The notes under the pieces: generated by a model
Databases searched by the model: none
What the model saw: the letters and a program-made list of their open reading frames with translations, nothing else
What the model was told of the DNA's origin: nothing
Made by a program: the position numbers and the translations under genes
Shown here: positions 1 to 64,000 of the stretch, piece by piece
Position numbering within the stretch: position 1 is the stretch's first letter
How the letters are laid out: the number at the start of each line of letters is the position of its first letter
Origin: Lentzea albida
GTDB taxonomy: Bacteria; Actinomycetota; Actinomycetes; Mycobacteriales; Pseudonocardiaceae
Direction of reading: 5' to 3'
DNA: 64,000 bases
NCBI RefSeq assembly: GCF_900111005.1
Contig: NZ_FOFV01000008.1
Span: 186,001-250,000, forward strand

Positions 1-2
1 CG

Positions 3-959
3 CACTCCCTGGGCTACACCGAGCAGCTCGGCATCCCCGAGTTGCGCAGCGCCATCGCGGGCCACTACCGGCGCCAGTACGACCTCGACGTGTCGGCGGA
101 CGACGTGGTGGTGACGACGGGGTCGTCCGGCGCGTTCACGCTGGCGTTCCTGGCGGCGTTCGACGCGGGCGACAGGGTCGCGCTGGCCCGGCCCGGGTAT
201 CCGGCCTACCGCAACATCCTCAAGGCGCTGGGGTGCGAGGTCGTCGAACTGCCGTGCGGGCCGGAGACGCGCTTCCAGCCCACCGTGGAGATGCTCGACC
301 CGGGCCTCAAGGGCGTGATCGTGGCCAGCCCCGCCAACCCGACGGGCACGACGGCCGACGTCGAGCCGATCGCGCTGTGGTGCGAGCGCAACGGCGTCCA
401 GCTGGTCAGCGACGAGATCTACCACGGCATCAGCTACGGCGAACCGCTCCACTGCGCCTGGGAGACCAGCCGGGACGCGATCGTCGTGAACTCCTTCTCC
501 AAGGCGTTCGCGATGACCGGGTGGCGGCTCGGCTGGATGCTGCTGCCGGAACGGCTGCGCAGGGCCGTGGACTGCCTGACGGGCAACTTCACGCTGTGCC
601 CGCCGGCGCTCGCGCAGTACGCGGCGGTCGAGGCGTTCAACGAGGACTCCTACGCCGAGACGGCCGGGCACCTCGAGCGCTACCGGACCAACCGCGACCT
701 GCTGCTCGAAGGCCTCACGGACCTCGGCATCGACAAGCTCGCGCCCGCGGACGGGGCGTTCTACGTCTACGCGGACGTCCGGCACCTCACGGACGACTCG
801 ATGGCGTTCTGCCAGAAGCTCCTGGACGACACCGGTGTCGCGATCGTGCCGGGCATCGACTTCGACCCCGTCGACGGCCACCACTTCGTGCGCATGTCGT
901 TCGCGGGCTCCACCCAGGACGTCGAGGAGGCCCTGCGCCGTCTCAAGGCCTGGCTCTGA
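3..959 (+). CDS. PLP-dependent aminotransferase class I/II (5' truncated by window edge)
   Basis: About 318 residues are visible and the open frame runs off the left edge; the first complete codon is at position 3. The visible start resembles the 'YTE-LGIPELR-AIA-HY' region that lies about 60-70 residues into fold-type I aminotransferases, so the true start is outside the window. The PLP Schiff-base lysine lies in NSFSKAFAMTGWRLGW, the co-substrate region is ASPANPTGT, and the C-terminal arginine region is VRMSFAG. The substrate cannot be told from sequence; it is an aspartate/aromatic-type aminotransferase of cytosolic amino-acid metabolism. The internal TTG at 42 is not a plausible start. 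Confidence 0.9.
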   Translation, partial: HSLGYTEQLGIPELRSAIAGHYRRQYDLDVSADDVVVTTGSSGAFTLAFLAAFDAGDRVALARPGYPAYRNILKALGCEVVELPCGPETRFQPTVEMLDPGLKGVIVASPANPTGTTADVEPIALWCERNGVQLVSDEIYHGISYGEPLHCAWETSRDAIVVNSFSKAFAMTGWRLGWMLLPERLRRAVDCLTGNFTLCPPALAQYAAVEAFNEDSYAETAGHLERYRTNRDLLLEGLTDLGIDKLAPADGAFYVYADVRHLTDDSMAFCQKLLDDTGVAIVPGIDFDPVDGHHFVRMSFAGSTQDVEEALRRLKAWL

Positions 960-1015
960 GACGAGCAACAAAACAGGGCACCGGGACGTTCACAGAGCGG
1001 AGGAAGGGGGATCCC

Positions 1016-1165
1016 ATGTGGGCGATCATCGGGTGGCTGGTGGCGATCTGGATCGTGCTGACCGTCGTCGGAGCCGTTGTGAAAGGCCTTTTCTGGCTCG
1101 CTGTGATTGGAGGACTACTCCTCGCAGGCACCGCGGCTTACGGTGCGATCAAATCCAAGCGCTGA
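1016..1165 (+). CDS. small hydrophobic membrane protein, 49 aa
   Basis: ATG at 1016 is preceded by a strong GGAGGAAGGGGG ribosome site. The product is almost wholly hydrophobic: one helix at about residues 3-24 (WAIIGWLVAIWIVLTVVGAV), a second at about 27-44, then a basic tail ending KSKR. It is a predicted two-helix membrane peptide. I recognise no functional family; small proteins of this type are common in actinobacteria. The good ribosome site, hydrophobic pattern and lack of overlap with neighbours support a real gene. Confidence 0.6.
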   Translation: MWAIIGWLVAIWIVLTVVGAVVKGLFWLAVIGGLLLAGTAAYGAIKSKR

Positions 1166-1204
1166 CCCCTGGATAAATGAGATCGCACCGCTCACCATGA
1201 GGCG

Positions 1205-1930
1205 GTGTTGCTAGCCAACGAGGCCCGCCTCGAGCGGTGGGAACGAAAGGTCGAGTGGCCGTTGACGGCACTCGCCGTGGTGTTCCTCGCCGCCTACGCG
1301 TGGCAGGTCTTCGACGACCACGGGCCGATGCACGTGCCGTTGGAGATCGCGTTGTGGCTGGTCTGGGCGTTGTTCGCGGCCGAGTTCGCCACGAGGCTGA
1401 CGCTCGCGCAGGACAAGCTGAAATTCCTCAGAACGCATCTGTTCGATCTTGCCGCGGTCGTTCTGCCGATGGTGCGCCAGCTCAGGGTGCTCCGGTTGAT
1501 CACGGTCATGACGTTGCTGAACAAGAAGTTCCAGCACAAGATCAGGCAACGGGTCAGCATTTACGTCGCGGGCGTAACGGCCATCGTCGCGTTTTGTGCG
1601 AGCCTCGCCGTGCTGGACGCGGAAAGGCACGCGGAGAACGCCAGCATCACCACGTTCGGCGACGCGCTGTGGTGGACGCTGACCACCATGTCGACCGTCG
1701 GCTACGGCGACCGCTACCCCGTCACGGGCGAGGGCAGGCTGGTCGCCGGGTTGCTGATGGTCGGCGGCATCGCGCTGCTCGGTGTCATCACCGGCACGAT
1801 CGCCAGCTGGCTCCTGGAGAAGCTGCGCGGCGTCGAGAACGCCGAGCTCGAGGCCGCGCAGGAGCTCCGGAACCTACGCGCGGAGATCGCCGAACTCCGC
1901 GCGGAGCTCGGCACGCGCAGCCAGGGCTGA
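1205..1930 (+). CDS. potassium channel family protein (voltage-gated-like)
   Basis: 241 aa from a GTG start. The selectivity filter TVGYGD is plain in WWTLTTMSTVGYGDRYPVTG, the K+ channel signature. N-terminal helices at about residues 17-35 and 45-62 are followed by an S4-like arginine ladder (VRQLRVLRLI). S5, the pore loop and S6 (LVAGLLMVGGIALLGVITGTI) follow. The C-terminus is a charged coiled coil (about 205-238, rich in E, A, L and R), probably for tetramer assembly. It is predicted to conduct K+ across the inner membrane; gating is unknown. The 3' end overlaps the convergent HAD gene by 57 bp. Confidence 0.88.
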   Translation: MLLANEARLERWERKVEWPLTALAVVFLAAYAWQVFDDHGPMHVPLEIALWLVWALFAAEFATRLTLAQDKLKFLRTHLFDLAAVVLPMVRQLRVLRLITVMTLLNKKFQHKIRQRVSIYVAGVTAIVAFCASLAVLDAERHAENASITTFGDALWWTLTTMSTVGYGDRYPVTGEGRLVAGLLMVGGIALLGVITGTIASWLLEKLRGVENAELEAAQELRNLRAEIAELRAELGTRSQG

Positions 1931-2479
1931 CGTCCACAGCCGCGCGTCCCAGCCTGCGGCCAGTGCGCCGTCCACGTTGGACTGCCGGTCGTCGAAGAAG
2001 AGCACGTCCGACGAGCCGATCACGGACTCCACGTGCCGCCAGATCGCCGCGTCGGGCTTCGCCGAGCCCAGGTCGCCGGAGAACACCAGGTGCTGGAAGT
2101 GCTCGGCCCACGGCATCTTCTCCGCGAGCCGCGCGAACGTCGCGGGCGCGTTCGACAGCAGCGCGAGCGGCACGCCGAGCGCGGCCAGGTCCTCGATCAG
2201 CGCCACCGTCTCCACCACCGGGTCGTCGAGCCACCCGGCGTTGTCGAGAGCGGTCAGCTCCCGCACCTCGTCGTCGTCGAACGTCCGCCCCAGCGACGAC
2301 CCGATCAACGCCCAGTACGCGGCGTCCGACCCGCCCCGGTCGTAGGCGTCACGGTCCCAGTAGGCGGCCTCGAAGGCCTCCAGCGAGACGCCGAGCCGCG
2401 TGGCGATCGCGGGTAGCGCGGGGTTGCGGGGGCTGATGACCTCGCCGAAGTCGAACACGATCCAGCGCACCTCAGACAC
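1874..2479 (-). CDS. HAD-superfamily hydrolase (subfamily IA-like)
   Basis: 201 aa. HAD motif I is FDFGEV near the N-terminus, with the nucleophilic Asp. Motif II is LLSNAP, and motif III/IV is the SAKPD lysine plus VLFFDD. The all-helical cap (about residues 20-80) is of the C1 type seen in phosphoglycolate phosphatase and haloacid dehalogenase relatives. It is probably a phosphatase on a small phospho-metabolite, substrate unknown. Its ATG lies inside the last codons of the upstream threonine aldolase gene, so the two are probably co-transcribed and translationally coupled. The C-terminus overlaps the convergent channel gene. Confidence 0.85.
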
Positions 2480-3464
2480 CCTCCCGCACGCGGCGCAGCA
2501 CCTCGGCGACGTCGGACGAGCCGACGTCGCCGTGCGTCACGAACCGGACCTTGCCCGCCATCGGGCTCGCGAGCACCCCGGCCTCGCCCAGCGCGAGCAG
2601 CGTCTTGTCGAGGTCCGGCACCGACGCCAGCACGATGTTCGTCGCCGGCTCGGCCACGTCCCACCCGAGCTCGCGCAACCCGGCGGCCAGCGAGGACGCG
2701 TGGGCGTGGTCGTCGGCCAGCCGCGGGATCCGGTCCAGCGCGACCAGACCGGCGGCCGCCAGCACCCCGCCCTGGCGCACCCCGCCGCCCAGCATCTTGC
2801 GCACCCGCCGCGCCTCGGCGACGAACGACGCGGACCCGGCCACCACCGACCCGACCGGCGCCCCGAGCGCCTTCGACAGGCACACCTGCACGGTGTCGAC
2901 GCCGGCGGTCAGCGACGTCAGCGGCACCCCGAGCGCGACGGACGCGTTCCACAGCCGTGCCCCGTCGAGGTGCACCACCAGCCCGATCGACCGGGCCGCC
3001 GCCACCAGTGCCGCGTGGTCGGCCGCGGACGTCACCGTGCCGCCGGACGCGTTGTGCGTGTTCTCCAGGCTCAGCAACGTGGTCTTCAGCCCGTAGTAGG
3101 GCGACTCGCCGCCGCCGGCCGCGACCACGGCCTCGGGCGTCAGCGAGTGCAGCGCGTGCGGCATGCCGCCGGCCAGCCACGCGGCGGTCCCGAGCTCCGC
3201 GTCGAGCACGTGCGCGCCGAGCGGAGCCAGGAACCGGTCACCGCGGGCCAGGTGCAGGAAGAGCGCGATGAGGTTGCCCATGGAGCCCGAGGGGACCCAC
3301 AGGGCGGCCTCGACGCCGAGCAACGCGGCGACGCGCTCCTCCAGGGCGGCCATGGTCGGGTCGTGGTCGAGGACGTCGTCGCCGACCTCGGCCGCCGCCA
3401 TCGCGCGGCGCATCTCCTCGTCCGGCTTGGTGACGGTGTCCGAGCGCAGGTCAATGGGGGTCAC
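2472..3464 (-). CDS. ltaE: low-specificity L-threonine aldolase (beta-eliminating lyase family)
   Basis: 330 aa from GTG 3464; GTG 3476 in the same frame is the alternative. The family's N-terminal signature [11 protein letters not shown] follows at once. The PLP-lysine region is [16 protein letters not shown], and [10 protein letters not shown] holds the aspartate that contacts the PLP nitrogen. These enzymes cleave L-threonine or L-allo-threonine to glycine and acetaldehyde in the cytosol. The open frame continues upstream to 4418, but that part is antisense to the sigma factor genes and is not coding. The HAD gene starts within its last codons. Confidence 0.9.
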
Positions 3465-3529
3465 GAGCTCGATCACATCACATCGGGCGAACGACCGAGG
3501 GGGTGATGTAGCTCTCCCCGCGGGTTCGT

Positions 3530-3556
3530 GCAACCGTTGGTGCCGCAGTTTCCGTC
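3530..3556 (+). promoter_or_regulatory. ECF-type promoter candidate before first sigma gene
   Basis: GCAACC at 3530-3535, 17-nt spacer, CGTC at 3553-3556. The same layout occurs before the other two SigE-family sigma genes of this window (5436 and 45017). An AAC-containing -35 and a CGT-type -10 are typical of ECF promoters, so this is likely an autoregulated start. Confidence 0.6.
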
Positions 3557-3596
3557 CTGTCAGTGCAACTCGAGGAACGAGCGGAGAGCAGTCCGC

Positions 3597-4115
3597 GTGG
3601 ATCAGCGCGACGAGCAGGAGTTCGCGGAGTACTTCGTGGCTCGCCGTGAGGCCGTGCGCCGAACGGCATACCTGCTGTGCGGCGACTGGCACCGCGCTGA
3701 CGACTTCGCGCAGACCGCGTTCGTGGCACTGCACAGGAGGTGGCGCAAGATCCGGGACAAGCAGGCTCTGGACGCCTACGTCCGGCGCAGCGTCGTGCGC
3801 GCGGTGATCGACGAGTCGCGCCGTCCGTGGCGTCGCGAGAAGTTCACCGACGAGATGCCCGAGGCCCCGGTCGCGGACACCGAGATCGGGGAGACCGTCG
3901 CGACCCGCGAGGCGTTGCTGAAGGGCCTGCGCAGAGTCCCGCCGAGGCAACGGGCCGTGCTCGTGCTCAGGTTCCTCGAGGGCCTGGACGTCACGGCGAC
4001 GGCCGAGACGCTGAAGTGCTCGGAAGGAACTGTGAAGAGTCAGACCGCCCGCGGGCTGGCGGCGCTCAGGGAAGCCCTGGGTGACGCCATCGACGACCTG
4101 CGACCGGCGTCGTGA
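3597..4115 (+). CDS. SigE-family ECF RNA polymerase sigma factor
   Basis: 172 aa from GTG 3597, preceded by GCGGAGAGC. The frame is open upstream to 3528, but that would start inside the promoter motif. Region 2 has the family signature [20 protein letters not shown]. Region 4 is [17 protein letters not shown] followed by the [21 protein letters not shown]. It directs core RNA polymerase to ECF promoters. The next gene encodes a single-pass membrane protein, the usual partner arrangement in this group. It is one of three closely similar sigma factors in the window (5492 and 45070). Confidence 0.9.
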
Positions 4116-4135
4116 CCGGCGAGAGGAGGACGTAG

Positions 4136-4825
4136 ATGGACGAGCAGAAGCTCGCGGGCCTGTTCCGCGACGCGGCGCAGGACGCGCCACCGGCGTCCTT
4201 CGACGCGGGCGACGTGCGGACGGCCTCGCGCAAGGCCACGCTGCGCAGGCGCAACTCGATCGCGGCCGGCACCACCCTGGTCGTCGTGCTCGGCTTCGGC
4301 GGGATCTTCGCCGCCAACGGCTGGACGGGCGGGGGCGAGAGCACCTCGACCAGCGCCGAGGGTGGGCAGCAGAACGACAACGGTGCACAATCGCCGATGA
4401 CCGCGCTTCAAGCGCCACCCACGAACTTCACCGGCAAGGACGACTCCACGCAGGGGGAGAAGTCGGCGCCGGGGAGCACCGGCCCTTCGGCCGGTGAAAG
4501 CGCAGTGCAGGGCTGCGCAGGTGTGGACCGAGAGCTCGCCGACGCCCTCGCCGCCGAGCTTTCGGTCTCACCGGGTCCCGCCGTCTCGTCGAACGACGCC
4601 GTCGCGCCGGCGGTGACCTGCCCGCCCGACGCCCGTGCGGCCGCGTTCACGATCGACGGGCTGACGATCACCGCGATCGTGTCGCCGCAGCCGTTCGAGG
4701 CGCCCGCCGCAGCGGCGAGGGTCAGGACCACCGGTGGGCAGGAGCTCTACGTCTTCACGCAGGGCGACGGTGAGCTGAAGGGCCAGGCCCAGCGGTTCGC
4801 CGACGCACTGGCGCCGAGGTTCTGA
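4136..4825 (+). CDS. single-pass membrane protein, probable partner/anti-sigma of ECF sigma factor
   Basis: 229 aa with a strong AGAGGAGGACGTAG ribosome site, 20 bp after the sigma gene. Residues 1-40 are a cytoplasmic helical segment ([21 protein letters not shown]), then a basic stretch and one transmembrane helix at about 46-65 ([15 protein letters not shown]). A Ser/Thr/Gly/Gln-rich linker and an extracytoplasmic domain of about 110 residues follow. There is no zinc-finger HxxxCxxC anti-sigma motif. The position and the short cytoplasmic N-terminus suggest it holds the sigma factor at the membrane; this is inferred from the operon layout, not from a known domain. Confidence 0.65.
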
Positions 4826-4837
4826 TCGTCCGCCGAG

Positions 4838-4843
4838 TACCCT
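4838..4843 (+). promoter_or_regulatory. -10 element (TACCCT), probable leaderless promoter of TetR gene
   Basis: TACCCT matches the TANNNT -10 pattern and ends 9 nt before the ATG at 4853. There is no Shine-Dalgarno sequence in the gap (GGCGCGACT), consistent with transcription starting at or next to the start codon. Confidence 0.5.
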
Positions 4844-4852
4844 GGCGCGACT

Positions 4853-5434
4853 ATGACGGCAGCAACTCCCAAGGGTGAGCGCAGGCGGCAGGCGCTCGTG
4901 GAGGCCGCGTCCGGCCTGTTCGCCGAGGGCGGCTTCGACGCGGTCAGGCACCGCGCCGTCGCCGAACGCGCCGGTCTGCCGCTCGCGTCGACCACGTACT
5001 ACTTCGACTCGCTGGACGAGCTGATCACCGCCGCGGTCGAGTTCCACGGCCGCAGCGAGCTCGCGAGCTTCCGGCGGCGGCTCTCGTCGATCCAGGAGCG
5101 GATGACCGACGACGCGCTGGTCGAGTTCGTCCTCGACCTGCTCGTCGGGGAGGACGCGACCGACGTCGAGGCCGTGCTGCTGCGCTACGAACGCCTCGTC
5201 GCGACCGGCCGCCGCCCGTACCTGCGGCCGTTGATGCGCGAGCTGTCGACCGAGCTGCGCGTGCTGGTGACCGACGTCTTCGCGCGCGCCGGCCGTGAGG
5301 TCGGCAGCGAGCGGGTCGAGGAGTTGATCGCGCTGGTGGACGGCTCGGTGGTCAACTCGTTCATCGAGCTGAAGTCCGATCCGCGGGGCGTGGCGGGCAG
5401 GATGCTCCGTTCGGCCCTTTCGCGTCACGAGTGA
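4853..5434 (+). CDS. TetR/AcrR-family transcriptional regulator
   Basis: 193 aa. The N-terminal TetR DNA-binding domain (about residues 8-55) reads KGERRRQALVEAASGLFAEG then VRHRAVAERAGLPLASTTYYF, with the HTH ending in the usual YYFDSLDEL. The C-terminal ligand-binding and dimer domain is not close to a named subfamily. It lies between two sigma factor/membrane-protein pairs, and its target is not obvious; the flanking sigma genes or its own promoter are candidates. A TACCCT -10 just upstream suggests leaderless transcription. Confidence 0.85.
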   Translation: MTAATPKGERRRQALVEAASGLFAEGGFDAVRHRAVAERAGLPLASTTYYFDSLDELITAAVEFHGRSELASFRRRLSSIQERMTDDALVEFVLDLLVGEDATDVEAVLLRYERLVATGRRPYLRPLMRELSTELRVLVTDVFARAGREVGSERVEELIALVDGSVVNSFIELKSDPRGVAGRMLRSALSRHE

Positions 5435-5435
5435 T

Positions 5436-5463
5436 GCAACCTCGCGTTCCTCCGACGCGTGTC
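5436..5463 (+). promoter_or_regulatory. ECF-type promoter candidate before second sigma gene
   Basis: GCAACC at 5436-5441, 16-nt spacer, CGTGTC at 5458-5463. It matches the motifs at 3530 and 45017. Because the -10 covers 5458-5463, the in-frame GTG at 5459 cannot be the translation start. Confidence 0.6.
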
Positions 5464-5491
5464 CCTGGGTGAGGACGCGAGAGGGGATCGC

Positions 5492-6025
5492 ATGCGCAAG
5501 GCCGATGAACAGGGCTTTCGTGAATTCGCGGCAGCCAATGCCGCGTCTTTGCGTCGTACTGCGTACCTCTTTTGTGGCGACTGGCACACAGCCGAAGACC
5601 TGATGCAGTCGAGCCTCATGAAGATGTACCTGGCGTGGAAGCGCATCAAGGACCTGGACAACCTGATCGCGTACGCCCGCAAGGTGCTGCTGCGCACGTG
5701 GCTCGACGAGAAGCGCAGGCCGTGGCGCAGAGCCGAGCAGCGGGACGGGGAACTGCCCGACGCGGCCGACGCCACCGTGGACCCCGACACGACCAGCGCG
5801 AAGCTGTGGGCCCGCGAACTGGTCCACACCGCGTTGTTGCAGGTGCCCCCGAGGCAACGGGCGGTGCTCGTGCTGCGTTATTTCGAGGACCTGTCGGTCG
5901 CCGAGGTGGCGGTGGCGATGGGATGCACCGAGGGAACGGTCAAAAGCCAGACGGCGCGCGGTCTCGCGACACTGCGCACCATCGTGGAGAAGCTCGACAA
6001 CAGTTCGGGGAGGGTCGCGTCGTGA
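5492..6025 (+). CDS. SigE-family ECF RNA polymerase sigma factor (second copy)
   Basis: 177 aa from ATG 5492 with the ribosome site GAGAGGGGAT. Region 2 reads LRRTAYLFCGDWHTAEDLMQ; region 4 reads [20 protein letters not shown] and [18 protein letters not shown]. It is closely related to the sigma factor at 3597. The stop codon overlaps the GTG of the following membrane-protein gene, so the pair is translationally coupled. The shared upstream motif suggests autoregulation or cross-regulation among the three sigma factors. Confidence 0.9.
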   Translation: MRKADEQGFREFAAANAASLRRTAYLFCGDWHTAEDLMQSSLMKMYLAWKRIKDLDNLIAYARKVLLRTWLDEKRRPWRRAEQRDGELPDAADATVDPDTTSAKLWARELVHTALLQVPPRQRAVLVLRYFEDLSVAEVAVAMGCTEGTVKSQTARGLATLRTIVEKLDNSSGRVAS

Positions 6026-6789
6026 GTGAGCAGGAGATCCGCGAGGGAATGCTGCTGGCCGTCTGGGACGAGCCGCCGCTCGACTTCGACCCCGACACCC
6101 TGATCAGGCGGGTCGAGCAGAAAAAAAGTCGTCGCCGAGCGCTGGTCGCTGTGGGAGTGGCTACGGCGGTGATCGCCGTGGCGTCGTTCGCGCTGCCCGG
6201 CCTGCTGCCGCGCGACCGGGACAGCCAGCTCGGCGCGGAGACCCAGACGAGCGCCGCACCGTCGGCCACGCCGTCGACGCCGGACAGGAGGCGCCACCAG
6301 AAGATCGGTGACGCGCTGGCGGACCGGCTGCAGCGGCAGCGGCCGGAGTTCAAGGAGGTCTACGGGAGCTTCAACTGGAGCGGGCCGGGGTTGAAGCCCG
6401 AGATGCCGCTGCAGCCCGTCAGCACGTCCCAGGATTCGGACGACCTCTACGGCTTCGTCTACTTCACCGACGCGATCGGGCCGACCGCACTGCTGGTCAC
6501 CACGGGCTCGGCGATCTCGCCCGGCCAGCTGTGCAACTCCGGCACGGCGCTCTTCTGCCGGGACGTGCGGCAGAACGACGGCTCGGTCGTCACCGAGGCC
6601 GAGTTCCGGGACGGTTCGGAGGTGGTGAAGGCGGTGTCGATGCGCACGTTCGTGGACGGCAGGAGGTCGGTCATCATCTCCAGCTACTCGCGCAACCCGT
6701 CGACCGGCAACGGCATCCGCCAGAACATCCCGGTGGGTGTGGACGTGCTCACAGCGCTCACCACGGACTCGGTCATCGCCTGGGAGTGA
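6022..6789 (+). CDS. single-pass membrane protein coupled to ECF sigma factor
   Basis: 255 aa from GTG 6022, overlapping the sigma stop codon (GTGA). A cytoplasmic N-terminus of about 35 residues (EIREGMLLAVWDEPPLDFDP) and a basic cluster QKKSRRR precede a transmembrane helix at about 40-58 (ALVAVGVATAVIAVASFAL). A Ser/Thr/Pro linker leads to an extracytoplasmic domain of about 170 residues with two cysteines near C-N-SGTALFC that could form a disulfide. There is no zinc-binding anti-sigma motif. The likely role is to sense an envelope signal and control the adjacent sigma factor, inferred from coupling and topology. Confidence 0.65.
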   Translation: MSEQEIREGMLLAVWDEPPLDFDPDTLIRRVEQKKSRRRALVAVGVATAVIAVASFALPGLLPRDRDSQLGAETQTSAAPSATPSTPDRRRHQKIGDALADRLQRQRPEFKEVYGSFNWSGPGLKPEMPLQPVSTSQDSDDLYGFVYFTDAIGPTALLVTTGSAISPGQLCNSGTALFCRDVRQNDGSVVTEAEFRDGSEVVKAVSMRTFVDGRRSVIISSYSRNPSTGNGIRQNIPVGVDVLTALTTDSVIAWE

Positions 6790-6802
6790 CGGCCGGGTGC
6801 AC

Positions 6803-6808
6803 TAACCT
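6803..6808 (+). promoter_or_regulatory. -10 element (TAACCT) of purB
   Basis: TAACCT ends 6 nt before the GTG start at 6815. The same hexamer at the same distance precedes arfB at 46216. The GAGGGC between it and the start could act as a weak ribosome site; otherwise the mRNA is leaderless. Confidence 0.5.
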
Positions 6809-6814
6809 GAGGGC

Positions 6815-8233
6815 GTGACGAAGCCCCGCATCGCCAACGTCCTCGCAGGTCGGTACGCCTCCACGTCGCTCGCGACGCTCTGGTCGGCCGAGCACAAGAT
6901 CGTGCTGGAGCGCCAGCTGTGGCTCGCCGTGCTCAAGGCCCAGGCGGCCGCGGGCATCGAGGTGCCGGCGACGGCGGTCGCGGACTACGAGCGCGTGCTG
7001 GAGCAGGTCGACCTGGAGTCGATCGCCGCGCGCGAGCGGGTCACCCGGCACGACGTGAAGGCGCGCATCGAGGAGTTCAACGCGCTCGCGGGCCACGAGC
7101 AGGTCCACAAGGGCATGACCTCGCGCGACCTGACCGAGAACGTCGAGCAGCTGCAGGTGCTGCGCTCGCTCGAGCTGATCCGCTCCAAGGTCGCCGCCGT
7201 CCTCGGCCGCCTCGCGCGCCTCGCCGCCGAGCACTCCGACCTGGTGATGGCCGGCCGTTCGCACAACGTGGCCGCGCAGGCCACGACACTGGGCAAGCGC
7301 TTCGCGACGGGCGCCGACGAGCTGCTGGTCGCGTTCTCCCGCCTCGACGAGCTGATCTCGCGCTACCCGTTGCGCGGCATCAAGGGCCCGGTCGGCACCG
7401 CCCAGGACATGCTCGACCTGCTCGGCACGCCCGAGAAGCTGCAGGAGCTGGAGCAGACGGTCGCGGGCCACCTCGGCTTCGAGCGCGTGCTCACGTCGGT
7501 CGGCCAGGTCTACCCCCGCTCGCTCGACTTCGACGTCGTCTCGACGCTCGTGCAGCTCGCCGCCGCGCCGTCGTCGGTCGCGAAGACCATCCGGCTGATG
7601 GCGGGCCACGAGCTCGTCACCGAGGGCTTCAAGCCCGGCCAGGTCGGCTCCAGCGCGATGCCGCACAAGATGAACACCCGCTCGTGCGAGCGAGTGAACG
7701 GCTTCGCGGTGATCCTGCGCGGCTACCTGTCGATGGTCGGCGAGCTCGCGGGCGACCAGTGGAACGAGGGCGACGTGTCGTGCTCGGTGGTCCGCCGGGT
7801 CGCGCTGCCCGACGCGTTCTTCGCGTTCGACGGCCTGCTGGAGACGTTCCTGACGGTGCTGGACGAGTTCGGCGCCTACCCGGCCGTCGTCGCCCGCGAA
7901 CTGGACCGCTACCTGCCGTTCCTCGGCACGACGAAGGTGCTGATGGCGGCCGTGCGCGCGGGTGTCGGCCGCGAGACCGCGCACGAGGCCATCAAGGAGA
8001 ACGCGGTGGCCGTCGCGCTGGCGATGCGCGAGCAGGGTCTCGCGCAGAACGACCTGCTGGACCGCCTCGGCGCCGACGAGCGCCTGCCGCTCGACAAGGC
8101 CGCCCTGGAGGCGCTGCTGGCCGACCGCCTGTCGTTCACCGGCGTGGCGTCGGCGCAGGTCGCGTCGGTCGTGGAGCAGGTCGCCGCGGTCGTCGACAAG
8201 TACCCGGCCTACGAGCCGGAGCCGATCCTGTGA
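6815..8233 (+). CDS. purB: adenylosuccinate lyase
   Basis: 472 aa from GTG 6815. The fumarase/aspartase superfamily signature is GSSAMPHKMN, with the mobile-loop catalytic serine. Other family segments are TSRDLTENVEQ and GRSHNVAAQATTLGKR. It catalyses two beta-eliminations of fumarate, from SAICAR in de novo purine synthesis and from adenylosuccinate in AMP formation. Its stop overlaps the GTG of the MOSC gene, while the other pur genes of the window lie 1-37 kb downstream on the same strand. Length and motifs are normal. Confidence 0.96.
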   Translation: MTKPRIANVLAGRYASTSLATLWSAEHKIVLERQLWLAVLKAQAAAGIEVPATAVADYERVLEQVDLESIAARERVTRHDVKARIEEFNALAGHEQVHKGMTSRDLTENVEQLQVLRSLELIRSKVAAVLGRLARLAAEHSDLVMAGRSHNVAAQATTLGKRFATGADELLVAFSRLDELISRYPLRGIKGPVGTAQDMLDLLGTPEKLQELEQTVAGHLGFERVLTSVGQVYPRSLDFDVVSTLVQLAAAPSSVAKTIRLMAGHELVTEGFKPGQVGSSAMPHKMNTRSCERVNGFAVILRGYLSMVGELAGDQWNEGDVSCSVVRRVALPDAFFAFDGLLETFLTVLDEFGAYPAVVARELDRYLPFLGTTKVLMAAVRAGVGRETAHEAIKENAVAVALAMREQGLAQNDLLDRLGADERLPLDKAALEALLADRLSFTGVASAQVASVVEQVAAVVDKYPAYEPEPIL

Positions 8234-9024
8234 TCGTGTCCGACCTGGTCGTGTACCCGGTGAAGGGGTGCGGCGGGTACTCCGTCGCCTCCTCCGCCGT
8301 GGACGCGACCGGCCTGCGCGACGACCGGATGATGATGCTGGTCGACGACGAGGGCGTGTTCCTGTCGCAGCGCAAGGTCCCGGCGATGGCCGCGCTGCGG
8401 CCGTCCCTCGCGGACTCGGCGCTGTCGATCGGCGGAGAGTCCTTCCCGGTCCTGCCGGACGGGCCGCGGGTGCCGGTCGCCGTGCACATCTGGCACGGGT
8501 CCGGAGTGGACCAGGGCGACGCCCCGGCGGCGTACTTCTCCGACGTGCTGGGCAAGTCCGTGCGGCTCGTGCGCACACCACCGGACCTGCGTCGCGAGAC
8601 GACGGGCGAGACCACCGGGCTCGTCGGGTACGCGGACGGCAACGCGTTGCTAATGCTCTCGCTGTCCTCGTTGGACGGTGTGAACGAACGCATCCTGGAG
8701 CGCGGCGGCGAACCGGTGCCGATGAACCGGTTCCGCCCCAACGTGGTCGTGTCCGGCTGGCCCGAACCGCACACGGAGGACCGGGTGCGGCGAGCGGTGA
8801 TCGGTGACGTGGAACTGGCTTACGCCAAGGACTGCGTGCGGTGTGCCGTGCCGATGGTCGACCAGGAGACCGGCGTGAAGTCCGGACCCGAGCCGATCCG
8901 GTCGCTCGCGACCTACCGCCGTGATCCCGACGGCGGTGTGACGTTCGGGATGAAGGCCCAGGTCACGCGCACCGGAACGATGTCGGTCGGGGACAAGGTC
9001 GACGTGCTGGAGTGGCGTTCCTAA
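8230..9024 (+). CDS. MOSC domain-containing protein (MOSC N-terminal beta-barrel + MOSC)
   Basis: 264 aa from GTG 8230, overlapping the purB stop by 4 bp; GTG 8236 is an alternative. The N-terminal beta-barrel domain begins VSDLVVYPVKGCGG. The C-terminal MOSC domain has MNRFRPNVVV and the conserved cysteine in YAKDCVRCAVPMVDQETG, which in mARC/YcbX/YiiM-type proteins coordinates the molybdenum cofactor. It is probably a Moco-dependent reductase of N-hydroxylated compounds, electron partner unknown. No ferredoxin domain is fused, unlike in YcbX. It ends 4 bp inside a convergent gene. Confidence 0.85.
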   Translation: MIVSDLVVYPVKGCGGYSVASSAVDATGLRDDRMMMLVDDEGVFLSQRKVPAMAALRPSLADSALSIGGESFPVLPDGPRVPVAVHIWHGSGVDQGDAPAAYFSDVLGKSVRLVRTPPDLRRETTGETTGLVGYADGNALLMLSLSSLDGVNERILERGGEPVPMNRFRPNVVVSGWPEPHTEDRVRRAVIGDVELAYAKDCVRCAVPMVDQETGVKSGPEPIRSLATYRRDPDGGVTFGMKAQVTRTGTMSVGDKVDVLEWRS

Positions 9025-9467
9025 GCCTTCTGCCAGCGCAGCCGGTCGCCGCGCTGGGGGTCCTTGCGGCACACCAGCTTCTCGCCGAGCAGGCCGATGC
9101 CGTTGGCGCCCTCCGGATCGCACCGGGCGCCCTCGTTGACCAGTAGCCCCTGCTGCGGCGGCGGTTCGCTGGTGGTCGCGGGTGGCTGTTGCGTGGCCGC
9201 CGGCGGCTGGGCGGGCGGCGGTTTCGGCTGCGTGGTCTTCGGGGTGGTCGTCGTCGAGGTCGATGACGACGATGTCTTCACCGAGATGTCGGCGACGTCC
9301 GGAGTCGGCACGATGCTGACCGACTGGTTCCCGCTCGTGTTCTGCGAGCCTCCCGACGTGGGAGACGAGATGGGGCTGGAGTCGAAGCTCCACCCTGCGA
9401 CGCCCAGGACGATCAGCAAGGCCGCACTGGCCAACGCCGGGATCCACAGGGCCTTTCTGGTGAGCAC
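9021..9467 (-). CDS. membrane-anchored Pro/Thr-rich hypothetical protein
   Basis: 148 aa from GTG 9467 with an AAGGTG ribosome site. One N-terminal transmembrane segment (about residues 7-27, LWIPALASAALLIVLGVAG) is followed by a low-complexity Ser/Thr/Pro/Gln linker (about 35-110). A small C-terminal region of about 40 residues carries two cysteines (EGARCDPEG and LVCRKDP) that could pair. The topology suggests an anchor with an extracytoplasmic stalk and a small head domain. I recognise no family. It is divergent from purC and converges with the MOSC gene. Confidence 0.6.
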   Translation of the reverse strand: MLTRKALWIPALASAALLIVLGVAGWSFDSSPISSPTSGGSQNTSGNQSVSIVPTPDVADISVKTSSSSTSTTTTPKTTQPKPPPAQPPAATQQPPATTSEPPPQQGLLVNEGARCDPEGANGIGLLGEKLVCRKDPQRGDRLRWQKA

Positions 9468-9542
9468 GGGTGCACCTTAAGCTTCTTCGCCCTTGATCTG
9501 TAGAGGTGCGGGGTGTACATCGGTCGCCGAAACAGGGGCACG

Positions 9543-9548
9543 TAGGCT
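9543..9548 (+). promoter_or_regulatory. -10 element (TAGGCT), probable leaderless promoter of purC
   Basis: TAGGCT ends 7 nt before GTG 9556 with no ribosome site between, the arrangement of a leaderless actinobacterial promoter. Confidence 0.5.
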
Positions 9549-9555
9549 GACCAGC

Positions 9556-10431
9556 GTGCCTACGCTCGCTGACTACCAGCACGTCGCCCGCGGCAAGGTT
9601 CGCGATCTGTACGACGTCGACGACGAGCTGCTGCTCTTCGTCGCGTCCGACCGCATCTCGGCGTACGACCACATCCTGAGCTCGGAGATCCCCGACAAGG
9701 GGCGCGTGCTCACCGCGATGAGCGTGTTCTGGTTCGAGCGGCTCTCCCCGAACCACCTGGTGGCGTTCGACGACCCGCGCATCCCCGCCGAGGTCCGCGG
9801 CCGCGCGTTGCTGGTGCGCAAGCTGCAGATGGTCGACGTGGAGTGCGTGGCGCGCGGGTACCTGACGGGCTCGGGCATGGCCGACTACACGGCGACCGGC
9901 GCGGTCTGCGGGATCGAGCTGCCGGCCGGGCTGGTCGAGGCGTCCGAGCTGGACCCGCCGATCTTCACGCCCGCGTCGAAGGCCGAGATCGGCGCGCACG
10001 ACGAGAACGTGTCGTTCGAGGTCATCGCCGAGAAGCACGGCGTCGAGCTGGCGTCGAAGCTGCGCGACCGCACGATCGAGCTGTACAGCGAGGCGCGCGC
10101 GTACGCGTTGACGCGCGGCCTGATCCTCGCGGACACGAAGTTCGAGTTCGGCCTGGACGCGTCCGGTGAGCTGATCCTCGCGGACGAGGTGTTCACGCCG
10201 GACTCGTCGCGCTACTGGCCGGCCGAGGGCTACGAGCCCGGCCGCGTGCAGCCGTCGTTCGACAAGCAGTTCGTGCGCGACTGGCTGACGTCCGACGCCT
10301 CGGGCTGGGACCGGAAGTCGGACGTGCCGCCGCCCCCGCTGCCCGCGGACGTCATCGAGGCCACCCGTGCGCGGTACGTCGAGGCGTACGAGCGGCTCAC
10401 GGGCCGGTCTTTCGCTGACTGGCTCGCCTGA
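9556..10431 (+). CDS. purC: phosphoribosylaminoimidazole-succinocarboxamide synthase (SAICAR synthetase)
   Basis: 291 aa from GTG 9556. GKVRDLY near the N-terminus is the ATP-binding signature, and [25 protein letters not shown] and [11 protein letters not shown] are further family signatures. The aspartate site lies around [12 protein letters not shown]. It joins CAIR and L-aspartate using ATP, the eighth step of IMP synthesis. The open frame extends to 9493, but TAGGCT just before 9556 fixes the start there. The length is normal for the bacterial/yeast monofunctional form. Confidence 0.96.
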
Positions 10432-10481
10432 GTTAGCTCTGCTTTCACGCGGACGTCACCACGGCGTGGCGCACTCGTACG

Positions 10482-11132
10482 GTGCACTCACAGCTCGTGG
10501 TCTCCCTGTCCGGCATCGGTCCGCAGACACTCGACCGATGCGCTGAGCTCGCCGCGGCCCTCGACCCGCGGCAGGTGCCGTTGTCGCTGCTCGTAGTACC
10601 TCGCGAGCTCGGCACGGCGCAGGAATGGGTGCGGCAGCGCGCCTCCCTCGGTGACGCCGTCGTGCTGCACGGCCTCAGTCAACGGCGGCTGCCGGCCTAT
10701 GAAGCCGGGTTGTTGTTGATGGGCGCTCGTCTGCAGATGGACGCCATCGGCCTCAACGCCGACACGTTCGCCCCACGGCGGTGCGTGGCGTCACCCGGCA
10801 CGTTGCTCGCGCTGGCCAAGCACAGGTTCAAGCTCTGCGCCGACGCACACGCCGTCCGCGAGGTCGGCAGCGGGCTCGCGACGCTGGGCCGCCTGCACGC
10901 GCTGACCGAACGCAGCAGCTTCGGTGAGCTGCGGTCGTTGGCGCTGGTCTACGCGACGGCCAGGTCCGCGCGCCGCGGCGGGCTGACCCGGATCACCGTC
11001 GACGCCCGCGACCTGCACCGGCCCGGTGCGCGGCAGGCCGTGCTCGACGCCGTGGACATCGCCCTCGCCCACGACGCCGCGCCGACCACCTACGTCAGAC
11101 TGCCGTCTCCTCGCCAGGCGTCAGCAGCCTGA
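10482..11132 (+). CDS. DUF2334 (polysaccharide-deacetylase-like) family protein
   Basis: 216 aa from GTG 10482. The N-terminus QLVVSLSGIGPQTLDRCAEL, followed by VPLSLLVVPREL and GDAVVLHGLSQR, is the pattern of DUF2334 proteins, which adopt the NodB-like carbohydrate-esterase barrel. The PRRCVASPGTLLALAKHRF stretch is conserved in that family. The metal-binding motifs of true deacetylases are weak, so catalytic activity is uncertain. No signal peptide is visible, so it is predicted to be cytosolic. Its 3' end overlaps the convergent MBL hydrolase by 38 bp. Confidence 0.7.
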   Translation: MHSQLVVSLSGIGPQTLDRCAELAAALDPRQVPLSLLVVPRELGTAQEWVRQRASLGDAVVLHGLSQRRLPAYEAGLLLMGARLQMDAIGLNADTFAPRRCVASPGTLLALAKHRFKLCADAHAVREVGSGLATLGRLHALTERSSFGELRSLALVYATARSARRGGLTRITVDARDLHRPGARQAVLDAVDIALAHDAAPTTYVRLPSPRQASAA

Positions 11133-11718
11133 CGTCCGTGCCGTCCGGCTTCAGCATGTCGAAGAACCGGACGGCCATCTGCGGGCTGGCCAGCGTCTTC
11201 TCGTGGATCGGCACGGCCACGCGGGGCTTCACGGCGCGCAGGAAGTCGACGGCCTCGCCGGTCTTCAGCCACGGCGCGCCCGCGGGCAGCCCGAGCACGT
11301 CGACGTCCTCGTCGGGCACGACCAGCGAGTCGCCGGGGTGGTAGAAGGCGCCGTCGCCGATCACGTAGGCGGCGTTCGGGATGGTCGGGATGTCCGCGTG
11401 GATCACCGCGTGCTGCCCGCCGGCGACCCGGACGGACTGGTCGCCGATCTTGAACGTGTCGCCCGGCCGGGCGACGGTCGCGTTCTCGACGGTGGGCGCC
11501 GTGCCCTCGTCGACGATGAACTGCGCCTGCGGGTTCGCCGCGAGCAGCGCCGGCAGCCGCTCGGCGTCGATGTGGTCGAAGTGCTGGTGCGTGATCAGCA
11601 CCGCGTCCAGGTCGGTGAGGTCCTCGAACCCCGCGGAGAACGTGCCGGGGTCGATCAGGATGCGGGTCGTCCCCGTGTCGAGCAGCACGCAGGCATGACC
11701 GAAATGGACAACTTTCAC
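11095..11718 (-). CDS. MBL-fold metal-dependent hydrolase (UlaG-like)
   Basis: 207 aa from GTG 11718, chosen because GGAGGT sits 4 nt upstream; an in-frame upstream extension to 11754 lacks such a site. The metallo-beta-lactamase motif is THQHFDHID (HxHxDH), with further metal ligands likely at GGQHAVIH, FYHPGDS and the late PIHEKT histidine. The N-terminus VKVVHFGHACVLL is typical of the UlaG/YtnP-like group that hydrolyses lactones or phosphoesters. Substrate unknown; cytosolic. It converges with the DUF2334 gene. Confidence 0.85.
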   Translation of the reverse strand: MKVVHFGHACVLLDTGTTRILIDPGTFSAGFEDLTDLDAVLITHQHFDHIDAERLPALLAANPQAQFIVDEGTAPTVENATVARPGDTFKIGDQSVRVAGGQHAVIHADIPTIPNAAYVIGDGAFYHPGDSLVVPDEDVDVLGLPAGAPWLKTGEAVDFLRAVKPRVAVPIHEKTLASPQMAVRFFDMLKPDGTDVRLLTPGEETAV

Positions 11719-11784
11719 GGAAACCTCCATTACCGACGTTTGGCGGGCTGACACGATGAGGTGACGTCGGAAGTATCAAAAGGC

Positions 11785-12909
11785 ATGAGGAAAACCCTGC
11801 ATCTCCTCACGGCACTGGCGCTCGCCCTGCCGATGACGTCCATCATCCCTGCTACCACCACCTCTACACCTGCGCAGGCCTCGTCGCCGCAGTCGCAGGA
11901 AATCGGAACTGAGGAAAAGGTCTCAGTACGCGTGGGTGGCGCGAATCGTTCGACGGTGGTCGAACGACCGGGATCCGGTTACGTGAAGCTGCATTTCACG
12001 GACCTGCGGATCCAGTCCGGTGACGTGCTCACGGTGTCGAACCCCGACGGCACCGAGAAGTACACGTACACGAGCGATCTGAAGGCCTCCCTGACGGCCA
12101 CGCCCGACGCCACCGGCTTCTGGGCCATGTCGATCACGGGTGACCGAGCCGTGGTCTCCGTGACGAACCCGGCGTCGCGCGTCCGGGTCGACAAGCTGAC
12201 GCGGGGCTACACCGAGGCCGAGATGTCCTCGCAGCCGTCCGTGCAGAGCATCTGCGGCACGAACGACTACAAGGACGCGGTCTGCTACCAGTCGAGCAAC
12301 CCCACCGAGTGGGGCAAGACGCCGGCCGTGGCGAAGCTGCTGCGCAACGGCAGCTCGCTGTGCACGGCGTGGCGCGTCGGCCCGAACAACCGCATGCTGA
12401 CCAACGAGCACTGCTTCACCAGCACCACCGGCATCGAGGTGTGGTTCAACTACCAGTGCCCGACCTGCGGCGGCACGGCCACGGCCACCGTCACGAAGGT
12501 GCTGGCGGCGTCGGTGCTGAAGTACAGCGCGGCCCTCGACTACACCCTCTTCACCGTGAACAACTTCGCGGCCATCAGCTCGTTCGGCTACCTCGAGCTG
12601 GACGCGCGCGTTCCGGCCGTGGGTGAGGAGATGTACATCGTCGGCCACCCGGCCGGGAAGTTGAAGAAGCTGTCGTTGCGCGACAACAACAACGGCGGTG
12701 GCTACTGCGTCGTGCGTGCCGTACGCGTGAACGGCAGCTCGTCGCAGTCCGACATCAGCTACATGTGCGACACCGAGGGCGGCTCGTCCGGCTCACCCGT
12801 GCTGTCGAGGCGCACGCACAAGGTGATCGGACTCCACCACTTCGGCGGCTGCCCGAACCAGGGCGTGCGCATCGACCTCGTCGCCGCGCAGGTCAACTCA
12901 CTGCTGTAA
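11785..12909 (+). CDS. secreted trypsin-like serine protease
   Basis: 374 aa from ATG 11785. The signal peptide is RKTLHLLTALALALPMTSII with processing likely near TPAQA. A beta-rich domain of about 90 residues (VSVRVGGANRSTVVERPGS onward) resembles the ancillary/propeptide domains of secreted bacterial proteases. The peptidase domain has the catalytic His in MLTNEHCF, a probable Asp in ALDYTLFTV and the Ser in TEGGSSGSPVLS. Cysteines around LCTAW and NEHCF, and CPTCGG, suggest disulfides. It is probably an extracellular endopeptidase; specificity unknown. The 3' end overlaps the convergent epimerase gene by 17 bp. Confidence 0.87.
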   Translation: MRKTLHLLTALALALPMTSIIPATTTSTPAQASSPQSQEIGTEEKVSVRVGGANRSTVVERPGSGYVKLHFTDLRIQSGDVLTVSNPDGTEKYTYTSDLKASLTATPDATGFWAMSITGDRAVVSVTNPASRVRVDKLTRGYTEAEMSSQPSVQSICGTNDYKDAVCYQSSNPTEWGKTPAVAKLLRNGSSLCTAWRVGPNNRMLTNEHCFTSTTGIEVWFNYQCPTCGGTATATVTKVLAASVLKYSAALDYTLFTVNNFAAISSFGYLELDARVPAVGEEMYIVGHPAGKLKKLSLRDNNNGGGYCVVRAVRVNGSSSQSDISYMCDTEGGSSGSPVLSRRTHKVIGLHHFGGCPNQGVRIDLVAAQVNSLL

Positions 12910-13873
12910 GGATCTCCTGCTCTTCCTCCGCCGTGAGCCCGGCCTTGCGGAGCCGGTCCAGCCCGAGGCCGCGCTCGTACTCCAGCGAGTCGAGCGCGGT
13001 CTCGGCCAGCGGCCGGACCCGCAACCCGTTCGCCAGCGCGTTGCTCACGTCGCGGCCGACCATCTTGGCCCACTCCTGCGGCAGCCACAGGGGCAACGAC
13101 CGGGGCCCGGACCACGGGTTGATCTGCAGCTCCTTCAGCACGCTCTCCTTGACGGGAACGAGCTGGGTCCCGGGCGGAGCCGTCGCGCCGGCGATCTCCC
13201 CGATGGCCATCTGGAACGGCATGACGGGCCCGGTCGAGTCGTACGTGCCGGTGACCCGCTCCTCGGCCGCGAACACGATCCACTGCGCCAGATCCCGCGC
13301 GTCGATGTGCTGAAAACCCAGGTCAGGGCTGTCCGGCACGACCACGCGCCCACCCCGCGCCAGCCGCGACGGCCAGTACCCGAACCGGTCACTGGGGTCG
13401 CCGGGCCCGGTGATCAGCCCGGCCCTGACGATGAACTCGCGGCTCGCCACCGCCTCCCGGACCGCGATCTCGCTGGCCACCTTGACGCTGCCGTACCGCT
13501 CGGCCGTGAACTCCTGCGAAGGGTCGTCGTCCAGCGGCGGGAGCAGCTCGTCACTGCCGGTCGAGTGGTCGGCGTAGACCGAGATGCTCGACACGAACGT
13601 CCAGTGCGGCGTCGTCGCCCCGAACGCCTCCAGCGCGTCCCGCACCCAGTTCACCGAGTACTTCGACACGTCGACCACCGCGTCGAACCGCTCCCCGGCC
13701 AGCGCGTCGAACGCACCGGGCCGGTCCCGGTCCACCTGGACCAGCGTGGCGCCCTCCGGCACCCCGCCCGAGGCGCCCCGAGCAGCGCAGACCACCTCGT
13801 GGCCCCGGCGGACCGCCTCCGCCGTGATCGCCTTGCTGAGGAAAACGGTCCCGCCGAGCACGAGGATCTTCAT
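12893..13873 (-). CDS. NAD-dependent epimerase/dehydratase family protein (extended SDR)
   Basis: 326 aa from ATG 13873; ATG 13885 is an in-frame alternative. The Rossmann start MKILVLGGTVFLSKAITAE has an altered glycine pattern (GGTxFLSK), typical of the atypical SDR group near isoflavone-reductase/RNA-binding types. FVSSISVYAD is the SDR active-site serine strand, and YGSVKVASE supplies the YxxxK-like pair. The substrate is probably a nucleotide sugar or similar metabolite; none is named by context. It converges on the protease gene and lies divergent from the DUF3800-like gene. Confidence 0.82.
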   Translation of the reverse strand: MKILVLGGTVFLSKAITAEAVRRGHEVVCAARGASGGVPEGATLVQVDRDRPGAFDALAGERFDAVVDVSKYSVNWVRDALEAFGATTPHWTFVSSISVYADHSTGSDELLPPLDDDPSQEFTAERYGSVKVASEIAVREAVASREFIVRAGLITGPGDPSDRFGYWPSRLARGGRVVVPDSPDLGFQHIDARDLAQWIVFAAEERVTGTYDSTGPVMPFQMAIGEIAGATAPPGTQLVPVKESVLKELQINPWSGPRSLPLWLPQEWAKMVGRDVSNALANGLRVRPLAETALDSLEYERGLGLDRLRKAGLTAEEEQEILTAVS

Positions 13874-14022
13874 GTCCCCCAGCATCCGTCCGATCGGGCC
13901 TGGCTGCCAGTGGTCTCGCTTTCGGCGAAACAGCCTGTTGGAACGAGTCCAAGGCGGAGTCGTTCGGTCCCGATCGGTTGGACTTGCTGAACTGGTGATC
14001 GGAACCGGCCGATGGACGTTCC

Positions 14023-14562
14023 GTGAGTCTGCACGCCTTCGTCGACGAGTCGCGGCGAAACAACACCTACCTGCTGGCGGTGGCCCTCGTGCCGCCCGGC
14101 CGGCTGCACAAGTTCCGCAAAGCTCTGCGCTGCCTGCTGATGCCGGGACAGCGGGAGCTGCATTGCAAGAAGGAGACTCCCAGTCGCCGCAAAGCGATCA
14201 CTTCACGGTTGGTGGACGCGCAGGTGTCCGTGCGCTTGTACAAGCGCAGCTGTGACCAGGGCGACGAGCAGGCGCGTCAGGCGTGCCTGCGGCAGCTCGT
14301 CTTGGACCTGCTGGGTGCCGGTGCTCATCGGCTCGTCCTCGATTCCCGGGCTCAACGGGATCAGCACGACCTCTTGACGATCCGCACGTCGCTCGGCCAC
14401 GCCGCGTTGTCCACGAACCTCGTCTACGAGCACTGCCGCAGCAACAGCGAGGAGTTGCTGTGGATCGCGGACTTCGTCGCCTGGTGCTACGGCTCCGGCG
14501 GCGAATGGCGGGAGCGGGTGATGCCGGTCGTCGAGTCGATCGTCGACCTGGACTGCCCCTAG
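14023..14562 (+). CDS. DUF3800-like protein
   Basis: 179 aa from GTG 14023. The N-terminal HAFVDESRRNNTYLLAVALV is the DUF3800 hallmark (FVDES acidic pair opening an RNase H-like fold), and the C-terminal ELLWIADFVAWCYGSGGEW matches the family's 'xxxQxADxxxW' end. The family is found in genomic islands and is suspected to have nuclease activity on the basis of the fold; biochemical function is unproven. No partner gene is adjacent. A stem-loop lies just after the stop codon. Confidence 0.65.
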   Translation: MSLHAFVDESRRNNTYLLAVALVPPGRLHKFRKALRCLLMPGQRELHCKKETPSRRKAITSRLVDAQVSVRLYKRSCDQGDEQARQACLRQLVLDLLGAGAHRLVLDSRAQRDQHDLLTIRTSLGHAALSTNLVYEHCRSNSEELLWIADFVAWCYGSGGEWRERVMPVVESIVDLDCP

Positions 14563-14571
14563 AAAGCGCGA

Positions 14572-14607
14572 TACCCAGCCGTCGACCGTCCGGACGTGGG
14601 CTGGGTA
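14572..14607. terminator. stem-loop downstream of DUF3800-like gene
   Basis: TACCCAGCC at 14572-14580 pairs perfectly with GGCTGGGTA at 14599-14607, around an 18-nt loop that itself contains the palindrome CGTCCGGACG. It starts 10 nt after the stop codon. There is no T-run, so it may be a U-less actinobacterial terminator or an mRNA-stabilising hairpin. Confidence 0.45.
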
Positions 14608-14744
14608 CACTTCCTCGGCTTACGGGCCTCGGCGAGGTCAACTCTACCAAACCGCCAGAGCGAGGCAAGCTCGTTCACCCGATGGTGGACCGCCGCCCGA
14701 TGTGCCCCCGAACACGTGTCGCGGGGATGAACGCCCAGCTCAGG

Positions 14745-14750
14745 TAGGGT
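14745..14750 (+). promoter_or_regulatory. -10 element (TAGGGT) of purSQL operon
   Basis: TAGGGT lies 44 nt before the purS GTG, leaving room for a short leader with AGGAG at 14781-14785. It is the only TANNNT match I see close upstream of purS. Confidence 0.4.
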
Positions 14751-14794
14751 CACGAGGTACCGCCAGCCCTCCCCATTCCCAGGAGCAGTCTGTC

Positions 14795-15034
14795 GTGGCC
14801 CGAGTCGTCGTCGACGTCATGCCGAAGCCCGAAATCCTCGACCCCCAAGGCCAGGCGGTGGCGAACGCGCTGCCCCGTCTCGGCTTCGACGGCGTCACCG
14901 CCGTCCGCCAGGGCAAGCACTTCGAGCTGGAGGTCGCCGACGACGTCGACGACGCCACGCTCGCCAAGATCGCCGAGACCTTCCTCGCCAACCCCGTGAT
15001 CGAGGACTGGACCGTGCGCAGGGTCGAGGCATGA
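14795..15034 (+). CDS. purS: phosphoribosylformylglycinamidine synthase subunit PurS
   Basis: 79 aa from GTG 14795 with AGGAG 9 nt upstream. It is the small PurS fold: [19 protein letters not shown], then KHFELEV and ANPVIEDW. PurS bridges PurL and PurQ in the three-subunit FGAM synthetase that makes FGAM from FGAR, glutamine and ATP. It overlaps purQ by 4 bp (ATGA), so the subunits are co-translated. An upstream in-frame extension to 14702 is not coding. Confidence 0.95.
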
Positions 15035-15702
15035 GGGTCGGTGTCATCACCTTCCCCGGCACCCTCGACGACGTCGACGCCCAGCGTGCCGTCCGCCACG
15101 CCGACGGCGAGGCCGTGCCGTTGTGGCACGGCGACCACGACCTCAAGGGTGTCGACGCGGTCATCGTGCCCGGTGGGTTCAGCTACGGGGATTACCTGCG
15201 GTGCGGTGCCATCGCGCGGTTCGCGCCCGTCATGCAGGAAGTGGTCGAGGCCGCGAACAAGGGGATGCCCGTTCTCGGCATCTGCAACGGCTTCCAGATC
15301 CTCGCCGAGGCGCATCTGCTGCCGGGTGCGTTGACCCGCAACGAGAAGCTGCACTTCGTGTGCCGCGACCAGTGGCTCAGGGTCGAGAACAACACCACGG
15401 CGTGGACCACGCGGTACGACCGGAACGCCGAGATCCTCATCCCGCTGAAGTCCGGCGAGGGCAGCTACCAGGCCGACGAGGACACCCTCAAGGAGTTGGA
15501 GGACGAACACCGCATCGTCTTCCGGTACGTCGGGGACAACCCCAACGGCAGCCGCAACGACATCGCCGGCATCACCAACGCCAGGGGCAACGTCGTCGGG
15601 CTGATGCCGCACCCCGAGCACGCCATCGACGCGCTCACCGGCCCCACGGACGACGGACTGGGCATGTTCCTGTCCCTGCTCGACACGGTGGTGAAGGCAT
15701 GA
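15031..15702 (+). CDS. purQ: phosphoribosylformylglycinamidine synthase glutaminase subunit PurQ
   Basis: 223 aa. It is a class I glutamine amidotransferase: the nucleophile Cys lies in [11 protein letters not shown] and the His/Glu of the triad in LMPHPEHA. It releases ammonia from glutamine and channels it to PurL. The start overlaps purS and the stop overlaps purL by 4 bp each, an unbroken purS-purQ-purL operon. Normal length. Confidence 0.96.
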
Positions 15703-17957
15703 TCGACACCGTCAAGAACGCGGAAAGCACTCCCGACCAGGAGCAGCCCTACCAGGAGCTGGGCCTGAAGGACGACGAGTACGCGCGCATCAAGGAGATC
15801 CTCGGCCGCAGGCCGACCGACGCCGAACTGGCGATGTACTCGGTCATGTGGAGCGAGCACTGCTCCTACAAGTCGTCGAAGGTGCACCTCAAGTACTTCG
15901 GTGAGACCACGACCGACGAGATGCGCAGCAAGATGCTCGCGGGCATCGGCGAGAACGCCGGCGTCGTCGACATCGGGGACGGGTGGGCCGTCACGTTCAA
16001 GGTCGAGAGCCACAACCACCCGTCGTACGTCGAGCCCTACCAGGGCGCCGCGACGGGCGTGGGCGGCATCGTGCGGGACATCCTCGCGATGGGTGCGCGG
16101 CCGCTCGCGGTCATGGACCCGCTGCGGTTCGGCAAGCCCGACGCCGAGGACACCAAGCGGGTGCTGCCCGGCATCGTGGCCGGTGTCGGCGGCTACGGGA
16201 ACTGCCTCGGCCTGCCCAACATCGGCGGCGAGGTCGTGTTCGACGAGTCCTACCAGGGCAACCCGCTGGTCAACGCGCTGTGCGTCGGCGCGATGCGGGT
16301 GGAGGACCTCCACCTCGCGCACGCGAGCGGCACCGGCAACAAGGTCATCCTCTACGGCGCGCGCACGGGTCTCGACGGCATCGGCGGCGTCAGCGTGCTC
16401 GCCAGCGAGACGTTCGACGACACGGCGGGCAAGCGCAAGAAGCTGCCGAGCGTGCAGGTCGGCGATCCGTTCACCGAGAAGGTGCTGATCGAGTGCTCCC
16501 TGGAGCTCTTCGAGAAGGGCCTCGTCGCGGGCATCCAGGACCTCGGGGGTGCGGGCCTGTCCTGCGCGACGTCCGAGCTGGCGTCCGCGGGGGACGGCGG
16601 CATGCACGTCTACCTCGACCGGGTGCCGCTGCGGGCGGCGAACATGACCCCGGCTGAGATCCTGTCCAGCGAGTCCCAGGAACGCATGTGCGCCGTCGTG
16701 GAGCCGCACAACGTCGACGCGTTCATGGCGGTCTGCGCGAAGTGGGACGTCATCGCCACCGAGATCGGTGAGGTGGTGGAAGGCGACCGCCTGGTCATCA
16801 CCTACCACGACGAGGTCGTCGTCGACGTGCCCCCGCGCACGGTCGCGCACGAGGGCCCGGTCTACGACAGGCCGATCCAGCGCCCCGCCGACCAGGACGA
16901 GCTGCGGGCGAACACCCCCGACGGCCTGCCGCGGCCGGCGAAGGACGAGCTGCTCGCCCTGGTCAAGACCATGGCGGCCAGTCCCAACCTCGCCTCGAAG
17001 AAGTGGGTCACGCAGCAGTACGACCGCTACGTCCGCGGCGGCACCGTCCTCGCGCAGCCGAGCGACGGCGGCATGATCCGCATCGACGAGGAGACGGGCC
17101 GCGGCGTCGCGCTCTCCACGGACTGCAACGGCCGCTACACCAAGCTCGACCCGTACGAGGGCGCGAAGCTGGCGCTGGCCGAGGCCTACCGCAACGTCGC
17201 CGCCACCGGCGCCACCCCGGTCGCCGTCACGAACTGCCTCAACTTCGGCTCGCCGGAGGACCCGGCGGTCATGTGGCAGTTCGAGCAGGCCGTGAAGGGC
17301 CTGGCGGACGGCTGCGCGGAGCTCGGCATCCCGGTGACCGGCGGCAACGTCAGCTTCTACAACCAGACCGGCTCCACCCCGATCCTGCCCACGCCGGTCG
17401 TCGGCGTGCTGGGCGTGATCGACGACGTGCGCCGCCGCATCCCCACCGGGATCGGGGCCGAGGCGGGCGAGACGCTGCTGCTGCTCGGGGAGACGCGCGA
17501 CGAGTTCGGCGGGTCGGAGTGGGCGCACCACGTCCACGGCCACCTGGGCGGGCTGCCGCCGAAGGTCGACCTGAAGCGGGAGAAGCTGCTCGGCGAGGTC
17601 CTCGTCGCGGGCTCCCGCGACGGCATGATCTCCGCCGCGCACGACCTCTCCGAGGGCGGTCTGGCCCAGGCGCTGGTCGAGACGTGCCTGATCGGCGAGG
17701 TGGGCGCGCGGGTCTTCCCCGAGGGCGACCTGTTCACCGCGCTGTTCAGCGAGTCGGCCGGACGGGTCCTGGTCGCCGTCCCGCGCACCGAGGAGCAGCG
17801 GTTCGTCGACATGTGCACGGCGCGCAGGCTGCCGTGGCGCAAGGTCGGCGTGGTCGACCCGGAGTCGAAGGCCCTGGAGGTCCAGGGCCTGGGCGAGATC
17901 CCGCTGGACGAGCTCCGCGAGGCCTGGGAGGGCACCCTCCCGGCGCTGTTCGACTAG
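15699..17957 (+). CDS. purL: phosphoribosylformylglycinamidine synthase subunit PurL
   Basis: 752 aa from ATG 15699. This is the small-type PurL, used with separate PurS and Pur[17 protein letters not shown] holds the catalytic histidine region, and [20 protein letters not shown] and [15 protein letters not shown] are conserved. The second half repeats the PurM-like fold ([11 protein letters not shown]). It uses ATP and ammonia to convert FGAR to FGAM. The operon ends at a strong hairpin 9 nt after the stop. Confidence 0.97.
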
Positions 17958-17965
17958 AGCGTGGA

Positions 17966-17994
17966 GGAGGCCCCGTCACCGCGACGGGGCCTCC
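17966..17994. terminator. bidirectional terminator between purL and GH25 gene
   Basis: A perfect 12-bp stem GGAGGCCCCGTC / GACGGGGCCTCC with a 5-nt loop (ACCGC). It lies 9 nt after the purL stop and 2 nt beyond the stop of the convergent lysozyme gene, so it can serve both. Confidence 0.85.
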
Positions 17995-17995
17995 G

Positions 17996-18784
17996 TCAGC
18001 TCGCGGCGATGCGTTGGAGCTGTTCCATCCTGCCGTTGAACAGGTTCTGGTCACCGGGGAACAGCCCGGCCGCCTGCCACTGCCAGATCGTGTGGAAGTC
18101 GAACCCGACCGGCAACGCCCCCAGCTTCGCGCTGTAGTGCGCGATCCACAAAGGATTGTTGTCGCCGAACTTGATCGACCCGCCGACGCACTTGTTCCAC
18201 CAGCTCGTGGACGTGTAGATCATCGGGTGGCGCTTCGTGCGCGCGTAGACGGTGTCGCTGAACTCCTTGACCCACGCGGTCATGGCCGTCTGGTTCATGT
18301 TGTAGCAGGTGTCGCCGTACGGGTTGTACTCCATGTCGAGCGCGGGCGGCAGGGTCCTGCCGTCGGCCGACCAGCCGCCGCCGTTGTCCACGAAGAAGTT
18401 CGCCTGCGCCACGCCGTTCGCGCGGTCGGGCAGCGCGAAGTGGTAGGCGCCGCGGATCATGCCGATGTTGTACGAGCCGTTGTACTGCTGCGTGAACTTC
18501 GGGTTCTTGTAGTGGGTGCCCTCGGTCGCCTTCACGTAGGAGAACCGGGCTCCCTTGTCCCACGAGGACTTCCAGTCGACGTCGCCCTGGTGGCTGCTGA
18601 CGTCCATGCCGGGCACCTTGCCCTCGGTGGGCGGTGACTCCGCGCGGAGGTCGCCCGAGCCCTCGTGTTTGAGGATCTGGGAACCCGCCGTGTGGTCCGC
18701 GGAGCCCTCGGGCAAGGGCGCCGCGGACGCGGGTGCCGGCGACATGCCGGCGACGATCGCCACGATGCTGATCAAGGTCCGCAT
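17996..18784 (-). CDS. secreted GH25 muramidase (lysozyme)
   Basis: 262 aa. An N-terminal signal peptide (RTLISIVAIVAGMSPAPASA) and a low-complexity linker are followed by the GH25 domain from about residue 58. The family motif is GMDVSSHQGDVDW, and the catalytic Asp/Glu are in PALDMEYNPYGD. GYNIGMIRGAYHFA-like and IWQWQ segments also fit GH25. It hydrolyses the beta-1,4 link between N-acetylmuramic acid and N-acetylglucosamine in peptidoglycan, outside the cell. It lies 42 bp after the aldo/keto reductase gene on the same strand and may share its transcript. Confidence 0.92.
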   Translation of the reverse strand: MRTLISIVAIVAGMSPAPASAAPLPEGSADHTAGSQILKHEGSGDLRAESPPTEGKVPGMDVSSHQGDVDWKSSWDKGARFSYVKATEGTHYKNPKFTQQYNGSYNIGMIRGAYHFALPDRANGVAQANFFVDNGGGWSADGRTLPPALDMEYNPYGDTCYNMNQTAMTAWVKEFSDTVYARTKRHPMIYTSTSWWNKCVGGSIKFGDNNPLWIAHYSAKLGALPVGFDFHTIWQWQAAGLFPGDQNLFNGRMEQLQRIAAS

Positions 18785-18826
18785 GGAGTAGATCGTGCGA
18801 CCATTTGTCGCAATTTTCTACCGGCG

Positions 18827-19675
18827 TCACCCGTCCAGGCGGGCGAGCTCCTCGGCGGTCAACTCCAGGTGGGTGGCCGAGGCCGAATCCTGGATGCTCG
18901 CCGGTCGGGAAGCACCCGGAATGGGGACTACCACTTCCGACTTCGCCAGCATCCACGCCAGGCAGACCTGGTGGGCGCTCACCCCGTGGGCGTCGCCGAC
19001 CTCCTTGAACGGACCGCTCAGCGCGCCCGCCTTGCCGATGCCGCCGAACGGGCTCCACGGCAGGAACGCGATGCCGAGCTTCGCGCACAGCTCCAGCTCG
19101 GGTTCGCTCGACCGGAACAGCGGCGAGAACTGGTTCTGCACCGCCGCGAGCCGCCCGCCGAGGATGTCGTTGGCCTGCACGATCTCGTCCGGGTTGAAGT
19201 TCGAGACGCCGGCGTAGCGGATCTTGCCGTTGTCCAGCAGCTCCTTGAGGGCGCCCACGGACTCCGCGATCGGCGTCTTCGGGTCCGGCCGGTGGAACTG
19301 GTAGAGGAAGATCTGGTCCACGCCGAGCCGCCGCAGCGACCCGTCGACGGCCTTGCGCAGGTACTCGGGCCGTCCGTCGAGCTCCCAGCCGCCGCCCGCG
19401 ACGCGCGTGTGGCCGCCCTTGGTCGCCACGAACACCTCTTCGGAACGGCCGCGCAGCCCCTCCGCGATCAGCTCCTCGTTGTGGCCGAAGTCGCTGTCGT
19501 CGAGCGAGTAGGCGTCGGCGGTGTCGATGAACGTCACGCCCGCGTCCAGGGCGGCGTGGATGGTCTCGATCGCCTGCGCGCGGTCCGGCCTCCCCTGCAC
19601 GGAGATGGGCATGCCGCCCAGGCCGATGGCGCTGACTTCCGTGTCTCCGATACGACGCTTCTGCATGTGTTCCAC
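18827..19675 (-). CDS. aldo/keto reductase
   Basis: 282 aa from GTG 19675; ATG 19666 with AAGGTGGA upstream is an equally good start. TIM-barrel AKR: FIDTADAY holds the catalytic Asp and Tyr, ATKGG the catalytic Lys, and YQFHRPD the His. The NADPH-binding segment is VPIPGASRPASIQ. It reduces aldehydes or ketones in the cytosol; substrate unknown. It is divergent from a LysR regulator that probably controls it, with an inverted repeat in the shared promoter. Confidence 0.92.
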   Translation of the reverse strand: MEHMQKRRIGDTEVSAIGLGGMPISVQGRPDRAQAIETIHAALDAGVTFIDTADAYSLDDSDFGHNEELIAEGLRGRSEEVFVATKGGHTRVAGGGWELDGRPEYLRKAVDGSLRRLGVDQIFLYQFHRPDPKTPIAESVGALKELLDNGKIRYAGVSNFNPDEIVQANDILGGRLAAVQNQFSPLFRSSEPELELCAKLGIAFLPWSPFGGIGKAGALSGPFKEVGDAHGVSAHQVCLAWMLAKSEVVVPIPGASRPASIQDSASATHLELTAEELARLDG

Positions 19676-19692
19676 CTTGGACCCTTCCGATT

Positions 19693-19732
19693 AAGCTGTC
19701 CAACGCAAGGATGTGATCTCATTCAGCAGCTT
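19693..19732. promoter_or_regulatory. inverted repeat in the AKR/LysR divergent promoter region
   Basis: AAGCTG at 19693-19698 and CAGCTT at 19727-19732 form 6-bp arms 28 nt apart in the 66-bp gap between the divergent start codons. LysR-type regulators usually bind such gaps. The arms are short, so this is a weak operator candidate. Confidence 0.35.
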
Positions 19733-19741
19733 GGGTGATGA

Positions 19742-20638
19742 ATGGTGGAACTCAGACAGCTCGAGTACTTCGTGGCCGCGGCCGAGGAGTGCCACTTCAC
19801 CAGGGCCGCCAAACGCCTGCACGTCGCCCAGTCGGGTCTGTCCGCGTCGATCAGGGCGCTGGAGGCCGAGCTCGGCGCGCCGCTCTTCCTGCGGACCACC
19901 CGCCAGGTCGAGCTGACCCAGGCCGGACGGGCGCTGCTGCCCGAGGCGCGCCGGGCGTTGAACAGCGTCGCCTCGGCCAAGGACGCCGTCGCCGCCGTGC
20001 AGGGGCTGGTGCGCGGCACGTTGTCCGTCGGCAGCCTGCAGTGCCTGCACGTGGTCCACCTGCCCGCCGTGCTGGCGCGGTTCCACGAGCTGCACCCCGG
20101 CGTGGAGATCCGGATGCGCCAGGCGGGCAACGCCGAACTGGTCGAGGACGTGCGCGCGGGCCGGCTCGACCTCGCGTTCGTCACGCGGCAGCACCGGATC
20201 GCCGACGACCTGCGGGTGTCCACTTTGGCCAGTGAACCGCTGGTGCTCGCGTGCGCGCCGGGCAGCCCCTTCGCGGCAAGGGAGTCGGTCGCGCTGCAGG
20301 AGCTGGCCGGTCAGCCGTTCGTCGACTTCAACGCCGACTGGGGCACGCGCGACGAGGTCGACCGCACGCTGGCGGCCGCCGGGGTCGAGCGGCACGTCGC
20401 CGTCGAGGTCAACGACGTGCACTCACTTCTCGACTTCGTCGGGTTCGGGCTCGGGGTCGCGTTAGTCCCGCAGTCCTTCACCCTGAAGACCGACCGCGCG
20501 CACTTCGTCGGCCTTCGCGGGGAGGTGCCGGTCGCCGAGACCGCCGTGGTCACCGGGAACACCGTCAGCGCCACCGCGGGCGTTCTGCTCGACCTGGTCC
20601 TGGCGGCCAAGTCCGGCCGCCTCGGTGCTGCCGGTTAG
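19742..20638 (+). CDS. LysR-family transcriptional regulator
   Basis: 298 aa. The N-terminal winged HTH is ELRQLEYFVAAAEECHFTRA and LHVAQSGLSASIRALE. The effector-binding domain, periplasmic-binding-protein-like, spans about residues 90-298 (RGTLSVGSLQCLHVVHLP onward). The divergent neighbour is an aldo/keto reductase, the usual target layout for LysR proteins. The last 177 bp are overlapped on the other strand by the C-terminus of a membrane protein gene, which is unusual. Confidence 0.9.
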   Translation: MVELRQLEYFVAAAEECHFTRAAKRLHVAQSGLSASIRALEAELGAPLFLRTTRQVELTQAGRALLPEARRALNSVASAKDAVAAVQGLVRGTLSVGSLQCLHVVHLPAVLARFHELHPGVEIRMRQAGNAELVEDVRAGRLDLAFVTRQHRIADDLRVSTLASEPLVLACAPGSPFAARESVALQELAGQPFVDFNADWGTRDEVDRTLAAAGVERHVAVEVNDVHSLLDFVGFGLGVALVPQSFTLKTDRAHFVGLRGEVPVAETAVVTGNTVSATAGVLLDLVLAAKSGRLGAAG

Positions 20639-21532
20639 CCGCCACCCGGTCGCGGGCGCGCGGAACTCCGTCTTCTCCAGCACCTCCATCTCGCCGTCCT
20701 GCTCGGCGGGCGGCTGCGGGGACGGGTGGAAGAACCTGCCCACCCTGGCGAACCCCATCTTCGGGTTGCCCAGGTTGACCACTCGGGCGAACGTCGTCTC
20801 CTGGAACGAGATCCCGCCTTCGAAGTTGCCGTTCTCGAGCTGCAGCCTGCCGTGGAACGCACCGCCGGAGAAGAGCGTGACGCTCTGCACGTGGACGTTG
20901 CGCAGGTTCGTGATGCCGTAGAACTGCGCGCGCCGGGCGACGAACCGGTTGACGTGCCTGCCGTCCAGCGAGAAGTACTCCAGGACCGCCCCGGTCAGGT
21001 CGAGGTCGAGGTGGTCGTGCTCCTTGTCGCCCCACGACAGCGTGTCCTTGATCAGCCGCTGCGCGGTCAGCCGGACCTGGTGCTCCAGCCTGATCTCCTG
21101 GTCGACCTCCAGGAAGACCTGGTCGGGGTCCTCCGGCTTGACCTCGTGCGCGGGGTGGCTGAACGGACGGCGCAGGTACGCGCACAGCACGTCGATCACC
21201 GTCTGCCGGTAGCGCGGGGTGGACTTGGCGAGCCACGCCAACGCGTGCATCGCGCCCACCCGCACCTGGTCGGCCTCGTTGCCCAGCAGCTCGACGGAGC
21301 GGGCGAACCGCTCGTCGGCGACCTTCTCGCTCTCCAGGCTGTGCCGGGCCTCCTCGACGCGACGCCGCTTGTCGTTGAGCCACAACGCGTACAGCGCGAT
21401 CACCGCACCGCCCGCGACCCCCGCCGTCTTGACGATCTCGACCGGCGGCGCCTTCACCAGGTACAGCGCCACGCCGGTGACCACCGTCGTCAGGACGGCG
21501 GCGAGCACCGCGACCAGCCAGGGTGCCTTCAC
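20462..21532 (-). CDS. membrane protein with pentapeptide-like C-terminal repeats (paralog 2)
   Basis: 356 aa from GTG 21532 with GGAGGA upstream, 1 bp after the stop of its paralog. Two N-terminal transmembrane helices (about 5-27 and 38-52), then KRRRVEEARHSLESEKVADE, a conserved helical block (QVRVGAMHALAWLAKS), CAYLRRPF, and a C-terminal region of irregular A/N-L-x-x repeats like a pentapeptide beta-helix. The paralog ends near residue 300 of this alignment; the last ~55 residues are antisense to lysR and look non-native, as if a stop codon was lost. Function unknown. Confidence 0.65.
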   Translation of the reverse strand: MKAPWLVAVLAAVLTTVVTGVALYLVKAPPVEIVKTAGVAGGAVIALYALWLNDKRRRVEEARHSLESEKVADERFARSVELLGNEADQVRVGAMHALAWLAKSTPRYRQTVIDVLCAYLRRPFSHPAHEVKPEDPDQVFLEVDQEIRLEHQVRLTAQRLIKDTLSWGDKEHDHLDLDLTGAVLEYFSLDGRHVNRFVARRAQFYGITNLRNVHVQSVTLFSGGAFHGRLQLENGNFEGGISFQETTFARVVNLGNPKMGFARVGRFFHPSPQPPAEQDGEMEVLEKTEFRAPATGWRLTGSTEAAGLGRQDQVEQNARGGADGVPGDHGGLGDRHLPAKADEVRAVGLQGEGLRD

Positions 21533-21533
21533 G

Positions 21534-22406
21534 TCAGTTCCTCCACGCTTCGGGAAGATCGGCTTCCACGGCGAACGTACAGCCGTCCGCCTTCACGTCG
21601 GCCCACTCGGAGTTCGCGAACTTGGTCTCGCCGCCGAACTTCGTCTCCGTGAACACGGCGAGACCGCTCGCCTTGACCCTGCTGAACCACGCCTTGCGGC
21701 GGAAGTCGTTGTGGTGCATGTACAACCGGCCGGTCACCTCGGCGTCGGTGAGGTAGACGTCGCCGTGGACCACCATGTGGTGGAACGCGTTGGACTCGTT
21801 CAGGTGCGCGACCCGCATGATCAGGTCGCCGACCTGCCGGTACGACAGGTCCATGTACTCGAGGTGGGCCTTGGTGAGGTTGAGGTCGTAGCGGACCGGG
21901 TCCTTCTCCTCCAGGCGCGGCAGCAGGTCCTCGATCAGCCGCTGCGAGGTGAGGCGGACCTCCAGCTCGATCTCGCCGGCGTCCTCGTCGTCCGGCTTGC
22001 GCTTGAACGGCCGCCGCAGGTAGGCGCAGAGGATGTCGAGCACGGTCTGGGTGTACTCGACCCTGGACTTGGCGAGGCCGGCCAGCGCGTGCATCGCGCC
22101 CACCCGCACCTGGGCGGTCTCGTGGCCCAGCAGTTCCACGGCGCGCGCGAACCGTTCGTCGGCCACCCTGGAGCGGTCGTGGTCGATGCGCTGGCTCTCG
22201 AGCTCCTGGCGGGCCTCCTCGACCTTGCGGCGCCGGTCGTTCAGCCACAACGCGTACAGCGCGACGATCGCGCCGCCCGCGAGACCGCCCGTCTTGATCG
22301 CCTCGTGCTTCGGCGCGCCGGGGTCGACGAGCAGCAGCGCGCCGCCGACCAGCAGAAACGCGCCGATCGACGCGAGAATGGTCGACAGCAGCAAACTTTT
22401 CCTCAC
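21534..22406 (-). CDS. membrane protein with pentapeptide-like C-terminal repeats (paralog 1)
   Basis: 290 aa. Two N-terminal transmembrane helices (about 5-27 and 38-53) are followed by RRRKVEEARQELESQRIDHD, the block VADERFARAVELLGHETAQV, GAMHALAGLAKS, CAYLRRPF and an irregular beta-helix-like tail. It shares the block order with the next gene, so the pair arose by tandem duplication. Such proteins are widespread in actinobacteria, usually annotated only as pentapeptide-repeat or hypothetical. The helices put the repeat domain in the cytoplasm or at the membrane; no role is established. Confidence 0.7.
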   Translation of the reverse strand: MRKSLLLSTILASIGAFLLVGGALLLVDPGAPKHEAIKTGGLAGGAIVALYALWLNDRRRKVEEARQELESQRIDHDRSRVADERFARAVELLGHETAQVRVGAMHALAGLAKSRVEYTQTVLDILCAYLRRPFKRKPDDEDAGEIELEVRLTSQRLIEDLLPRLEEKDPVRYDLNLTKAHLEYMDLSYRQVGDLIMRVAHLNESNAFHHMVVHGDVYLTDAEVTGRLYMHHNDFRRKAWFSRVKASGLAVFTETKFGGETKFANSEWADVKADGCTFAVEADLPEAWRN

Positions 22407-22477
22407 GAGGTCGGCATTCTGCCAACCACCGGGTGCATGATGGGGTGGAACGGGTCCGAACGCGGTGGGGAGAGCGA

Positions 22478-23293
22478 GTGGAGCGGCCGAACTGGGCGCC
22501 GGGGGACATTGACCTGGAACGGCCGAGCGTCGCGCGCGTGTACGACTACTGGCTCGGCGGTGCCCACAACTTCGCCGCGGACAGGGCGGCGGCGGAGAAG
22601 ACGCTCGAGGCGATGCCGGAGATCCGCACCGTGGTCCTCAACCACCGCGCCTTCCTGCGCCGCGCCGTCCGCTACCTGCTCGACCAGGGCGTCCGGCAGT
22701 TCCTCGACCTCGGCTCCGGCATCCCTACCGTGGGCAACGTGCACGAGATCGCGCAGGCCGCGGACCCCGGGGCGCGGGTCGTCTACGTGGACCTCGACCC
22801 GGTCGCCGTCGCGCACAGCCGTTCGCTTCTGGACACCAACACGCAGGTCAGCGTGCTGCAGGCGGACGTCCGCGACGCGCTGGGCGTGCTGTCGTCCCCC
22901 GAGGTGACCAAGCAGCTCGACTTCGACGAGCCCGTCGGCGTGCTGATGATCGCGCTGCTGCACTTCGTCTCGGACGAGGAGGACCCGTGGGGCATCATCG
23001 GCCGCTACCGCGACCGCCTCGCGCCCGGCAGCTACCTCGCGATCTCCCAGGCGGGCTACGACGAGGACGACGTGGAGTCGTCCGCCTCGGTGCAGGCGCG
23101 CCGGATCTACGACCGGCAGGTCACGCGGTCGACGTTTCGCAACAGGACCGAGATCGGCCGCCTGTTCGACGGCTTCACGCTGGTCGAGCCGGGTGTCGTC
23201 CGGCTGCCGGCCTGGCACCCGGAGTCACCGGCCGACGTCGAGGAGGCGGGGAAGCGCTTCCCGGGCTTCGCCGCGGTAGGCCGGAAGGAGTAG
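22478..23293 (+). CDS. SAM-dependent methyltransferase (DUF574/Methyltransf_19 family)
   Basis: 271 aa from GTG 22478 with GGGGAGAG upstream; the frame is open to 22433. The family signature is PSVARVYDYWLGGAHNFAAD near the N-terminus, then the SAM-binding motif FLDLGSGIPTVGNVHE and acidic loop VVYVDLDPVA. This is an actinobacteria-expanded family whose substrates are mostly unknown. The protein is cytosolic and at normal length. It is divergent from the paralogous membrane protein pair and just upstream of the c-di-GMP gene. Confidence 0.88.
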   Translation: MERPNWAPGDIDLERPSVARVYDYWLGGAHNFAADRAAAEKTLEAMPEIRTVVLNHRAFLRRAVRYLLDQGVRQFLDLGSGIPTVGNVHEIAQAADPGARVVYVDLDPVAVAHSRSLLDTNTQVSVLQADVRDALGVLSSPEVTKQLDFDEPVGVLMIALLHFVSDEEDPWGIIGRYRDRLAPGSYLAISQAGYDEDDVESSASVQARRIYDRQVTRSTFRNRTEIGRLFDGFTLVEPGVVRLPAWHPESPADVEEAGKRFPGFAAVGRKE

Positions 23294-23353
23294 AGGTGAC
23301 TCCGGACCGCTACCGGCCGTATGCTGCGCGTTCGTGGGCTTAAGGCCGAGCAG

Positions 23354-25519
23354 ATGACCGAACGGGTTGACCAGCGAGTGCGTGAGGACCGCTCTCCTTT
23401 GGACCCGGCCGTTTTGGCCGGTGCCGAGGTGTTCGCGCGCAGCTGGGCCACTGCCGTCATCGGGTCGAGCTACGTGCCGATGACCAGGGCCGAGGTCGCG
23501 CAGCACCTGCAGGACCTCACCGAGCTGCTGGTCGCCGCGCTGTTCGCGAAACCGTTCCGCACCGCGCCCGGCCACGAGATCGGCTCGAGGCTGGTCGACG
23601 CGCACTTCACCGGCACCGACACGCTGGGCCGCACCGTCCAGCTGCTCGGCGACGACCTGCTGGCCGACCTGGGCTTCCCGGGCGACGAACGGCTGACCTC
23701 CCGCCTCGCGGCCCTGCAGGGCGCGCTGGCCGCCGGGTACGCCCGTGCGCTGCGCGAACGCACGCTGGCCGAGCAGGAGGCGATCAGGGCGGCCGTGCTG
23801 GACGCCCGCGACCAGGCCGAGTCGATGCTGCGTGCGTCCGAAGCCCGGTTCCGCGCCATGTTCACCGAGGCCGCGATCGGCATCGGCATCGCCGACATCG
23901 ACGGCCGGATCCTCGACGTCAACCAGGCGTTGCAGGACATGCTCGGGTTCAGCGTCGACGAGATGCGCCAGTACAACGTCCGCGACCTCATGCACCCCGA
24001 GGACGCGGGCAGCGTCTGGCGGCTCTACGACCAGCTCATCGCGGGCGAGTGCGACCACTACCGCGCCGAGAAGCGCTTCCACCGGGCCGACGGCGAGCAG
24101 GTGTGGACGCACCTGACGTTGTCGCTGGTCCGCGACGACCACGGCGAGCCGCAGTACCAGGTCGCGATGATCGAGGACGTCACCGACCGGCACCTGCTGC
24201 AGAACCGCCTGCGCTACCAGGCGCTGCACGACCCGCTGACCGGGCTGCCGAACCGGGCGCTGTTCCTCGAACGCCTCGGCCGCGTCTTCAACAACCGCGC
24301 CAAGCACGTTCGGGCCGGCCTCTGCTACCTCGACCTGGACGGCTTCAAGGTCATCAACGACTCGCTCGGCCACGACACGGGCGACCAGCTGCTGGTCGAG
24401 GTCGGTCGCCGGCTCGACCAGTCGGTGTCCGGCGAGGGCAAGCTCGTCGCGCGCATGGGCGGCGACGAGTTCGTGATCCTCGTCGAGGGCTCGTCCGGCG
24501 AGCAGGACATCGTCGAGGTCGCCGACCGGGTGCTGACCGCGCTGGAGGCGCCGATCCGGATAGCGGGCCACGAGCTGTCCGTGTCGGCGTCGATCGGCAT
24601 CGTCGAACGGCAGCTGTCCGGCACGACGTCCGCCGACCTGATGCGCGACGCGGACATCACGCTGTACTGGGCGAAGGCGGACGGCAAGGCGCGCTGGGCG
24701 TTGTACGACCCGGAGCGCAACGCCCGCGAGGTCGCCCGGTTCACGCTCTCCGCGACGATGCCGCGCGCGTTGGAACGCGGCGAGTTCTACGTCGAGTACC
24801 AGCCGCTGGTGCGCCTGGAGGACTCCACCGTCACGGGTGTCGAGGCCTTGGTCCGCTGGCAGCACCCGGAGTTCGGGCGGCTCGCGCCGGACAGGTTCAT
24901 CGAACTGGCCGAGGAGACCGGCCTGATCGTCCCCTTGGGACGGTGGGTGCTGCGCAAGGCCTGCGAGGAGGCCCGGCGCTGGCTCGAGGAGTTCGGCGAC
25001 TCGGCGCCGTTCGTGTCGGTGAACCTCGCCGTGCGGCAGTCCCGCGACCCCGAGCTGGTCCGCGACGTCAAGCAGATCCTCGACGAGTGCTCGCTGCCGC
25101 CGCACCACCTGCAGCTGGAGCTCACCGAGTCGGCGATCATGGGCACCGCCGACGAGCCGCTGGAGGCGCTGCGGGCGTTGTGCGACATGGGTGTCCGCAT
25201 CGCGATCGACGACTTCGGCACGGGTTACTCGAACCTCGCGTACCTCAAGCACCTGCCCGTGCACGAGCTGAAGATCGCCGGCTCGTTCATGGAGGGGCTG
25301 CGCGCCGAGAACGAGGAAGACCCGGTCGACTCGCAGATCGTCGCGACGCTGGTGCAGCTCGCGCACGCCCTGTCGTTGGGCGTCACGGCCGAGGGCGTGG
25401 AGACCCCCGCGCAGGCCGCGCGGCTGCTGCGCCTCGGGTGTGACACGGGCCAGGGCTGGTTCTTCGCGCGGCCGGGACCGCCGGAGAACATCGACAGCCT
25501 GTTGCGTGGTGATCTCTAG
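23354..25519 (+). CDS. PAS-GGDEF-EAL c-di-GMP turnover protein
   Basis: 721 aa from ATG 23354; an upstream in-frame ATG at 23321 is less likely. An N-terminal helical region of about 155 residues precedes a coiled coil (EAIRAAVLDARDQAESM), a PAS domain (about 160-285), a diguanylate cyclase domain with an intact GGDEF in ARMGGDEFVIL, and an EAL phosphodiesterase domain with an intact EAL in GVEALVRWQHP plus the metal-site segment AIDDFGTGYSNL. Both catalytic signatures are present, so it may make and degrade c-di-GMP like the RmdA/RmdB group of streptomycetes. No transmembrane helix. Confidence 0.92.
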   Translation: MTERVDQRVREDRSPLDPAVLAGAEVFARSWATAVIGSSYVPMTRAEVAQHLQDLTELLVAALFAKPFRTAPGHEIGSRLVDAHFTGTDTLGRTVQLLGDDLLADLGFPGDERLTSRLAALQGALAAGYARALRERTLAEQEAIRAAVLDARDQAESMLRASEARFRAMFTEAAIGIGIADIDGRILDVNQALQDMLGFSVDEMRQYNVRDLMHPEDAGSVWRLYDQLIAGECDHYRAEKRFHRADGEQVWTHLTLSLVRDDHGEPQYQVAMIEDVTDRHLLQNRLRYQALHDPLTGLPNRALFLERLGRVFNNRAKHVRAGLCYLDLDGFKVINDSLGHDTGDQLLVEVGRRLDQSVSGEGKLVARMGGDEFVILVEGSSGEQDIVEVADRVLTALEAPIRIAGHELSVSASIGIVERQLSGTTSADLMRDADITLYWAKADGKARWALYDPERNAREVARFTLSATMPRALERGEFYVEYQPLVRLEDSTVTGVEALVRWQHPEFGRLAPDRFIELAEETGLIVPLGRWVLRKACEEARRWLEEFGDSAPFVSVNLAVRQSRDPELVRDVKQILDECSLPPHHLQLELTESAIMGTADEPLEALRALCDMGVRIAIDDFGTGYSNLAYLKHLPVHELKIAGSFMEGLRAENEEDPVDSQIVATLVQLAHALSLGVTAEGVETPAQAARLLRLGCDTGQGWFFARPGPPENIDSLLRGDL

Positions 25520-25539
25520 ACCGGGGCACCCCGGTGGGC

Positions 25540-27342
25540 ATGAAGCCACTGGCGCTCGTCGTGCTCCTGCTGGTCATGTCGGCCCCCATCGCCCGCGCTG
25601 ATGCTCCGGACGTCGTGCCCCTCCCCGCCGACAAGCAGGCGTTCGGCACGGCCAGGTCCGCCGCCAGCCCGGTGTGGTTCACCCTCGGCCACCAGGGGCT
25701 TTCCGGGATCTTCCACCCCGACCTCAGCACTCCCGCGACCCGCGAGACCCGGTTGCTCGTCGACGGCGAGCCCGGCGAGGCCCGCACCGAACCCGCCGAC
25801 GACCGATCGCTGACGTTCCGGCAGCACGTGCGCGGTGACGGCTGGCAGGCCGAGATCACCTACGTCACCGATCCGCAGCGCGCGGCCGTGCTCGCCGAGG
25901 TGGACTTCAAGGCGCAGCGGCCCGTGCGGTTGTCGATCGAGCACGTGCCGATGAAGGGCTCGAGCGAGCTCGTCAGCTCGTTGCCCACGGAACCGGTGCG
26001 CCGCGCGCACGGCACGTTCGCGGTCGGCTTCGGCGACGGCGTCGCCCAGGCGGCGCTGAACCGCGGCTTTCCTGCTGTGGCCAGGGAGTACGCGCAGGGC
26101 TGGCACACGTACCTGGACGGGCTGCGTCGGCCGAAGTCCGCGGACCGGCGCCTCTACGACATGTCCGTCATGGTGCTGGCCGCGACGGAGGACAAGACCC
26201 ATCCCGGTGCGTCGATCGCTTCGCCGAGCTTCCCGTGGGCGTTCGGTTTCGACCGCGAACTGGCGCCGGAGCTCGGCCCGTACGCGCTGGTGTGGCCGCG
26301 CGACCTGTACCACGTCTCCACGGCCATGATCGCCGCCGGAGACGTCGGTTTCGCCCAGCGGGCGCTGGACTTCATGCTGACCGAACAACAACAGCCCGAC
26401 GGTCACCTGCCGCAGAACACGCGGGTCGACGGCACGCCGGTGTGGCTCAAGGTCCAGCTCGACCAGGTCGCGGCGCCGTTGCTGCTCGCCTGGCACCTGG
26501 GCCGCCAGGACAAGTCCACTGTGGACTCACTCCGCCGCTCCGCCGACTACCTGCTGGCGTACCCGAACGCACCGTTCAGCGAGCAGGAGCGCTGGGAGAA
26601 CCAGGACGGCTACTCGCCCGCCACGATCGCCTCGGCCGTCGCCGGGCTCGTGTGCTTCGCGGACCTGTTGCAGCGCAACGGGCAGAACGCCGACAGGTAC
26701 CTCGCGGCCGCCGACTCGTGGCAGCGGCAGGTGGAGGGCTGGACCGCGACGAGGACCGGCCCGTACGAACCCAAGCCGTACTACCTGCGCCTCACCAAGG
26801 ACGGACAGCCCGACGCCGCCACCAAGTACAACCTGGGCGACAACAACCCGACCGACATCGACCAGCGCGCGGTGGTGGACCCGAGCTTCCTCGAACTGGT
26901 CAGGCTCGGCGTGAAGCGCGCCGACGACCCGGTCGTCCGCAACACCGTGCGGGTCGTGGACCAGCAGCTGAAGGAGCAGGGCTACTGGCACCGGTTCACG
27001 CAGGACGGCTACGGCGAGACCGCCGACGGCAGGCCGTGGGGCATCAACTGGCCGACGCCGACTCGCACGTACGGCAGGCTCTGGCCGTTGCTGACCGGCG
27101 AACGCGGTGAGTACGAGCTGCTGGCGGGTGACAGGGCGAGCGCTGCCAAGCGGCTCAGGGAGATCGCCGCGACCGCGAACAGCGGGCTCATGCTGCCCGA
27201 GCAGGTGTGGAACGGCCGCGGCACCGGCGCGGCCACGCCGCTCGCCTGGACGCACGCGCAGTACGTGCGGCTGGCGTGGTCGCTCGACGCGGGCCGTCCC
27301 GTGGAACGACCCGACGTCGTCGCGAACCGTTACGGCTCCTAG
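25540..27342 (+). CDS. secreted glycoside hydrolase family 15 (glucoamylase/glucodextranase-type)
   Basis: 600 aa from ATG 25540; GTG 25534 also possible. The signal peptide is KPLALVVLLLVMSAPIARA. An N-terminal beta-sandwich (about 30-220) is typical of bacterial glucodextranases and glucoamylases, followed by the (alpha/alpha)6 barrel. ALVWPRDLYHVSTAMIAAG marks the family, the general acid Glu is in RWENQDGYSPAT and the general base Glu is in LPEQVWNG. It releases glucose from the non-reducing ends of alpha-glucans outside the cell. It converges with the csxA-like gene, overlapping by 4 bp. Confidence 0.9.
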   Translation: MKPLALVVLLLVMSAPIARADAPDVVPLPADKQAFGTARSAASPVWFTLGHQGLSGIFHPDLSTPATRETRLLVDGEPGEARTEPADDRSLTFRQHVRGDGWQAEITYVTDPQRAAVLAEVDFKAQRPVRLSIEHVPMKGSSELVSSLPTEPVRRAHGTFAVGFGDGVAQAALNRGFPAVAREYAQGWHTYLDGLRRPKSADRRLYDMSVMVLAATEDKTHPGASIASPSFPWAFGFDRELAPELGPYALVWPRDLYHVSTAMIAAGDVGFAQRALDFMLTEQQQPDGHLPQNTRVDGTPVWLKVQLDQVAAPLLLAWHLGRQDKSTVDSLRRSADYLLAYPNAPFSEQERWENQDGYSPATIASAVAGLVCFADLLQRNGQNADRYLAAADSWQRQVEGWTATRTGPYEPKPYYLRLTKDGQPDAATKYNLGDNNPTDIDQRAVVDPSFLELVRLGVKRADDPVVRNTVRVVDQQLKEQGYWHRFTQDGYGETADGRPWGINWPTPTRTYGRLWPLLTGERGEYELLAGDRASAAKRLREIAATANSGLMLPEQVWNGRGTGAATPLAWTHAQYVRLAWSLDAGRPVERPDVVANRYGS

Positions 27343-29978
27343 CGCTTGCTCACGTTGTGCCCGGAGAGTTGCACGACCGGAGCCGCCCCGCCCAGGTCGG
27401 ACGTGCGGTACTCGGCCCTGATCGTCTGCGACTCACCGGGGAACAGCGTGATGTAGTTGTCGCTCCAGTCGACGGGCAGCACCTCGGCGCCGCCCTGGCC
27501 CTTGCGCAGCGACGCCCGCAGGAAGAACGCCACGGACGTGCCGGTGTTCTTCACCGTCACGCTCGTGGACTGCCGACCGTCCGCACCCGGCGTCGTCGTG
27601 GAGGTCACCGACACCTGGCCGGCCTTCAGCGAGCTCAACGACTTCAGGTCCGTGTACTGGGCCTGCGGCGTGTACCACCAGTCGCCGGCGTTGTAGTTCA
27701 GCGTGTCCGCCTTGGTGGACAGCCAGTAGACGTTGCGGTCGACCTCCTTGCCGCTCGCGTCCTTCAGCAGCAGCCGCACGAAGTACGCCGTCGACAGCCC
27801 GGACGGTTGCGGCAGGTTCCCGACCCGCACGGACCCGTTGGCCTTGGCCGGAACGGAACGCGTCTCATTCGCCTTCTGCGTGCCGTCGGAGTTGAAGACC
27901 GTGACCTGCAGCTGGAGGCCTTGTCGCGCTTCCAGGCCCATGTTCACGACGGCGAGCGACTTGTCGTCGTAGGAGTACTGCGCGTGCAACGCCTTGTTCG
28001 CCGTCTTGGCGCCGAAGTACGACCCCGCCGTGGCGAGGTTGTAGTTGTAGAGGTGCCAGAAGAGCTTGGGCCACGGGTCGTTCTGCATCCAGTAGATGAC
28101 GCCCTGCGCCTGGTTCGCGCCGGTGTCGGAGAAGTCGCGGCCGAACGCCTCGAACTGCGCGCGGTTCGTCTCGTACTGCTGAAGCTGCGCCTTCTTCACG
28201 AAGTCCTCGACGTTCGACGGCTTGCCGTAGCGGTTGTCGAGCGCCGTGCCCCAGAAGCCGATCTTGCTGAAGTTCCCCGACGGCGACAGGTGGTACTGCT
28301 GCGCGTTGTAGTCCGTGAGCTTGTTGATCTCGGTCTGGCCGAGGAACTTCTTCAGCTCGTCCATCTCCGGGATGGCGAGGCCGGGGCCGATCTCCGACGC
28401 GAAGCCCGCCGACCCGCCCTTCTGGTTGTTGTACCAATAGACCGGCGGCTCCCACCAGTACGGGCCGTCCATCTTCATGCCGGAGTCACCGAGCTGCGGG
28501 GAGCTGCGGCGGGCGGCCGCGGTGATGATCGGCGTCTGCCAGTCGGCGCGCTTCAGGGCGTCCAGGTAGATCTTCTCGACGTCCGCCACCGGCGCCTCGT
28601 CCGAGCCGATCAGGAACGTGAACACGCTGGGGTGGTTGCGGATCCGCTTGGCCTCGCCCTCGGCGGACGCGCCCGCGACGCGCTTGTCCTCCTCGGTGAA
28701 CCCGCCGGTGTTCTGCCACTTCGAGCAACACTCCCAGCCGGTCATGAGCAGGACGCCCGCGCGGTCGGCGAGGTCGTAGATCTCGTCGTTCTCCGGCTTG
28801 CCCTCCAACCGGATCGTGTTGAGCCCCATGGACTTCGTCAACCGGATCTCGTCGGCGATCTTCCGCGCGTCCGTGCGCAGGAACAGGTCCGACGCCCAGC
28901 CGCCGCCGCGGATCAGAATCGGCTTGCCGTTGACCTGGTACTGGACGTTGCCGCTGATCATCTTCGAGGTGACCTCGCGGATGCCGAACGTCGTCTTCTG
29001 CTCGTCCGACTTCACACCGCTCACGGTCGCGGCCGCCGTCGCGTCGTACAGCGGCTGCGCGCCCATCTGGAAAGGCCACCAGATCTGCGGGTTGGTGACG
29101 TCGAGCGCGAACGTGATGGTCCTGGTCTCGTTCGCCGCGAGGTTCACGACCTGGCTGTAGTTCTGGCCCGCGGCGCTGCCGGCGACGGTGGTGGTGACCG
29201 GGCTGCCGGTGTTGTTGCGCGCGTCGACCTTCACGGTCACCTTGGCGCTGCTCAGGTCCGGCAGCGGCAGGTCGCTCAGCACGTGCAGGTCGCGCACCGA
29301 CACGGGCCCGCTCGCCGTCAGGTCGACGTCGCGGAACAGGCCCTGGTTGCGGTCGGGCGGTAGCTGGGCCCAGTCGATGAAGTGGATCACCAGGTCCTTG
29401 GCGGGGTCGGACGGCGACGCCTTGATCGCGAGCGCGTTGTCCCCCTTGCGCAGCAGGCCGGTGACGTTGAACTCGAACGTCGGGTAGGCGCCGATCACGG
29501 TGTCCGTGCCGGCGACCTTGGTGCCGTTCAGCCACACCTCACCGCGTGCGATCACGCCGCCGTTGAGCTTGAGGAACGTGTTCACGCCCGGCTGCGGGTC
29601 GGCCTGGAAGACCTTGCGGTACCACCACGGCACCTTGAAGTCGTTCGCGTTGGCGCGCTTCAGGTTCTCCGAGTAGTTGACGTCGCCGTACTTGCCGTTG
29701 GCGATCAACCCGGCCATCACGGTGGACCGGGCGGGGACCGTCAGCCAGCCCACGTCCGAGTAGGCGGGCCCGGAGATCACGTTGCCGGCCTGCGTGGCCG
29801 AGGCGCTGCTCTGCATGCGCCAGTCGGGAACGGTGGAGGTCTGTCCCGGGACGGCGGCCGCCTCCAGCGCCGCTCCCGTGCCGGGCACGGGGCCCGCGTT
29901 GGCGGAGGCGCCTGGCACCAGCAGGGCCAGACCCACCGCCGCCACGACCAGTGTCGGCAGTGGTCGGTTGCGCAGCAT
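27339..29978 (-). CDS. csxA: exo-beta-D-glucosaminidase, GH2 (CsxA-like)
   Basis: 879 aa from ATG 29978 with GAGGAGCGAC upstream; the open frame to 30056 includes the operator and is not coding. The signal peptide is PLPTLVVAAVGLALLVPGA. GH2 sandwich domains precede the TIM barrel. The catalytic acid is Asp460 in LIGSDEAP and the nucleophile Glu529 in GFASEIGPG, matching the Asp/Glu pair of Amycolatopsis CsxA rather than the Glu/Glu of ordinary GH2 enzymes; C-terminal beta domains follow. It releases GlcN from chitosan ends. A palindrome 45 nt upstream is a likely repressor site. Confidence 0.93.
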   Translation of the reverse strand: MLRNRPLPTLVVAAVGLALLVPGASANAGPVPGTGAALEAAAVPGQTSTVPDWRMQSSASATQAGNVISGPAYSDVGWLTVPARSTVMAGLIANGKYGDVNYSENLKRANANDFKVPWWYRKVFQADPQPGVNTFLKLNGGVIARGEVWLNGTKVAGTDTVIGAYPTFEFNVTGLLRKGDNALAIKASPSDPAKDLVIHFIDWAQLPPDRNQGLFRDVDLTASGPVSVRDLHVLSDLPLPDLSSAKVTVKVDARNNTGSPVTTTVAGSAAGQNYSQVVNLAANETRTITFALDVTNPQIWWPFQMGAQPLYDATAAATVSGVKSDEQKTTFGIREVTSKMISGNVQYQVNGKPILIRGGGWASDLFLRTDARKIADEIRLTKSMGLNTIRLEGKPENDEIYDLADRAGVLLMTGWECCSKWQNTGGFTEEDKRVAGASAEGEAKRIRNHPSVFTFLIGSDEAPVADVEKIYLDALKRADWQTPIITAAARRSSPQLGDSGMKMDGPYWWEPPVYWYNNQKGGSAGFASEIGPGLAIPEMDELKKFLGQTEINKLTDYNAQQYHLSPSGNFSKIGFWGTALDNRYGKPSNVEDFVKKAQLQQYETNRAQFEAFGRDFSDTGANQAQGVIYWMQNDPWPKLFWHLYNYNLATAGSYFGAKTANKALHAQYSYDDKSLAVVNMGLEARQGLQLQVTVFNSDGTQKANETRSVPAKANGSVRVGNLPQPSGLSTAYFVRLLLKDASGKEVDRNVYWLSTKADTLNYNAGDWWYTPQAQYTDLKSLSSLKAGQVSVTSTTTPGADGRQSTSVTVKNTGTSVAFFLRASLRKGQGGAEVLPVDWSDNYITLFPGESQTIRAEYRTSDLGGAAPVVQLSGHNVSKR

Positions 29979-30021
29979 GTCGCTCCTCGACGCATCGGGG
30001 CGGCGGCGCTTCGGGGTATCG

Positions 30022-30039
30022 TAAAGAAGGTTTCCTTTA
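30022..30039. promoter_or_regulatory. palindromic operator candidate upstream of csxA
   Basis: TAAAGAAGGTTTCCTTTA (30022-30039) has 5-bp perfect arms TAAAG/CTTTA plus a further matched A/T pair. On the csxA strand it reads TAAAGGAAACCTTCTTTA. AT-rich palindromes of this kind with GGAAA/CTTTC character precede actinomycete chitosanase genes and bind a ROK-family repressor (CsnR type); no such repressor gene is in this window. Confidence 0.5.
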
Positions 30040-30115
30040 TATTCCGCCAGCGGCAATGGGCTTTACGGGTGATGCGGGACACGCCATTGGCCACACCCCG
30101 TGCTCGGTGATCCGA

Positions 30116-30121
30116 TAACTT
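30116..30121 (+). promoter_or_regulatory. -10 element (TAACTT), probable leaderless promoter of DUF3558 gene
   Basis: TAACTT ends 7 nt before ATG 30129 with no ribosome site between them. Confidence 0.45.
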
Positions 30122-30128
30122 GGCCGTC

Positions 30129-30728
30129 ATGCGTCGACTTGCCGTCCCGTTCCTGCTGGCAGCGGTCCTGACCGGGTGTTCTTCGACAGAGCCCGGCAAG
30201 CCCTCCGCGGGGGACCAGACGGGCTCCGCGCCCACGACCGGTTCTTCGGCCGGGAACGCCCCGGTGAACAGGCCGAAGGCCGTCGACATGAAGTCCGTGG
30301 ACGTGTGCGGGCTGATCACGGCGGACGCGAAGACGACGCTCAAGATCCAGTCGGCGACCGAGCGGGAGTCCCCCGCGGACTACGGCGAGGGCACCAAGTC
30401 GTGCGGCCTGCTGTTCCAGCAGCCCCGCACCTACGGCGGCAGCCTCTACACGCTCACCAACGGTGGTGTGGATCGCCTCAAGAGGACGGTGGGCAAGACC
30501 ACCGAACTCACCGAGACCACCGCTTCGGGTTATCCCGCCTACCTGGCCAAGAACATCACCGAGGGGTCGCAGCCGGACTCCTGCGACCTCTACATCGACG
30601 CCAACGACGGGCAGTTGTTGCTGGTCAAGATGGGCCCGCTCATCGGGGTGGAGGCTCCGCTCGACGGTGCCTGCGAGCTCAGCAAGAGCATCGGTGCCGC
30701 CGTCGGCACCGCTCTCGCGACCGCCTGA
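30129..30728 (+). CDS. DUF3558 family lipoprotein
   Basis: 199 aa from ATG 30129. A lipoprotein signal with the lipobox LTGCSS puts the acylated cysteine at about residue 18, so the protein is anchored to the outer face of the membrane. A Ser/Gly/Thr linker is followed by the DUF3558 domain: VDVCGLITADAKTTL, CGLLFQ and a late SCDLYIDANDGQLLLV with paired cysteines. DUF3558 proteins are common in mycolata and related genera and often lie near ESX genes, as here. Function unknown. Confidence 0.82.
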   Translation: MRRLAVPFLLAAVLTGCSSTEPGKPSAGDQTGSAPTTGSSAGNAPVNRPKAVDMKSVDVCGLITADAKTTLKIQSATERESPADYGEGTKSCGLLFQQPRTYGGSLYTLTNGGVDRLKRTVGKTTELTETTASGYPAYLAKNITEGSQPDSCDLYIDANDGQLLLVKMGPLIGVEAPLDGACELSKSIGAAVGTALATA

Positions 30729-30851
30729 CGGTTGAGTAGAACTACTCCGCTTTTACCGGGAACCACCCGCCGCCGTCATGCATCAGAGCTAAAGTCGTCC
30801 CAAATGCACACACGGTCCATTCCTGAGGGGCCGTACTGAGGAGGGTGTGCC

Positions 30852-31223
30852 GTGTTTCTCGCGGATGGTGGAGGTGGCGCGTCGTCGCCGCCCCAGTTCG
30901 GTCAGCGCAAGCTGAAGGTGGACCCGTCAGCGATTCCACAGGCAAGAGCCGCCTTCGAGAAGGCGCTGGACGAGTTCGACGGCAAGCTGGCCGACGCCGT
31001 GGCCGACCTCCCCACGAGGCCGTGGGCGGAAGACCCGATCAGCGACGAGACGTCCAAGAAGTTCAACCAGCAGACGAGCGACAAGGCGCTGGAGGCGCTG
31101 ACCGCCTACCGCAAGCAGCTCGTCGGCGTGATCGACCAGCTCAAGGCGATCGAGCAGCAGTACATCCTCACCGAGGGCGACAACGCCGCGATGTGGGGCA
31201 AGCACCTGCGTGACCAGGCCTGA
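30852..31223 (+). CDS. PE-like / WXG-like small secreted protein
   Basis: 123 aa from GTG 30852. A Gly/Ser-rich N-terminus of about 15 residues is followed by two predicted amphipathic helices (about 28-53 and 65-110), the helical hairpin form of ESX substrates. The T7SS export motif YxxxE appears as YILTE at residues 104-108. There is no N-terminal PE dipeptide and no WxG, so it is a divergent member. The following PPE-like and EspG-like genes support the role as PE partner of a PE/PPE heterodimer. Confidence 0.65.
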   Translation: MFLADGGGGASSPPQFGQRKLKVDPSAIPQARAAFEKALDEFDGKLADAVADLPTRPWAEDPISDETSKKFNQQTSDKALEALTAYRKQLVGVIDQLKAIEQQYILTEGDNAAMWGKHLRDQA

Positions 31224-31238
31224 GAGGGGGACTGACCG

Positions 31239-32510
31239 ATGACTGACCACCGCTTCCAGGGGTACGGGCACCCCGAGCTGTACAAGATGATCAACTCCGG
31301 TCCCGGCGTCGCCGCCTCCATCCCGGTCGAGCAGGGCTGGAAGAGGGTCGCCGCGACCCTCAAGCAGATCGACGACGACCTGCACGCCGGTCTGGCGAAG
31401 ATGGGCGCGGACTGGGAGTCCGACGCCTCCGACGCCGCCCAGGGCGCGCTGTCGCCGCTGGCCGAGTGGGCCGGTTTCGCCGAGACCGGCGCGACGACCA
31501 TGGAGAGCTCCGCGCGCCTGCAGGGCGAGTACATCGCCGACGCGCGCAAGAAGATGCCCGAGGTCGTCCCCGTCACGACCGAGAAGCCCGGCTTCCTCGA
31601 CATCGCCGCGGGCGCGCTGACCGGTCCGGTCGGCATGGCGCACGTCGTGAGCCAGCAGCTCGACCACGAGCGCCAGGAAGCCGCCGCGGACAACGCCGCC
31701 GCCCAGGCCGTCAAGGTCATGGAGGACTACCAGTCGGACAGCCGCTGGAACTCCTCGACGCTCGGCGAGTTCCCGACGCCGCCGCAGGTCGTGATCGACA
31801 CGCCGCCTCCCGCCGACACCGGCACGGGCAGCACGCGAGTCGGCTACGGCCCGACCGGTTCGGCCGGTCCCTCCGGCACCGGCACGACCACCCCGTCGTG
31901 GGCCACGCCGGTGTCGACGACCCCGCAGCAGCAGGTCTCGACCGGCTGGACCCCTCCGCCGACCGACACCACGCACACCTCGTGGACGCAGCCTCCGACG
32001 ACGACGCCGCCTCCCACGCACACCCCGCCTCCCACGACGCTGCCCAACCCGGGACAGACCCACAACCCGACGACGACGCCTCCCGGCGGTCCGGTGTTCA
32101 CCCGGCCCGGTCTGACCGGTCCCGGTGGCCCCGGCGGCTCGAGCAGTGGTGTTCGCGCCGGTGGCGCAGGTGGTGCTGGTGGCGGCAAGGCGTTCGGGCC
32201 GATGTCCGGCTCGCTCGGCTCCGCCGGCCAGCAGGGCGCCATGAAGCCCGGTGGCATGCCCGGCGGCCTCTCCGGCGCCATGGGCTCCGGTCCTGACGCG
32301 ATGCGCGGCGGTGCCGCGGGCGTCGGTGCGGGCGCGGGCAAGGGTGGTGCGGCCGGCGCCGGCATGGGCGGCGCGGGTGCGCACGGCCAGAAGGGCGAGG
32401 GCGAGGACGACATCGAGCACAAGGCGGCCGACTACCTGGTCGAGACCGACGACGTGTTCGGCGACGAGCGCATGGTCGCGCCGCCGGTCATCGGCGGCCT
32501 GTCGGAGTGA
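31239..32510 (+). CDS. PPE-like type VII secretion substrate
   Basis: 423 aa from ATG 31239, 15 bp after the PE-like gene. The N-terminal half is helical (VEQGWKRVAATLKQIDDDLH, then GADWESDASDAAQGALSPLA, with a WxS-type turn). From about residue 170 the protein is Pro/Thr-rich, then Gly/Ala-rich to about 400, and ends in an acidic tail near EGEDDIEHKAADYL. The architecture fits a PPE/EspB-like substrate with a disordered C-terminus. Its stop overlaps the EspG-like start, so substrate and chaperone are coupled. Confidence 0.72.
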   Translation: MTDHRFQGYGHPELYKMINSGPGVAASIPVEQGWKRVAATLKQIDDDLHAGLAKMGADWESDASDAAQGALSPLAEWAGFAETGATTMESSARLQGEYIADARKKMPEVVPVTTEKPGFLDIAAGALTGPVGMAHVVSQQLDHERQEAAADNAAAQAVKVMEDYQSDSRWNSSTLGEFPTPPQVVIDTPPPADTGTGSTRVGYGPTGSAGPSGTGTTTPSWATPVSTTPQQQVSTGWTPPPTDTTHTSWTQPPTTTPPPTHTPPPTTLPNPGQTHNPTTTPPGGPVFTRPGLTGPGGPGGSSSGVRAGGAGGAGGGKAFGPMSGSLGSAGQQGAMKPGGMPGGLSGAMGSGPDAMRGGAAGVGAGAGKGGAAGAGMGGAGAHGQKGEGEDDIEHKAADYLVETDDVFGDERMVAPPVIGGLSE

Positions 32511-33313
32511 GCCTGTTCGGCGCAGCAGCGGAGAGGGAGCCGATCACCCTCTCCGCCGAGGAGTTCGACGTCGTGTGGGAACGGTTGGACGTCGGCCCCA
32601 TGCCGCTCGTGCTGAAGGTTCCCACCCCGGGCAAGACGCGCGACGAGCGCATCCAGCTCGAGAACCGCGTCTACCAGCAGTTGGACCACCGGCGCCTGGG
32701 CAACTCGCGCGGCCTGTCGTCCCAGCTGGAGGGGCTCCTGCGCATGTTCGTCAAGCCCGAGCGGGAGGCGGACGGCCGCCTCTGGCTCGGCCACAGCCTG
32801 CGCGTCCTCGCCGTGGCGAACGGTGACTGGGGCGCGCTCGCGACGTTGCGGGACGACCAGCTGACGTTCCAGCCGTGGGCGGGCTCCGGGCTCGCCTCGG
32901 CGGTGCTGTCCGTCCTCCCCGCGCACCCCGCCGGCACGGGCATGTCCGTGACGCTGCCGAGCGAGGACATCGAGAAGGCGATCGCGAAGACCGACGGCTC
33001 GCCGAAGTCGATGGAGGCCGCGTTCCGCGGCATCGGGCTGCGCGAGGACGACGCGAAGGCGCTCGTGAAGATGTTCACCGGCCTCGTGCACACCGGGAAC
33101 TTCGGCGCGGCCGCCCGCGACAAGTACGGCAAGCGCTGGCGCCCCGAGCGCGTGGTCGCGTTCTTCGACACCGAAGAGGGCCGCTACCTGCAACAACGGC
33201 GTGCCTCGAACGGTCAGCCGCCGTGGAGCACGTTCACGCCGACCGACGCGCGCCGGATGATGCACCAGGTCGACGAGCTGATCGCCGAAGCGAGCCGTTC
33301 CGCGGGCGTCTGA
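32507..33313 (+). CDS. ESX secretion-associated EspG-like chaperone
   Basis: 268 aa from GTG 32507, overlapping the PPE-like stop by 4 bp. EspG features: N-terminal ITLSAEEFDVVWERLDVGPM, the central LRVLAVANGDWGALATLRDD and C-terminal SRSAGV. In mycobacteria EspG binds the tip of PPE proteins in the cytosol and hands PE/PPE dimers to the ESX machine. Translational coupling to the PPE-like gene fits that role. No EccA-like partner is in the window. Confidence 0.82.
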   Translation: MSLFGAAAEREPITLSAEEFDVVWERLDVGPMPLVLKVPTPGKTRDERIQLENRVYQQLDHRRLGNSRGLSSQLEGLLRMFVKPEREADGRLWLGHSLRVLAVANGDWGALATLRDDQLTFQPWAGSGLASAVLSVLPAHPAGTGMSVTLPSEDIEKAIAKTDGSPKSMEAAFRGIGLREDDAKALVKMFTGLVHTGNFGAAARDKYGKRWRPERVVAFFDTEEGRYLQQRRASNGQPPWSTFTPTDARRMMHQVDELIAEASRSAGV

Positions 33314-33369
33314 CGTCTGGTTTGATCTGATCACCGCCGCCGTGGCCAAGACCCCTTGGAGACGGCGAA

Positions 33370-35013
33370 ATGAGCATCGACAGAAGGTCGTTCCTGCTGG
33401 CTACGGGAGCGGCACTGGTCGGGACGTCGACGATGACGGGGACTGCCTCCGCGCAGTCCTCAGCTTCGCTGTGGCAAGAGTTCGTTGCCGACCCGTACGA
33501 CCACCCGCAGATCCCGAACGTCGCCTACGCCGGCTACCGCACCGGTGAGAAGCCCGCCCGCCGGCCGGTCCTCGCGAACGTGCTGTTCTTCGGCGCCCGG
33601 CCCGACGGGTCGGCGGACGCCTCCGCCGCGATCAACAAGGCGATCGAGTTCGTCGGCAGGCTCGGTGGCGGCACCGTCCACGTGCCACCGGGCCGCTACC
33701 GCATCGACGACGTCGTCCGCATCGGCTACGACAACGTCGTGCTGCGCGGTGCGGGCAGCGGCCGGACGACGTTCTACGCGACCAGGTCGCTCGAGGAGAT
33801 CGTCGGCATCAACCGCAGCCGGTACGGCTCGGAGAACTCGGCCTGGAGCTGGTCGGGCGGCCTCGTGTGGGTCTGCCACCGCGACCGCTACCAGCCGCTG
33901 GTCGACGCGATCAAGGCGCGCAGGTGGCCGTTCGAGGGCTGGACGGGCAACGAGCTGGAGCAGGGCTCGACGCTGACGGCCGTGACCGGTTCCGCCGCAA
34001 GGGGGTCGTTCGTCGTGACCGTCGAGAACGGACGGTCGCTGCGGGCGGGTCAGCGCGTGCTGCTGCGGCTGGACGACTCGGAGTACTCGCTGCCCAAGCA
34101 CATGTGCGGCGACGTCCCCGGCACTGCGAGCTACCGCTGGGACGACAAGGACAAGCTCCTGTCGTACTTCCCGTTCCTGTGGCCGGTGCGCGTGGAGTGG
34201 GTGCGCGGCAACAGGGTCAAGCTCGCGCAGCCGTTGCCGCTGGAGATCCGCCCGGAGTGGAAGGCGCGCCTCACCACGATGGCGCCCGTGATCACCGGTG
34301 CCGGCGTCGAGGGCATCAAGATCGAGATGTTCAAGGTGCCGACCCCGAAGCACCTGCAGGACAAGGGGTACAACGGCCTCGCGTTCCAGTGCGCGTGGGA
34401 CTGCTGGGCCGACGACGTGCACGTGCAGGACGTCGACAACGGGTTCCTCCTGGTGTCCTCCAAGGGGATCTCGCTGCTGAACACCCGCGTCTCCGGCCGA
34501 GGTCACCACCACGCGTACGCCGTGCGCGAGCAGTCCCACGACAACCTGACCGACGGCTTCGTGATCGAGGCCCCGTCCGAACCCTCGCAGGCGGGCGCCG
34601 GCAACCACGGCCTGAACGTGGAAGGCCTGTCCTGCGGCAACGTCTGGACGCGCGGCCGGATGGACCACGACGTCTTCGACACCCACCGCGGCCTGCCGTT
34701 CGCCAACGTCCGCACCGAGATCACCATCAACAACGTGGGAGCCCACGGCGGCAGCGCCAACGCGGGCCCGCTCTACGGCGCCCGCTTCACGCACTGGAAC
34801 GTCACCGTCACCAACCAGCGGGCCGGCAACGTCCGCATCGACCAAGTCGCGCCGTGCAGCGCCACCGTGGCGATCTCCGAGGTCCGCGACTTCGGTCAGG
34901 TCGACAAGCCGGACTTCACCGGCGACCTGAACTCCCGGCTGGAGCTCTACGGCACGACGTCCGTGGTTCCGCGCAACCTCTACGACGCACAGCGGAAGCT
35001 GCGCCGCTCATGA
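33370..35013 (+). CDS. Tat-exported right-handed beta-helix protein (pectate-lyase-like)
   Basis: 547 aa from ATG 33370. The N-terminus has a twin-arginine signal, RRSFLLATGAALVGT, with cleavage near ASAQS. LANVLFFGARPDGSADASAA is the typical start of GH28/pectate-lyase-3-type beta-helix proteins, followed by GGGTVHVPPGRYRIDD and repeated short beta strands to the end. The fold suggests polysaccharide lyase or hydrolase activity, but no catalytic residues can be assigned. It lies between the EspG-like gene and the two EccC-like genes; the last 6 bp overlap the convergent neighbour. Confidence 0.75.
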   Translation: MSIDRRSFLLATGAALVGTSTMTGTASAQSSASLWQEFVADPYDHPQIPNVAYAGYRTGEKPARRPVLANVLFFGARPDGSADASAAINKAIEFVGRLGGGTVHVPPGRYRIDDVVRIGYDNVVLRGAGSGRTTFYATRSLEEIVGINRSRYGSENSAWSWSGGLVWVCHRDRYQPLVDAIKARRWPFEGWTGNELEQGSTLTAVTGSAARGSFVVTVENGRSLRAGQRVLLRLDDSEYSLPKHMCGDVPGTASYRWDDKDKLLSYFPFLWPVRVEWVRGNRVKLAQPLPLEIRPEWKARLTTMAPVITGAGVEGIKIEMFKVPTPKHLQDKGYNGLAFQCAWDCWADDVHVQDVDNGFLLVSSKGISLLNTRVSGRGHHHAYAVREQSHDNLTDGFVIEAPSEPSQAGAGNHGLNVEGLSCGNVWTRGRMDHDVFDTHRGLPFANVRTEITINNVGAHGGSANAGPLYGARFTHWNVTVTNQRAGNVRIDQVAPCSATVAISEVRDFGQVDKPDFTGDLNSRLELYGTTSVVPRNLYDAQRKLRRS

Positions 35014-36696
35014 CTCGGTCATCCTGATCGGCAACGACCACACGACGTCGTTCAGGTCGGTGGGGAGCACGACCCTCTCCACCGACCTGCCGATCCGCCG
35101 CACCCAGCCCTGCTCGGTGAACTCCAGCCGGTACGAGCCGTGCTCGCCCGGAGCCGTGTCGCACAACAGCAGGTGCTGGCCGTAGGTGCGCCCCGCCGTG
35201 GCCAGCGTCCGCAGGACCTCGGCGAACTCCGGGCGCTCCTCGAGCAACGCCTGCACGCCGTCGACGCAGACCAGCAGCTCGGGCAGGACGAGCCCGGCGG
35301 CCCGGTAGTCCCAGATGTTGCGGAAGTTGTTGTGCGCCAACGTTCTGGTGCGTTGCTCGTGGTCCTCCAGCAGGTCCACGATGCCGTGCCGGATGTGCGG
35401 TGCGCCGTCGATCCCCGCGAACACACCGCTGCCGTGAAAGTCGACGAGGACGACCTGGAGTTCGTCCGGTGAATGCCGTGCCATCAGCCCGAGCGTCAGC
35501 GCCCGAACAGCTTCCGCCCGTTTGTCAGCGGGCGCGATCACCTCGCCGTGCGGCCCCATGCCGTCCTGCAGGTGCTTCGACTTGAGGTCGATCTCCACCG
35601 GCTGCCCGTGCTCGTCCACGCCGACCGGCACCCGGTACTGCAGCTTGACCGGTCGCGACCGCCACGCGTGCCGGTTCGGCATCTCGTGCAGCGCGAAGAA
35701 GCCGGGCGCGCGTTCGTCCTGGTGCATCAACGCCGGCAGGTCCCGTGCGGCCTCGTCGAGGTTCGCGGGCACCAGGCAGTCGCCGACCACCACGTCGGCC
35801 AGTCCGCCCGGCCCGTCGAGCAGGAGCTGCACACCGGACTTGCCGACGTCCTGCGCGACGGCCTCGAACACCTCCGCGCCGATGTCCCCGAACCCGCTCA
35901 CGCACACCAGGAGCTGCGGCATCACCTGGTCGAAACCCCGGTGGTCGAAGACGGTCCACGTGTTGCCCACGACCTCGAGCCGGCGCTCGGACTCCTCGAC
36001 GAGCAGGTCGGCGATCTTCTGCGGATCCCGCGCCGCGTGCCGATGACGTGCCACGACGTGCGGAGCCTGGTCGAGCCCGTCGAACACGTCGGAGTCGTGC
36101 GCATCGATGAACCACGCCTGGAACAACTTGGGCGAGTGCGTCGTCATCAGCCCGAGCACCAGACTCCGGAAGGCCTCCCGCGACGGGACGGCCAGGTGCG
36201 ACCCGGTGCGCCACTTGCCGTCAGCGAAGTGCGTCAACTCCACGACGACCGGCGCACCGCTCTCATCGACACCGACCGGAACCTTCCACCACCGCCCCTT
36301 CCACGCGAGCGCCTTGGTGAACCGCGCCATCCCGTGCAACGACAGGAAGTCCAGCACCTCGACCCGCAACGGCAACCGCTCCGGCAGCTCGTCGAGCGCC
36401 CGAGCCGTGACGATCACCCGCACGTTCCACGAGGCCGCCGCGATCCACCGCACGGTGTCGGCGAGCCCGGGATCGTGGTCACAGCAGTACTTCCAGTCGT
36501 CGACCAGCAGCGTCGCGCCGGGTTCCGCACCCCGTTCGAACCAGGCCAGCAGGTTCTGCCGCCGCCGCTCGTCACCGGGCTCGAAGCTCACCGCGACCCC
36601 CGGCACCTCACCCCGGCCGATGCGGTAGAGCCCTGGCACCACGGCGATCCGGCGTGCGACGAGGTCCGGCGGCCCCACCAGACCGAGGTGGTTCAC
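35008..36696 (-). CDS. EccC-like pseudo-ATPase, three degenerate domains
   Basis: 562 aa. Three P-loop-like modules resemble T7SS EccC ATPase domains. Module 1 (about 1-120): LGLVGPPDLVARRI replaces a Walker A, and ATLLVDDW is the DD strand. Module 2 (about 138-295): KVPVGVDESGAPVVVELTHF, site HLAVPSREAF without GKS/T, QLLVCVSG in place of Walker B. Module 3 (about 354-515): RVPVGVDEHGQPVEIDLKSK, DGMGPHGEVIAPADKRAE (EccC has GATGSGKSE here), VVLVDFHGSGVF, LLVCVDG. All three lack the Walker A lysine. No transmembrane helix. The ATG overlaps the stop of the sister gene. It may be a scaffold or regulator; not a working ATPase by itself. Confidence 0.7.
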   Translation of the reverse strand: MNHLGLVGPPDLVARRIAVVPGLYRIGRGEVPGVAVSFEPGDERRRQNLLAWFERGAEPGATLLVDDWKYCCDHDPGLADTVRWIAAASWNVRVIVTARALDELPERLPLRVEVLDFLSLHGMARFTKALAWKGRWWKVPVGVDESGAPVVVELTHFADGKWRTGSHLAVPSREAFRSLVLGLMTTHSPKLFQAWFIDAHDSDVFDGLDQAPHVVARHRHAARDPQKIADLLVEESERRLEVVGNTWTVFDHRGFDQVMPQLLVCVSGFGDIGAEVFEAVAQDVGKSGVQLLLDGPGGLADVVVGDCLVPANLDEAARDLPALMHQDERAPGFFALHEMPNRHAWRSRPVKLQYRVPVGVDEHGQPVEIDLKSKHLQDGMGPHGEVIAPADKRAEAVRALTLGLMARHSPDELQVVLVDFHGSGVFAGIDGAPHIRHGIVDLLEDHEQRTRTLAHNNFRNIWDYRAAGLVLPELLVCVDGVQALLEERPEFAEVLRTLATAGRTYGQHLLLCDTAPGEHGSYRLEFTEQGWVRRIGRSVERVVLPTDLNDVVWSLPIRMTES

Positions 36697-38390
36697 GGGA
36701 GCGCGATCTGGGCGTGGAGACGGCCGGGCAGGGAGAGGCCGAACCCCGGCCGGTCCGGCACGCGGGCGGCCTGCCGGGCGTCGACCAGTGACGTGGCCGG
36801 GTCGTCGAGGCGGAACTCGACGGCGAACGCCAGGCTATTCCTGATGAACGGCGGCACCTGGTCCCAGGAGCGGGCGGTGACGACGATGTGGCGTCGCGGG
36901 TCGAGGGGTTCGCCGGGGCCGTCGAGGAGCTGGTAGCGCTCGGGGTCGCCGAGGACGGCGCCGAGCGTGCGCAGGGTCGTGCTCTTGCCGGTGCCCGGCT
37001 TGCCGACGATGGCGCCGTGGCGTCGTTCCCGGGTGAAGGTGGGGACCAGGACGTCGCGGCGCTGTTCGGAAGGCAGGTCGACCAGGCCGATGGCTCCCGG
37101 CGGGAGCATGGCGAGCGACAGGCCCGCAGGGGACGGAGGTGGCGGTACGTCCATCGGCCGCACCGCGTCCACCGGCCGCATCGCTTCTGCTGGCCGCATC
37201 GCGTCCAACGGCCGTACCGCGTCCCCTGGCCGTACCGCGTCCACCGGCGGCACCAACTCCACTGGCTGCACCACCTCCCCCACCCCGTCCGAAGTGGACG
37301 GACGCGGCGGCAGCGTGAGCTTCTGCGTGGCCTGGAACGCCCCGGCCGGCGGCTGGGCCAGCACGTGCGCGGGCGGGCAGGTACCGGCGAGCGCCGGCGG
37401 CAGGACCTCCGCCCACTCCTCCAGGTCGTACGGCGGCACCGCGGCGGGCCAGGCGGGAATCTGCGCCGGCAGCGGAGCCGCGAGCCCGTCGCCGGAGTAG
37501 AGCAGGTGGACGCCGAGCTCGTGGCCCGCCCCGCTGAGCGACTGCAGCAGGCCGCGGTAGGCGGGGCACCGTTCCACCAGCGTCTCGGGGCTGTCCACGC
37601 AGACCATGAGGGCGGGGAAGGGCTCGCCCGCCTGCCTGAGCCGGCGCCGGCGGTCGAGCTCGGCGGCCAGACCGTCGTGGAACTGCTGGAGCACTTCGTC
37701 GTCGTCCTCGCCCGACAGCGCGCACGCCACGTGCGGCGCCGTCTCCAGGCCGTCGAACAACCCGACGTTCTTCATGTCGAAGAGGGCGAAGTTCAGGTCG
37801 GCCGACGAGTGCGTGACCATGAGGCCCAGCAACGCGCTCAGCAGCTTCTGCTCGCGGTCCGCCGGCCTGCCCAGGCAGGCGGCGAGGGTGCTGTTGACGT
37901 CGATGTAGACGGGCCAGCCGCGGGCGTCGGCGCCGATGGCCGCACGGAGGTCGTGGCGCTGGTACCTGTTGCCCAGGTCGGGCTCGATCTCGTGCAGCGC
38001 CAGGAAGTCCGTGGCCTCGCCGTGCAGGTGCCGCCGCAGCCGGTCCGGCACGTCCGACCACTTCCGCGCCGTGACGACGACCTGCACGCCCCGCGCCGGC
38101 CCGAACGCCGCGATCCACTCGACGGTCCTGTCCAGCTCCCCGTCGAGACCGGAGCACAGGGCCCAGTCGTCCATCAGCAGCACGGCACCCGACGGCGCGC
38201 CGCGCTCGAACCAGTCCAGCAGGCTGCGGCAGCCCGGTGCGTCGGCCGGGTCGAAGGTGGCCGAGACGGGCAACGGGTCCGCTCCCCTCCCGATCCGGTA
38301 CACCGAGATGTTCGGTGCCGCCGCCAGCGCCGTCGTGAGCCGCTCCCTGGTCGCCTGCCCGGGACCGACGACGGCGAAGTTCCTGATCAC
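36693..38390 (-). CDS. EccC-like protein with two degenerate domains and one intact P-loop
   Basis: 565 aa. Module 1 (about 1-130): NFAVVGPGQATRERL in place of Walker A, AVLLMDDWAL and VQVVVTARKWSDVP. Module 2 (about 155-300): VYIDVNSTLAACLGRPADRE at the lost Walker A, LNFALFDMKNVGLFDG, LMVCVDSPET with the Walker B glutamate lost. A Pro-rich linker (about 335-425) contains a six-residue repeat. The C-terminal module (about 430-565) begins IGLVDLPSEQRRDVLV as in EccC domain 3 and has an intact Walker A GKPGTGKST, but is compressed. It shares VTAR-W motifs with its sister, arguing for duplication. The stop overlaps the downstream gene by 4 bp. Confidence 0.7.
   Translation of the reverse strand: MIRNFAVVGPGQATRERLTTALAAAPNISVYRIGRGADPLPVSATFDPADAPGCRSLLDWFERGAPSGAVLLMDDWALCSGLDGELDRTVEWIAAFGPARGVQVVVTARKWSDVPDRLRRHLHGEATDFLALHEIEPDLGNRYQRHDLRAAIGADARGWPVYIDVNSTLAACLGRPADREQKLLSALLGLMVTHSSADLNFALFDMKNVGLFDGLETAPHVACALSGEDDDEVLQQFHDGLAAELDRRRRLRQAGEPFPALMVCVDSPETLVERCPAYRGLLQSLSGAGHELGVHLLYSGDGLAAPLPAQIPAWPAAVPPYDLEEWAEVLPPALAGTCPPAHVLAQPPAGAFQATQKLTLPPRPSTSDGVGEVVQPVELVPPVDAVRPGDAVRPLDAMRPAEAMRPVDAVRPMDVPPPPSPAGLSLAMLPPGAIGLVDLPSEQRRDVLVPTFTRERRHGAIVGKPGTGKSTTLRTLGAVLGDPERYQLLDGPGEPLDPRRHIVVTARSWDQVPPFIRNSLAFAVEFRLDDPATSLVDARQAARVPDRPGFGLSLPGRLHAQIALP
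37156..37281. repeat. seven 18-bp tandem repeats inside the EccC-like gene
   Basis: Seven units of 18 bp with consensus GGCCGCACCGCGTCCACC, starting at 37156, 37174, 37192, 37210, 37228, 37246 and 37264; the last two are more diverged. On the coding strand they encode a six-residue Pro-linker unit of the type V-D-A-V-R-P. The in-frame period keeps the linker translatable when copies are gained or lost. Confidence 0.85.
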
Positions 38391-38436
38391 GGCCCCAGGT
38401 ATACCAACAGCCCCCGGAGCGCCGCCGCCCCTTCGC

Positions 38437-38442
38437 TAATGT
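38437..38442 (+). promoter_or_regulatory. -10 element (TAATGT), probable leaderless promoter of sterol-carrier-family gene
   Basis: TAATGT ends 7 nt before GTG 38450. The gap GGGCGGC has no proper ribosome site. Confidence 0.45.
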
Positions 38443-38449
38443 GGGCGGC

Positions 38450-38827
38450 GTGCCAGCCAAAGCCGTCGACCCCGCCGAGATGCGCGCCGCCGTGCAGGCC
38501 GTGCTCCCCTGGTTGCGCGGTGAGGCTGACCAGCCAGAACGTCCCGTGCTCGCCGCGGCGGTCCGGCTGAGCCTGCGCACCCTCGAGCAGATCGCGCCCG
38601 GCCGCAGCGTCGAGGTGCGCGTGCCGCCGTTCGCCGCCGTGCAGTGCGTCGAGGGCCCGCGCCACACCCGCGGCACGCCCCCGAACGTCGTCGAGACCGA
38701 CGCCCGCACGTGGCTGGAGCTGGCCACGGGCGCCCTCGGGTGGGACGCCGCCCTGGACGGAGCCCGGGTCACCGCGTCGGGGACCCGGGCCGACCTGTCA
38801 CCGCTGCTGCCGGTCGTGAAGTTCTAG
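38450..38827 (+). CDS. sterol-carrier-family protein
   Basis: 125 aa from GTG 38450. The family pattern VDPAEMRAAVQAVLPWLRGE, LRTLEQIAPGRSVEVRVPPF, CVEGPRHTRGTPPNVVETD and WLELATGALGWDAAL is strongly conserved in actinobacteria, where this gene normally sits close to purF. It resembles an SCP2-like lipid-binding fold; ligand unknown. Here it lies between the EccC-like pair and the hydrolase/EspC pair, so the pur-linked backbone reappears inside the T7SS island. Confidence 0.82.
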   Translation: MPAKAVDPAEMRAAVQAVLPWLRGEADQPERPVLAAAVRLSLRTLEQIAPGRSVEVRVPPFAAVQCVEGPRHTRGTPPNVVETDARTWLELATGALGWDAALDGARVTASGTRADLSPLLPVVKF

Positions 38828-38834
38828 AGAAGTT

Positions 38835-40805
38835 CTAGAACCAGGACCCGATCGTCTTCGCCACGCCACCGACGCCCTCGACGACGTCCCGGCCCAGCTC
38901 GACCGCGTTGCCGACGGTGTCGACCACCACGTCACCGACGTCGCTCGCCACCTCGCCGACGGTGTCCACCGCGTGCCCGGCCGCGTCACCCCAGCGGCCG
39001 TTCGAGATGTCGTCCACGACCTGACCGCCACCGCGCCAGAGGTCCTCGCCCATGTCGACGACCTCCTTGCCGGTGTTGACGCCCCAGTCGATGACCGGGC
39101 CCGCCACCGGCAGGTCCGAACCGGGCACCTCGACGGGCTGCGGCGAGTCCTGCCAGCGCTGCTCGGTGACGCTGCCGCCCTCGCCGTTCGCGATCTTGGC
39201 GATGTTGTCGAGGGACTCGGTGCCCTGGTCGTAGTAGGACGAGTGGGCGTGCCCGATCCACGACTCGCCGGACGTGCCGAAGGTCTTGGCGCCGAACGAG
39301 GAGTCGTACGGACCGGTCGACGACCCGTCCTTGGTGAACCAGTCGCCGCTCGTGGCCTGGATGACCGGGTCGTGCTCGGTGCCACCGACGTAGACGTGCC
39401 CGGCACCGGCGGAGAGCTGGTCGACGTGGGACGCGCCGACGCCCGGCGAACCCACGAAGACGATGTCGTCCGCCTTCAGGCCGTTGTCCATCGCGGAGTA
39501 GCCGACGACCGTGCTGCCGTAGCTGTGGCCGACCACCGTGACGTGGGCACCGGGGTTGGTGACGCGGTAGCCCTCGACGTCCTTCGCGAGGATCGCGCCT
39601 CCCTCGCGGGCCTGCGCGGGGTCGTTCACCTGGCCGGGGAGGAACTCCGGGGCGTCGTAGCCGAGCCACTGGATCGCGGCGCCGTCCTGACCCATCTTCG
39701 CGCTGAGGTTGGAGGCCTGGTCGAGGCCGAAGCTGCTGAGCGTCGACGTGGTGCCGGGCACGCACACCGCGAGGTTCTTCGCCGTGTCCGGGTTGCCGAA
39801 CGCGACGGCGATCGCGCCTTCCTTGGCACCGGCACCGTCCGGGCTCCAGGCGAGCACGTAGGCCCGCTTGCCGGTCTCCTCGCTGAGCTGCCCGGCCTTG
39901 TCCAACGCGCCGACCGCGTCGTCCGCGTTCTTCGCCCGGCGAGCCGCTTCGTCGTACTGCGCCATCAGCTGCGAGCCCTGGGCGTCGTTGCGCAGAGCGC
40001 GCTGGCCCTCGGACGAGTTCGGGTCGACGCCGAGCTCGCGGGCGCGGTCGGCGAGCTGCTGCTGGAGCCGGTCCTTCTCCGCGTTGAACCGCGCCGCGTC
40101 CTCGGGGATCCGCCTGCGGTTCGCGTAGTCGAGCACTTCGGCCGGAAGCCCGCGGAGCTGGCCGAGCTCCTGGTACCTGGTGTTCTTGAGCGCTTCCTGC
40201 TGGTCCTTGCTGAGCGACTTCCACCAGTCGGCGACGGCCTTGGGGTCGGATCCCGGCGGCGGCACCGGCGGCAGCGCACCACCAGGAGCGCCGGCCTGGG
40301 CGGCGCGGCTCCAGCCGCTGTCCGACCGCGCGGCCTCCTCGAAGCCCGGCGGGATCTTCGTCAACGCACTCGCGTAGGAGCGCAGAACGTTGTCGTAACC
40401 CGACTTCACGTTGTTCAGCGCGTTGTTGACCTGGTTCGCGAGCTGACGGGTCTGCTCGGCGTCCAGGCCCGGCGGACGGCCGCGCCACACGCTGATCGCC
40501 TGGTCCGCCGCGCCCCTCATCTGGCCGTAGGCGCGCGAGGCGGCCTGGACGATGTCGACGCCCGCGCCGAGTCGTTCGGCGGCGGCCTTGGCGGCGTTCG
40601 CGGACAGCTGGGCCCTGGCGGTGAACTTCGTGGCGGCGTCACCGGTCCAGCTGCTGACGGCGGTCTTCCCGCCGTTGGCGACGGACTCGCCCGCGCGGCC
40701 GACCGCGCTGATCGCACCGGTGATCGGGTCGGCGGCGGCAGCGATGCGGCCGACGTCACCGGACGCGAGCCTGCCGTACAGGCTCTCGGGATCCGTGAAG
40801 CTCAC
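38835..40805 (-). CDS. WXG-like N-terminus fused to DUF1023 alpha/beta hydrolase (putative T7SS effector)
   Basis: 656 aa from GTG 40805, which overlaps the EspC-like stop by 4 bp. The N-terminal about 115 residues are helical with a WTG turn at 53-55 (SSWTGDAATKF). A Pro-rich and coiled middle follows, then the DUF1023 hydrolase (about 340-560) with nucleophile Ser428 in VVGHSYGSTV, an acid in the VGSPGVGASH region and a probable late histidine in GHAHSSYY. The last ~90 residues form amphipathic V/G/D repeats. It probably acts on an ester or lipid outside the cell; substrate unknown. The open frame to 40919 is not coding. Confidence 0.82.
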   Translation of the reverse strand: MSFTDPESLYGRLASGDVGRIAAAADPITGAISAVGRAGESVANGGKTAVSSWTGDAATKFTARAQLSANAAKAAAERLGAGVDIVQAASRAYGQMRGAADQAISVWRGRPPGLDAEQTRQLANQVNNALNNVKSGYDNVLRSYASALTKIPPGFEEAARSDSGWSRAAQAGAPGGALPPVPPPGSDPKAVADWWKSLSKDQQEALKNTRYQELGQLRGLPAEVLDYANRRRIPEDAARFNAEKDRLQQQLADRARELGVDPNSSEGQRALRNDAQGSQLMAQYDEAARRAKNADDAVGALDKAGQLSEETGKRAYVLAWSPDGAGAKEGAIAVAFGNPDTAKNLAVCVPGTTSTLSSFGLDQASNLSAKMGQDGAAIQWLGYDAPEFLPGQVNDPAQAREGGAILAKDVEGYRVTNPGAHVTVVGHSYGSTVVGYSAMDNGLKADDIVFVGSPGVGASHVDQLSAGAGHVYVGGTEHDPVIQATSGDWFTKDGSSTGPYDSSFGAKTFGTSGESWIGHAHSSYYDQGTESLDNIAKIANGEGGSVTEQRWQDSPQPVEVPGSDLPVAGPVIDWGVNTGKEVVDMGEDLWRGGGQVVDDISNGRWGDAAGHAVDTVGEVASDVGDVVVDTVGNAVELGRDVVEGVGGVAKTIGSWF

Positions 40806-41125
40806 TTGCCGCCCCCAAAACCGCTCAGAAGCTTCTTCAACGCGGACGCGTGCTCGTCGTCGGTGCGCTGGTAGGCCTCGGCGTTCGACACGAGACCCTC
40901 CGCGGCATCGGTCATCCACGCGGAGCCGCGCTGCAGGTCCTGGGAGTGCGTGCCGACGAACCTCGCCAGCGCGTCCGCGAACTCCGCGGCGGCGTCGACC
41001 TCGCCGAGCGCGCCCGCGTCGAGCCGGAGCATCGAGATCATCTCGGCCGCCTCGCGCACCGCGTCGGAGCCGTTGCCGAACTCCTTGGACGCGGTGCGCA
41101 GCAGGTCTGGCTCAACGCCGAACAT
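40802..41125 (-). CDS. EspC-like type VII secretion target
   Basis: 107 aa from ATG 41125; GTG 41131 is an alternative. It matches the EspC/DUF2580 layout: FGVEPDLLRTASKEFGNGSD, a helical hairpin and a Gly-rich end. The export motif YxxxD is present as YQRTD at residues 85-89. EspC-like proteins are ESX substrates often encoded next to a partner. Here the stop overlaps the WXG/hydrolase gene by 4 bp, so this is probably its co-secreted partner. Confidence 0.8.
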   Translation of the reverse strand: MFGVEPDLLRTASKEFGNGSDAVREAAEMISMLRLDAGALGEVDAAAEFADALARFVGTHSQDLQRGSAWMTDAAEGLVSNAEAYQRTDDEHASALKKLLSGFGGGK

Positions 41126-41220
41126 CGCCACCCCCGTGTTGGTCCTCGATCACTGCGACGCAGCTACATCATCACCGGTTCCCCACTCGCGCGATGAACG
41201 TTTCGGGCACGATGTGGTTC

Positions 41221-41967
41221 ATGGTGCAGACAGGGTGGACGGCTCAGCGGTGGACCGCTGTGTTCATCGAACAGGCGGAGATGTTCCGCAAGGCCGTCGT
41301 GGAGGCCGATCCCGCGGCGCAGGTGCCGACGCGTCCCGGCTGGACCGTCCAGGACCTGGTCATCCACCTGGGGCGCTTCCTGGAGACCTCCACCCCGTAC
41401 CTGCGCACCGGCAGCCGCACGGCGCTGCGGCCGCCGCCTCCCCAGGCCGGCCTGTCGCCGCTCGAGTACCTCGACCTGCAGATCACCGCCGCCGCGGAGA
41501 TCCTCACCGCCGTGCCGGGGAACAGGCCCGTCTGGACGTTCTCGCCCGCGGCGCCCGACCTCGCGTGGGTGTGGCACCGCCGGATCGCCCACGAGACCGT
41601 GCTGCGCCGGTTCGACGCGCAGACGGTCGTCCGCGGGGTCGTCGCCACCGACGCCGACCTGTGCGCCGACGGCATCGACGAGGTGCTGACGACGATCGTC
41701 GCGGCCCAACTCGACGGCGACGTGCCGAACCCGGTGTCCGGCACCGCGACGGTGCGGCCGACGGACGTGCCGGAGTCGTGGCTGATCTCCCTGACGGAGG
41801 GCGAGGCGCCGGAGGTCCGTGCCGCCGCCCCCGGTGAGGAGGGTGACGCGCAGGTGACCGGTGAGGCCGAACTCGTCTACTTCTGGCTCTGGAACCGCAT
41901 GAACCTCAAGGAGATGAGCGGCGACCGGCGCGTGCTGGACGTCCTCCAGGTCGGACGGGGGCACTGA
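41221..41967 (+). CDS. maleylpyruvate isomerase (MDMPI)/DinB-family protein
   Basis: 248 aa from ATG 41221; in-frame ATGs at 41194 and 41212 are possible. The N-terminal DinB-like four-helix bundle has PTRPGWTVQDLVIHLGRFLE, where the His is a metal ligand. The WVWHRRIAHETVLRRFDAQ segment supplies further ligand histidines of the mycothiol-dependent family. A C-terminal domain follows. Members act as mycothiol-dependent thioltransferases or isomerases; substrate unknown here. It is divergent from the EspC-like gene and overlaps the lipoprotein gene by 1 bp. Confidence 0.82.
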   Translation: MVQTGWTAQRWTAVFIEQAEMFRKAVVEADPAAQVPTRPGWTVQDLVIHLGRFLETSTPYLRTGSRTALRPPPPQAGLSPLEYLDLQITAAAEILTAVPGNRPVWTFSPAAPDLAWVWHRRIAHETVLRRFDAQTVVRGVVATDADLCADGIDEVLTTIVAAQLDGDVPNPVSGTATVRPTDVPESWLISLTEGEAPEVRAAAPGEEGDAQVTGEAELVYFWLWNRMNLKEMSGDRRVLDVLQVGRGH

Positions 41968-42269
41968 TGCGCGCACTCGCGATCGTCTTGCTGGGCTGCC
42001 TCGCGCTGACCGCCTGCGGTGACCAGAGGTTCGAGGGCGACGTCAGGTTCAAGGTCACCAAGGCGGACTCCGAGGGGTACGACCTCGTGCTGGCCGGGAA
42101 GCAGCCCGCCGACATGATCAGCGACTGGTACTCGGGCCGTGTCGCCGCCAAGGACTTCGTGGAGCCTGTCGCCGTCGGTGACGAGGTGGTCTGCCACGTC
42201 GTCCAGGAACGCGTCAACGAGAAGCACATCTCCACCCGCACCCAGACCACGGACTGCAAAAAGGCGTGA
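41967..42269 (+). CDS. small lipoprotein, hypothetical
   Basis: 100 aa from ATG 41967 (TGATG overlap with the MDMPI gene). The signal ends in the lipobox LTAC with the acylated Cys at about residue 17. The mature part is about 84 residues, mostly beta, with two cysteines (VCHVVQ and TTDCKKA) that may pair. No known family. The coupling to the MDMPI gene suggests co-expression, but no functional link is evident. Confidence 0.7.
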   Translation: MRALAIVLLGCLALTACGDQRFEGDVRFKVTKADSEGYDLVLAGKQPADMISDWYSGRVAAKDFVEPVAVGDEVVCHVVQERVNEKHISTRTQTTDCKKA

Positions 42270-42372
42270 CGTGGACGCTCAGCGGGTGCGGGAGGCCCTG
42301 AAGTGGGCCGAAGGCATGAGTTTCATCACCTCACCAGGGGTCTGAGGGGGGTCTACCACGTGCTGCGCCACT

Positions 42373-42378
42373 TACACT
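42373..42378 (+). promoter_or_regulatory. -10 element (TACACT) of purF
   Basis: TACACT ends 39 nt before the chosen purF start GTG 42418. That leaves a leader containing GAGGGAG at 42403-42409, which supports the GTG start over the ATG at 42397. Confidence 0.5.
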
Positions 42379-42417
42379 CGGGTTGCAGCCAGCCCCATGC
42401 CTGAGGGAGCCAATTCG

Positions 42418-43923
42418 GTGGTCGACGACCATTCCCAGTCCGAACAGGAACCCCGTGAGGAGTGCGGCGTCTTCGGCGTCTGGGCTCCCGGTGAAGACGT
42501 CTCGAAGATGACCTACTACGGCCTCTACGCCCTGCAGCACCGCGGGCAGGAGGCGGCCGGCATCTCGGTCGGAGACGGGACGCAGGTCGTCGTCTTCAAG
42601 GACCTCGGTCTCGTGAGCCAGGTGTTCGACGAGCAGGTCCTGCAGTCGCTCAAGGGCTACGTGGCCGTCGGTCACTGCCGCTACTCCACCACCGGGTCCA
42701 CGACCTGGGAGAACGCGCAACCCACGTTCCGCACGACGGCCACCGGAAGTGCGCTGAGCCTCGGCCACAACGGCAACCTGGTGAACACCGCCGAACTGCT
42801 GGAGAAGGCCGAGGGCCTCGGCATCAGCAGCCGCAACGGCGCGACGACCGACTCCGACATCCTCACCGCGCTGCTCGCCCACGCGGCGGCGGACAAGGGC
42901 ATCGAGCAGGCCGCGCTGGAGCTCCTGCCCACGGTCAAGGGCGCGTACTGCCTGACGTTCTCCGACGAGTCGACGCTGTACGCGGCGCGCGACCCGCACG
43001 GCGTCCGCCCGCTGGTGCTCGGCCGGTTGGAACGCGGCTGGGTCGTCGCGAGCGAGACGGCGGCGCTGGACATCGTCGGCGCGAGCTTCGTGCGCGAGGT
43101 CGAGCCCGGTGAGCTCATCGCGATCGACGAGGACGGCCTGCGGTCCACCCGGTTCGCCACCCCCGAGCCCAAGGGCTGCATCTTCGAGTACGTCTACCTG
43201 GCGCGTCCCGACACGACGATCGCCGGCCGCGGCGTGCACGCCACCCGCGTCGAGATCGGCCGCAGGCTCGCCAAGGAGCACCCGGTCGAGGCCGACCTGG
43301 TGATCCCGGTGCCGGAGTCCGGCACGCCCGCCGCCATCGGGTACGCCCAGGCCAGCGGCATCCCGTACGGGTCGGGCCTGGTCAAGAACGCCTACGTCGG
43401 CCGGACGTTCATCCAGCCGTCGCAGACCATCCGCCAGCTCGGCATCCGGCTGAAGCTGAACCCCCTGCGCGACGTCATCCGCGGCAAGCGCCTGGTCGTC
43501 GTGGACGACTCGATCGTGCGCGGCAACACCCAGCGCGCGCTCGTGCGCATGCTGCGCGAGGCCGGTGCGCTCGAGGTGCACGTGCGGATCGCGTCGCCGC
43601 CCGTGAAGTGGCCGTGCTTCTACGGCATCGACTTCGCCTCGCGGGCCGAGCTCATCGCGAACGGCCTGGACGACGACGGCATCCGCCGCTCGGTCGGCGC
43701 CGACTCGCTGGGGTACGTGTCGCTGGAGCAGCTCGTCGCGGCCACCGAACAGCCCAAGTCGCGGCTGTGCTCGGCGTGCTTCGACGGCGACTACCCGATC
43801 GAACTGCCGCAGGACGCGCTCATCGGCAAGCACCTGCTCGAGGGCCTCAAGGGCGTGTCGGGCTCGGCCGCTCCGGTCCTGCCCAACGGCTATGGTGCCG
43901 AAGACGCTTTGCGTCGCCCCTGA
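42418..43923 (+). CDS. purF: amidophosphoribosyltransferase
   Basis: 501 aa from GTG 42418. The N-terminal nucleophile Cys lies in EECGVFGVW after a short propeptide that is normally cleaved. The PRPP-binding loop is VVVDDSIVRGNT. Cysteines in EPKGCIFEYVY, KWPCFYGID and RLCSACFDG match the [4Fe-4S] ligands of the Bacillus-type enzyme. It transfers ammonia from glutamine to PRPP, the committed step of purine synthesis. The open frame begins at ATG 42397, but that start has no ribosome site. purM follows after 30 bp. Confidence 0.96.
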   Translation: MVDDHSQSEQEPREECGVFGVWAPGEDVSKMTYYGLYALQHRGQEAAGISVGDGTQVVVFKDLGLVSQVFDEQVLQSLKGYVAVGHCRYSTTGSTTWENAQPTFRTTATGSALSLGHNGNLVNTAELLEKAEGLGISSRNGATTDSDILTALLAHAAADKGIEQAALELLPTVKGAYCLTFSDESTLYAARDPHGVRPLVLGRLERGWVVASETAALDIVGASFVREVEPGELIAIDEDGLRSTRFATPEPKGCIFEYVYLARPDTTIAGRGVHATRVEIGRRLAKEHPVEADLVIPVPESGTPAAIGYAQASGIPYGSGLVKNAYVGRTFIQPSQTIRQLGIRLKLNPLRDVIRGKRLVVVDDSIVRGNTQRALVRMLREAGALEVHVRIASPPVKWPCFYGIDFASRAELIANGLDDDGIRRSVGADSLGYVSLEQLVAATEQPKSRLCSACFDGDYPIELPQDALIGKHLLEGLKGVSGSAAPVLPNGYGAEDALRRP

Positions 43924-43953
43924 GCACCCGATATCCAAGTGGAAGAAGTTGAC

Positions 43954-45015
43954 GTGACCGACAGCGCCAAGGCCACCTACGCCGCCGCCGGAGTCAGTAT
44001 CGCCGCAGGTGACGAGGCGGTGGAGAAGCTCAAGCCGTGGGCGGCCAAGGCGCACCGGCCCGAGGTGCTGGGCGGCATCGGTGGCTTCGCGGGCCTGTTC
44101 CAGCTCAAGCTCGACCGCTGGAAGGAGCCGGTCCTCGCCTCGTCCACGGACGGCGTCGGCACCAAGATCGCCATCGCGCAGGCGCTCGACAAGCACGACA
44201 CCGTCGGCATCGACCTGGTCGCCATGATCGTGGACGACCTGGTCGTGTGCGGCGCCGAGCCGTTGTTCGTGCAGGACTACATCGCGGTCGGCAAGGTCGT
44301 GCCGGACCGGATCGCGTCGCTGGTCAAGGGCATCGCCGAGGGCTGCGTCCAGGCCGGTTGCGCGCTGCTCGGCGGCGAGACCGCGGAGCACCCCGGCCTG
44401 ATGGGCGACGACGACTACGACATCTCCGGCACCGGCGTCGGCGTGGTCGAGCAGTCGAAGCTGCTTGGCCCGGACCGCGTCCGCGACGGCGACGTCGTGA
44501 TCGCGATGGGCTCGTCCGGCCTGCACTCCAACGGCTACTCGCTCGCCAGGCACGTGCTGCTGGAGATCGCGCGCATGCCGCTGGAGGGCCACGTCGAGGA
44601 GTTCGGCCGCACCCTCGGCGAGGAGATGCTGGAGCCGACCAAGATCTACGCCAAGGACTGCCTGGCGCTGATCGCCGAGACCGAGGTCCGCGGGTTCTCC
44701 CACGTCACCGGTGGTGGCCTGGCCGCGAACCTGGCCCGCGTGCTGCCCGAGGGCCTGCACGCGAAGCTCGACCGCGGCACCTGGACGCCCGCGCCGGTGT
44801 TCCAGCTCATCGCCCAGCGCGGCCGCGTGGAGCGCGAGGAGATGGAGAAGGCGTTCAACATGGGCGTCGGCATGGTCGCCGTCGTCGCGCCGGAGGACGT
44901 CGACCGCGCGCTGGCCGTGCTCACCGCCCGCCACGTGCCGGCGTGGGTGCTCGGCGAGATCACCAAGTCCGACGAGGGCGGCGCCGCACTCGTTGGCGAT
45001 CACCCGCGTTTCTGA
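43954..45015 (+). CDS. purM: phosphoribosylformylglycinamidine cyclo-ligase (AIR synthetase)
   Basis: 353 aa from GTG 43954 with GGAAG upstream. The N-terminal TYAAAGVSIAAGDEAV and GGFAGLFQL, the ATP-binding SSTDGVGTKIAIA, ALLGGETAEHPG and GSSGLHSNGYSLAR are all typical of PurM. It uses ATP to close the imidazole ring of AIR from FGAM. It probably forms an operon with purF. The stop is 55 bp before the third sigma factor's TTG, with an ECF promoter motif between. Confidence 0.96.
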   Translation: MTDSAKATYAAAGVSIAAGDEAVEKLKPWAAKAHRPEVLGGIGGFAGLFQLKLDRWKEPVLASSTDGVGTKIAIAQALDKHDTVGIDLVAMIVDDLVVCGAEPLFVQDYIAVGKVVPDRIASLVKGIAEGCVQAGCALLGGETAEHPGLMGDDDYDISGTGVGVVEQSKLLGPDRVRDGDVVIAMGSSGLHSNGYSLARHVLLEIARMPLEGHVEEFGRTLGEEMLEPTKIYAKDCLALIAETEVRGFSHVTGGGLAANLARVLPEGLHAKLDRGTWTPAPVFQLIAQRGRVEREEMEKAFNMGVGMVAVVAPEDVDRALAVLTARHVPAWVLGEITKSDEGGAALVGDHPRF

Positions 45016-45016
45016 G

Positions 45017-45043
45017 GCAACCTCCTGACCCGGTCGCCGCGTA
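45017..45043 (+). promoter_or_regulatory. ECF-type promoter candidate before third sigma gene
   Basis: GCAACC at 45017-45022, 17-nt spacer, CGTA at 45040-45043. It matches the motifs at 3530 and 5436 and overlaps the last nucleotides after the purM stop. Confidence 0.6.
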
Positions 45044-45069
45044 CTAAGCGGCGACCGAGGAGGGGGCAC

Positions 45070-46206
45070 TTGGACAGGGACCGCGAGTTCGGGGAGTTCG
45101 TCGACGCACGTGCGCTGGTCATGCGTCGCACGGCCTATCTGCTGTGCGGCGACTGGCACCGCGCGGAGGACATAGTCCAGACCGCGTTGATCAAGATGTA
45201 CGTGGCCTGGTCGCGCGTGCGCAAGGAGAGCGCCGACGCCTACGCCCGCAAGGTGCTCGTGCGGACCGCGATCGACGAGACGCGGCGCGGCTTCTTCCAG
45301 CGCGAACGGACCGTCGACGCCGTGCCCGAGTCCGCCGTCACGGACTCCGCCTCCGACCTCGACCTGCGCGAGGCCCTCGACGCCCTGCCTCCGGGGCAAC
45401 GCGCCGTCGTCGTGCTGCGCTACTGGGAGGACCTGAGCATCACCGAGACCGCCCGCATCCTCGGCAGGACGGAGGGCACGGTGAAGAGCCAGGCCGCCAA
45501 GGGACTCGCCGCGTTGCGCGACCTGCTGGAGGACGAGCCGGTGTCGCGGATCTACACCTCCGAGGTGATCCGCAAGGGCAGGACCAAGCTCGTCCGGCGC
45601 CGCACCGCCATCGCGGGCTCCCTGGCCTTCGTCCTGCTGGTGGGTGCCGGCGTGAGCGGCTACCTGGCGACGCCGCACAAGGCGGCGGCTCCCTCGATGT
45701 CGCAGGACTCCGCCGGCGTGGTCGACCGCAACGACGCGGCGACCCGCGCCCTGCGCGACGGGAACGTCCTCCCGGCGGGCGTGACGGCCGAGGACGTCGG
45801 CGAGGTCAAGGCGCTGACCTTCTACGAGAAGGACCAGACGCGGTACGCGGTGGCGCGGCTGACGGACGCAGCGGGCGCGAGCGGACTCACGATCGTCCTC
45901 ACGCGTGCGAGCGGTTCCAGGCAGACCTGCGAGCAGATCCAGGCCACCGACTGCCGGCTCGAGCAGATCAACGGCGTCACGGTCCTGAGCTACTCGGACC
46001 GCGGCATGAGCGACGGCGCCGCCATGTGGGTGGTGTCGGCGACCAGGCCGGACAACACGGACGTGCTCGTCCAGAGCGACCCGTTCGGCGTCTTCCGCGG
46101 CGACCCCTACCGGCCCGACACCTCGGCGCCGCTCGCTCGGCCGACACCGGTCCTCGACCGGGACGCCCTCATAAAGATCGCGACACTTCCGGGTCTGACC
46201 TTCTAA
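45070..46206 (+). CDS. ECF sigma factor fused to a transmembrane and extracytoplasmic domain
   Basis: 378 aa from TTG 45070, with a GAGGAGGGGGC ribosome site. Region 2 is [20 protein letters not shown]; region 4 is PPGQRAVVVLRYWEDLSITE and RTEGTVKSQAAKGLAALR (to about residue 152). A basic stretch (169-178, KGRTKLVRRR) precedes a transmembrane helix at 179-199 (TAIAGSLAFVLLVGAGVSGY) and an extracytoplasmic domain of about 175 residues. The other two sigma factors here have this membrane module as a separate protein. Tethering would confine the sigma to the membrane unless it is cleaved. A frameshift in the source data is possible but the frame is open throughout. Confidence 0.87.
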   Translation: MDRDREFGEFVDARALVMRRTAYLLCGDWHRAEDIVQTALIKMYVAWSRVRKESADAYARKVLVRTAIDETRRGFFQRERTVDAVPESAVTDSASDLDLREALDALPPGQRAVVVLRYWEDLSITETARILGRTEGTVKSQAAKGLAALRDLLEDEPVSRIYTSEVIRKGRTKLVRRRTAIAGSLAFVLLVGAGVSGYLATPHKAAAPSMSQDSAGVVDRNDAATRALRDGNVLPAGVTAEDVGEVKALTFYEKDQTRYAVARLTDAAGASGLTIVLTRASGSRQTCEQIQATDCRLEQINGVTVLSYSDRGMSDGAAMWVVSATRPDNTDVLVQSDPFGVFRGDPYRPDTSAPLARPTPVLDRDALIKIATLPGLTF

Positions 46207-46209
46207 CCT
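46204..46209 (+). promoter_or_regulatory. -10 element (TAACCT) of arfB
   Basis: TAACCT overlaps the stop codon of the sigma fusion gene and ends 6 nt before the arfB ATG; GGAGGC lies in the gap. The hexamer and spacing match purB at 6803. Confidence 0.45.
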
Positions 46210-46215
46210 GGAGGC

Positions 46216-46638
46216 ATGGACGACGTGACCGTGACGAGGACGCTGGTGCTGCCGGCGTCCGAGTTGCGCGAACGCTTCTCCAGGTCAGGTGGGCCGGGCG
46301 GGCAGGGGGTGAACACGGCGGACAGCCGTGTGGAGCTCTCGTTCGACCTGGCTGCCTCGCCGTCGGTCCCCGAGCACCTGAAGAGCCGCATGCTCGAACG
46401 GCTGGCAGGCCGGCTGGTCGACGGCGTGCTCACGATCGCCGCGTCCGAGCACCGCGCGCAGCTGCAGAACCGCTCGGCCGCCCGCGAACGCCTCGCCGCG
46501 GTCCTGCGGGCAGCGGCCGCGCCGCCGCCTCCGGTGCGCAGGGCGACGAAGCCCACGAAGGGGTCGAAGGAGCGGCGCATCGCCGGCAAGAAGCGCCGCG
46601 CCGAGACGAAGCGCGGCCGTTCGGGCTCCTGGGACTGA
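46216..46638 (+). CDS. arfB: peptidyl-tRNA hydrolase ArfB (ribosome rescue)
   Basis: 140 aa from ATG 46216. The release-factor GGQ motif is in SRSGGPGGQGVNTADSRVEL. The C-terminal tail is basic (KGSKERRIAGKKRRAETK) and enters the mRNA channel of stalled ribosomes. It lacks a codon-recognition domain, as ArfB proteins do, and hydrolyses peptidyl-tRNA on non-stop complexes. It converges with the response regulator gene, with a single base between their stops. Confidence 0.93.
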   Translation: MDDVTVTRTLVLPASELRERFSRSGGPGGQGVNTADSRVELSFDLAASPSVPEHLKSRMLERLAGRLVDGVLTIAASEHRAQLQNRSAARERLAAVLRAAAAPPPPVRRATKPTKGSKERRIAGKKRRAETKRGRSGSWD

Positions 46639-46639
46639 G

Positions 46640-47302
46640 TCACACCAACGCGTAGATCCGTTCGGGCCGCCCGGTCCCGCCGTACCGCAACCGCACCTCG
46701 GCCCGTCCCATCGTCACGAAGTGCTCCAGGTACCGGCGCGCGCTCACCCGCGCCACACCGGTCGACGACGCGCACTCCGACGCCGACAACCCCTCGGGGT
46801 GCGACCGCAGCGCGTTCTCCACGAGCCGCGCGGTCTCCGGCGTCAACCCCTTGGGCAGCAACGGCTTCGAGGTCGGCCGCGCACCGAAGACCTGGTCCAC
46901 GTCCGCCTGCCCGGCCGAGTCGAGCCCGTGGAACCTCTCCCGCAGCGACGCGAAGTGCGCGAGCTGGTCGCGCAGGGCCGAGTAGTCGAACGGCTTGATC
47001 AGGTAGTGCAGCACCCCGCCGCGCATCGCGCTGCGCACGGTGTCGACGTCGGTCGCCGCCGTGATCACGATGACGTCCACGTCCTCATTGGCGCGCAACG
47101 ACTTCAGCACGTCGAGTCCGTTGACGTCCGGCAGGTAGACGTCGAGCAGCACGAGGTCGGGCTTCAGCGCCGAGACCGCCTTCAGCGCGTCCGCGCCGTT
47201 GTGGGCGACGCCGACCACCTCGAAGCCCTCGGTGCGCGTCACGTATCCACTGTGGACCTTCGCCACCATGAAGTCGTCGTCGACGACCAGCACCCGGATC
47301 AC
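46640..47302 (-). CDS. CitB/DcuR-type response regulator
   Basis: 220 aa from GTG 47302, overlapping the histidine kinase stop by 4 bp. Receiver domain: VLVVDDDFMVAKVHSGYV, phosphoacceptor Asp in LVLLDVYLPDVNG, switch Thr in VITAATD and Lys in LIKPFDY. The C-terminal HTH (about 155-215, EGLSASECASSTGVARVSAR) resembles that of CitB/DcuR/MalR regulators of carboxylate transport. It probably activates the divergent tctCBA operon. Confidence 0.9.
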   Translation of the reverse strand: MIRVLVVDDDFMVAKVHSGYVTRTEGFEVVGVAHNGADALKAVSALKPDLVLLDVYLPDVNGLDVLKSLRANEDVDVIVITAATDVDTVRSAMRGGVLHYLIKPFDYSALRDQLAHFASLRERFHGLDSAGQADVDQVFGARPTSKPLLPKGLTPETARLVENALRSHPEGLSASECASSTGVARVSARRYLEHFVTMGRAEVRLRYGGTGRPERIYALV

Positions 47303-48837
47303 CAGGGCAGCCTTGCCGTGAAGACCGACCCGGACACGCTCACCGAACCGCCGCGGCGCAGGCACGCCCGCCTGATCAACGCGAGGCCGATGCCGCGTTC
47401 GCCGTGCGAGGCCGCCTTGGTCGTGAACCCGTGCCGGAACACCTCTTCCGCGAGCTCCGGCGCCACGCCCGGCCCCGAGTCCCGCACCACGACCTGGACC
47501 TCGTCGTCCAGCTGCACCACACCCACCTCGATCCACTTCCCCGCGCCGTTCGCGTTCAACGAACCCAGCGCGTCCAACGCGTTGTCGACGAGGTTCCCCA
47601 GCACCATCACCAGGTCCGCCGACAACGCCTCGTCGACCCTGCCCAGCACGCTGTCCGGGCCCAGCCGCAGCGCCGTCCCGCGTTCGGCCGCGAGCGACGC
47701 CTTGGCGATCAGCAGCGCGGCCACGGCGGGGTCGCCGATGGACTCGCCGACCTCGGTCCGCCACTGGTCCTGCGCCGAGCTGATCTGGTGAATGTAGTTG
47801 GTGACCTCGTCGTACTCCTTCAACGAGATCAGCCCGGCGATGGTGTGCAGCCGGTTCGCGAACTCGTGCGCCTGCGCCCGCAGCGTGTCCGTCGCGTGCT
47901 GCGAGGCGTCGAGCTCGTGTTGCAGCGCAAGGAGTTCCGTGCGGTCCCGCATCGTCACGACCGCGCCCTCACCGCCGTCGATCGGCATGCGGTTCAGCGT
48001 CAGCACGACGCCCTGGCGCAGCACCAGCTGGTCGACGCCGGTCGCGCGGCCGGTCAGCACGTCGCGCAGCCGGTCGTTGAGCTCGAGCTCCTCGACCGAG
48101 CGGCCGACCGCGTCCTCCGGCAACGCCAGCAGGTCGCTCGCGTGGTCGTTGACCAGCGTGATCCGGTTGTGCCCGTCGAGACCGACGACGCCCTCGCGGA
48201 TGCCGTGCAGCAACGCCTCGCGGTTCTCGACCAGCGCGGTGATCTCGTGCGGTTCCAGCCCGAGCGTCTGGTTCTTCACCCGGCGCGCCAGGAGCAACGA
48301 CCCGGTGACGCCGATGACCAGCGCGATCGCCAGGTAGCGCAGCACGTCGACGGGCTGTTCCAGCGCACCCGCGAAGATGCCGGGGTCCTCCGCGCCCGCA
48401 ATCACCATGCCGTTGACGCGGCGGCTCACCGGGTCGAACACCGGCACGTGCGCCTCGATGGAGTCGCCGATGGTGCCCGTCCACGACCGGCCCTCGAGCG
48501 CGGTGTCCCTGGTGTCCAGAGTGGACCCGATCTGCGCGGGGTCCGGCGAGGCGATCACGAGCTGCTTGTCGTTCAGGATCAGCACGTAGGAGGCACCGGA
48601 CAGGCTGCGGGCCGTCTCGGCGGGCGCGGACAGCTCGCGCCAGTTGCCCATCCGCTCCTGGACCAGCGAGTTCGCGGCCACCGTCTCGGCGACCGCCAGC
48701 ATCCGCCGTTCCTCGTTGGAGCGAAAGTTGCTGCCCGTCTGGACGACTGTCAGCGCGCCGACCGCGCCGAGCAGCAGCGTGACGACTACGAGTTGCCATG
48801 CGAGGAGTTGGCTGGCCAGGGATCGGCGACGACGCAT
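47299..48837 (-). CDS. CitA/DcuS-type sensor histidine kinase
   Basis: 512 aa from ATG 48837 with GGGAGGTCAC upstream. Topology: a short basic N-terminus, TM1 (about 11-31), an extracytoplasmic PDC/Cache-like sensor domain (about 35-165), TM2 (about 180-200), a cytoplasmic PAS domain (about 215-320), a helical dimer domain with phosphoacceptor His in AHEFANRLHTIAGLIS and the ATPase with N, G1 and G2 boxes (LVDNALDAL, DSGPGV, GERGIGLAL). It senses carboxylates in characterised relatives. The open frame extends to 48948 but the upstream part is the promoter. Confidence 0.92.
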   Translation of the reverse strand: MRRRRSLASQLLAWQLVVVTLLLGAVGALTVVQTGSNFRSNEERRMLAVAETVAANSLVQERMGNWRELSAPAETARSLSGASYVLILNDKQLVIASPDPAQIGSTLDTRDTALEGRSWTGTIGDSIEAHVPVFDPVSRRVNGMVIAGAEDPGIFAGALEQPVDVLRYLAIALVIGVTGSLLLARRVKNQTLGLEPHEITALVENREALLHGIREGVVGLDGHNRITLVNDHASDLLALPEDAVGRSVEELELNDRLRDVLTGRATGVDQLVLRQGVVLTLNRMPIDGGEGAVVTMRDRTELLALQHELDASQHATDTLRAQAHEFANRLHTIAGLISLKEYDEVTNYIHQISSAQDQWRTEVGESIGDPAVAALLIAKASLAAERGTALRLGPDSVLGRVDEALSADLVMVLGNLVDNALDALGSLNANGAGKWIEVGVVQLDDEVQVVVRDSGPGVAPELAEEVFRHGFTTKAASHGERGIGLALIRRACLRRGGSVSVSGSVFTARLPW

Positions 48838-48867
48838 GTGACCTCCCGTGACCAGAAAGACCGAAAG

Positions 48868-48901
48868 AAACCTTGAGAGCGCAAGAGCGACATCAAGGTT
48901 T
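48868..48901. promoter_or_regulatory. inverted repeat in the two-component system/tctC divergent promoter
   Basis: AAACCTTGA at 48868-48876 and TCAAGGTTT at 48893-48901 are perfect 9-bp arms separated by 16 nt, in the 112-bp gap between the kinase and tctC starts. It is a good binding-site candidate for the CitB-type regulator. Confidence 0.6.
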
Positions 48902-48949
48902 ACACGAGAGCAACATGTCCAACCACGCGGACGAGAGGCGGGGATCACA

Positions 48950-49936
48950 GTGTCGGTGAAGGTGTGGGTGGCGGTGGCGACGGCGTTGCTCGCCGTCCTG
49001 CTCGTCCCACCGCTGCTGACGCCCGGTGCGGACAGCGGTGAGACGAACCAGGTCAGGGCGTTGCGGGTGCTCGTGCCGAACGCGCCCGGCGGCGGTTACG
49101 ACATCACCGCGCGCACGGCGGCGAAGGCCATGGAGGACGCTGACCTGCTGCGCAACGCCGAGGTGTTCAACCTCCCCGGCGCCGGCGGCACGGTCGGGCT
49201 CGGCCGCACGGTCGGTGAGCGCGGCAACGGCAAGCTGATCATGTCGATGGGCCTGGGCGTCGTCGGCGCGGTGTACACGAACAAGTCGCCGAACTCGCTG
49301 CTCGACACCACCCCGATCGCGAAGCTGATCGAGGAGCCGGACATCGTCGTGGTCGCGAAGGACTCGCCGTACACGTCGATGCAACAACTGGTCGACGCGT
49401 GGAAGGCGAACCCCGGCACCGTGACGGTCGGCGGGGGTTCGGCGCCCGGCGGCCCCGACCACCTCGCGCCGATGCTGATCGCGAAGGCCGTGGGCTTGGA
49501 GCCGAAGACGGTCAACTACATCCCGTTCGACGGCGGTGGTGAGCTGCTGGCCAGCGTTCTGGGCGGCAAGGTCGCGTTCGGCGTCTCCGGCGTCGGCGAG
49601 TACCGCGACCAGATCCAGGCCGGCACGTTGCGGGTGCTCGCGGTGACGAGCAAGGACCGCATCGAGGGCGTCGACGCGCCGACGCTGCAGCAGTCCGGTG
49701 TGGACGTCGAGTTCACCAACTGGCGCGGCATCGTCGCGCCGCCGGGGATCTCGCCGACCGACAGGGCGAAGCTGGTCGAGGTGTTCCAGAACCTGCAGAA
49801 GACGCCGCAGTGGGAAGAGGCCCTGCAGCGCAACGGGTGGACGGACGCCTTCGCGCCGGGAGACGAGTTCGGGACCTTCCTGGAGAACGAGAACAAGCGG
49901 GTGGCAACGGTGCTGAAGGACTTGGGGCTGGCATGA
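48950..49936 (+). CDS. tctC: tripartite tricarboxylate transporter substrate-binding protein TctC
   Basis: 328 aa from GTG 48950 with GAGGCGGGG upstream; the frame is open to 48848 but that part is promoter. A signal anchor (about 4-22) is followed by the Bug-family periplasmic-binding fold: LRVLVPNAPGGGYDITAR, NLPGAGGTVGLG and VNYIPFDGGGELLASVLGG. The protein binds citrate or a related carboxylate and delivers it to TctAB. tctCBA overlap or abut. The two-component system is divergent. Confidence 0.93.
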   Translation: MSVKVWVAVATALLAVLLVPPLLTPGADSGETNQVRALRVLVPNAPGGGYDITARTAAKAMEDADLLRNAEVFNLPGAGGTVGLGRTVGERGNGKLIMSMGLGVVGAVYTNKSPNSLLDTTPIAKLIEEPDIVVVAKDSPYTSMQQLVDAWKANPGTVTVGGGSAPGGPDHLAPMLIAKAVGLEPKTVNYIPFDGGGELLASVLGGKVAFGVSGVGEYRDQIQAGTLRVLAVTSKDRIEGVDAPTLQQSGVDVEFTNWRGIVAPPGISPTDRAKLVEVFQNLQKTPQWEEALQRNGWTDAFAPGDEFGTFLENENKRVATVLKDLGLA

Positions 49937-50454
49937 CGACCGTGACCGAGCCGGACCAGCGCAGGAGCTGGTTCCGCGAACACTCCGAGCTGGGCATCTG
50001 CGTCCTGCTGGTCGTGCTCGGCGTGCTGGTGCTGACCGACGCGCTGAGCATCCCGACGGACTTCGCCCAGCGCGGCCCCGTCGGCCCGAAGGCGGTGCCG
50101 ATCCTCGTCGGCTCGCTGCTGCTGGTCGTCGCCGCCCTGCTGGCCCGCGACGTGCTGCGCGGCGGCAAGGGCGAGGCGGAGGCCGGCGAGGACGTCGACC
50201 TGTCCGCGCCCGCCGACTGGCGCACGGTCCTGCTGCTGTGCGGTGCCTTCCTCGCGAACGCCGCGCTGATCGGCGTGGTCGGCTTCCCGATCTCCGGCGC
50301 GATCCTCTTCTGGGGCTCCGCCTACGCCCTCGGGAGCCGCAACCTGGTGCGCGACCCGTTGATCGCGGCCGGACTGTCGATCTTCACGTTCGTCATGTTC
50401 AACAACCTGCTCGGCGTCCCGCTCCCCGGTGGCCCGTTGATGGAGGTGTTCTAG
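49933..50454 (+). CDS. tctB: tripartite tricarboxylate transporter small membrane subunit TctB
   Basis: 173 aa from ATG 49933, overlapping tctC by 4 bp. Four transmembrane helices (about 20-38, 55-75, 97-116 and 130-155) with a charged linker near residues 77-92. This is the poorly conserved small subunit of the Tct symporter. Its position between tctC and tctA settles the identity. The stop is followed at once by the tctA GTG. Confidence 0.88.
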   Translation: MTTVTEPDQRRSWFREHSELGICVLLVVLGVLVLTDALSIPTDFAQRGPVGPKAVPILVGSLLLVVAALLARDVLRGGKGEAEAGEDVDLSAPADWRTVLLLCGAFLANAALIGVVGFPISGAILFWGSAYALGSRNLVRDPLIAAGLSIFTFVMFNNLLGVPLPGGPLMEVF

Positions 50455-51966
50455 GTGGAACAACTGCTCGACGGCTTCGCCACGGCGCTGACGCCGACAC
50501 ACCTGCTGCTCGCCGCCGTCGGCGTGCTGCTGGGCACCGCGATCGGTGTCCTGCCGGGCATCGGCCCGGCCATGGCGGTCGCCCTCCTGCTGCCCGTCAC
50601 CTACGGCATGGAGCCGACCGGCGCGTTCATCATGTTCGCGGGCATCTACTACGGCGGCATGTTCGGCGGCTCGACCACGTCGATCCTGCTGAACACACCG
50701 GGCGAGAGCGCTGCGGTCGTGGCGGCGTTCGAGGGCAATCCCATGGCCCGCAAGGGCCGAGGCGCGCAAGCGCTTGCCGCCGCCGCCATCGGCCACTTCA
50801 CCGGCGGCATCATCGGCACGATCCTGATCGTCCTGCTGGCCCCGTTCGTAGCGAAGCACGCCGTCGACATCGGTGCCCCGGACCTGTTCGCCGTCATGGT
50901 GCTGGCGTTCATCGCCGTCACGTCCGTCCTGGGCGCCTCCCGGATCCGCGGCTTCGCATCGTTGCTCATCGGCCTCACCCTGGGCCTCGTCGGCCTGGAC
51001 GAGATGACCGGCCAGCAGCGCCTCACGTTCGGTTCGCTGCACCTGGCCGACGGCATCGACATCGTCGTGGTCGCCGTCGCCCTGTTCGCGGTCGGCGAGG
51101 CCCTGTGGGTGGCGGCCCACCTGCGCCGCAAGCCGTTCGAGCCGATCCCGGTGGGCCGCCCGTGGCTCTCGAAGGCGGACCTGAAGCGCACCTGGAAGCC
51201 GTGGCTGCGCGGCCCGGTGATCGGCTTCCCGTTCGGCGCGATCCCGGCCGGCGGCGCGGAGATCCCGACCTTCCTGTCGTACGTGACGGAGAAGCGGCTC
51301 TCCAAGCACAAGGACGAGTTCGGCAAGGGCGCCATCGAGGGCGTCGCGGGCCCGGAGTCGACCGCCTCCGCTTCCGCCGCGGGCACCCTGGTCACGATGC
51401 TGACCCTCGGCCTGCCGACCACGGCGGTCGCGGCCGTCATGCTCGCGGCGTTCCAGCAGTACGGCATCCAGCCCGGCCCGTTGCTGTTCCAGCGCGAGTC
51501 CGGCCTGGTCTGGGCGCTGATCGCGTCGCTGTTCATCGGCCTGACCCTGCTGCTGGTGCTGAACCTCCCGCTGGCCCCGCTGTGGGCGAAGCTGCTGCGG
51601 ATCCCGAGGCCGTACCTGTACGCGGGCATCCTGTTCTTCGCGTCGGTCGGTGCCTACGCGGTCAACGCGGACATCTTCGACCTGCTGCTGATGTTCGTGA
51701 TCGGCCTGCTGGGCTTCGGCATGCGCCGCTACGGCCTGCCGGTGCTGCCCGCGATCATCGGCGTGATCCTCGGCCCGGCAGCGGAACAGCAGATGCGCCG
51801 GTCACTCCAGCTGTCGGACGGCTCGTTGACGGGGCTGGTCAACAGCCCGATGGCGGTCATCATCTACGTGGTCATCCTGGTGATCCTGTTCTTCCCGCTC
51901 ATCAAGAGGTTCCTGCCCAAGCCGCCCGCGGCCGCGGAGCCGGAACGCGAGAAGGTCGACGCCTGA
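50455..51966 (+). CDS. tctA: tripartite tricarboxylate transporter permease TctA
   Basis: 503 aa from GTG 50455. Large permease with about 11-12 membrane helices. The signatures [37 protein letters not shown] and [11 protein letters not shown] are typical of TctA. It forms the ion-coupled uptake channel with TctB and TctC. The operon ends at a 14-bp hairpin 11 nt after the stop. Confidence 0.95.
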
Positions 51967-51976
51967 TCGCGTTGTG

Positions 51977-52011
51977 GAGAAAGCCCCCGCTCTCCCGGCG
52001 GGGGCTTTCTC
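51977..52011. terminator. strong hairpin terminator between tctA and the convergent HTH gene
   Basis: A perfect 14-bp stem GAGAAAGCCCCCGC / GCGGGGGCTTTCTC with a 7-nt loop, 11 nt after the tctA stop. Its right arm overlaps the stop codon of the convergent gene by 2 nt, so it may act on both strands. Confidence 0.85.
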
Positions 52012-52519
52012 ATGCGCTGCGCACGATCAGGATCGCGAACGGTTTGTCGTCCTCCGGCCCGCGCACGGCGAGTTCGGTCTGCTCGCGCAACGTCGCCCAC
52101 AGCTCCATCACGCGCGCCACCTGCGGTTCGGACAGGCCGCACGTGCTCACGAACGCCCGCACCTGCTCGGGCTTCGTCGGCAGCTTGCCGCGCTTGAGCA
52201 ACGAGTAGACCTGGCTGCGCGGCAACACCCTGCCCGCGCGGCGGTGGATCTCCGGCAGGCTCAGGCCCGACCGGGTCCGGATCGTCCGCAACAGCTCGAC
52301 GAACTCGGTCTCGGTCGCCGCCCGCAGTTCGGCGGTCGACGTCGCGAGCAACGGGCGCGCCGGTCGCGGTTCGATGCCGAGCTCGCTCTCGAGAACCGCG
52401 CTGACCTCGTGGTAGGCCGCGATCGCGTCCGAACGCCTGCCCTGTCTCGACATGCCGTGCAGCAGCTGTGCCCAGAGCCGGTTCAGGCGCTCGATCGACT
52501 CGCCCTCCGGACACGTCAT
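52010..52519 (-). CDS. short regulator with BTAD-like segment and XRE-like HTH
   Basis: 169 aa from ATG 52519, overlapping the upstream small gene by 4 bp. Residues about 8-55 (RLNRLWAQLLHGMSRQGRRS, then YHEVSAVLESELGIEP) match the last repeats of the bacterial transcriptional activator domain of SARP regulators. Residues about 75-155 form an XRE-like HTH (LLRTIRTRSGLSLPEIHRRA, then VYSLLKRGKLPTKPEQVRAF). That order and size are not those of a SARP, which has a winged HTH first. The HTH half is similar to the protein at 53161. The frame to 52813 is out of line with the ribosome sites. Confidence 0.68.
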   Translation of the reverse strand: MTCPEGESIERLNRLWAQLLHGMSRQGRRSDAIAAYHEVSAVLESELGIEPRPARPLLATSTAELRAATETEFVELLRTIRTRSGLSLPEIHRRAGRVLPRSQVYSLLKRGKLPTKPEQVRAFVSTCGLSEPQVARVMELWATLREQTELAVRGPEDDKPFAILIVRSA

Positions 52520-52782
52520 CGCTGGTCGTCCTCCCAGACCACCACCGGGCCCGCCGGTGGGAGCGGCCCGAATCTCGCGGTGAACGGCCGGCTGCGGCTC
52601 AGCGTGGTCGTCACCGCGAGCACGGCGGCCGTCGTCGACACGGACACGACCGGCGAGTGGTCGTGCGCGAGCATCCACGCGGTGAAGACGAAGGCGGCCG
52701 CGGCCAGCAGGACCGTGCTGGTGCCGGAGGTGGCACAGCGCCGGCGCGGGTGCAGCGCCCCGTTGTAGGGCGAAGTGGTCAT
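52516..52782 (-). CDS. small two-helix membrane protein
   Basis: 88 aa from ATG 52782 with CCAGGAGTTTCG upstream. Two transmembrane helices (about 20-38 TVLLAAAAFVFTAWMLA, and 44-58 VSVSTTAAVLAVTTT) separated by a short HDHSPV turn. A tail of about 30 residues is rich in Arg and Pro. Its stop overlaps the start of the BTAD/HTH gene (ATGA), so the two are a coupled pair. No known family; a membrane partner that controls the regulator is one inference. Confidence 0.65.
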   Translation of the reverse strand: MTTSPYNGALHPRRRCATSGTSTVLLAAAAFVFTAWMLAHDHSPVVSVSTTAAVLAVTTTLSRSRPFTARFGPLPPAGPVVVWEDDQR

Positions 52783-52988
52783 CGAAACTCCTGGAAAGGG
52801 CTCGGCGCGTCACCGTGCGCCGAAGGGGACCAGCTGGTGTGGGAACAGCTCCGAGCCGAATGCGCGGAATGCGTCCAAGCGGGCAATTGGCGTTGCCGCG
52901 GAACTCGGCGACATAACGGCTCGACTACGAGGATGTCACTCACACGGGTGATTGCCAACCGAATCGGCGTCCAGGTTTTTCGCGGCTA

Positions 52989-53026
52989 GTGCAACGGCGT
53001 CCGAACTCGTCCAACGGAGTCCAAAT
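52989..53026. repeat. four 8-bp direct repeats at exactly 10-bp intervals
   Basis: GTGCAACG at 52989, GTCCGAAC at 52999, GTCCAACG at 53009 and GTCCAAAT at 53019: consensus GTCCAAC(G), one helical turn apart. A further GTCCAAGC is at 52873. Phased direct repeats of this kind often bind tandem regulators. Confidence 0.7.
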
Positions 53027-53092
53027 GACCAGTTTCTGTCATCTTCCGCGGCGCCGCTGACCACGTCGTCGGCAATTGTTCGTATTGACGAC

Positions 53093-53110
53093 GTCCAATG
53101 CCGTCCAACC
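53093..53110. repeat. two further GTCCAA repeats at 10-bp spacing
   Basis: GTCCAATG at 53093 and GTCCAACC at 53103, again 10 bp apart, about 75 bp from the four-copy cluster and 51 bp beyond the stop of the neighbouring HTH gene. Confidence 0.6.
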
Positions 53111-53160
53111 GTCTGGTCGGTGTGGTGGTGGGCAGCTAGGCTCGCGCACGCGCCGGAGCG

Positions 53161-53523
53161 TCATTCCGGTGGTGAGAAACCCCTGGCCGAGCTTGGGACC
53201 AGCTGAGCAGCGGGGTGCGGCCTCCTGTTGGCGCGGGAGGCCGTCACGCGCCGCCACTGCTCCACCCAGCCGTCGAGCGCCCCGGCAGGCTCTCCGCAGC
53301 CGGTGAGGAAGGCTCTGAGCTTGTCCTCCTGCTTGGGCGGCCTGTCGGTGCACATGGCGTGCGCGCTGCTTTTGGCCAGCGCGAACTGTCCCGCGTTGAT
53401 CGAGACCTCCCGGAACGAAAGCCCTCTCGACAGGCGCAGCTGGTTCAGTGCGCAGATGAACTCGGCGTGGTTGCGGGCGCGGCATGCCGTCGCGAAAGGA
53501 CTGTCGTCCTCACTGGGCGACAT
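53161..53523 (-). CDS. XRE-like helix-turn-helix protein
   Basis: 120 aa from ATG 53523 with GCAGGAGGACC upstream. Residues 20-95 (FICALNQLRLSRGLSFREVS, then QEDKLRAFLTGCGEPAGALD, then VEQWRRV) align with the HTH half of the protein at 52010: both read F-x-x-L-x-x-(I/L)R then GLS, a Glu, and a RAF-x-x-x-CG segment. The C-terminal tail is Pro/Ser-rich and probably disordered. The two appear to be diverged paralogs. A nested inverted repeat lies in its leader. Confidence 0.7.
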   Translation of the reverse strand: MSPSEDDSPFATACRARNHAEFICALNQLRLSRGLSFREVSINAGQFALAKSSAHAMCTDRPPKQEDKLRAFLTGCGEPAGALDGWVEQWRRVTASRANRRPHPAAQLVPSSARGFSPPE

Positions 53524-53549
53524 CGTGTTCGGTCCTCCTGCTGAGGGCT

Positions 53550-53598
53550 CTTCCTTTCTCCGGTGTAACGAACGGTGCGGCGTTCGCGAGAAAGGAAG
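53550..53598. promoter_or_regulatory. nested inverted repeats in the HTH gene leader
   Basis: Outer arms CTTCCTTTCTC (53550-53560) and GAGAAAGGAAG (53588-53598) are perfect 11-bp complements. Inner arms CGAACG (53569-53574) and CGTTCG (53581-53586) lie between them. The whole element begins 27 bp upstream of the ATG at 53523 and could be an autoregulatory operator or an RNA hairpin. Confidence 0.65.
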
Positions 53599-53785
53599 CG
53601 ATGTTCGGCTGTGTGAACGCGGATCCTACCTCCGCGTCCAGCACCTTTGTCGAATCGATCCACCGCGTCCGGATATTCCAAGATCAGCGAAACTGAAGTC
53701 GAATTCAGCAGGACAATCGTTCGCTTAGTTCATCTGACCAGATCAGCGAGTCGTCCGCGTTCGAATTGGTTCGTACCAGATGAAA

Positions 53786-53826
53786 ACGGCCGCTCTGTTC
53801 GCCTGAGGCGGACAGAGCGGCCGTTG
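53786..53826 (-). terminator. terminator of mmsA
   Basis: A 19-bp stem of AACGGCCGCTCTGT-type arms with one G-U wobble and a 3-nt loop (TGA) between 53786 and 53826. On the minus strand it is followed by TTTT, the classic intrinsic form, 12 nt after the mmsA stop. Confidence 0.85.
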
Positions 53827-53837
53827 CTCCGAACGGA

Positions 53838-55331
53838 TCAGCCGTGCGTCGGGAATCCCAGGTTCACCCCGTGCTGCTGCGGCCACCGAGCCGTCACGGC
53901 CTTCGCCCGCGTGTAGAACTTCACGCCCTCAGCCCCGTGCACGTGCGTGTCCCCGAACAACGAGTCCTTCCACCCGCCGAACGAGTAGTAGGCCATCGGC
54001 ACGGGGATCGGAACGTTGATCCCGACCATCCCGACCTGAACCCGCCGTTGGAACTCCCGCGCGGCCAGCCCGTCACCGGTGTAGATGGCGGTCCCGTTCC
54101 CGTACGGGTTGGCGTTGACCAACTTGAGCGCGTCCTCGAACGTCTCCGCGCGCACGACCGCCAGCACCGGCCCGAAGATCTCGTCGGTGTAGATCGTCAT
54201 GTCCGGCGTCACGTGGTCGAACAACGTGGGGGCCAGCCAGAAACCGCCCTCGGCACCCGCGGGCGCGTGCCCACGCCCGTCGACGACCAACGAGGCACCG
54301 GCCGCCTCACCCGCGTCCACATAGGACCGAACCCGATCCCGGTGCACCCCGGTGACCAACGGCCCCATCTGAGCAGAAGGATCGGTCCCTGGCAGCACGG
54401 ACGGGTGCAGCTCACGAGTCCGCGACGCGATCTTCTCGACCAACGAGTCACCCGCCGAGCCCACGGCCACGACCACGGAGATGGCCATGCAGCGCTCACC
54501 TGCAGAGCCGTAACCAGCGGAAACGGCGGCGTCGGCGGCCACATCGAGATCGGCGTCGGGCAGCACGACCATGTGGTTCTTGGCGCCACCCAACGCCTGC
54601 ACGCGCTTGCCGGCCGCCGTGCCCCGCGCGTAGACGTGCCGGGCGATCGGGGTGGAGCCGACGAACGACGCCGCGGCCACGTCCGGGTGGTCGAGCAGCG
54701 CGTTGACCGCGAAGGCGTCGCCTTGCAGGACGTTCAACACGCCGTCGGGCAGCCCGGCCTCCTGGAACAGCTCGGCCAGCCGCACCGAGGCAGAGGGATC
54801 GCGCTCGGAGGGCTTCAGGACGAAGGTGTTCCCGGTCGCGATGGCGATGGGGAACATCCACATCGGCACCATCACGGGGAAGTTGAACGGCGTGATGCCC
54901 GCGACCACACCCAGCGGCTGCCGCAACGAGTAGGCGTCGACCCCGCGCGAGACCTGCTCGGAGTGCTCGCCCTTCAGCAGCTGCGGGATGCCGCACGCGA
55001 ACTCGACGACCTCCAGCCCGCGCTGCACCTCACCGGCCGCGTCCGACAGCACCTTGCCGTGCTCGGACGTGATGATCGCGGCGAGCTCGTCGCGGTGCGT
55101 GTGCAGCAGGTGGCGGTACTCGAAGAGGATGCGCGAGCGCGTCGCCAGCGACGACTCCGACCAGGACTGCGCCGCCTTCAGCGACGAGGAGACGGCGAGG
55201 TCGACGTCGGCCTGCTCGGCCAGCACGACCTGGGCGGCGACCTCGCCGGTGGCGGGGTTGAAGACGTCCGAGGTCCGGGACGACACGCCGCTGGTGCGGG
55301 CGCCGTCGATCCAGTGGGGGATGGTGCTCAA
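53838..55331 (-). CDS. mmsA: CoA-acylating methylmalonate-semialdehyde dehydrogenase
   Basis: 497 aa. ALDH fold: IPHWIDGART at the N-terminus, GVVAGITPFNFPVMVPMWMF, FVGSTPIARHVYARG and the catalytic Cys in GSAGERCMAIS, with the family's LGGAKNHMVVLPDAD. It oxidises methylmalonate semialdehyde to propionyl-CoA or malonate semialdehyde to acetyl-CoA, the last step of myo-inositol breakdown (IolA) and of valine catabolism. Its ATG overlaps the LacI gene's stop, so both belong to the inositol regulon. A strong terminator follows. Confidence 0.93.
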   Translation of the reverse strand: MSTIPHWIDGARTSGVSSRTSDVFNPATGEVAAQVVLAEQADVDLAVSSSLKAAQSWSESSLATRSRILFEYRHLLHTHRDELAAIITSEHGKVLSDAAGEVQRGLEVVEFACGIPQLLKGEHSEQVSRGVDAYSLRQPLGVVAGITPFNFPVMVPMWMFPIAIATGNTFVLKPSERDPSASVRLAELFQEAGLPDGVLNVLQGDAFAVNALLDHPDVAAASFVGSTPIARHVYARGTAAGKRVQALGGAKNHMVVLPDADLDVAADAAVSAGYGSAGERCMAISVVVAVGSAGDSLVEKIASRTRELHPSVLPGTDPSAQMGPLVTGVHRDRVRSYVDAGEAAGASLVVDGRGHAPAGAEGGFWLAPTLFDHVTPDMTIYTDEIFGPVLAVVRAETFEDALKLVNANPYGNGTAIYTGDGLAAREFQRRVQVGMVGINVPIPVPMAYYSFGGWKDSLFGDTHVHGAEGVKFYTRAKAVTARWPQQHGVNLGFPTHG

Positions 55332-56458
55332 CGCGGTCCTCCGTGTTCTTGGTCGCGGCTTCGCCGCTCCGGCGACTTCGCCTCGAAGTCGGCCGTCCGG
55401 CTCCCGCTTTCCGCCGAATCGCCTCCGGCGGTTGACAGAAAGGGGGAACCGGACGACCGACGCGAAGTCGCTGGCGGTGCGGTCGTGTTGCGAACAACGA
55501 GTGAGGGGGTGAGGAGATGGCGCACGGGCTCCGTGCGCTCTTCCCGGACGCGCTGCAGAAGCGCGCCGGCAGCCAACCGGCCGAACTCGGCACGGGGCTG
55601 GTCGATCGTGGTGAGAGAAACGTGCCGCAACGCGGCCAAAGAAGTGTTGTCATACCCCACAACGGAAACGTCGCCCGGCACGCGCAACCCGGCGTCCTCC
55701 AACGCAGAGATCGCCCCCACAGCGTTGAAGTCGTTGCAAGACAAGATCGCCGTGGGCAACACACGATCGGAAATCAACGACCGGATCGCCCGAGCCCCAG
55801 CAGCGTCGGTGTACTCGGACGACACGACCTGAGGCACGAGCCCATGCGACTCCATGGCGGCGACATACCCGCGCCGACGCGGTCCGGCCTGCGTGCCCTC
55901 ACCGCCGTCCAGGTGGGCAATCCGCTGATGCCCCAACGAAACCAGGTGGTCCACAGCCAGCCGAGCCCCGACCTCGCCGTCGTCGTTGACGGTATCCACA
56001 GTGGACACCCGAGACGACCGGGCCACCAGCACGACGGGCAGTTGCTCCGCAGCCTTGGAAATGGCCGTCGCCGGCACGACGGGCGACAACAGGATCAGCC
56101 CGGCAGGCCGGAAGGACAGCAGCGACTCCAACGCACGGCGCTCGCGGGCGGGAGAGCGGCCGCCGGTGTTGATGATGACGTCGAACCCCTGGTCGCGCGC
56201 CACCTCGTCGATGCCGTCCACGACCTCCGCGAAGAACGCGTTGTGCAGGTCGGACACCATCACGCCGAGCACGGTGGACGTGCGCGAGGCCAGTGAACGC
56301 GCCATGGCGTGCGGCGAGTAGCCCAGTTCCTCCGCGGCCTTCAGGACAGCACTGCGTCGCAGCTCGCTCACCTTCGGTGAACCGCGCATCACCAGTGACA
56401 CCAGGGCGCGCGACACGCCCGCGCGCAGAGCGACGTCTTCCATCGTCGGCCTGATCAC
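55328..56458 (-). CDS. LacI-family transcriptional regulator of the inositol cluster
   Basis: 376 aa from GTG 56458 with GGGGAGG 6 nt upstream; GTG 56467 is an alternative. The HTH is TMEDVALRAGVSRALVSLVM, the hinge is HAMARSLASRTSTVLGVMVS, and the periplasmic-binding-like effector domain ends near residue 330. An atypical Ser/Arg/Gly-rich tail of about 50 residues follows and is encoded by DNA full of palindromes. The protein probably binds the twin operators in the divergent gap and releases them when an inositol-derived inducer is present. Confidence 0.92.
   Translation of the reverse strand: MIRPTMEDVALRAGVSRALVSLVMRGSPKVSELRRSAVLKAAEELGYSPHAMARSLASRTSTVLGVMVSDLHNAFFAEVVDGIDEVARDQGFDVIINTGGRSPARERRALESLLSFRPAGLILLSPVVPATAISKAAEQLPVVLVARSSRVSTVDTVNDDGEVGARLAVDHLVSLGHQRIAHLDGGEGTQAGPRRRGYVAAMESHGLVPQVVSSEYTDAAGARAIRSLISDRVLPTAILSCNDFNAVGAISALEDAGLRVPGDVSVVGYDNTSLAALRHVSLTTIDQPRAEFGRLAAGALLQRVREERTEPVRHLLTPSLVVRNTTAPPATSRRSSGSPFLSTAGGDSAESGSRTADFEAKSPERRSRDQEHGGPR
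55361..55431. repeat. cluster of three adjacent inverted repeats in the LacI C-terminal tail
   Basis: TCGCCG/CGGCGA (55361-55375, 3-nt loop), CGACTTCG/CGAAGTCG (55373-55391, 3-nt loop) and CCGCCG/CGGCGG (55411-55431, 9-nt loop). They lie inside the coding sequence of the LacI gene, in its non-conserved tail, and look like a REP-type element. Confidence 0.6.
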
Positions 56459-56528
56459 CGGCAACACCTCCCCTCACGTCACGGGCAGGAAACGCACCCT
56501 TGACACCCGTGTGACGCAAGCTACAGCA

Positions 56529-56542
56529 TTAGAGCGCTCCAA
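56529..56542. promoter_or_regulatory. LacI-type operator 1
   Basis: TTAGAGCGCTCCAA is a near-perfect palindrome, with one mismatch, centred on GCGC. It lies between the lacI and iolG starts, 17 bp (centre to centre) from operator 2. The central CG and symmetric arms are typical of LacI/GalR sites. Confidence 0.7.
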
Positions 56543-56546
56543 CCAA

Positions 56547-56558
56547 TAGAGCGCTCTA
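56547..56558. promoter_or_regulatory. LacI-type operator 2
   Basis: TAGAGCGCTCTA is a perfect 12-bp palindrome, 33 bp before the iolG ATG. Together with operator 1 it probably controls both iolG and the lacI-mmsA operon. Confidence 0.75.
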
Positions 56559-56591
56559 ACGGATCAAACCGATGAACAGGGGAAACCTGCG

Positions 56592-57587
56592 ATGCGGATC
56601 GGAGTAGCGGGTGTCGGCAGGATCGGCACCATGCACGCGACCAACCTCGCCGCACTGGACCGGGTCGACGAGGTGCTCCTCTTCGACCCGGTGCCCGGTC
56701 GCGCAGCGCAGGCGTCAGCGGACCTCGCCGGAACGAAGGCGGTCGACGACCTCGACACGTTGCTCGGCAACGTCGACGGCGTCCTGCTGGCCACCCCGAC
56801 GAACACCCATCCCGAGATGCTGCGCGCGGCGATCGCCAAGGGCGTTCCGACGCTGTGCGAGAAGCCGATCGCGAGCGACGTCGCCGAGATGACCGCGCTG
56901 GTCGAGGACGTCGAGAAGTCCGGCGTCGAGGTGCTGGTGGGCTTCCAGCGCCGGTTCGACCCGGCGATCTACGAGCTGAACCGCCGCATCAGGGCGGGCG
57001 AGGTCGGGGACATCTACCTGGTCAGGGCCATCGGCAACGACGCCAACCCGCCGGACTTCTCCTACCTGCCGGCGTCCGGCGGCATCTTCCGCGACCTGCT
57101 GATCCACGACCTCGACTGCGTGCCGTGGCTGGTCGGCCAGCGGGTCGTCGAGGTCTACGCGAGCGGTTCCGTGCTGGTGCACCAGGCGTTCGCCGACGCG
57201 GACGACGTCGACAACGCCGTCGTGATGCTGAAGTTCGAGGGCGGCGCGCACGCCACGCTGGCCGGCGGACGGCACGACCCGGTCGGCTACGACCACCGCA
57301 TCGAGGTCATGGGCAGCAAGGACTCGCTCGTCGCCGGCGTCGACCCGCGCACCCCGCTCAACTCGCTGGAGCCCGGCGGTCACGTGGCGGGAGACGACGC
57401 CTACCCCGGCTTCCCGGAGCGCTTCCACCGCGCGTACGTCAACGAGATGAACCTGTTCACGCAGGTCATCAAGGGCGAGGTCGCGAATCCGTCCCCGGCG
57501 CGGGAGAGTTTGATCAGCCTCCGCCTGGCAGAAGCTTGTGAGCAGTCGCGTCGCAGCGGCGCACCGGTGAGGATCGAGGGGAACTAG
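56592..57587 (+). CDS. iolG: myo-inositol 2-dehydrogenase (Gfo/Idh/MocA family)
   Basis: 331 aa from ATG 56592 with AGGGGAAACC upstream. The N-terminal Rossmann fold begins MRIGVAGVGRIGTMHATNLA, the signature is LCEKPIA, and the active-site histidine/aspartate pair is in DLLIHDLDCV. It oxidises myo-inositol to scyllo-inosose with NAD, the first step of inositol breakdown. It is the first gene of a long operon with 2-bp spacing to the next gene. Substrate assignment rests on iolC and iolB downstream. Confidence 0.88.
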   Translation: MRIGVAGVGRIGTMHATNLAALDRVDEVLLFDPVPGRAAQASADLAGTKAVDDLDTLLGNVDGVLLATPTNTHPEMLRAAIAKGVPTLCEKPIASDVAEMTALVEDVEKSGVEVLVGFQRRFDPAIYELNRRIRAGEVGDIYLVRAIGNDANPPDFSYLPASGGIFRDLLIHDLDCVPWLVGQRVVEVYASGSVLVHQAFADADDVDNAVVMLKFEGGAHATLAGGRHDPVGYDHRIEVMGSKDSLVAGVDPRTPLNSLEPGGHVAGDDAYPGFPERFHRAYVNEMNLFTQVIKGEVANPSPARESLISLRLAEACEQSRRSGAPVRIEGN

Positions 57588-57589
57588 GC

Positions 57590-58450
57590 ATGGCGAAGAT
57601 CGCTGGAGCACCGATCTCCTGGGGTGTCTGCGAGGTGCCGGGCTGGGGTGACGTGCTCCCGTCCGAGACCGTCCTGAGCCAGATGCACTCACTCGGCCTC
57701 ACCGCCACCGAACTCGGCCCGCCCGACTACCTCCCGGCCGACCCCGAGCAGCTCAAGACCCTCCTTCGAAGCCACGAACTCGGTCTCGTCGGCGGCTTCC
57801 TGGCGGTCACGCTGCACACCGACGTCCAGTCCACACTGGACGAAGCCGACCGCGTCGCCGCCATCCTCAAGTCTGGTGGCGCCGAGGTGCTGGTGCTGGC
57901 CGCGGCGACCGGCCTGGACGGCTACGACGAGACCCCGAAGCTCAGCGACGACGAGTGGAAGACGCTCGTCGACACCTGCGCGAAGATCCGCGAGATCGCC
58001 GCGAAGCACAGCCTCAAGACCGTGCTGCACCCGCACGTGGGCACCCACGTCGAGCGGGAGGCGGAGGTCGACCGGTTCCTCGCGGACTCCGATCTCCAGC
58101 TCTGCCTGGACACCGGCCACCTCCTAATCGGTGGCACGGACCCGGTCGAGCTGGCGCGCCGCTACCCCGACCGCATCGGTCACGTGCACCTCAAGGACGT
58201 GCGTGACGAGATCGCGGCGAAGGTGCGCAGCGGCGAGCTCAGTTACACCGATGCCGTGGAACAGGGCATCTACGTGCCGCTCGGGGACGGTGACGTGGAC
58301 GTGGAAGCGCTGGTGCAGTCTGTTCAAGAGGCGGGCTACACCGGTTGGTTCGTGTTGGAGCAGGACACCCAGCTCAAGCACGGAAGTCCGGTGGACAAGC
58401 CACTTCAGGACACCGCGCGCAGCCTTGCGCACCTCAGCAAGATCCTCTGA
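57590..58450 (+). CDS. TIM-barrel sugar isomerase/dehydratase, IolE-like
   Basis: 286 aa from ATG 57590. AP-endonuclease-2-like TIM barrel: IAGAPISWGVCEVPGWGDVL matches 2-keto-myo-inositol dehydratase (IolE) N-termini, VLHPHVGTHVE and LDTGHLLIGGTDP hold metal ligands, and HVHLKDV is conserved. IolE removes water from scyllo-inosose; IolI isomerises it. Either could apply, but the position after iolG favours IolE. Cytosolic. Normal length. Confidence 0.85.
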   Translation: MAKIAGAPISWGVCEVPGWGDVLPSETVLSQMHSLGLTATELGPPDYLPADPEQLKTLLRSHELGLVGGFLAVTLHTDVQSTLDEADRVAAILKSGGAEVLVLAAATGLDGYDETPKLSDDEWKTLVDTCAKIREIAAKHSLKTVLHPHVGTHVEREAEVDRFLADSDLQLCLDTGHLLIGGTDPVELARRYPDRIGHVHLKDVRDEIAAKVRSGELSYTDAVEQGIYVPLGDGDVDVEALVQSVQEAGYTGWFVLEQDTQLKHGSPVDKPLQDTARSLAHLSKIL

Positions 58451-58464
58451 AGGGACTGGAGACG

Positions 58465-59451
58465 ATGAAGTCTCGGATGGTCATCCGCGCGGGCGTGGCG
58501 CTCGCGGGTGTTGCTCTACTCGCCGCCTGTAGCGGTCCCACTGGTACGAACACGCAGGACACCGGCAGCAACAACAGCTCGCAGGCCTCGGGTGACCTCA
58601 AGGTGTCCGTGATCACGCACGGCACCGCGGGCGACGCGTTCTGGAGCGTCGTGAAGGTCGGCGCCGAGGACGCGGGCAAGCAGCTCGGCGTCGGCGTCAC
58701 CTACAACTCCGACGGCGACCCCGGCGCCCAGGCCAAGCTGATCGACAACGCCGTGTCGCAGAAGGTCGGCGGCATCGTGGTGTCGATGGCGAACCCGGAC
58801 GCGCTCAAGACCTCGATCGAGAACGCGGTGAAGGCCGGCATCCCGGTCATCACGATCAACTCCGGCAGCGCGAAGAGCGCGGAGTTCGGTGCCATGGCGC
58901 ACGTCGGCCAGGAGGAGACGATCGCCGGTGAGGAAGCCGGCAAGAAGCTCAAGGCCGCCGGCAAGACCAAGCTGCTCTGCGTGATCCACGAGGCCGGCAA
59001 CTCGGGCCTCAACCAGCGCTGCGACGGTGCCCGCACCGGCTTCGGCGGCGCGGTGGAGAACCTGCAGGTCGACATCTCCAACCCGACCGACGTCGAGGCC
59101 CGCATCAAGGCCAAGCTGCAGTCCGACACCGCGGTCGACGGCGTGCTGGCCCTCAACCCGCAGGTCGCCGTGAACGCGGCGTCCGCCATCAAGGGCGCGA
59201 GCTCCAAGGCGCAGGTGGCGACGTTCGACCTCAACGCGGACGTGGTCAACTCGATCAAGGCCGGCGAGGTGCTCTTCGCCGTCGACCAGCAGCAGTACCA
59301 GCAGGGCTACCTGCCGGTCGTGATGCTGAAGCTCTTCAAGGACAACGCCAACACGCTCGGTGGTGGCAAGCCCGTCCTCACCGGTCCCGGCTTCGTCGAC
59401 AAGTCCAACGTGGACAAGGTCGCGGAGTACGCCAAGAACGGCAAGAGGTAA
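58465..59451 (+). CDS. sugar/inositol ABC transporter substrate-binding lipoprotein
   Basis: 328 aa from ATG 58465 with GGAGACG upstream. The lipobox LLAACSG puts the acylated cysteine at about residue 22. It has the ribose/xylose-type periplasmic binding fold: KVSVITHGTAGDAFWSVVKV, VSMANPDALKTSIENAVKAG, PVITINSG and ALNPQVAVNAA. It probably binds myo-inositol or another cyclitol, given the neighbouring catabolic genes; substrate unproven. Followed after 15 bp by the permease gene. Confidence 0.9.
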   Translation: MKSRMVIRAGVALAGVALLAACSGPTGTNTQDTGSNNSSQASGDLKVSVITHGTAGDAFWSVVKVGAEDAGKQLGVGVTYNSDGDPGAQAKLIDNAVSQKVGGIVVSMANPDALKTSIENAVKAGIPVITINSGSAKSAEFGAMAHVGQEETIAGEEAGKKLKAAGKTKLLCVIHEAGNSGLNQRCDGARTGFGGAVENLQVDISNPTDVEARIKAKLQSDTAVDGVLALNPQVAVNAASAIKGASSKAQVATFDLNADVVNSIKAGEVLFAVDQQQYQQGYLPVVMLKLFKDNANTLGGGKPVLTGPGFVDKSNVDKVAEYAKNGKR

Positions 59452-59466
59452 GGAGGAGGCGGGGAG

Positions 59467-60512
59467 ATGACCGTGACGGCCACAGCTCCACCGGCTGCCG
59501 ACGAACGGCTGAGCAAGCCCAGGGTGATGGACCAGCTGGTCAAACGCCCTGAGATCGGCGCCATGCTCGGCGCACTGCTGGTGTTCCTGTTCTTCTCCGT
59601 GGTCACCGAGCAGTTCCTGAGCATGGGCGGGGCGGCCACCTGGCTGGACGACGCCTCCATGCTCGGGATCATGGCGGTCGCGGTGGCACTGCTGATGATC
59701 GGCGGCGAGTTCGACCTGTCCGCCGGCGTCATGACCGCGTCCACCGCGCTCGTCACGGCTCTCCTCGCCACCCAGCTCGGGCTGAACGTCTGGCTCGCGT
59801 TGCTGGTCTCGCTCGCCTTCGCGCTGGCGGTGGGCGCGCTGAACGGCTGGCTCGTGATGCGCACGGGCCTGCCGAGCTTCATCGTGACGCTGGGCAGCTT
59901 CCTCGCGTTGCAGGGCCTGAACCTCGGCGTCACGCGCCTGGTCACGGGCAGCGTGCAGGTGTCGGGCATGCGGGAGACGGCCGGGTACGAGTCGGCCGGG
60001 TTCCTGTTCGCCTCGACGTTCCAGATCGGCGGCACGAGCTTCTACGTGTCGATCATCTGGTGGGTCCTGTTCACGGTCGTCGCCTCGACCGTGTTGCTGC
60101 GCACCAGGTTCGGCAACTGGATCTTCGCGATCGGCGGCGCCACGCAGAGCTCGCGCGCGGTCGGTGTGCCGGTCGTGCGGTCGAAGATCCTGCTGTTCAT
60201 GACGACGGCGTTCGCCGCGTGGCTCGTCGGCTCGATCAACATCCTGCGGTACGCGAGCGTGCAGGCGAACCAGGGCATCGGCCTCGAGTTCCAGTACATC
60301 ATCGCGGCCGTCATCGGCGGATGCCTGCTGACCGGTGGCTTCGGCTCCGCGGTGGGCGCGGCGATCGGCGCGCTGATCTTCGGCATGGCCCGGCAGGGCA
60401 TCGTGTACGCGGGCTGGAACAGCGACTGGTTCCAGCTGTTCCTCGGCGTGATGCTGCTGGCCGCCGTGCTGGTCAACAACATGCTGCGCCGCCGGGCGGA
60501 AAGGGTCAGGCG

Positions 60513-60516
<4 letters not shown>
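59467..60516 (+). CDS. sugar/inositol ABC transporter permease
   Basis: 349 aa from ATG 59467. RbsC-type permease with about 8-10 membrane helices. The segment [19 protein letters not shown] matches the carbohydrate permease family, and [20 protein letters not shown] is the conserved loop near its end. It probably forms a homodimer channel. The stop overlaps the ATPase gene by 4 bp. Confidence 0.92.
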
Positions 60517-61279
<763 letters not shown>

Positions 61280-61283
<4 letters not shown>

Positions 61284-62212
61284 GTTCGCTGGAAGTGCTG
61301 ACCGTCGGCCGGGTCGGCGTCGACCTGTACCCGGAGCAGTCCGGGGTGCCGCTGGCCCGGGTCAGCACCTTCGCCAAGTCGCTCGGCGGCACCGCGACCA
61401 ACGTCGCGGTCGCCGCCGCCCGGCTGGGACGCAGGGCGGGTGTGCTCACGAAGGTCGGCCCGGACGGCTTCGGCACGTACGTCCGCGAGGCGCTGGAGGG
61501 CTTCGGCGTCTCGTCGGAGCACGTCGGCACCTCGCCGGACCTGCTGACCCCGGTGGTGTTCTGCGAGCTCAACCCGCCCGCGGACCCGCCGCTGCTGTTC
61601 TACCGCCAGCCGATCGCGCCGGACCTCACCATCGGCGAGGAGGACGTGCCGTGGGCGCTCACCCGCGAGGTCCCGCTGTTGTGGGTCACCGGCACGGGCG
61701 TCTCCGCGGAGCCCGCGAGAACGTCGCAACGGATGATGCTCGCGAACCGTGCGCGCAACGGGCACACCGTGCTGGACCTGGACTACCGGCCGATGTTCTG
61801 GCCGGACGTGAAGACCGCGCGGGCCGAGATCGGCTGGATGCTCGACCACGTGACGGTCGCCGTGGGCAACCGCACCGAGTGCGAGATCGCCGTCGGCACG
61901 GCCGATCCCGACGAGGCCGCCGACCGGCTGCTGGCGCACGGGATCTCGTTGGCCCTGGTCAAGAAGGGTGCCGAGGGCGTGCTCGTGGCCACCCCGGACG
62001 GCCGGTGGACCGTCGAGCCGAACCCCGTCGAGGTCGTGTGCGGGCTCGGCGCCGGGGACGCGTTCGGCGGCTCCCTGGTGCACGGCCTGCTGTCCGGCTG
62101 GGACCCGGTGAAGATCGCGCGGTACGCCAACGCGGCCGGCGCGATCGTCGCGTCCCGGCTGGCCTGCGCGGACGCGATGCCGGATCAGGAAGAGATCGAG
62201 GAACTGCTGTGA
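61280..62212 (+). CDS. iolC: 5-dehydro-2-deoxygluconokinase
   Basis: 310 aa from GTG 61280. PfkB family: [15 protein letters not shown] near the N-terminus and the C-terminal signature [18 protein letters not shown] with the catalytic Asp. [20 protein letters not shown] matches IolC N-termini. It phosphorylates 5-dehydro-2-deoxy-D-gluconate with ATP, the fifth step of inositol catabolism. Overlaps of 4 bp with both neighbours. Confidence 0.92.
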
Positions 62213-63114
62213 TCACCGACGGCCAGTGGCGGGAACTGTTGTGGCGGCGGGCGGAGGACCCCGGTTCGATCAGACGGGCCTACCAGTCCCGCAAGCGGCG
62301 GAACTCGTTGCTGAACGGCAAGTCCACGCTGTTCCTGGTCGCGGCGGACCACCCGGCGCGCGGCGCGCTCGGCGTCGGCGGTGACCCGCTGGCGATGGCC
62401 GACCGCCGATCGTTGCTGGCCCGCCTGCTCACGGCGCTGGCGAACCCCGAGGTCGACGGCGTGCTCGGCACGCCGGACGTGATCGAGGACCTGCTGCTCC
62501 TCGACGGCCTGGACGAACGCGTGGTCATCGGCTCGATGAACCGCGGCGGCCTGGCCGGTGCGGACTGGGAGATCGACGACAGGTTCACCGCGTACGACGC
62601 GTCGTCCATCGCGACCTTCGGCCTGGACGGCGGCAAGATGCTGCTGCGCCTGGTCGACTCGGACCCCGGCACGATCCCGACGCTGGAAGGCTGCGCGCGG
62701 GCCGTCACCGAACTCGCCGAGCACGGCCTGATGGCGATGGTCGAACCGCTGCCGTACAAGCGCGACCACAACGACAAGCTGGTGCTGCAGAAGGACTCCG
62801 CGGCACTCTCCCGCGCGTCGGCCGTCGCCGCCGGTCTCGGCTCCACCTCGGCCTACACCTGGCTGAAGCTGCCCGCGCCGGAGGAGCCGGAGGTCGTGCT
62901 GGACACCACGGCGTTGCCCGCGCTGGTGCTCGGCGGTGTGCCCTCCGAACGGCCGGAGGACGACCTCAAGTCGTGGGGCCGCTCGCTGCAACATCCGACC
63001 GTGCGCGGACTCGTCGTCGGCCGGGCGCTGCTGTACCCGCCGGACGGTGACGTGGCGTCCGCCGTCGCCGCCGCTGCCGAGATCCTGCGCGCCGCGAAGG
63101 GAGTCACGGAATGA
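62209..63114 (+). CDS. Cgl0159-family (beta/alpha)8 aldolase
   Basis: 301 aa from GTG 62209, overlapping iolC by 4 bp. It matches the Cgl0159 family known from Corynebacterium inositol clusters: LFLVAADHPARGALGVG, VIGSMNRGGLAG, GGKMLLRLVD and LMAMVEPLPYKRD. It has a TIM-barrel class I aldolase fold. It probably cleaves 2-deoxy-5-keto-gluconate-6-phosphate to dihydroxyacetone phosphate and malonate semialdehyde, in place of IolJ; this is inferred from the position. Confidence 0.85.
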   Translation: MITDGQWRELLWRRAEDPGSIRRAYQSRKRRNSLLNGKSTLFLVAADHPARGALGVGGDPLAMADRRSLLARLLTALANPEVDGVLGTPDVIEDLLLLDGLDERVVIGSMNRGGLAGADWEIDDRFTAYDASSIATFGLDGGKMLLRLVDSDPGTIPTLEGCARAVTELAEHGLMAMVEPLPYKRDHNDKLVLQKDSAALSRASAVAAGLGSTSAYTWLKLPAPEEPEVVLDTTALPALVLGGVPSERPEDDLKSWGRSLQHPTVRGLVVGRALLYPPDGDVASAVAAAAEILRAAKGVTE

Positions 63115-63998
63115 GCCTGCACCGTCCACACGGGACACTTTCGACCTCCGGCGACGTCATCGCGCTGACCCCGGAGGACGCGGGCTGGGCCTACACCGGC
63201 CTGCGCGTGCTGCGGATCGAGGCCGGCGGCACGCGCACGGTCGAGACAGGCGAGTTCGAGGCGTTCGTGCTGCCGCTGGCCGGATCGCTGGCGGTCGAGG
63301 CCGACGGCGAGCGCTTCGAACTGCAGGGCCGCGAGTCGGTCTTCACCCGCGTCACGGACTTCGCCTACGTCCCGCGCGACGCCTCGGTCCGCCTGTCCTC
63401 TGTGGACGGCTGTGAGATCGCGCTTCCCATGGCGCGCTGCGAGAACCGCCTCACGCCGAAGTACGGCCCGGCCGACGGCGTGCCCGTCGAGGTGCGCGGC
63501 TCCGGCAACGCGACCCGCCAGGTCACGAACTTCGGCGTGCCCGGCGTCTGGGACCACGCGGACAAGCTCAACGCGTGCGAGCTGATCACCCCGGACGGCA
63601 ACTGGTCCTCGTACCCGCCGCACAAGCACGACGAGTCCGAGCCGTGCGAGGTGAACAACGAGGAGATCTACTACTTCCGCATCGCCGACCGCGACGGCGT
63701 CACCCCGTCCCGCACCGGCTTCGGCTTCCACCGCACGTACACCGACGACGGCACGATCGACGAGGACGTGACCGTGCGGGACGGCGACGTCTTCCTGATC
63801 CCGCGCGGCTACCACGGCCCGTGCGTCGCGGCGCCGGGATACCCCATGTACTACCTGAACGTTCTCGCTGGTCCGGGCCCCGAGCGCTCGATGGCGTTCT
63901 GCGACGACCCGGCCCACACCTGGGTCCGCGACAGCTGGGCGACGCAGGAACTGGACCCGCGTTGCCCGGTCACGACAGCAGAGGGGCGCGTCAAGTGA
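63111..63998 (+). CDS. iolB: 5-deoxy-glucuronate isomerase
   Basis: 295 aa from ATG 63111, overlapping the aldolase gene by 4 bp. Bicupin fold with the metal-site histidines in WSSYPPHKHDES and IPRGYHGPC. The C-terminal PMYYLNVLAGPGPERSMAF is characteristic of IolB. It isomerises 5-deoxy-glucuronate to 5-dehydro-2-deoxy-gluconate. The stop is at the right window edge; iolD is the expected next gene but is outside the window. Confidence 0.93.
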   Translation: MSLHRPHGTLSTSGDVIALTPEDAGWAYTGLRVLRIEAGGTRTVETGEFEAFVLPLAGSLAVEADGERFELQGRESVFTRVTDFAYVPRDASVRLSSVDGCEIALPMARCENRLTPKYGPADGVPVEVRGSGNATRQVTNFGVPGVWDHADKLNACELITPDGNWSSYPPHKHDESEPCEVNNEEIYYFRIADRDGVTPSRTGFGFHRTYTDDGTIDEDVTVRDGDVFLIPRGYHGPCVAAPGYPMYYLNVLAGPGPERSMAFCDDPAHTWVRDSWATQELDPRCPVTTAEGRVK

Positions 63999-64000
63999 AG

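Follow-up and report, generated by a model that had tools for sequence, protein, structure and literature searches.

EccC, the motor of the T7SS, has several degenerate ATPase tiers whose role is unsettled. A 64,000-nucleotide stretch of the Lentzea albida genome (contig NZ_FOFV01000008.1, positions 186,001 to 250,000; here called the window) raises the question of what such tiers do outside the motor, given that it encodes two EccC-derived proteins, P1 and P2, that represent a natural, soluble, conserved tier set free of the membrane and of an active D1. The pair would allow us to ask what dead EccC tiers contribute alone to assembly, gating, or cargo choice, and whether soluble pseudo-motor regulators of the T7SS exist. 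Searches of an open-access library found no separate soluble EccC derivatives in the titles or abstract openings listed.

P1 and P2 are an overlapping gene pair derived from EccC

The first-pass annotation placed two adjacent EccC-like proteins at 35008..38390 of the window, and two real genes were found at that place, both on the minus strand and both with a GTG start. The upstream gene, P2 (36693..38390; 565 aa), encodes a compact D2-like N module, a D1-derived module, a linker, and a compact D2 with a P-loop, and the downstream gene, P1 (35008..36696; 562 aa), encodes a compact D2-like N module followed by two D1 modules, with no P-loop. The P2 stop and P1 start share the sequence GTGA (36693..36696, minus strand); this 4-bp overlap, identical in 21/21 genomes that carry both genes, suggests that the two are probably translationally coupled. 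A ctgttggtata(c/t) box (38399..38410, minus strand) lies 7 to 9 nt 5' of the P2 start in all 23 genomes with a full P2; by its sequence, it may be the extended -10 element for a leaderless transcript.

The relationship of both proteins to EccC far exceeds chance. Pfam FtsK_SpoIIIE (PF01580) scored 44.4 and 40.4 bits against a cutoff of 24, EccCa matched P1 (E=1.4e-44), EccCb matched P2 (E=4.8e-33), and T. curvata EccC matched with E values of 8.9e-33 and 3.5e-23. Both proteins scored far below the NCBIfam equivalog cutoffs (P1, 153 versus 509.15 bits for TIGR03924; P2, 114.3 versus 346.55 bits for TIGR03925). Assignment by profiles gave three modules per protein, as the annotation had proposed, and the predicted structures concurred where confident, with D1 and D2 folds matched on comparison with the EccC domains. 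In hhalign comparisons, the last module of P1 (P1M2; E 7e-43), the middle module of P2 (P2M; E 7e-36), and the middle module of P1 (P1M1; E 2e-18) matched EccC D1, and the C module of P2 (P2C) matched D2 (E 2e-28). Neither D0 (DUF) nor D3 was the best match of any of the seven modules compared, one of which was an extra P1 module (P1C) present in four relatives, where the Walker Lys is replaced by Arg (GKPGSGRTT). The best D3 match was that of P1C (E 9e-6, versus 1e-22 for D2), and the best D0 match, that of P1M2 (E 4e-5), compares with its far stronger D1 value. An identity as an anti-phage defense ATPase was considered and rejected, given that the PADLOC match of P2 to mad8 (E 5e-8) spans just 28 residues of the P-loop stretch and that of P1 to SspH is weak (E 0.024).

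P1 and P2 share D1/D2 modules with the EccC of T7SSs (T. curvata, PDB 4nh0/4n1a; M. tuberculosis EccCb1-D2, 9jv8) by profile and fold, and EccC D2, like modules of the pair, has DG instead of the Walker B DE. Unlike EccC, the pair consists of two soluble genes with a compacted D2, no active D1, no recognizable DUF or D3, and no transmembrane helices found. The maximum 19-residue hydropathy was 1.49 across 23 P2 and 1.76 across 21 P1 sequences, compared with 2.22 to 2.28 in four EccCs, in agreement with the annotation. The EccC5 DUF domain (PDB 8rin) is a degenerate ATPase domain that reportedly does not bind ATP (PMC11154593); it belongs to a membrane-bound EccC, whereas the P1/P2 modules are closer to D1/D2 than to DUF by sequence. 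In ESX-1, the motor is described as split between ATPase1 and ATPase2, in EccCa1 and EccCb1 (PMC6954902), which resembles P1/P2 in that an EccC-type motor is spread over two genes. Unlike EccCa1/EccCb1, P1 and P2 each have an N and a D1-type module, and their sum is not a complete motor.

The only remaining P-loop sits in a compacted D2

All modules lie on the minus strand. The P2 N module (P2N; residues 1-130; 38001..38390) has a degenerate P-loop position (GPGQATRE), retains the Walker B sequence LLMDDW, and shows the lowest mean dN among the P2 modules (0.027). P2M (138-345; 37356..37979) is derived from EccC D1 and has no P-loop; it was modeled with blocks of pLDDT 58-92, mostly 80-92, and has the highest mean dN (0.090) and the largest mean distance. 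The linker (346-424; 37119..37355), modeled at low confidence, is longer in this genome through an 18-bp tandem repeat. P2C (425-565; 36696..37118) is an EccC D2 with a deletion that removes what separates the P-loop helix from the Walker B strand, so that the two are joined almost directly; both P2N and P2C were modeled at low confidence (blocks of pLDDT 27-67). The Walker A of P2C, GKPGTGKST (463-471; 36978..37004), conforms to GxPG[TS]GK[ST]T in 23/23 full orthologues, and QLLDGP (487-492; 36915..36932), which aligns with the EccC D2 Walker B strand, is invariant in the same 23. Both a full Walker A and the Walker B Asp are thus retained in one compact D2. In P1, the N module (P1N; 1-122; 36331..36696) has a compact alpha/beta fold with LLVDDW retained and the P-loop collapsed, P1M1 (123-335; 35692..36330) is D1-derived without either Walker motif, and P1M2 (336-562; 35011..35691) is D1-derived with a collapsed P-loop and a Walker B changed from DE to DG. 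In the models of P1N, P1M1, P1M2, and P2M, 2 to 3 residues lead from beta1 to alpha1; this collapse, with the helix right after beta1 as in degenerate ATPase domains of the EccC DUF kind, does not apply to P2C.

Each of the 23 full P2 proteins has a single P-loop, and a P-loop with lysine occurs in 0/21 P1 proteins, confirming that P2C is the one module with an intact Walker A. The earlier claim that five of six modules had lost the Walker motifs is accurate for Walker A but overstated for Walker B, given that the Asp is usually retained in five of six. The pattern hhhhDD occurs in 23/23 P2N and 20/21 P1N sequences, the Asp is present in 21/23 P2M, 20/21 P1M2, and 23/23 P2C sequences (there as QLLDGP), and P1M1 alone has lost it, in 21/21. 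Two details of the annotation needed correction: a lysine does occur in the last P1 module (IAPADKRAE), although not at the P-loop position, and the four framework strings quoted for both proteins are present in the translations but all lie in P1.

For canonical EccC, degeneration is already described in the D2 and D3 Walker motifs (PMC11154593), and D3 is described as bearing hhhhDD (PMC6954902); one EccC D2 in this genome has IIDGW. The three D1-type modules are thus where loss matters. They have no P-loop in any of the 23 P2 or 21 P1 proteins, their Walker B positions read DS, DG, SG, or similar, and none combines the Walker A GxxGxGK[ST] with the Walker B DE of a catalytic D1, unlike the motor domains of FtsK/SpoIIIE, which carry an active Walker A/B pair. 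The modules of P1 and P2 are related to EccC D1/D2, the D1-type active sites are all lost, and the sole remaining P-loop sits in a compacted D2, not in a D1. Profiles, hydropathy, and motif counts together uphold the initial description of soluble T7SS motor derivatives that form a separate two-gene unit and lack almost every nucleotide site.

The pair is conserved across Lentzea beside an ESX substrate/chaperone cluster

An ESX accessory cluster (30120..33313, plus strand) neighbors P1/P2 and comprises DUF3558 (30120-30728; Pfam), a 123-aa protein (30852-31223) that is WXG100-like by size and place with no family match, NCBIfam included, PPE (31239-32510), and EspG (32507-33313). On the other side, an Abhydrolase_8 protein (38835..40919, minus strand) has an SWTG motif in its N-terminal part, read from the sequence, and is a possible ESX cargo. 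Among ten Pfam-scanned neighbors, which included DUF3558, PPE, and EspG and to which the 123-aa gene did not belong, no ecc core family was found.

The P1/P2 unit occupies one syntenic place in 24/24 Lentzea genomes searched and is reduced in three: P1 is absent from G126, G132, and G135, and the P2 of G135 is a 127-aa N module alone. The EspG/PPE neighborhood is retained in all 24, and throughout the genus the pair stands beside this substrate/chaperone cluster. Complete open frames were found for 23 P2 and 21 P1 orthologues. In nine selected close pairs, omega was <=0.4 in 46/54 values and reached 0.74 in P2M. The unit is thus conserved throughout Lentzea, where selection on it is mostly purifying.

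No other genus yielded the unit when profiles were run against 346 genomes of the family and 397 of the order, two overlapping samples. The N-module profile, for which no more than 11 candidates per genome were scored in the family scan, matched 47 of the 346 genomes, namely all 24 Lentzea, strongly (best E at or below 1.1e-56), and 23 non-Lentzea genomes, weakly (E no better than 2.5e-10). The weak matches span profile positions 59-126 and fall in frames of 729-1683 aa, except one of 211 aa; the long frames look like EccC D2. In the order scan, five genomes matched at E 1e-9, every one a Lentzea, and a pattern scan of genome contigs gave 79 matches, 21 of them relatives. P1/P2 was absent from 12/12 other-genus regions inspected, 11 of which retain the neighboring EspG, suggesting a lineage-specific insertion. 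Given these 11 regions and the absence of P1 from 3/24 Lentzea genomes, the pair is not essential to the EspG/PPE cluster, a point against the ESX-linked role proposed below.

Possible roles of P1 and P2

Our preferred reading, to which we assign a probability of about 0.4, is that P1/P2 is a soluble EccC-derived pseudo-motor pair that senses nucleotide and adapts or regulates an ESX system. Because it is off the membrane and has one fuel-binding site left, it probably assists or controls a real motor and would not itself power transport. P1 and P2 would bind each other, and P2C may bind ATP without efficient hydrolysis and act as a switch. The D1-like modules could dock either on a true EccC hexamer, at its D1/D2 tiers, or on complexes of substrate and EspG, and the pair would then tune or select the export of its WXG100-like, PPE, or Abhydrolase_8 neighbors. 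In other systems, substrate signals have been shown to bind to EccC D3 (PMC6954902); given that D3 is the best match of no module, a simple substrate receptor is a weaker reading than a regulator or adaptor. A more specific version, which we regard as rather unlikely, is that the pair mimics EccC in this genus alone and is gated by nucleotide. Docked on the cytosolic tiers of true EccC, it would redirect or gate how the neighboring WXG100-like/PPE/Abhydrolase_8 cargo is exported. Such a mimic would be a detachable T7SS control ring in which, of the six modules, the stripped-down D2 alone senses nucleotide.

Two alternatives, both improbable, would give the same proteins other roles. P1/P2 could act as dead subunits, inserted into the EccC D1-D2 rings or capping them, and hold the motor off until release, possibly through ATP binding at P2C. 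The loss of all D1 catalytic motifs with retention of the D1 and D2 folds is consistent with such an inhibitor or decoy, as are the reported auto-inhibition of EccC/EssC ATPase domains 1 and 2 by linker binding (PMC6954902) and a separate start, which has a conserved -10-like box and lies on the other strand from the ESX cluster; by sequence, however, the inhibitor is indistinguishable from an adaptor. We give a similarly low chance to repurposing outside secretion, in which the EccC modules serve as a scaffold or signaling ATPase and the ESX neighborhood is a mere landing place. That neighborhood may reflect chance of insertion, given that an unrelated pectate-lyase-like gene shares the same place, between EspG and SCP_3; purF-purM are neighbors too in 22/23 relatives, the surrounding syntenic block exists without P1/P2 in the other-genus regions, and the pair has no D3 module. 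Against this, EccC descent and the EspG/PPE neighborhood in every Lentzea genome together outweigh either alone. A decaying, functionless eccC duplicate, which the three reduced genomes and the fast P2 middle module might suggest, is very improbable and was rejected on the full frames, the low omega values, the Walker A and QLLDGP conserved in 23/23, and the identical overlap and upstream box.

Co-divergence and history of the unit within the genus

In a first co-divergence run across 23 genomes, the P1 modules appeared to track PPE and EspG. The second run covered 20 genomes, leaving out G126 and G132 (without P1) and G105 (without the pectate-lyase gene); with these three dropped and control genes entered singly, the P1M1-EspG value fell from 0.43 to 0.07. 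P1M1 and P1M2 retained PPE values of 0.27-0.42, lower than the 0.65 of the flanking control pair GH2-Abhydrolase_8.

An earlier 5-gene tree was discarded on account of divergent hydrolase alleles. The 4-gene tree, of which G135 covers just 31% of columns, branches off G135, with its lone N module, before G126/G132, which have P2 but no P1, and these before the 21 genomes with both genes, an order that suggests stepwise build-up of P1/P2. The N-module tree (midpoint root) separates P1N from all P2N, that of G135 included, and suggests later losses of parts. P2 also occurs as two classes of allele (17 and 6), whose distribution needs three changes on the 4-gene tree, only one of them forced by well-supported branches.

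Descent of the pair from EccC domains

P2 (565 aa; 36693-38390, minus strand) is the first gene of the pair, and P1 (562 aa; 35008-36696, minus strand) is the second and overlaps the P2 stop by 4 bp; neither protein has a membrane anchor. Both descend from domains of EccC, the motor of the type VII secretion system. We compared their modules with profiles of EccC D0-D3, for which we picked 24 EccC proteins from among the matches within the family. D1 was the best match of P1M2 (E = 7e-43), the middle module P2M (7e-36), and P1M1 (2e-18), while D2 was the best match of P2C (2e-28) and of P1C (1e-22), an extra C-terminal module found in four relatives. The N-terminal modules matched each other (P1N versus P2N, E = 2e-39); against D2, P2N matched in the part from Walker B to beta4 only (8e-9) and P1N matched weakly (5e-4). 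In a D1 tree of 40 rows (22 EccC and six of each module), a branch with 100/98 support separated the EccC D1 rows from all D1-type modules of the pair, and P1M1 and P1M2 were sisters (97/92). A 51-row tree agreed, with lower support, and in the D2 tree P1C and P2C clustered apart from EccC D2 (99). Either one EccC-type source lying beyond the sampled EccC clades or rapid divergence after copying would fit these trees, which contain long branches and do not point to a particular donor EccC. In other systems, EccC D3 binds the EsxB signal (passages of PMC6954902); this domain was not recognised in the pair, so direct copying of the D3 receptor role is less likely.

Changes at the nucleotide sites

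The P-loop is gone from every module other than P2C. In the P2C alignment, the P-loop helix runs nearly directly into the Walker B strand (QLLDGP versus VFLIIDGW in D2), so the intervening stretch has been cut out. What is left of P2C is a compacted P-loop core that keeps Walker A (GxPG[TS]GK[ST]T) in 23/23 sequences and an invariant Asp, also in 23/23. The predicted models place two to three residues between beta1 and alpha1 in P1N, P1M1, P1M2, and P2M and six in P2C, where the stretch is of low confidence; P2N was not measurable. As modeled, the collapsed P-loops of the former four resemble the degenerate Walker A of the EccC5 DUF, which, in the part of PMC11154593 that treats it, folds as an extended helix and does not bind ATP. 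The four relatives with P1C (L011, L012, L013, and L063) carry GKPGSGRTT in this compact D2, with the Walker Lys replaced by Arg.

Degeneration of EccC (passages of PMC6954902 and PMC11154593) and split EccC (passages of PMC6954902) are already known. Among the titles and abstract openings listed by searches of open-access literature, none described a soluble EccC derivative made of two genes and six modules with a single compacted P-loop. We do not class the pair as EccC, because several EccC-defining features that were tested were lacking.

Origin and conservation of the locus

A pectate-lyase-like gene (33370-35013, plus strand) lies between EspG and the pair, convergent with P1, and an SCP_3 gene (38441-38827, plus strand) is divergent from P2. 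Near SCP_3 are genes for DUF3558, a 123-aa protein, PPE, and EspG (30120-33313), followed on the other side by the gene for an Abhydrolase_8 protein (38835-40919) whose N-terminal part contains an SWTG motif. None of the ten neighbors scanned with Pfam in the window belonged to an ecc core family. A SigE-family ECF sigma factor region (45070-46206; TIGR02983, 160.9 bits, exceeding the cut-off) lies in a 378-aa frame downstream of purM.

From 143 other-genus genomes with an SCP_3 match, we took 12, mostly the best scoring, from seven genus codes. A search of the 12 regions at E 1e-4 detected no P1 and no P2. EspG adjoined SCP_3 in 11 of them, at 11-96 bases between aligned ends in 10; the genome without EspG beside SCP_3 was G113. 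In G145, a 934-base gap between EspG and SCP_3 contained pieces of the pectate-lyase gene, and no such pieces were seen in the 10 other EspG-bearing regions. On the simplest reading of these arrangements, an ESX accessory cluster was there first and the pair entered it later, at a site that also took in a pectate-lyase-like gene.

Within the genus (Lentzea), P2 is full length in 23/24 genomes and P1 is present in 21/24, being absent from G126, G132, and G135; P1 immediately follows P2 in all 21 genomes with both. The same site is flanked by DUF3558, the 123-aa gene, PPE, EspG, SCP_3, and Abhydrolase_8 in 23/23 relatives (search at E 1e-8), the pectate-lyase gene is absent from one (G105), and purF and purM follow in 22/23, the exception within the 20 kb examined being G135. 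A ctgttggtatay box lies 7-9 nt upstream of the P2 GTG in 23/23 genomes with full-length P2. Omega values (Nei-Gojobori; nine chosen close pairs, 54 module values) were <0.75 in all 54, <=0.4 in 46, and <0.3 in 42. Among P2 modules, mean dN was lowest in the N module (0.027) and highest in the middle module (0.090).

We propose that P1 and P2 bind each other and that ATP could act as a switch. The pair may dock either on EccC or on cargo bound to EspG, and would control export.

Variation among relatives

The G135 match to P2 spans residues 1-130 only, where the frame is 127 aa and clusters with P2N, not P1N. This free-standing N module (L112:8624-9001) keeps YRIGRGADPLP and VVDDW. In the window, an 18-bp tandem repeat (6.9 copies, 37148-37272) lengthens the P2 linker; P2 here has 565 aa, whereas the other 22 full-length orthologues range from 488 to 522 aa. 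Identity to the Abhydrolase_8 allele of the window is only 63-64% in G121, G123, and G127, compared with 69-90% in the remaining 20 relatives, and Abhydrolase_8 divergence tracks GH2 divergence (partial r = 0.65), a pattern like that expected if alleles had been exchanged by recombination.
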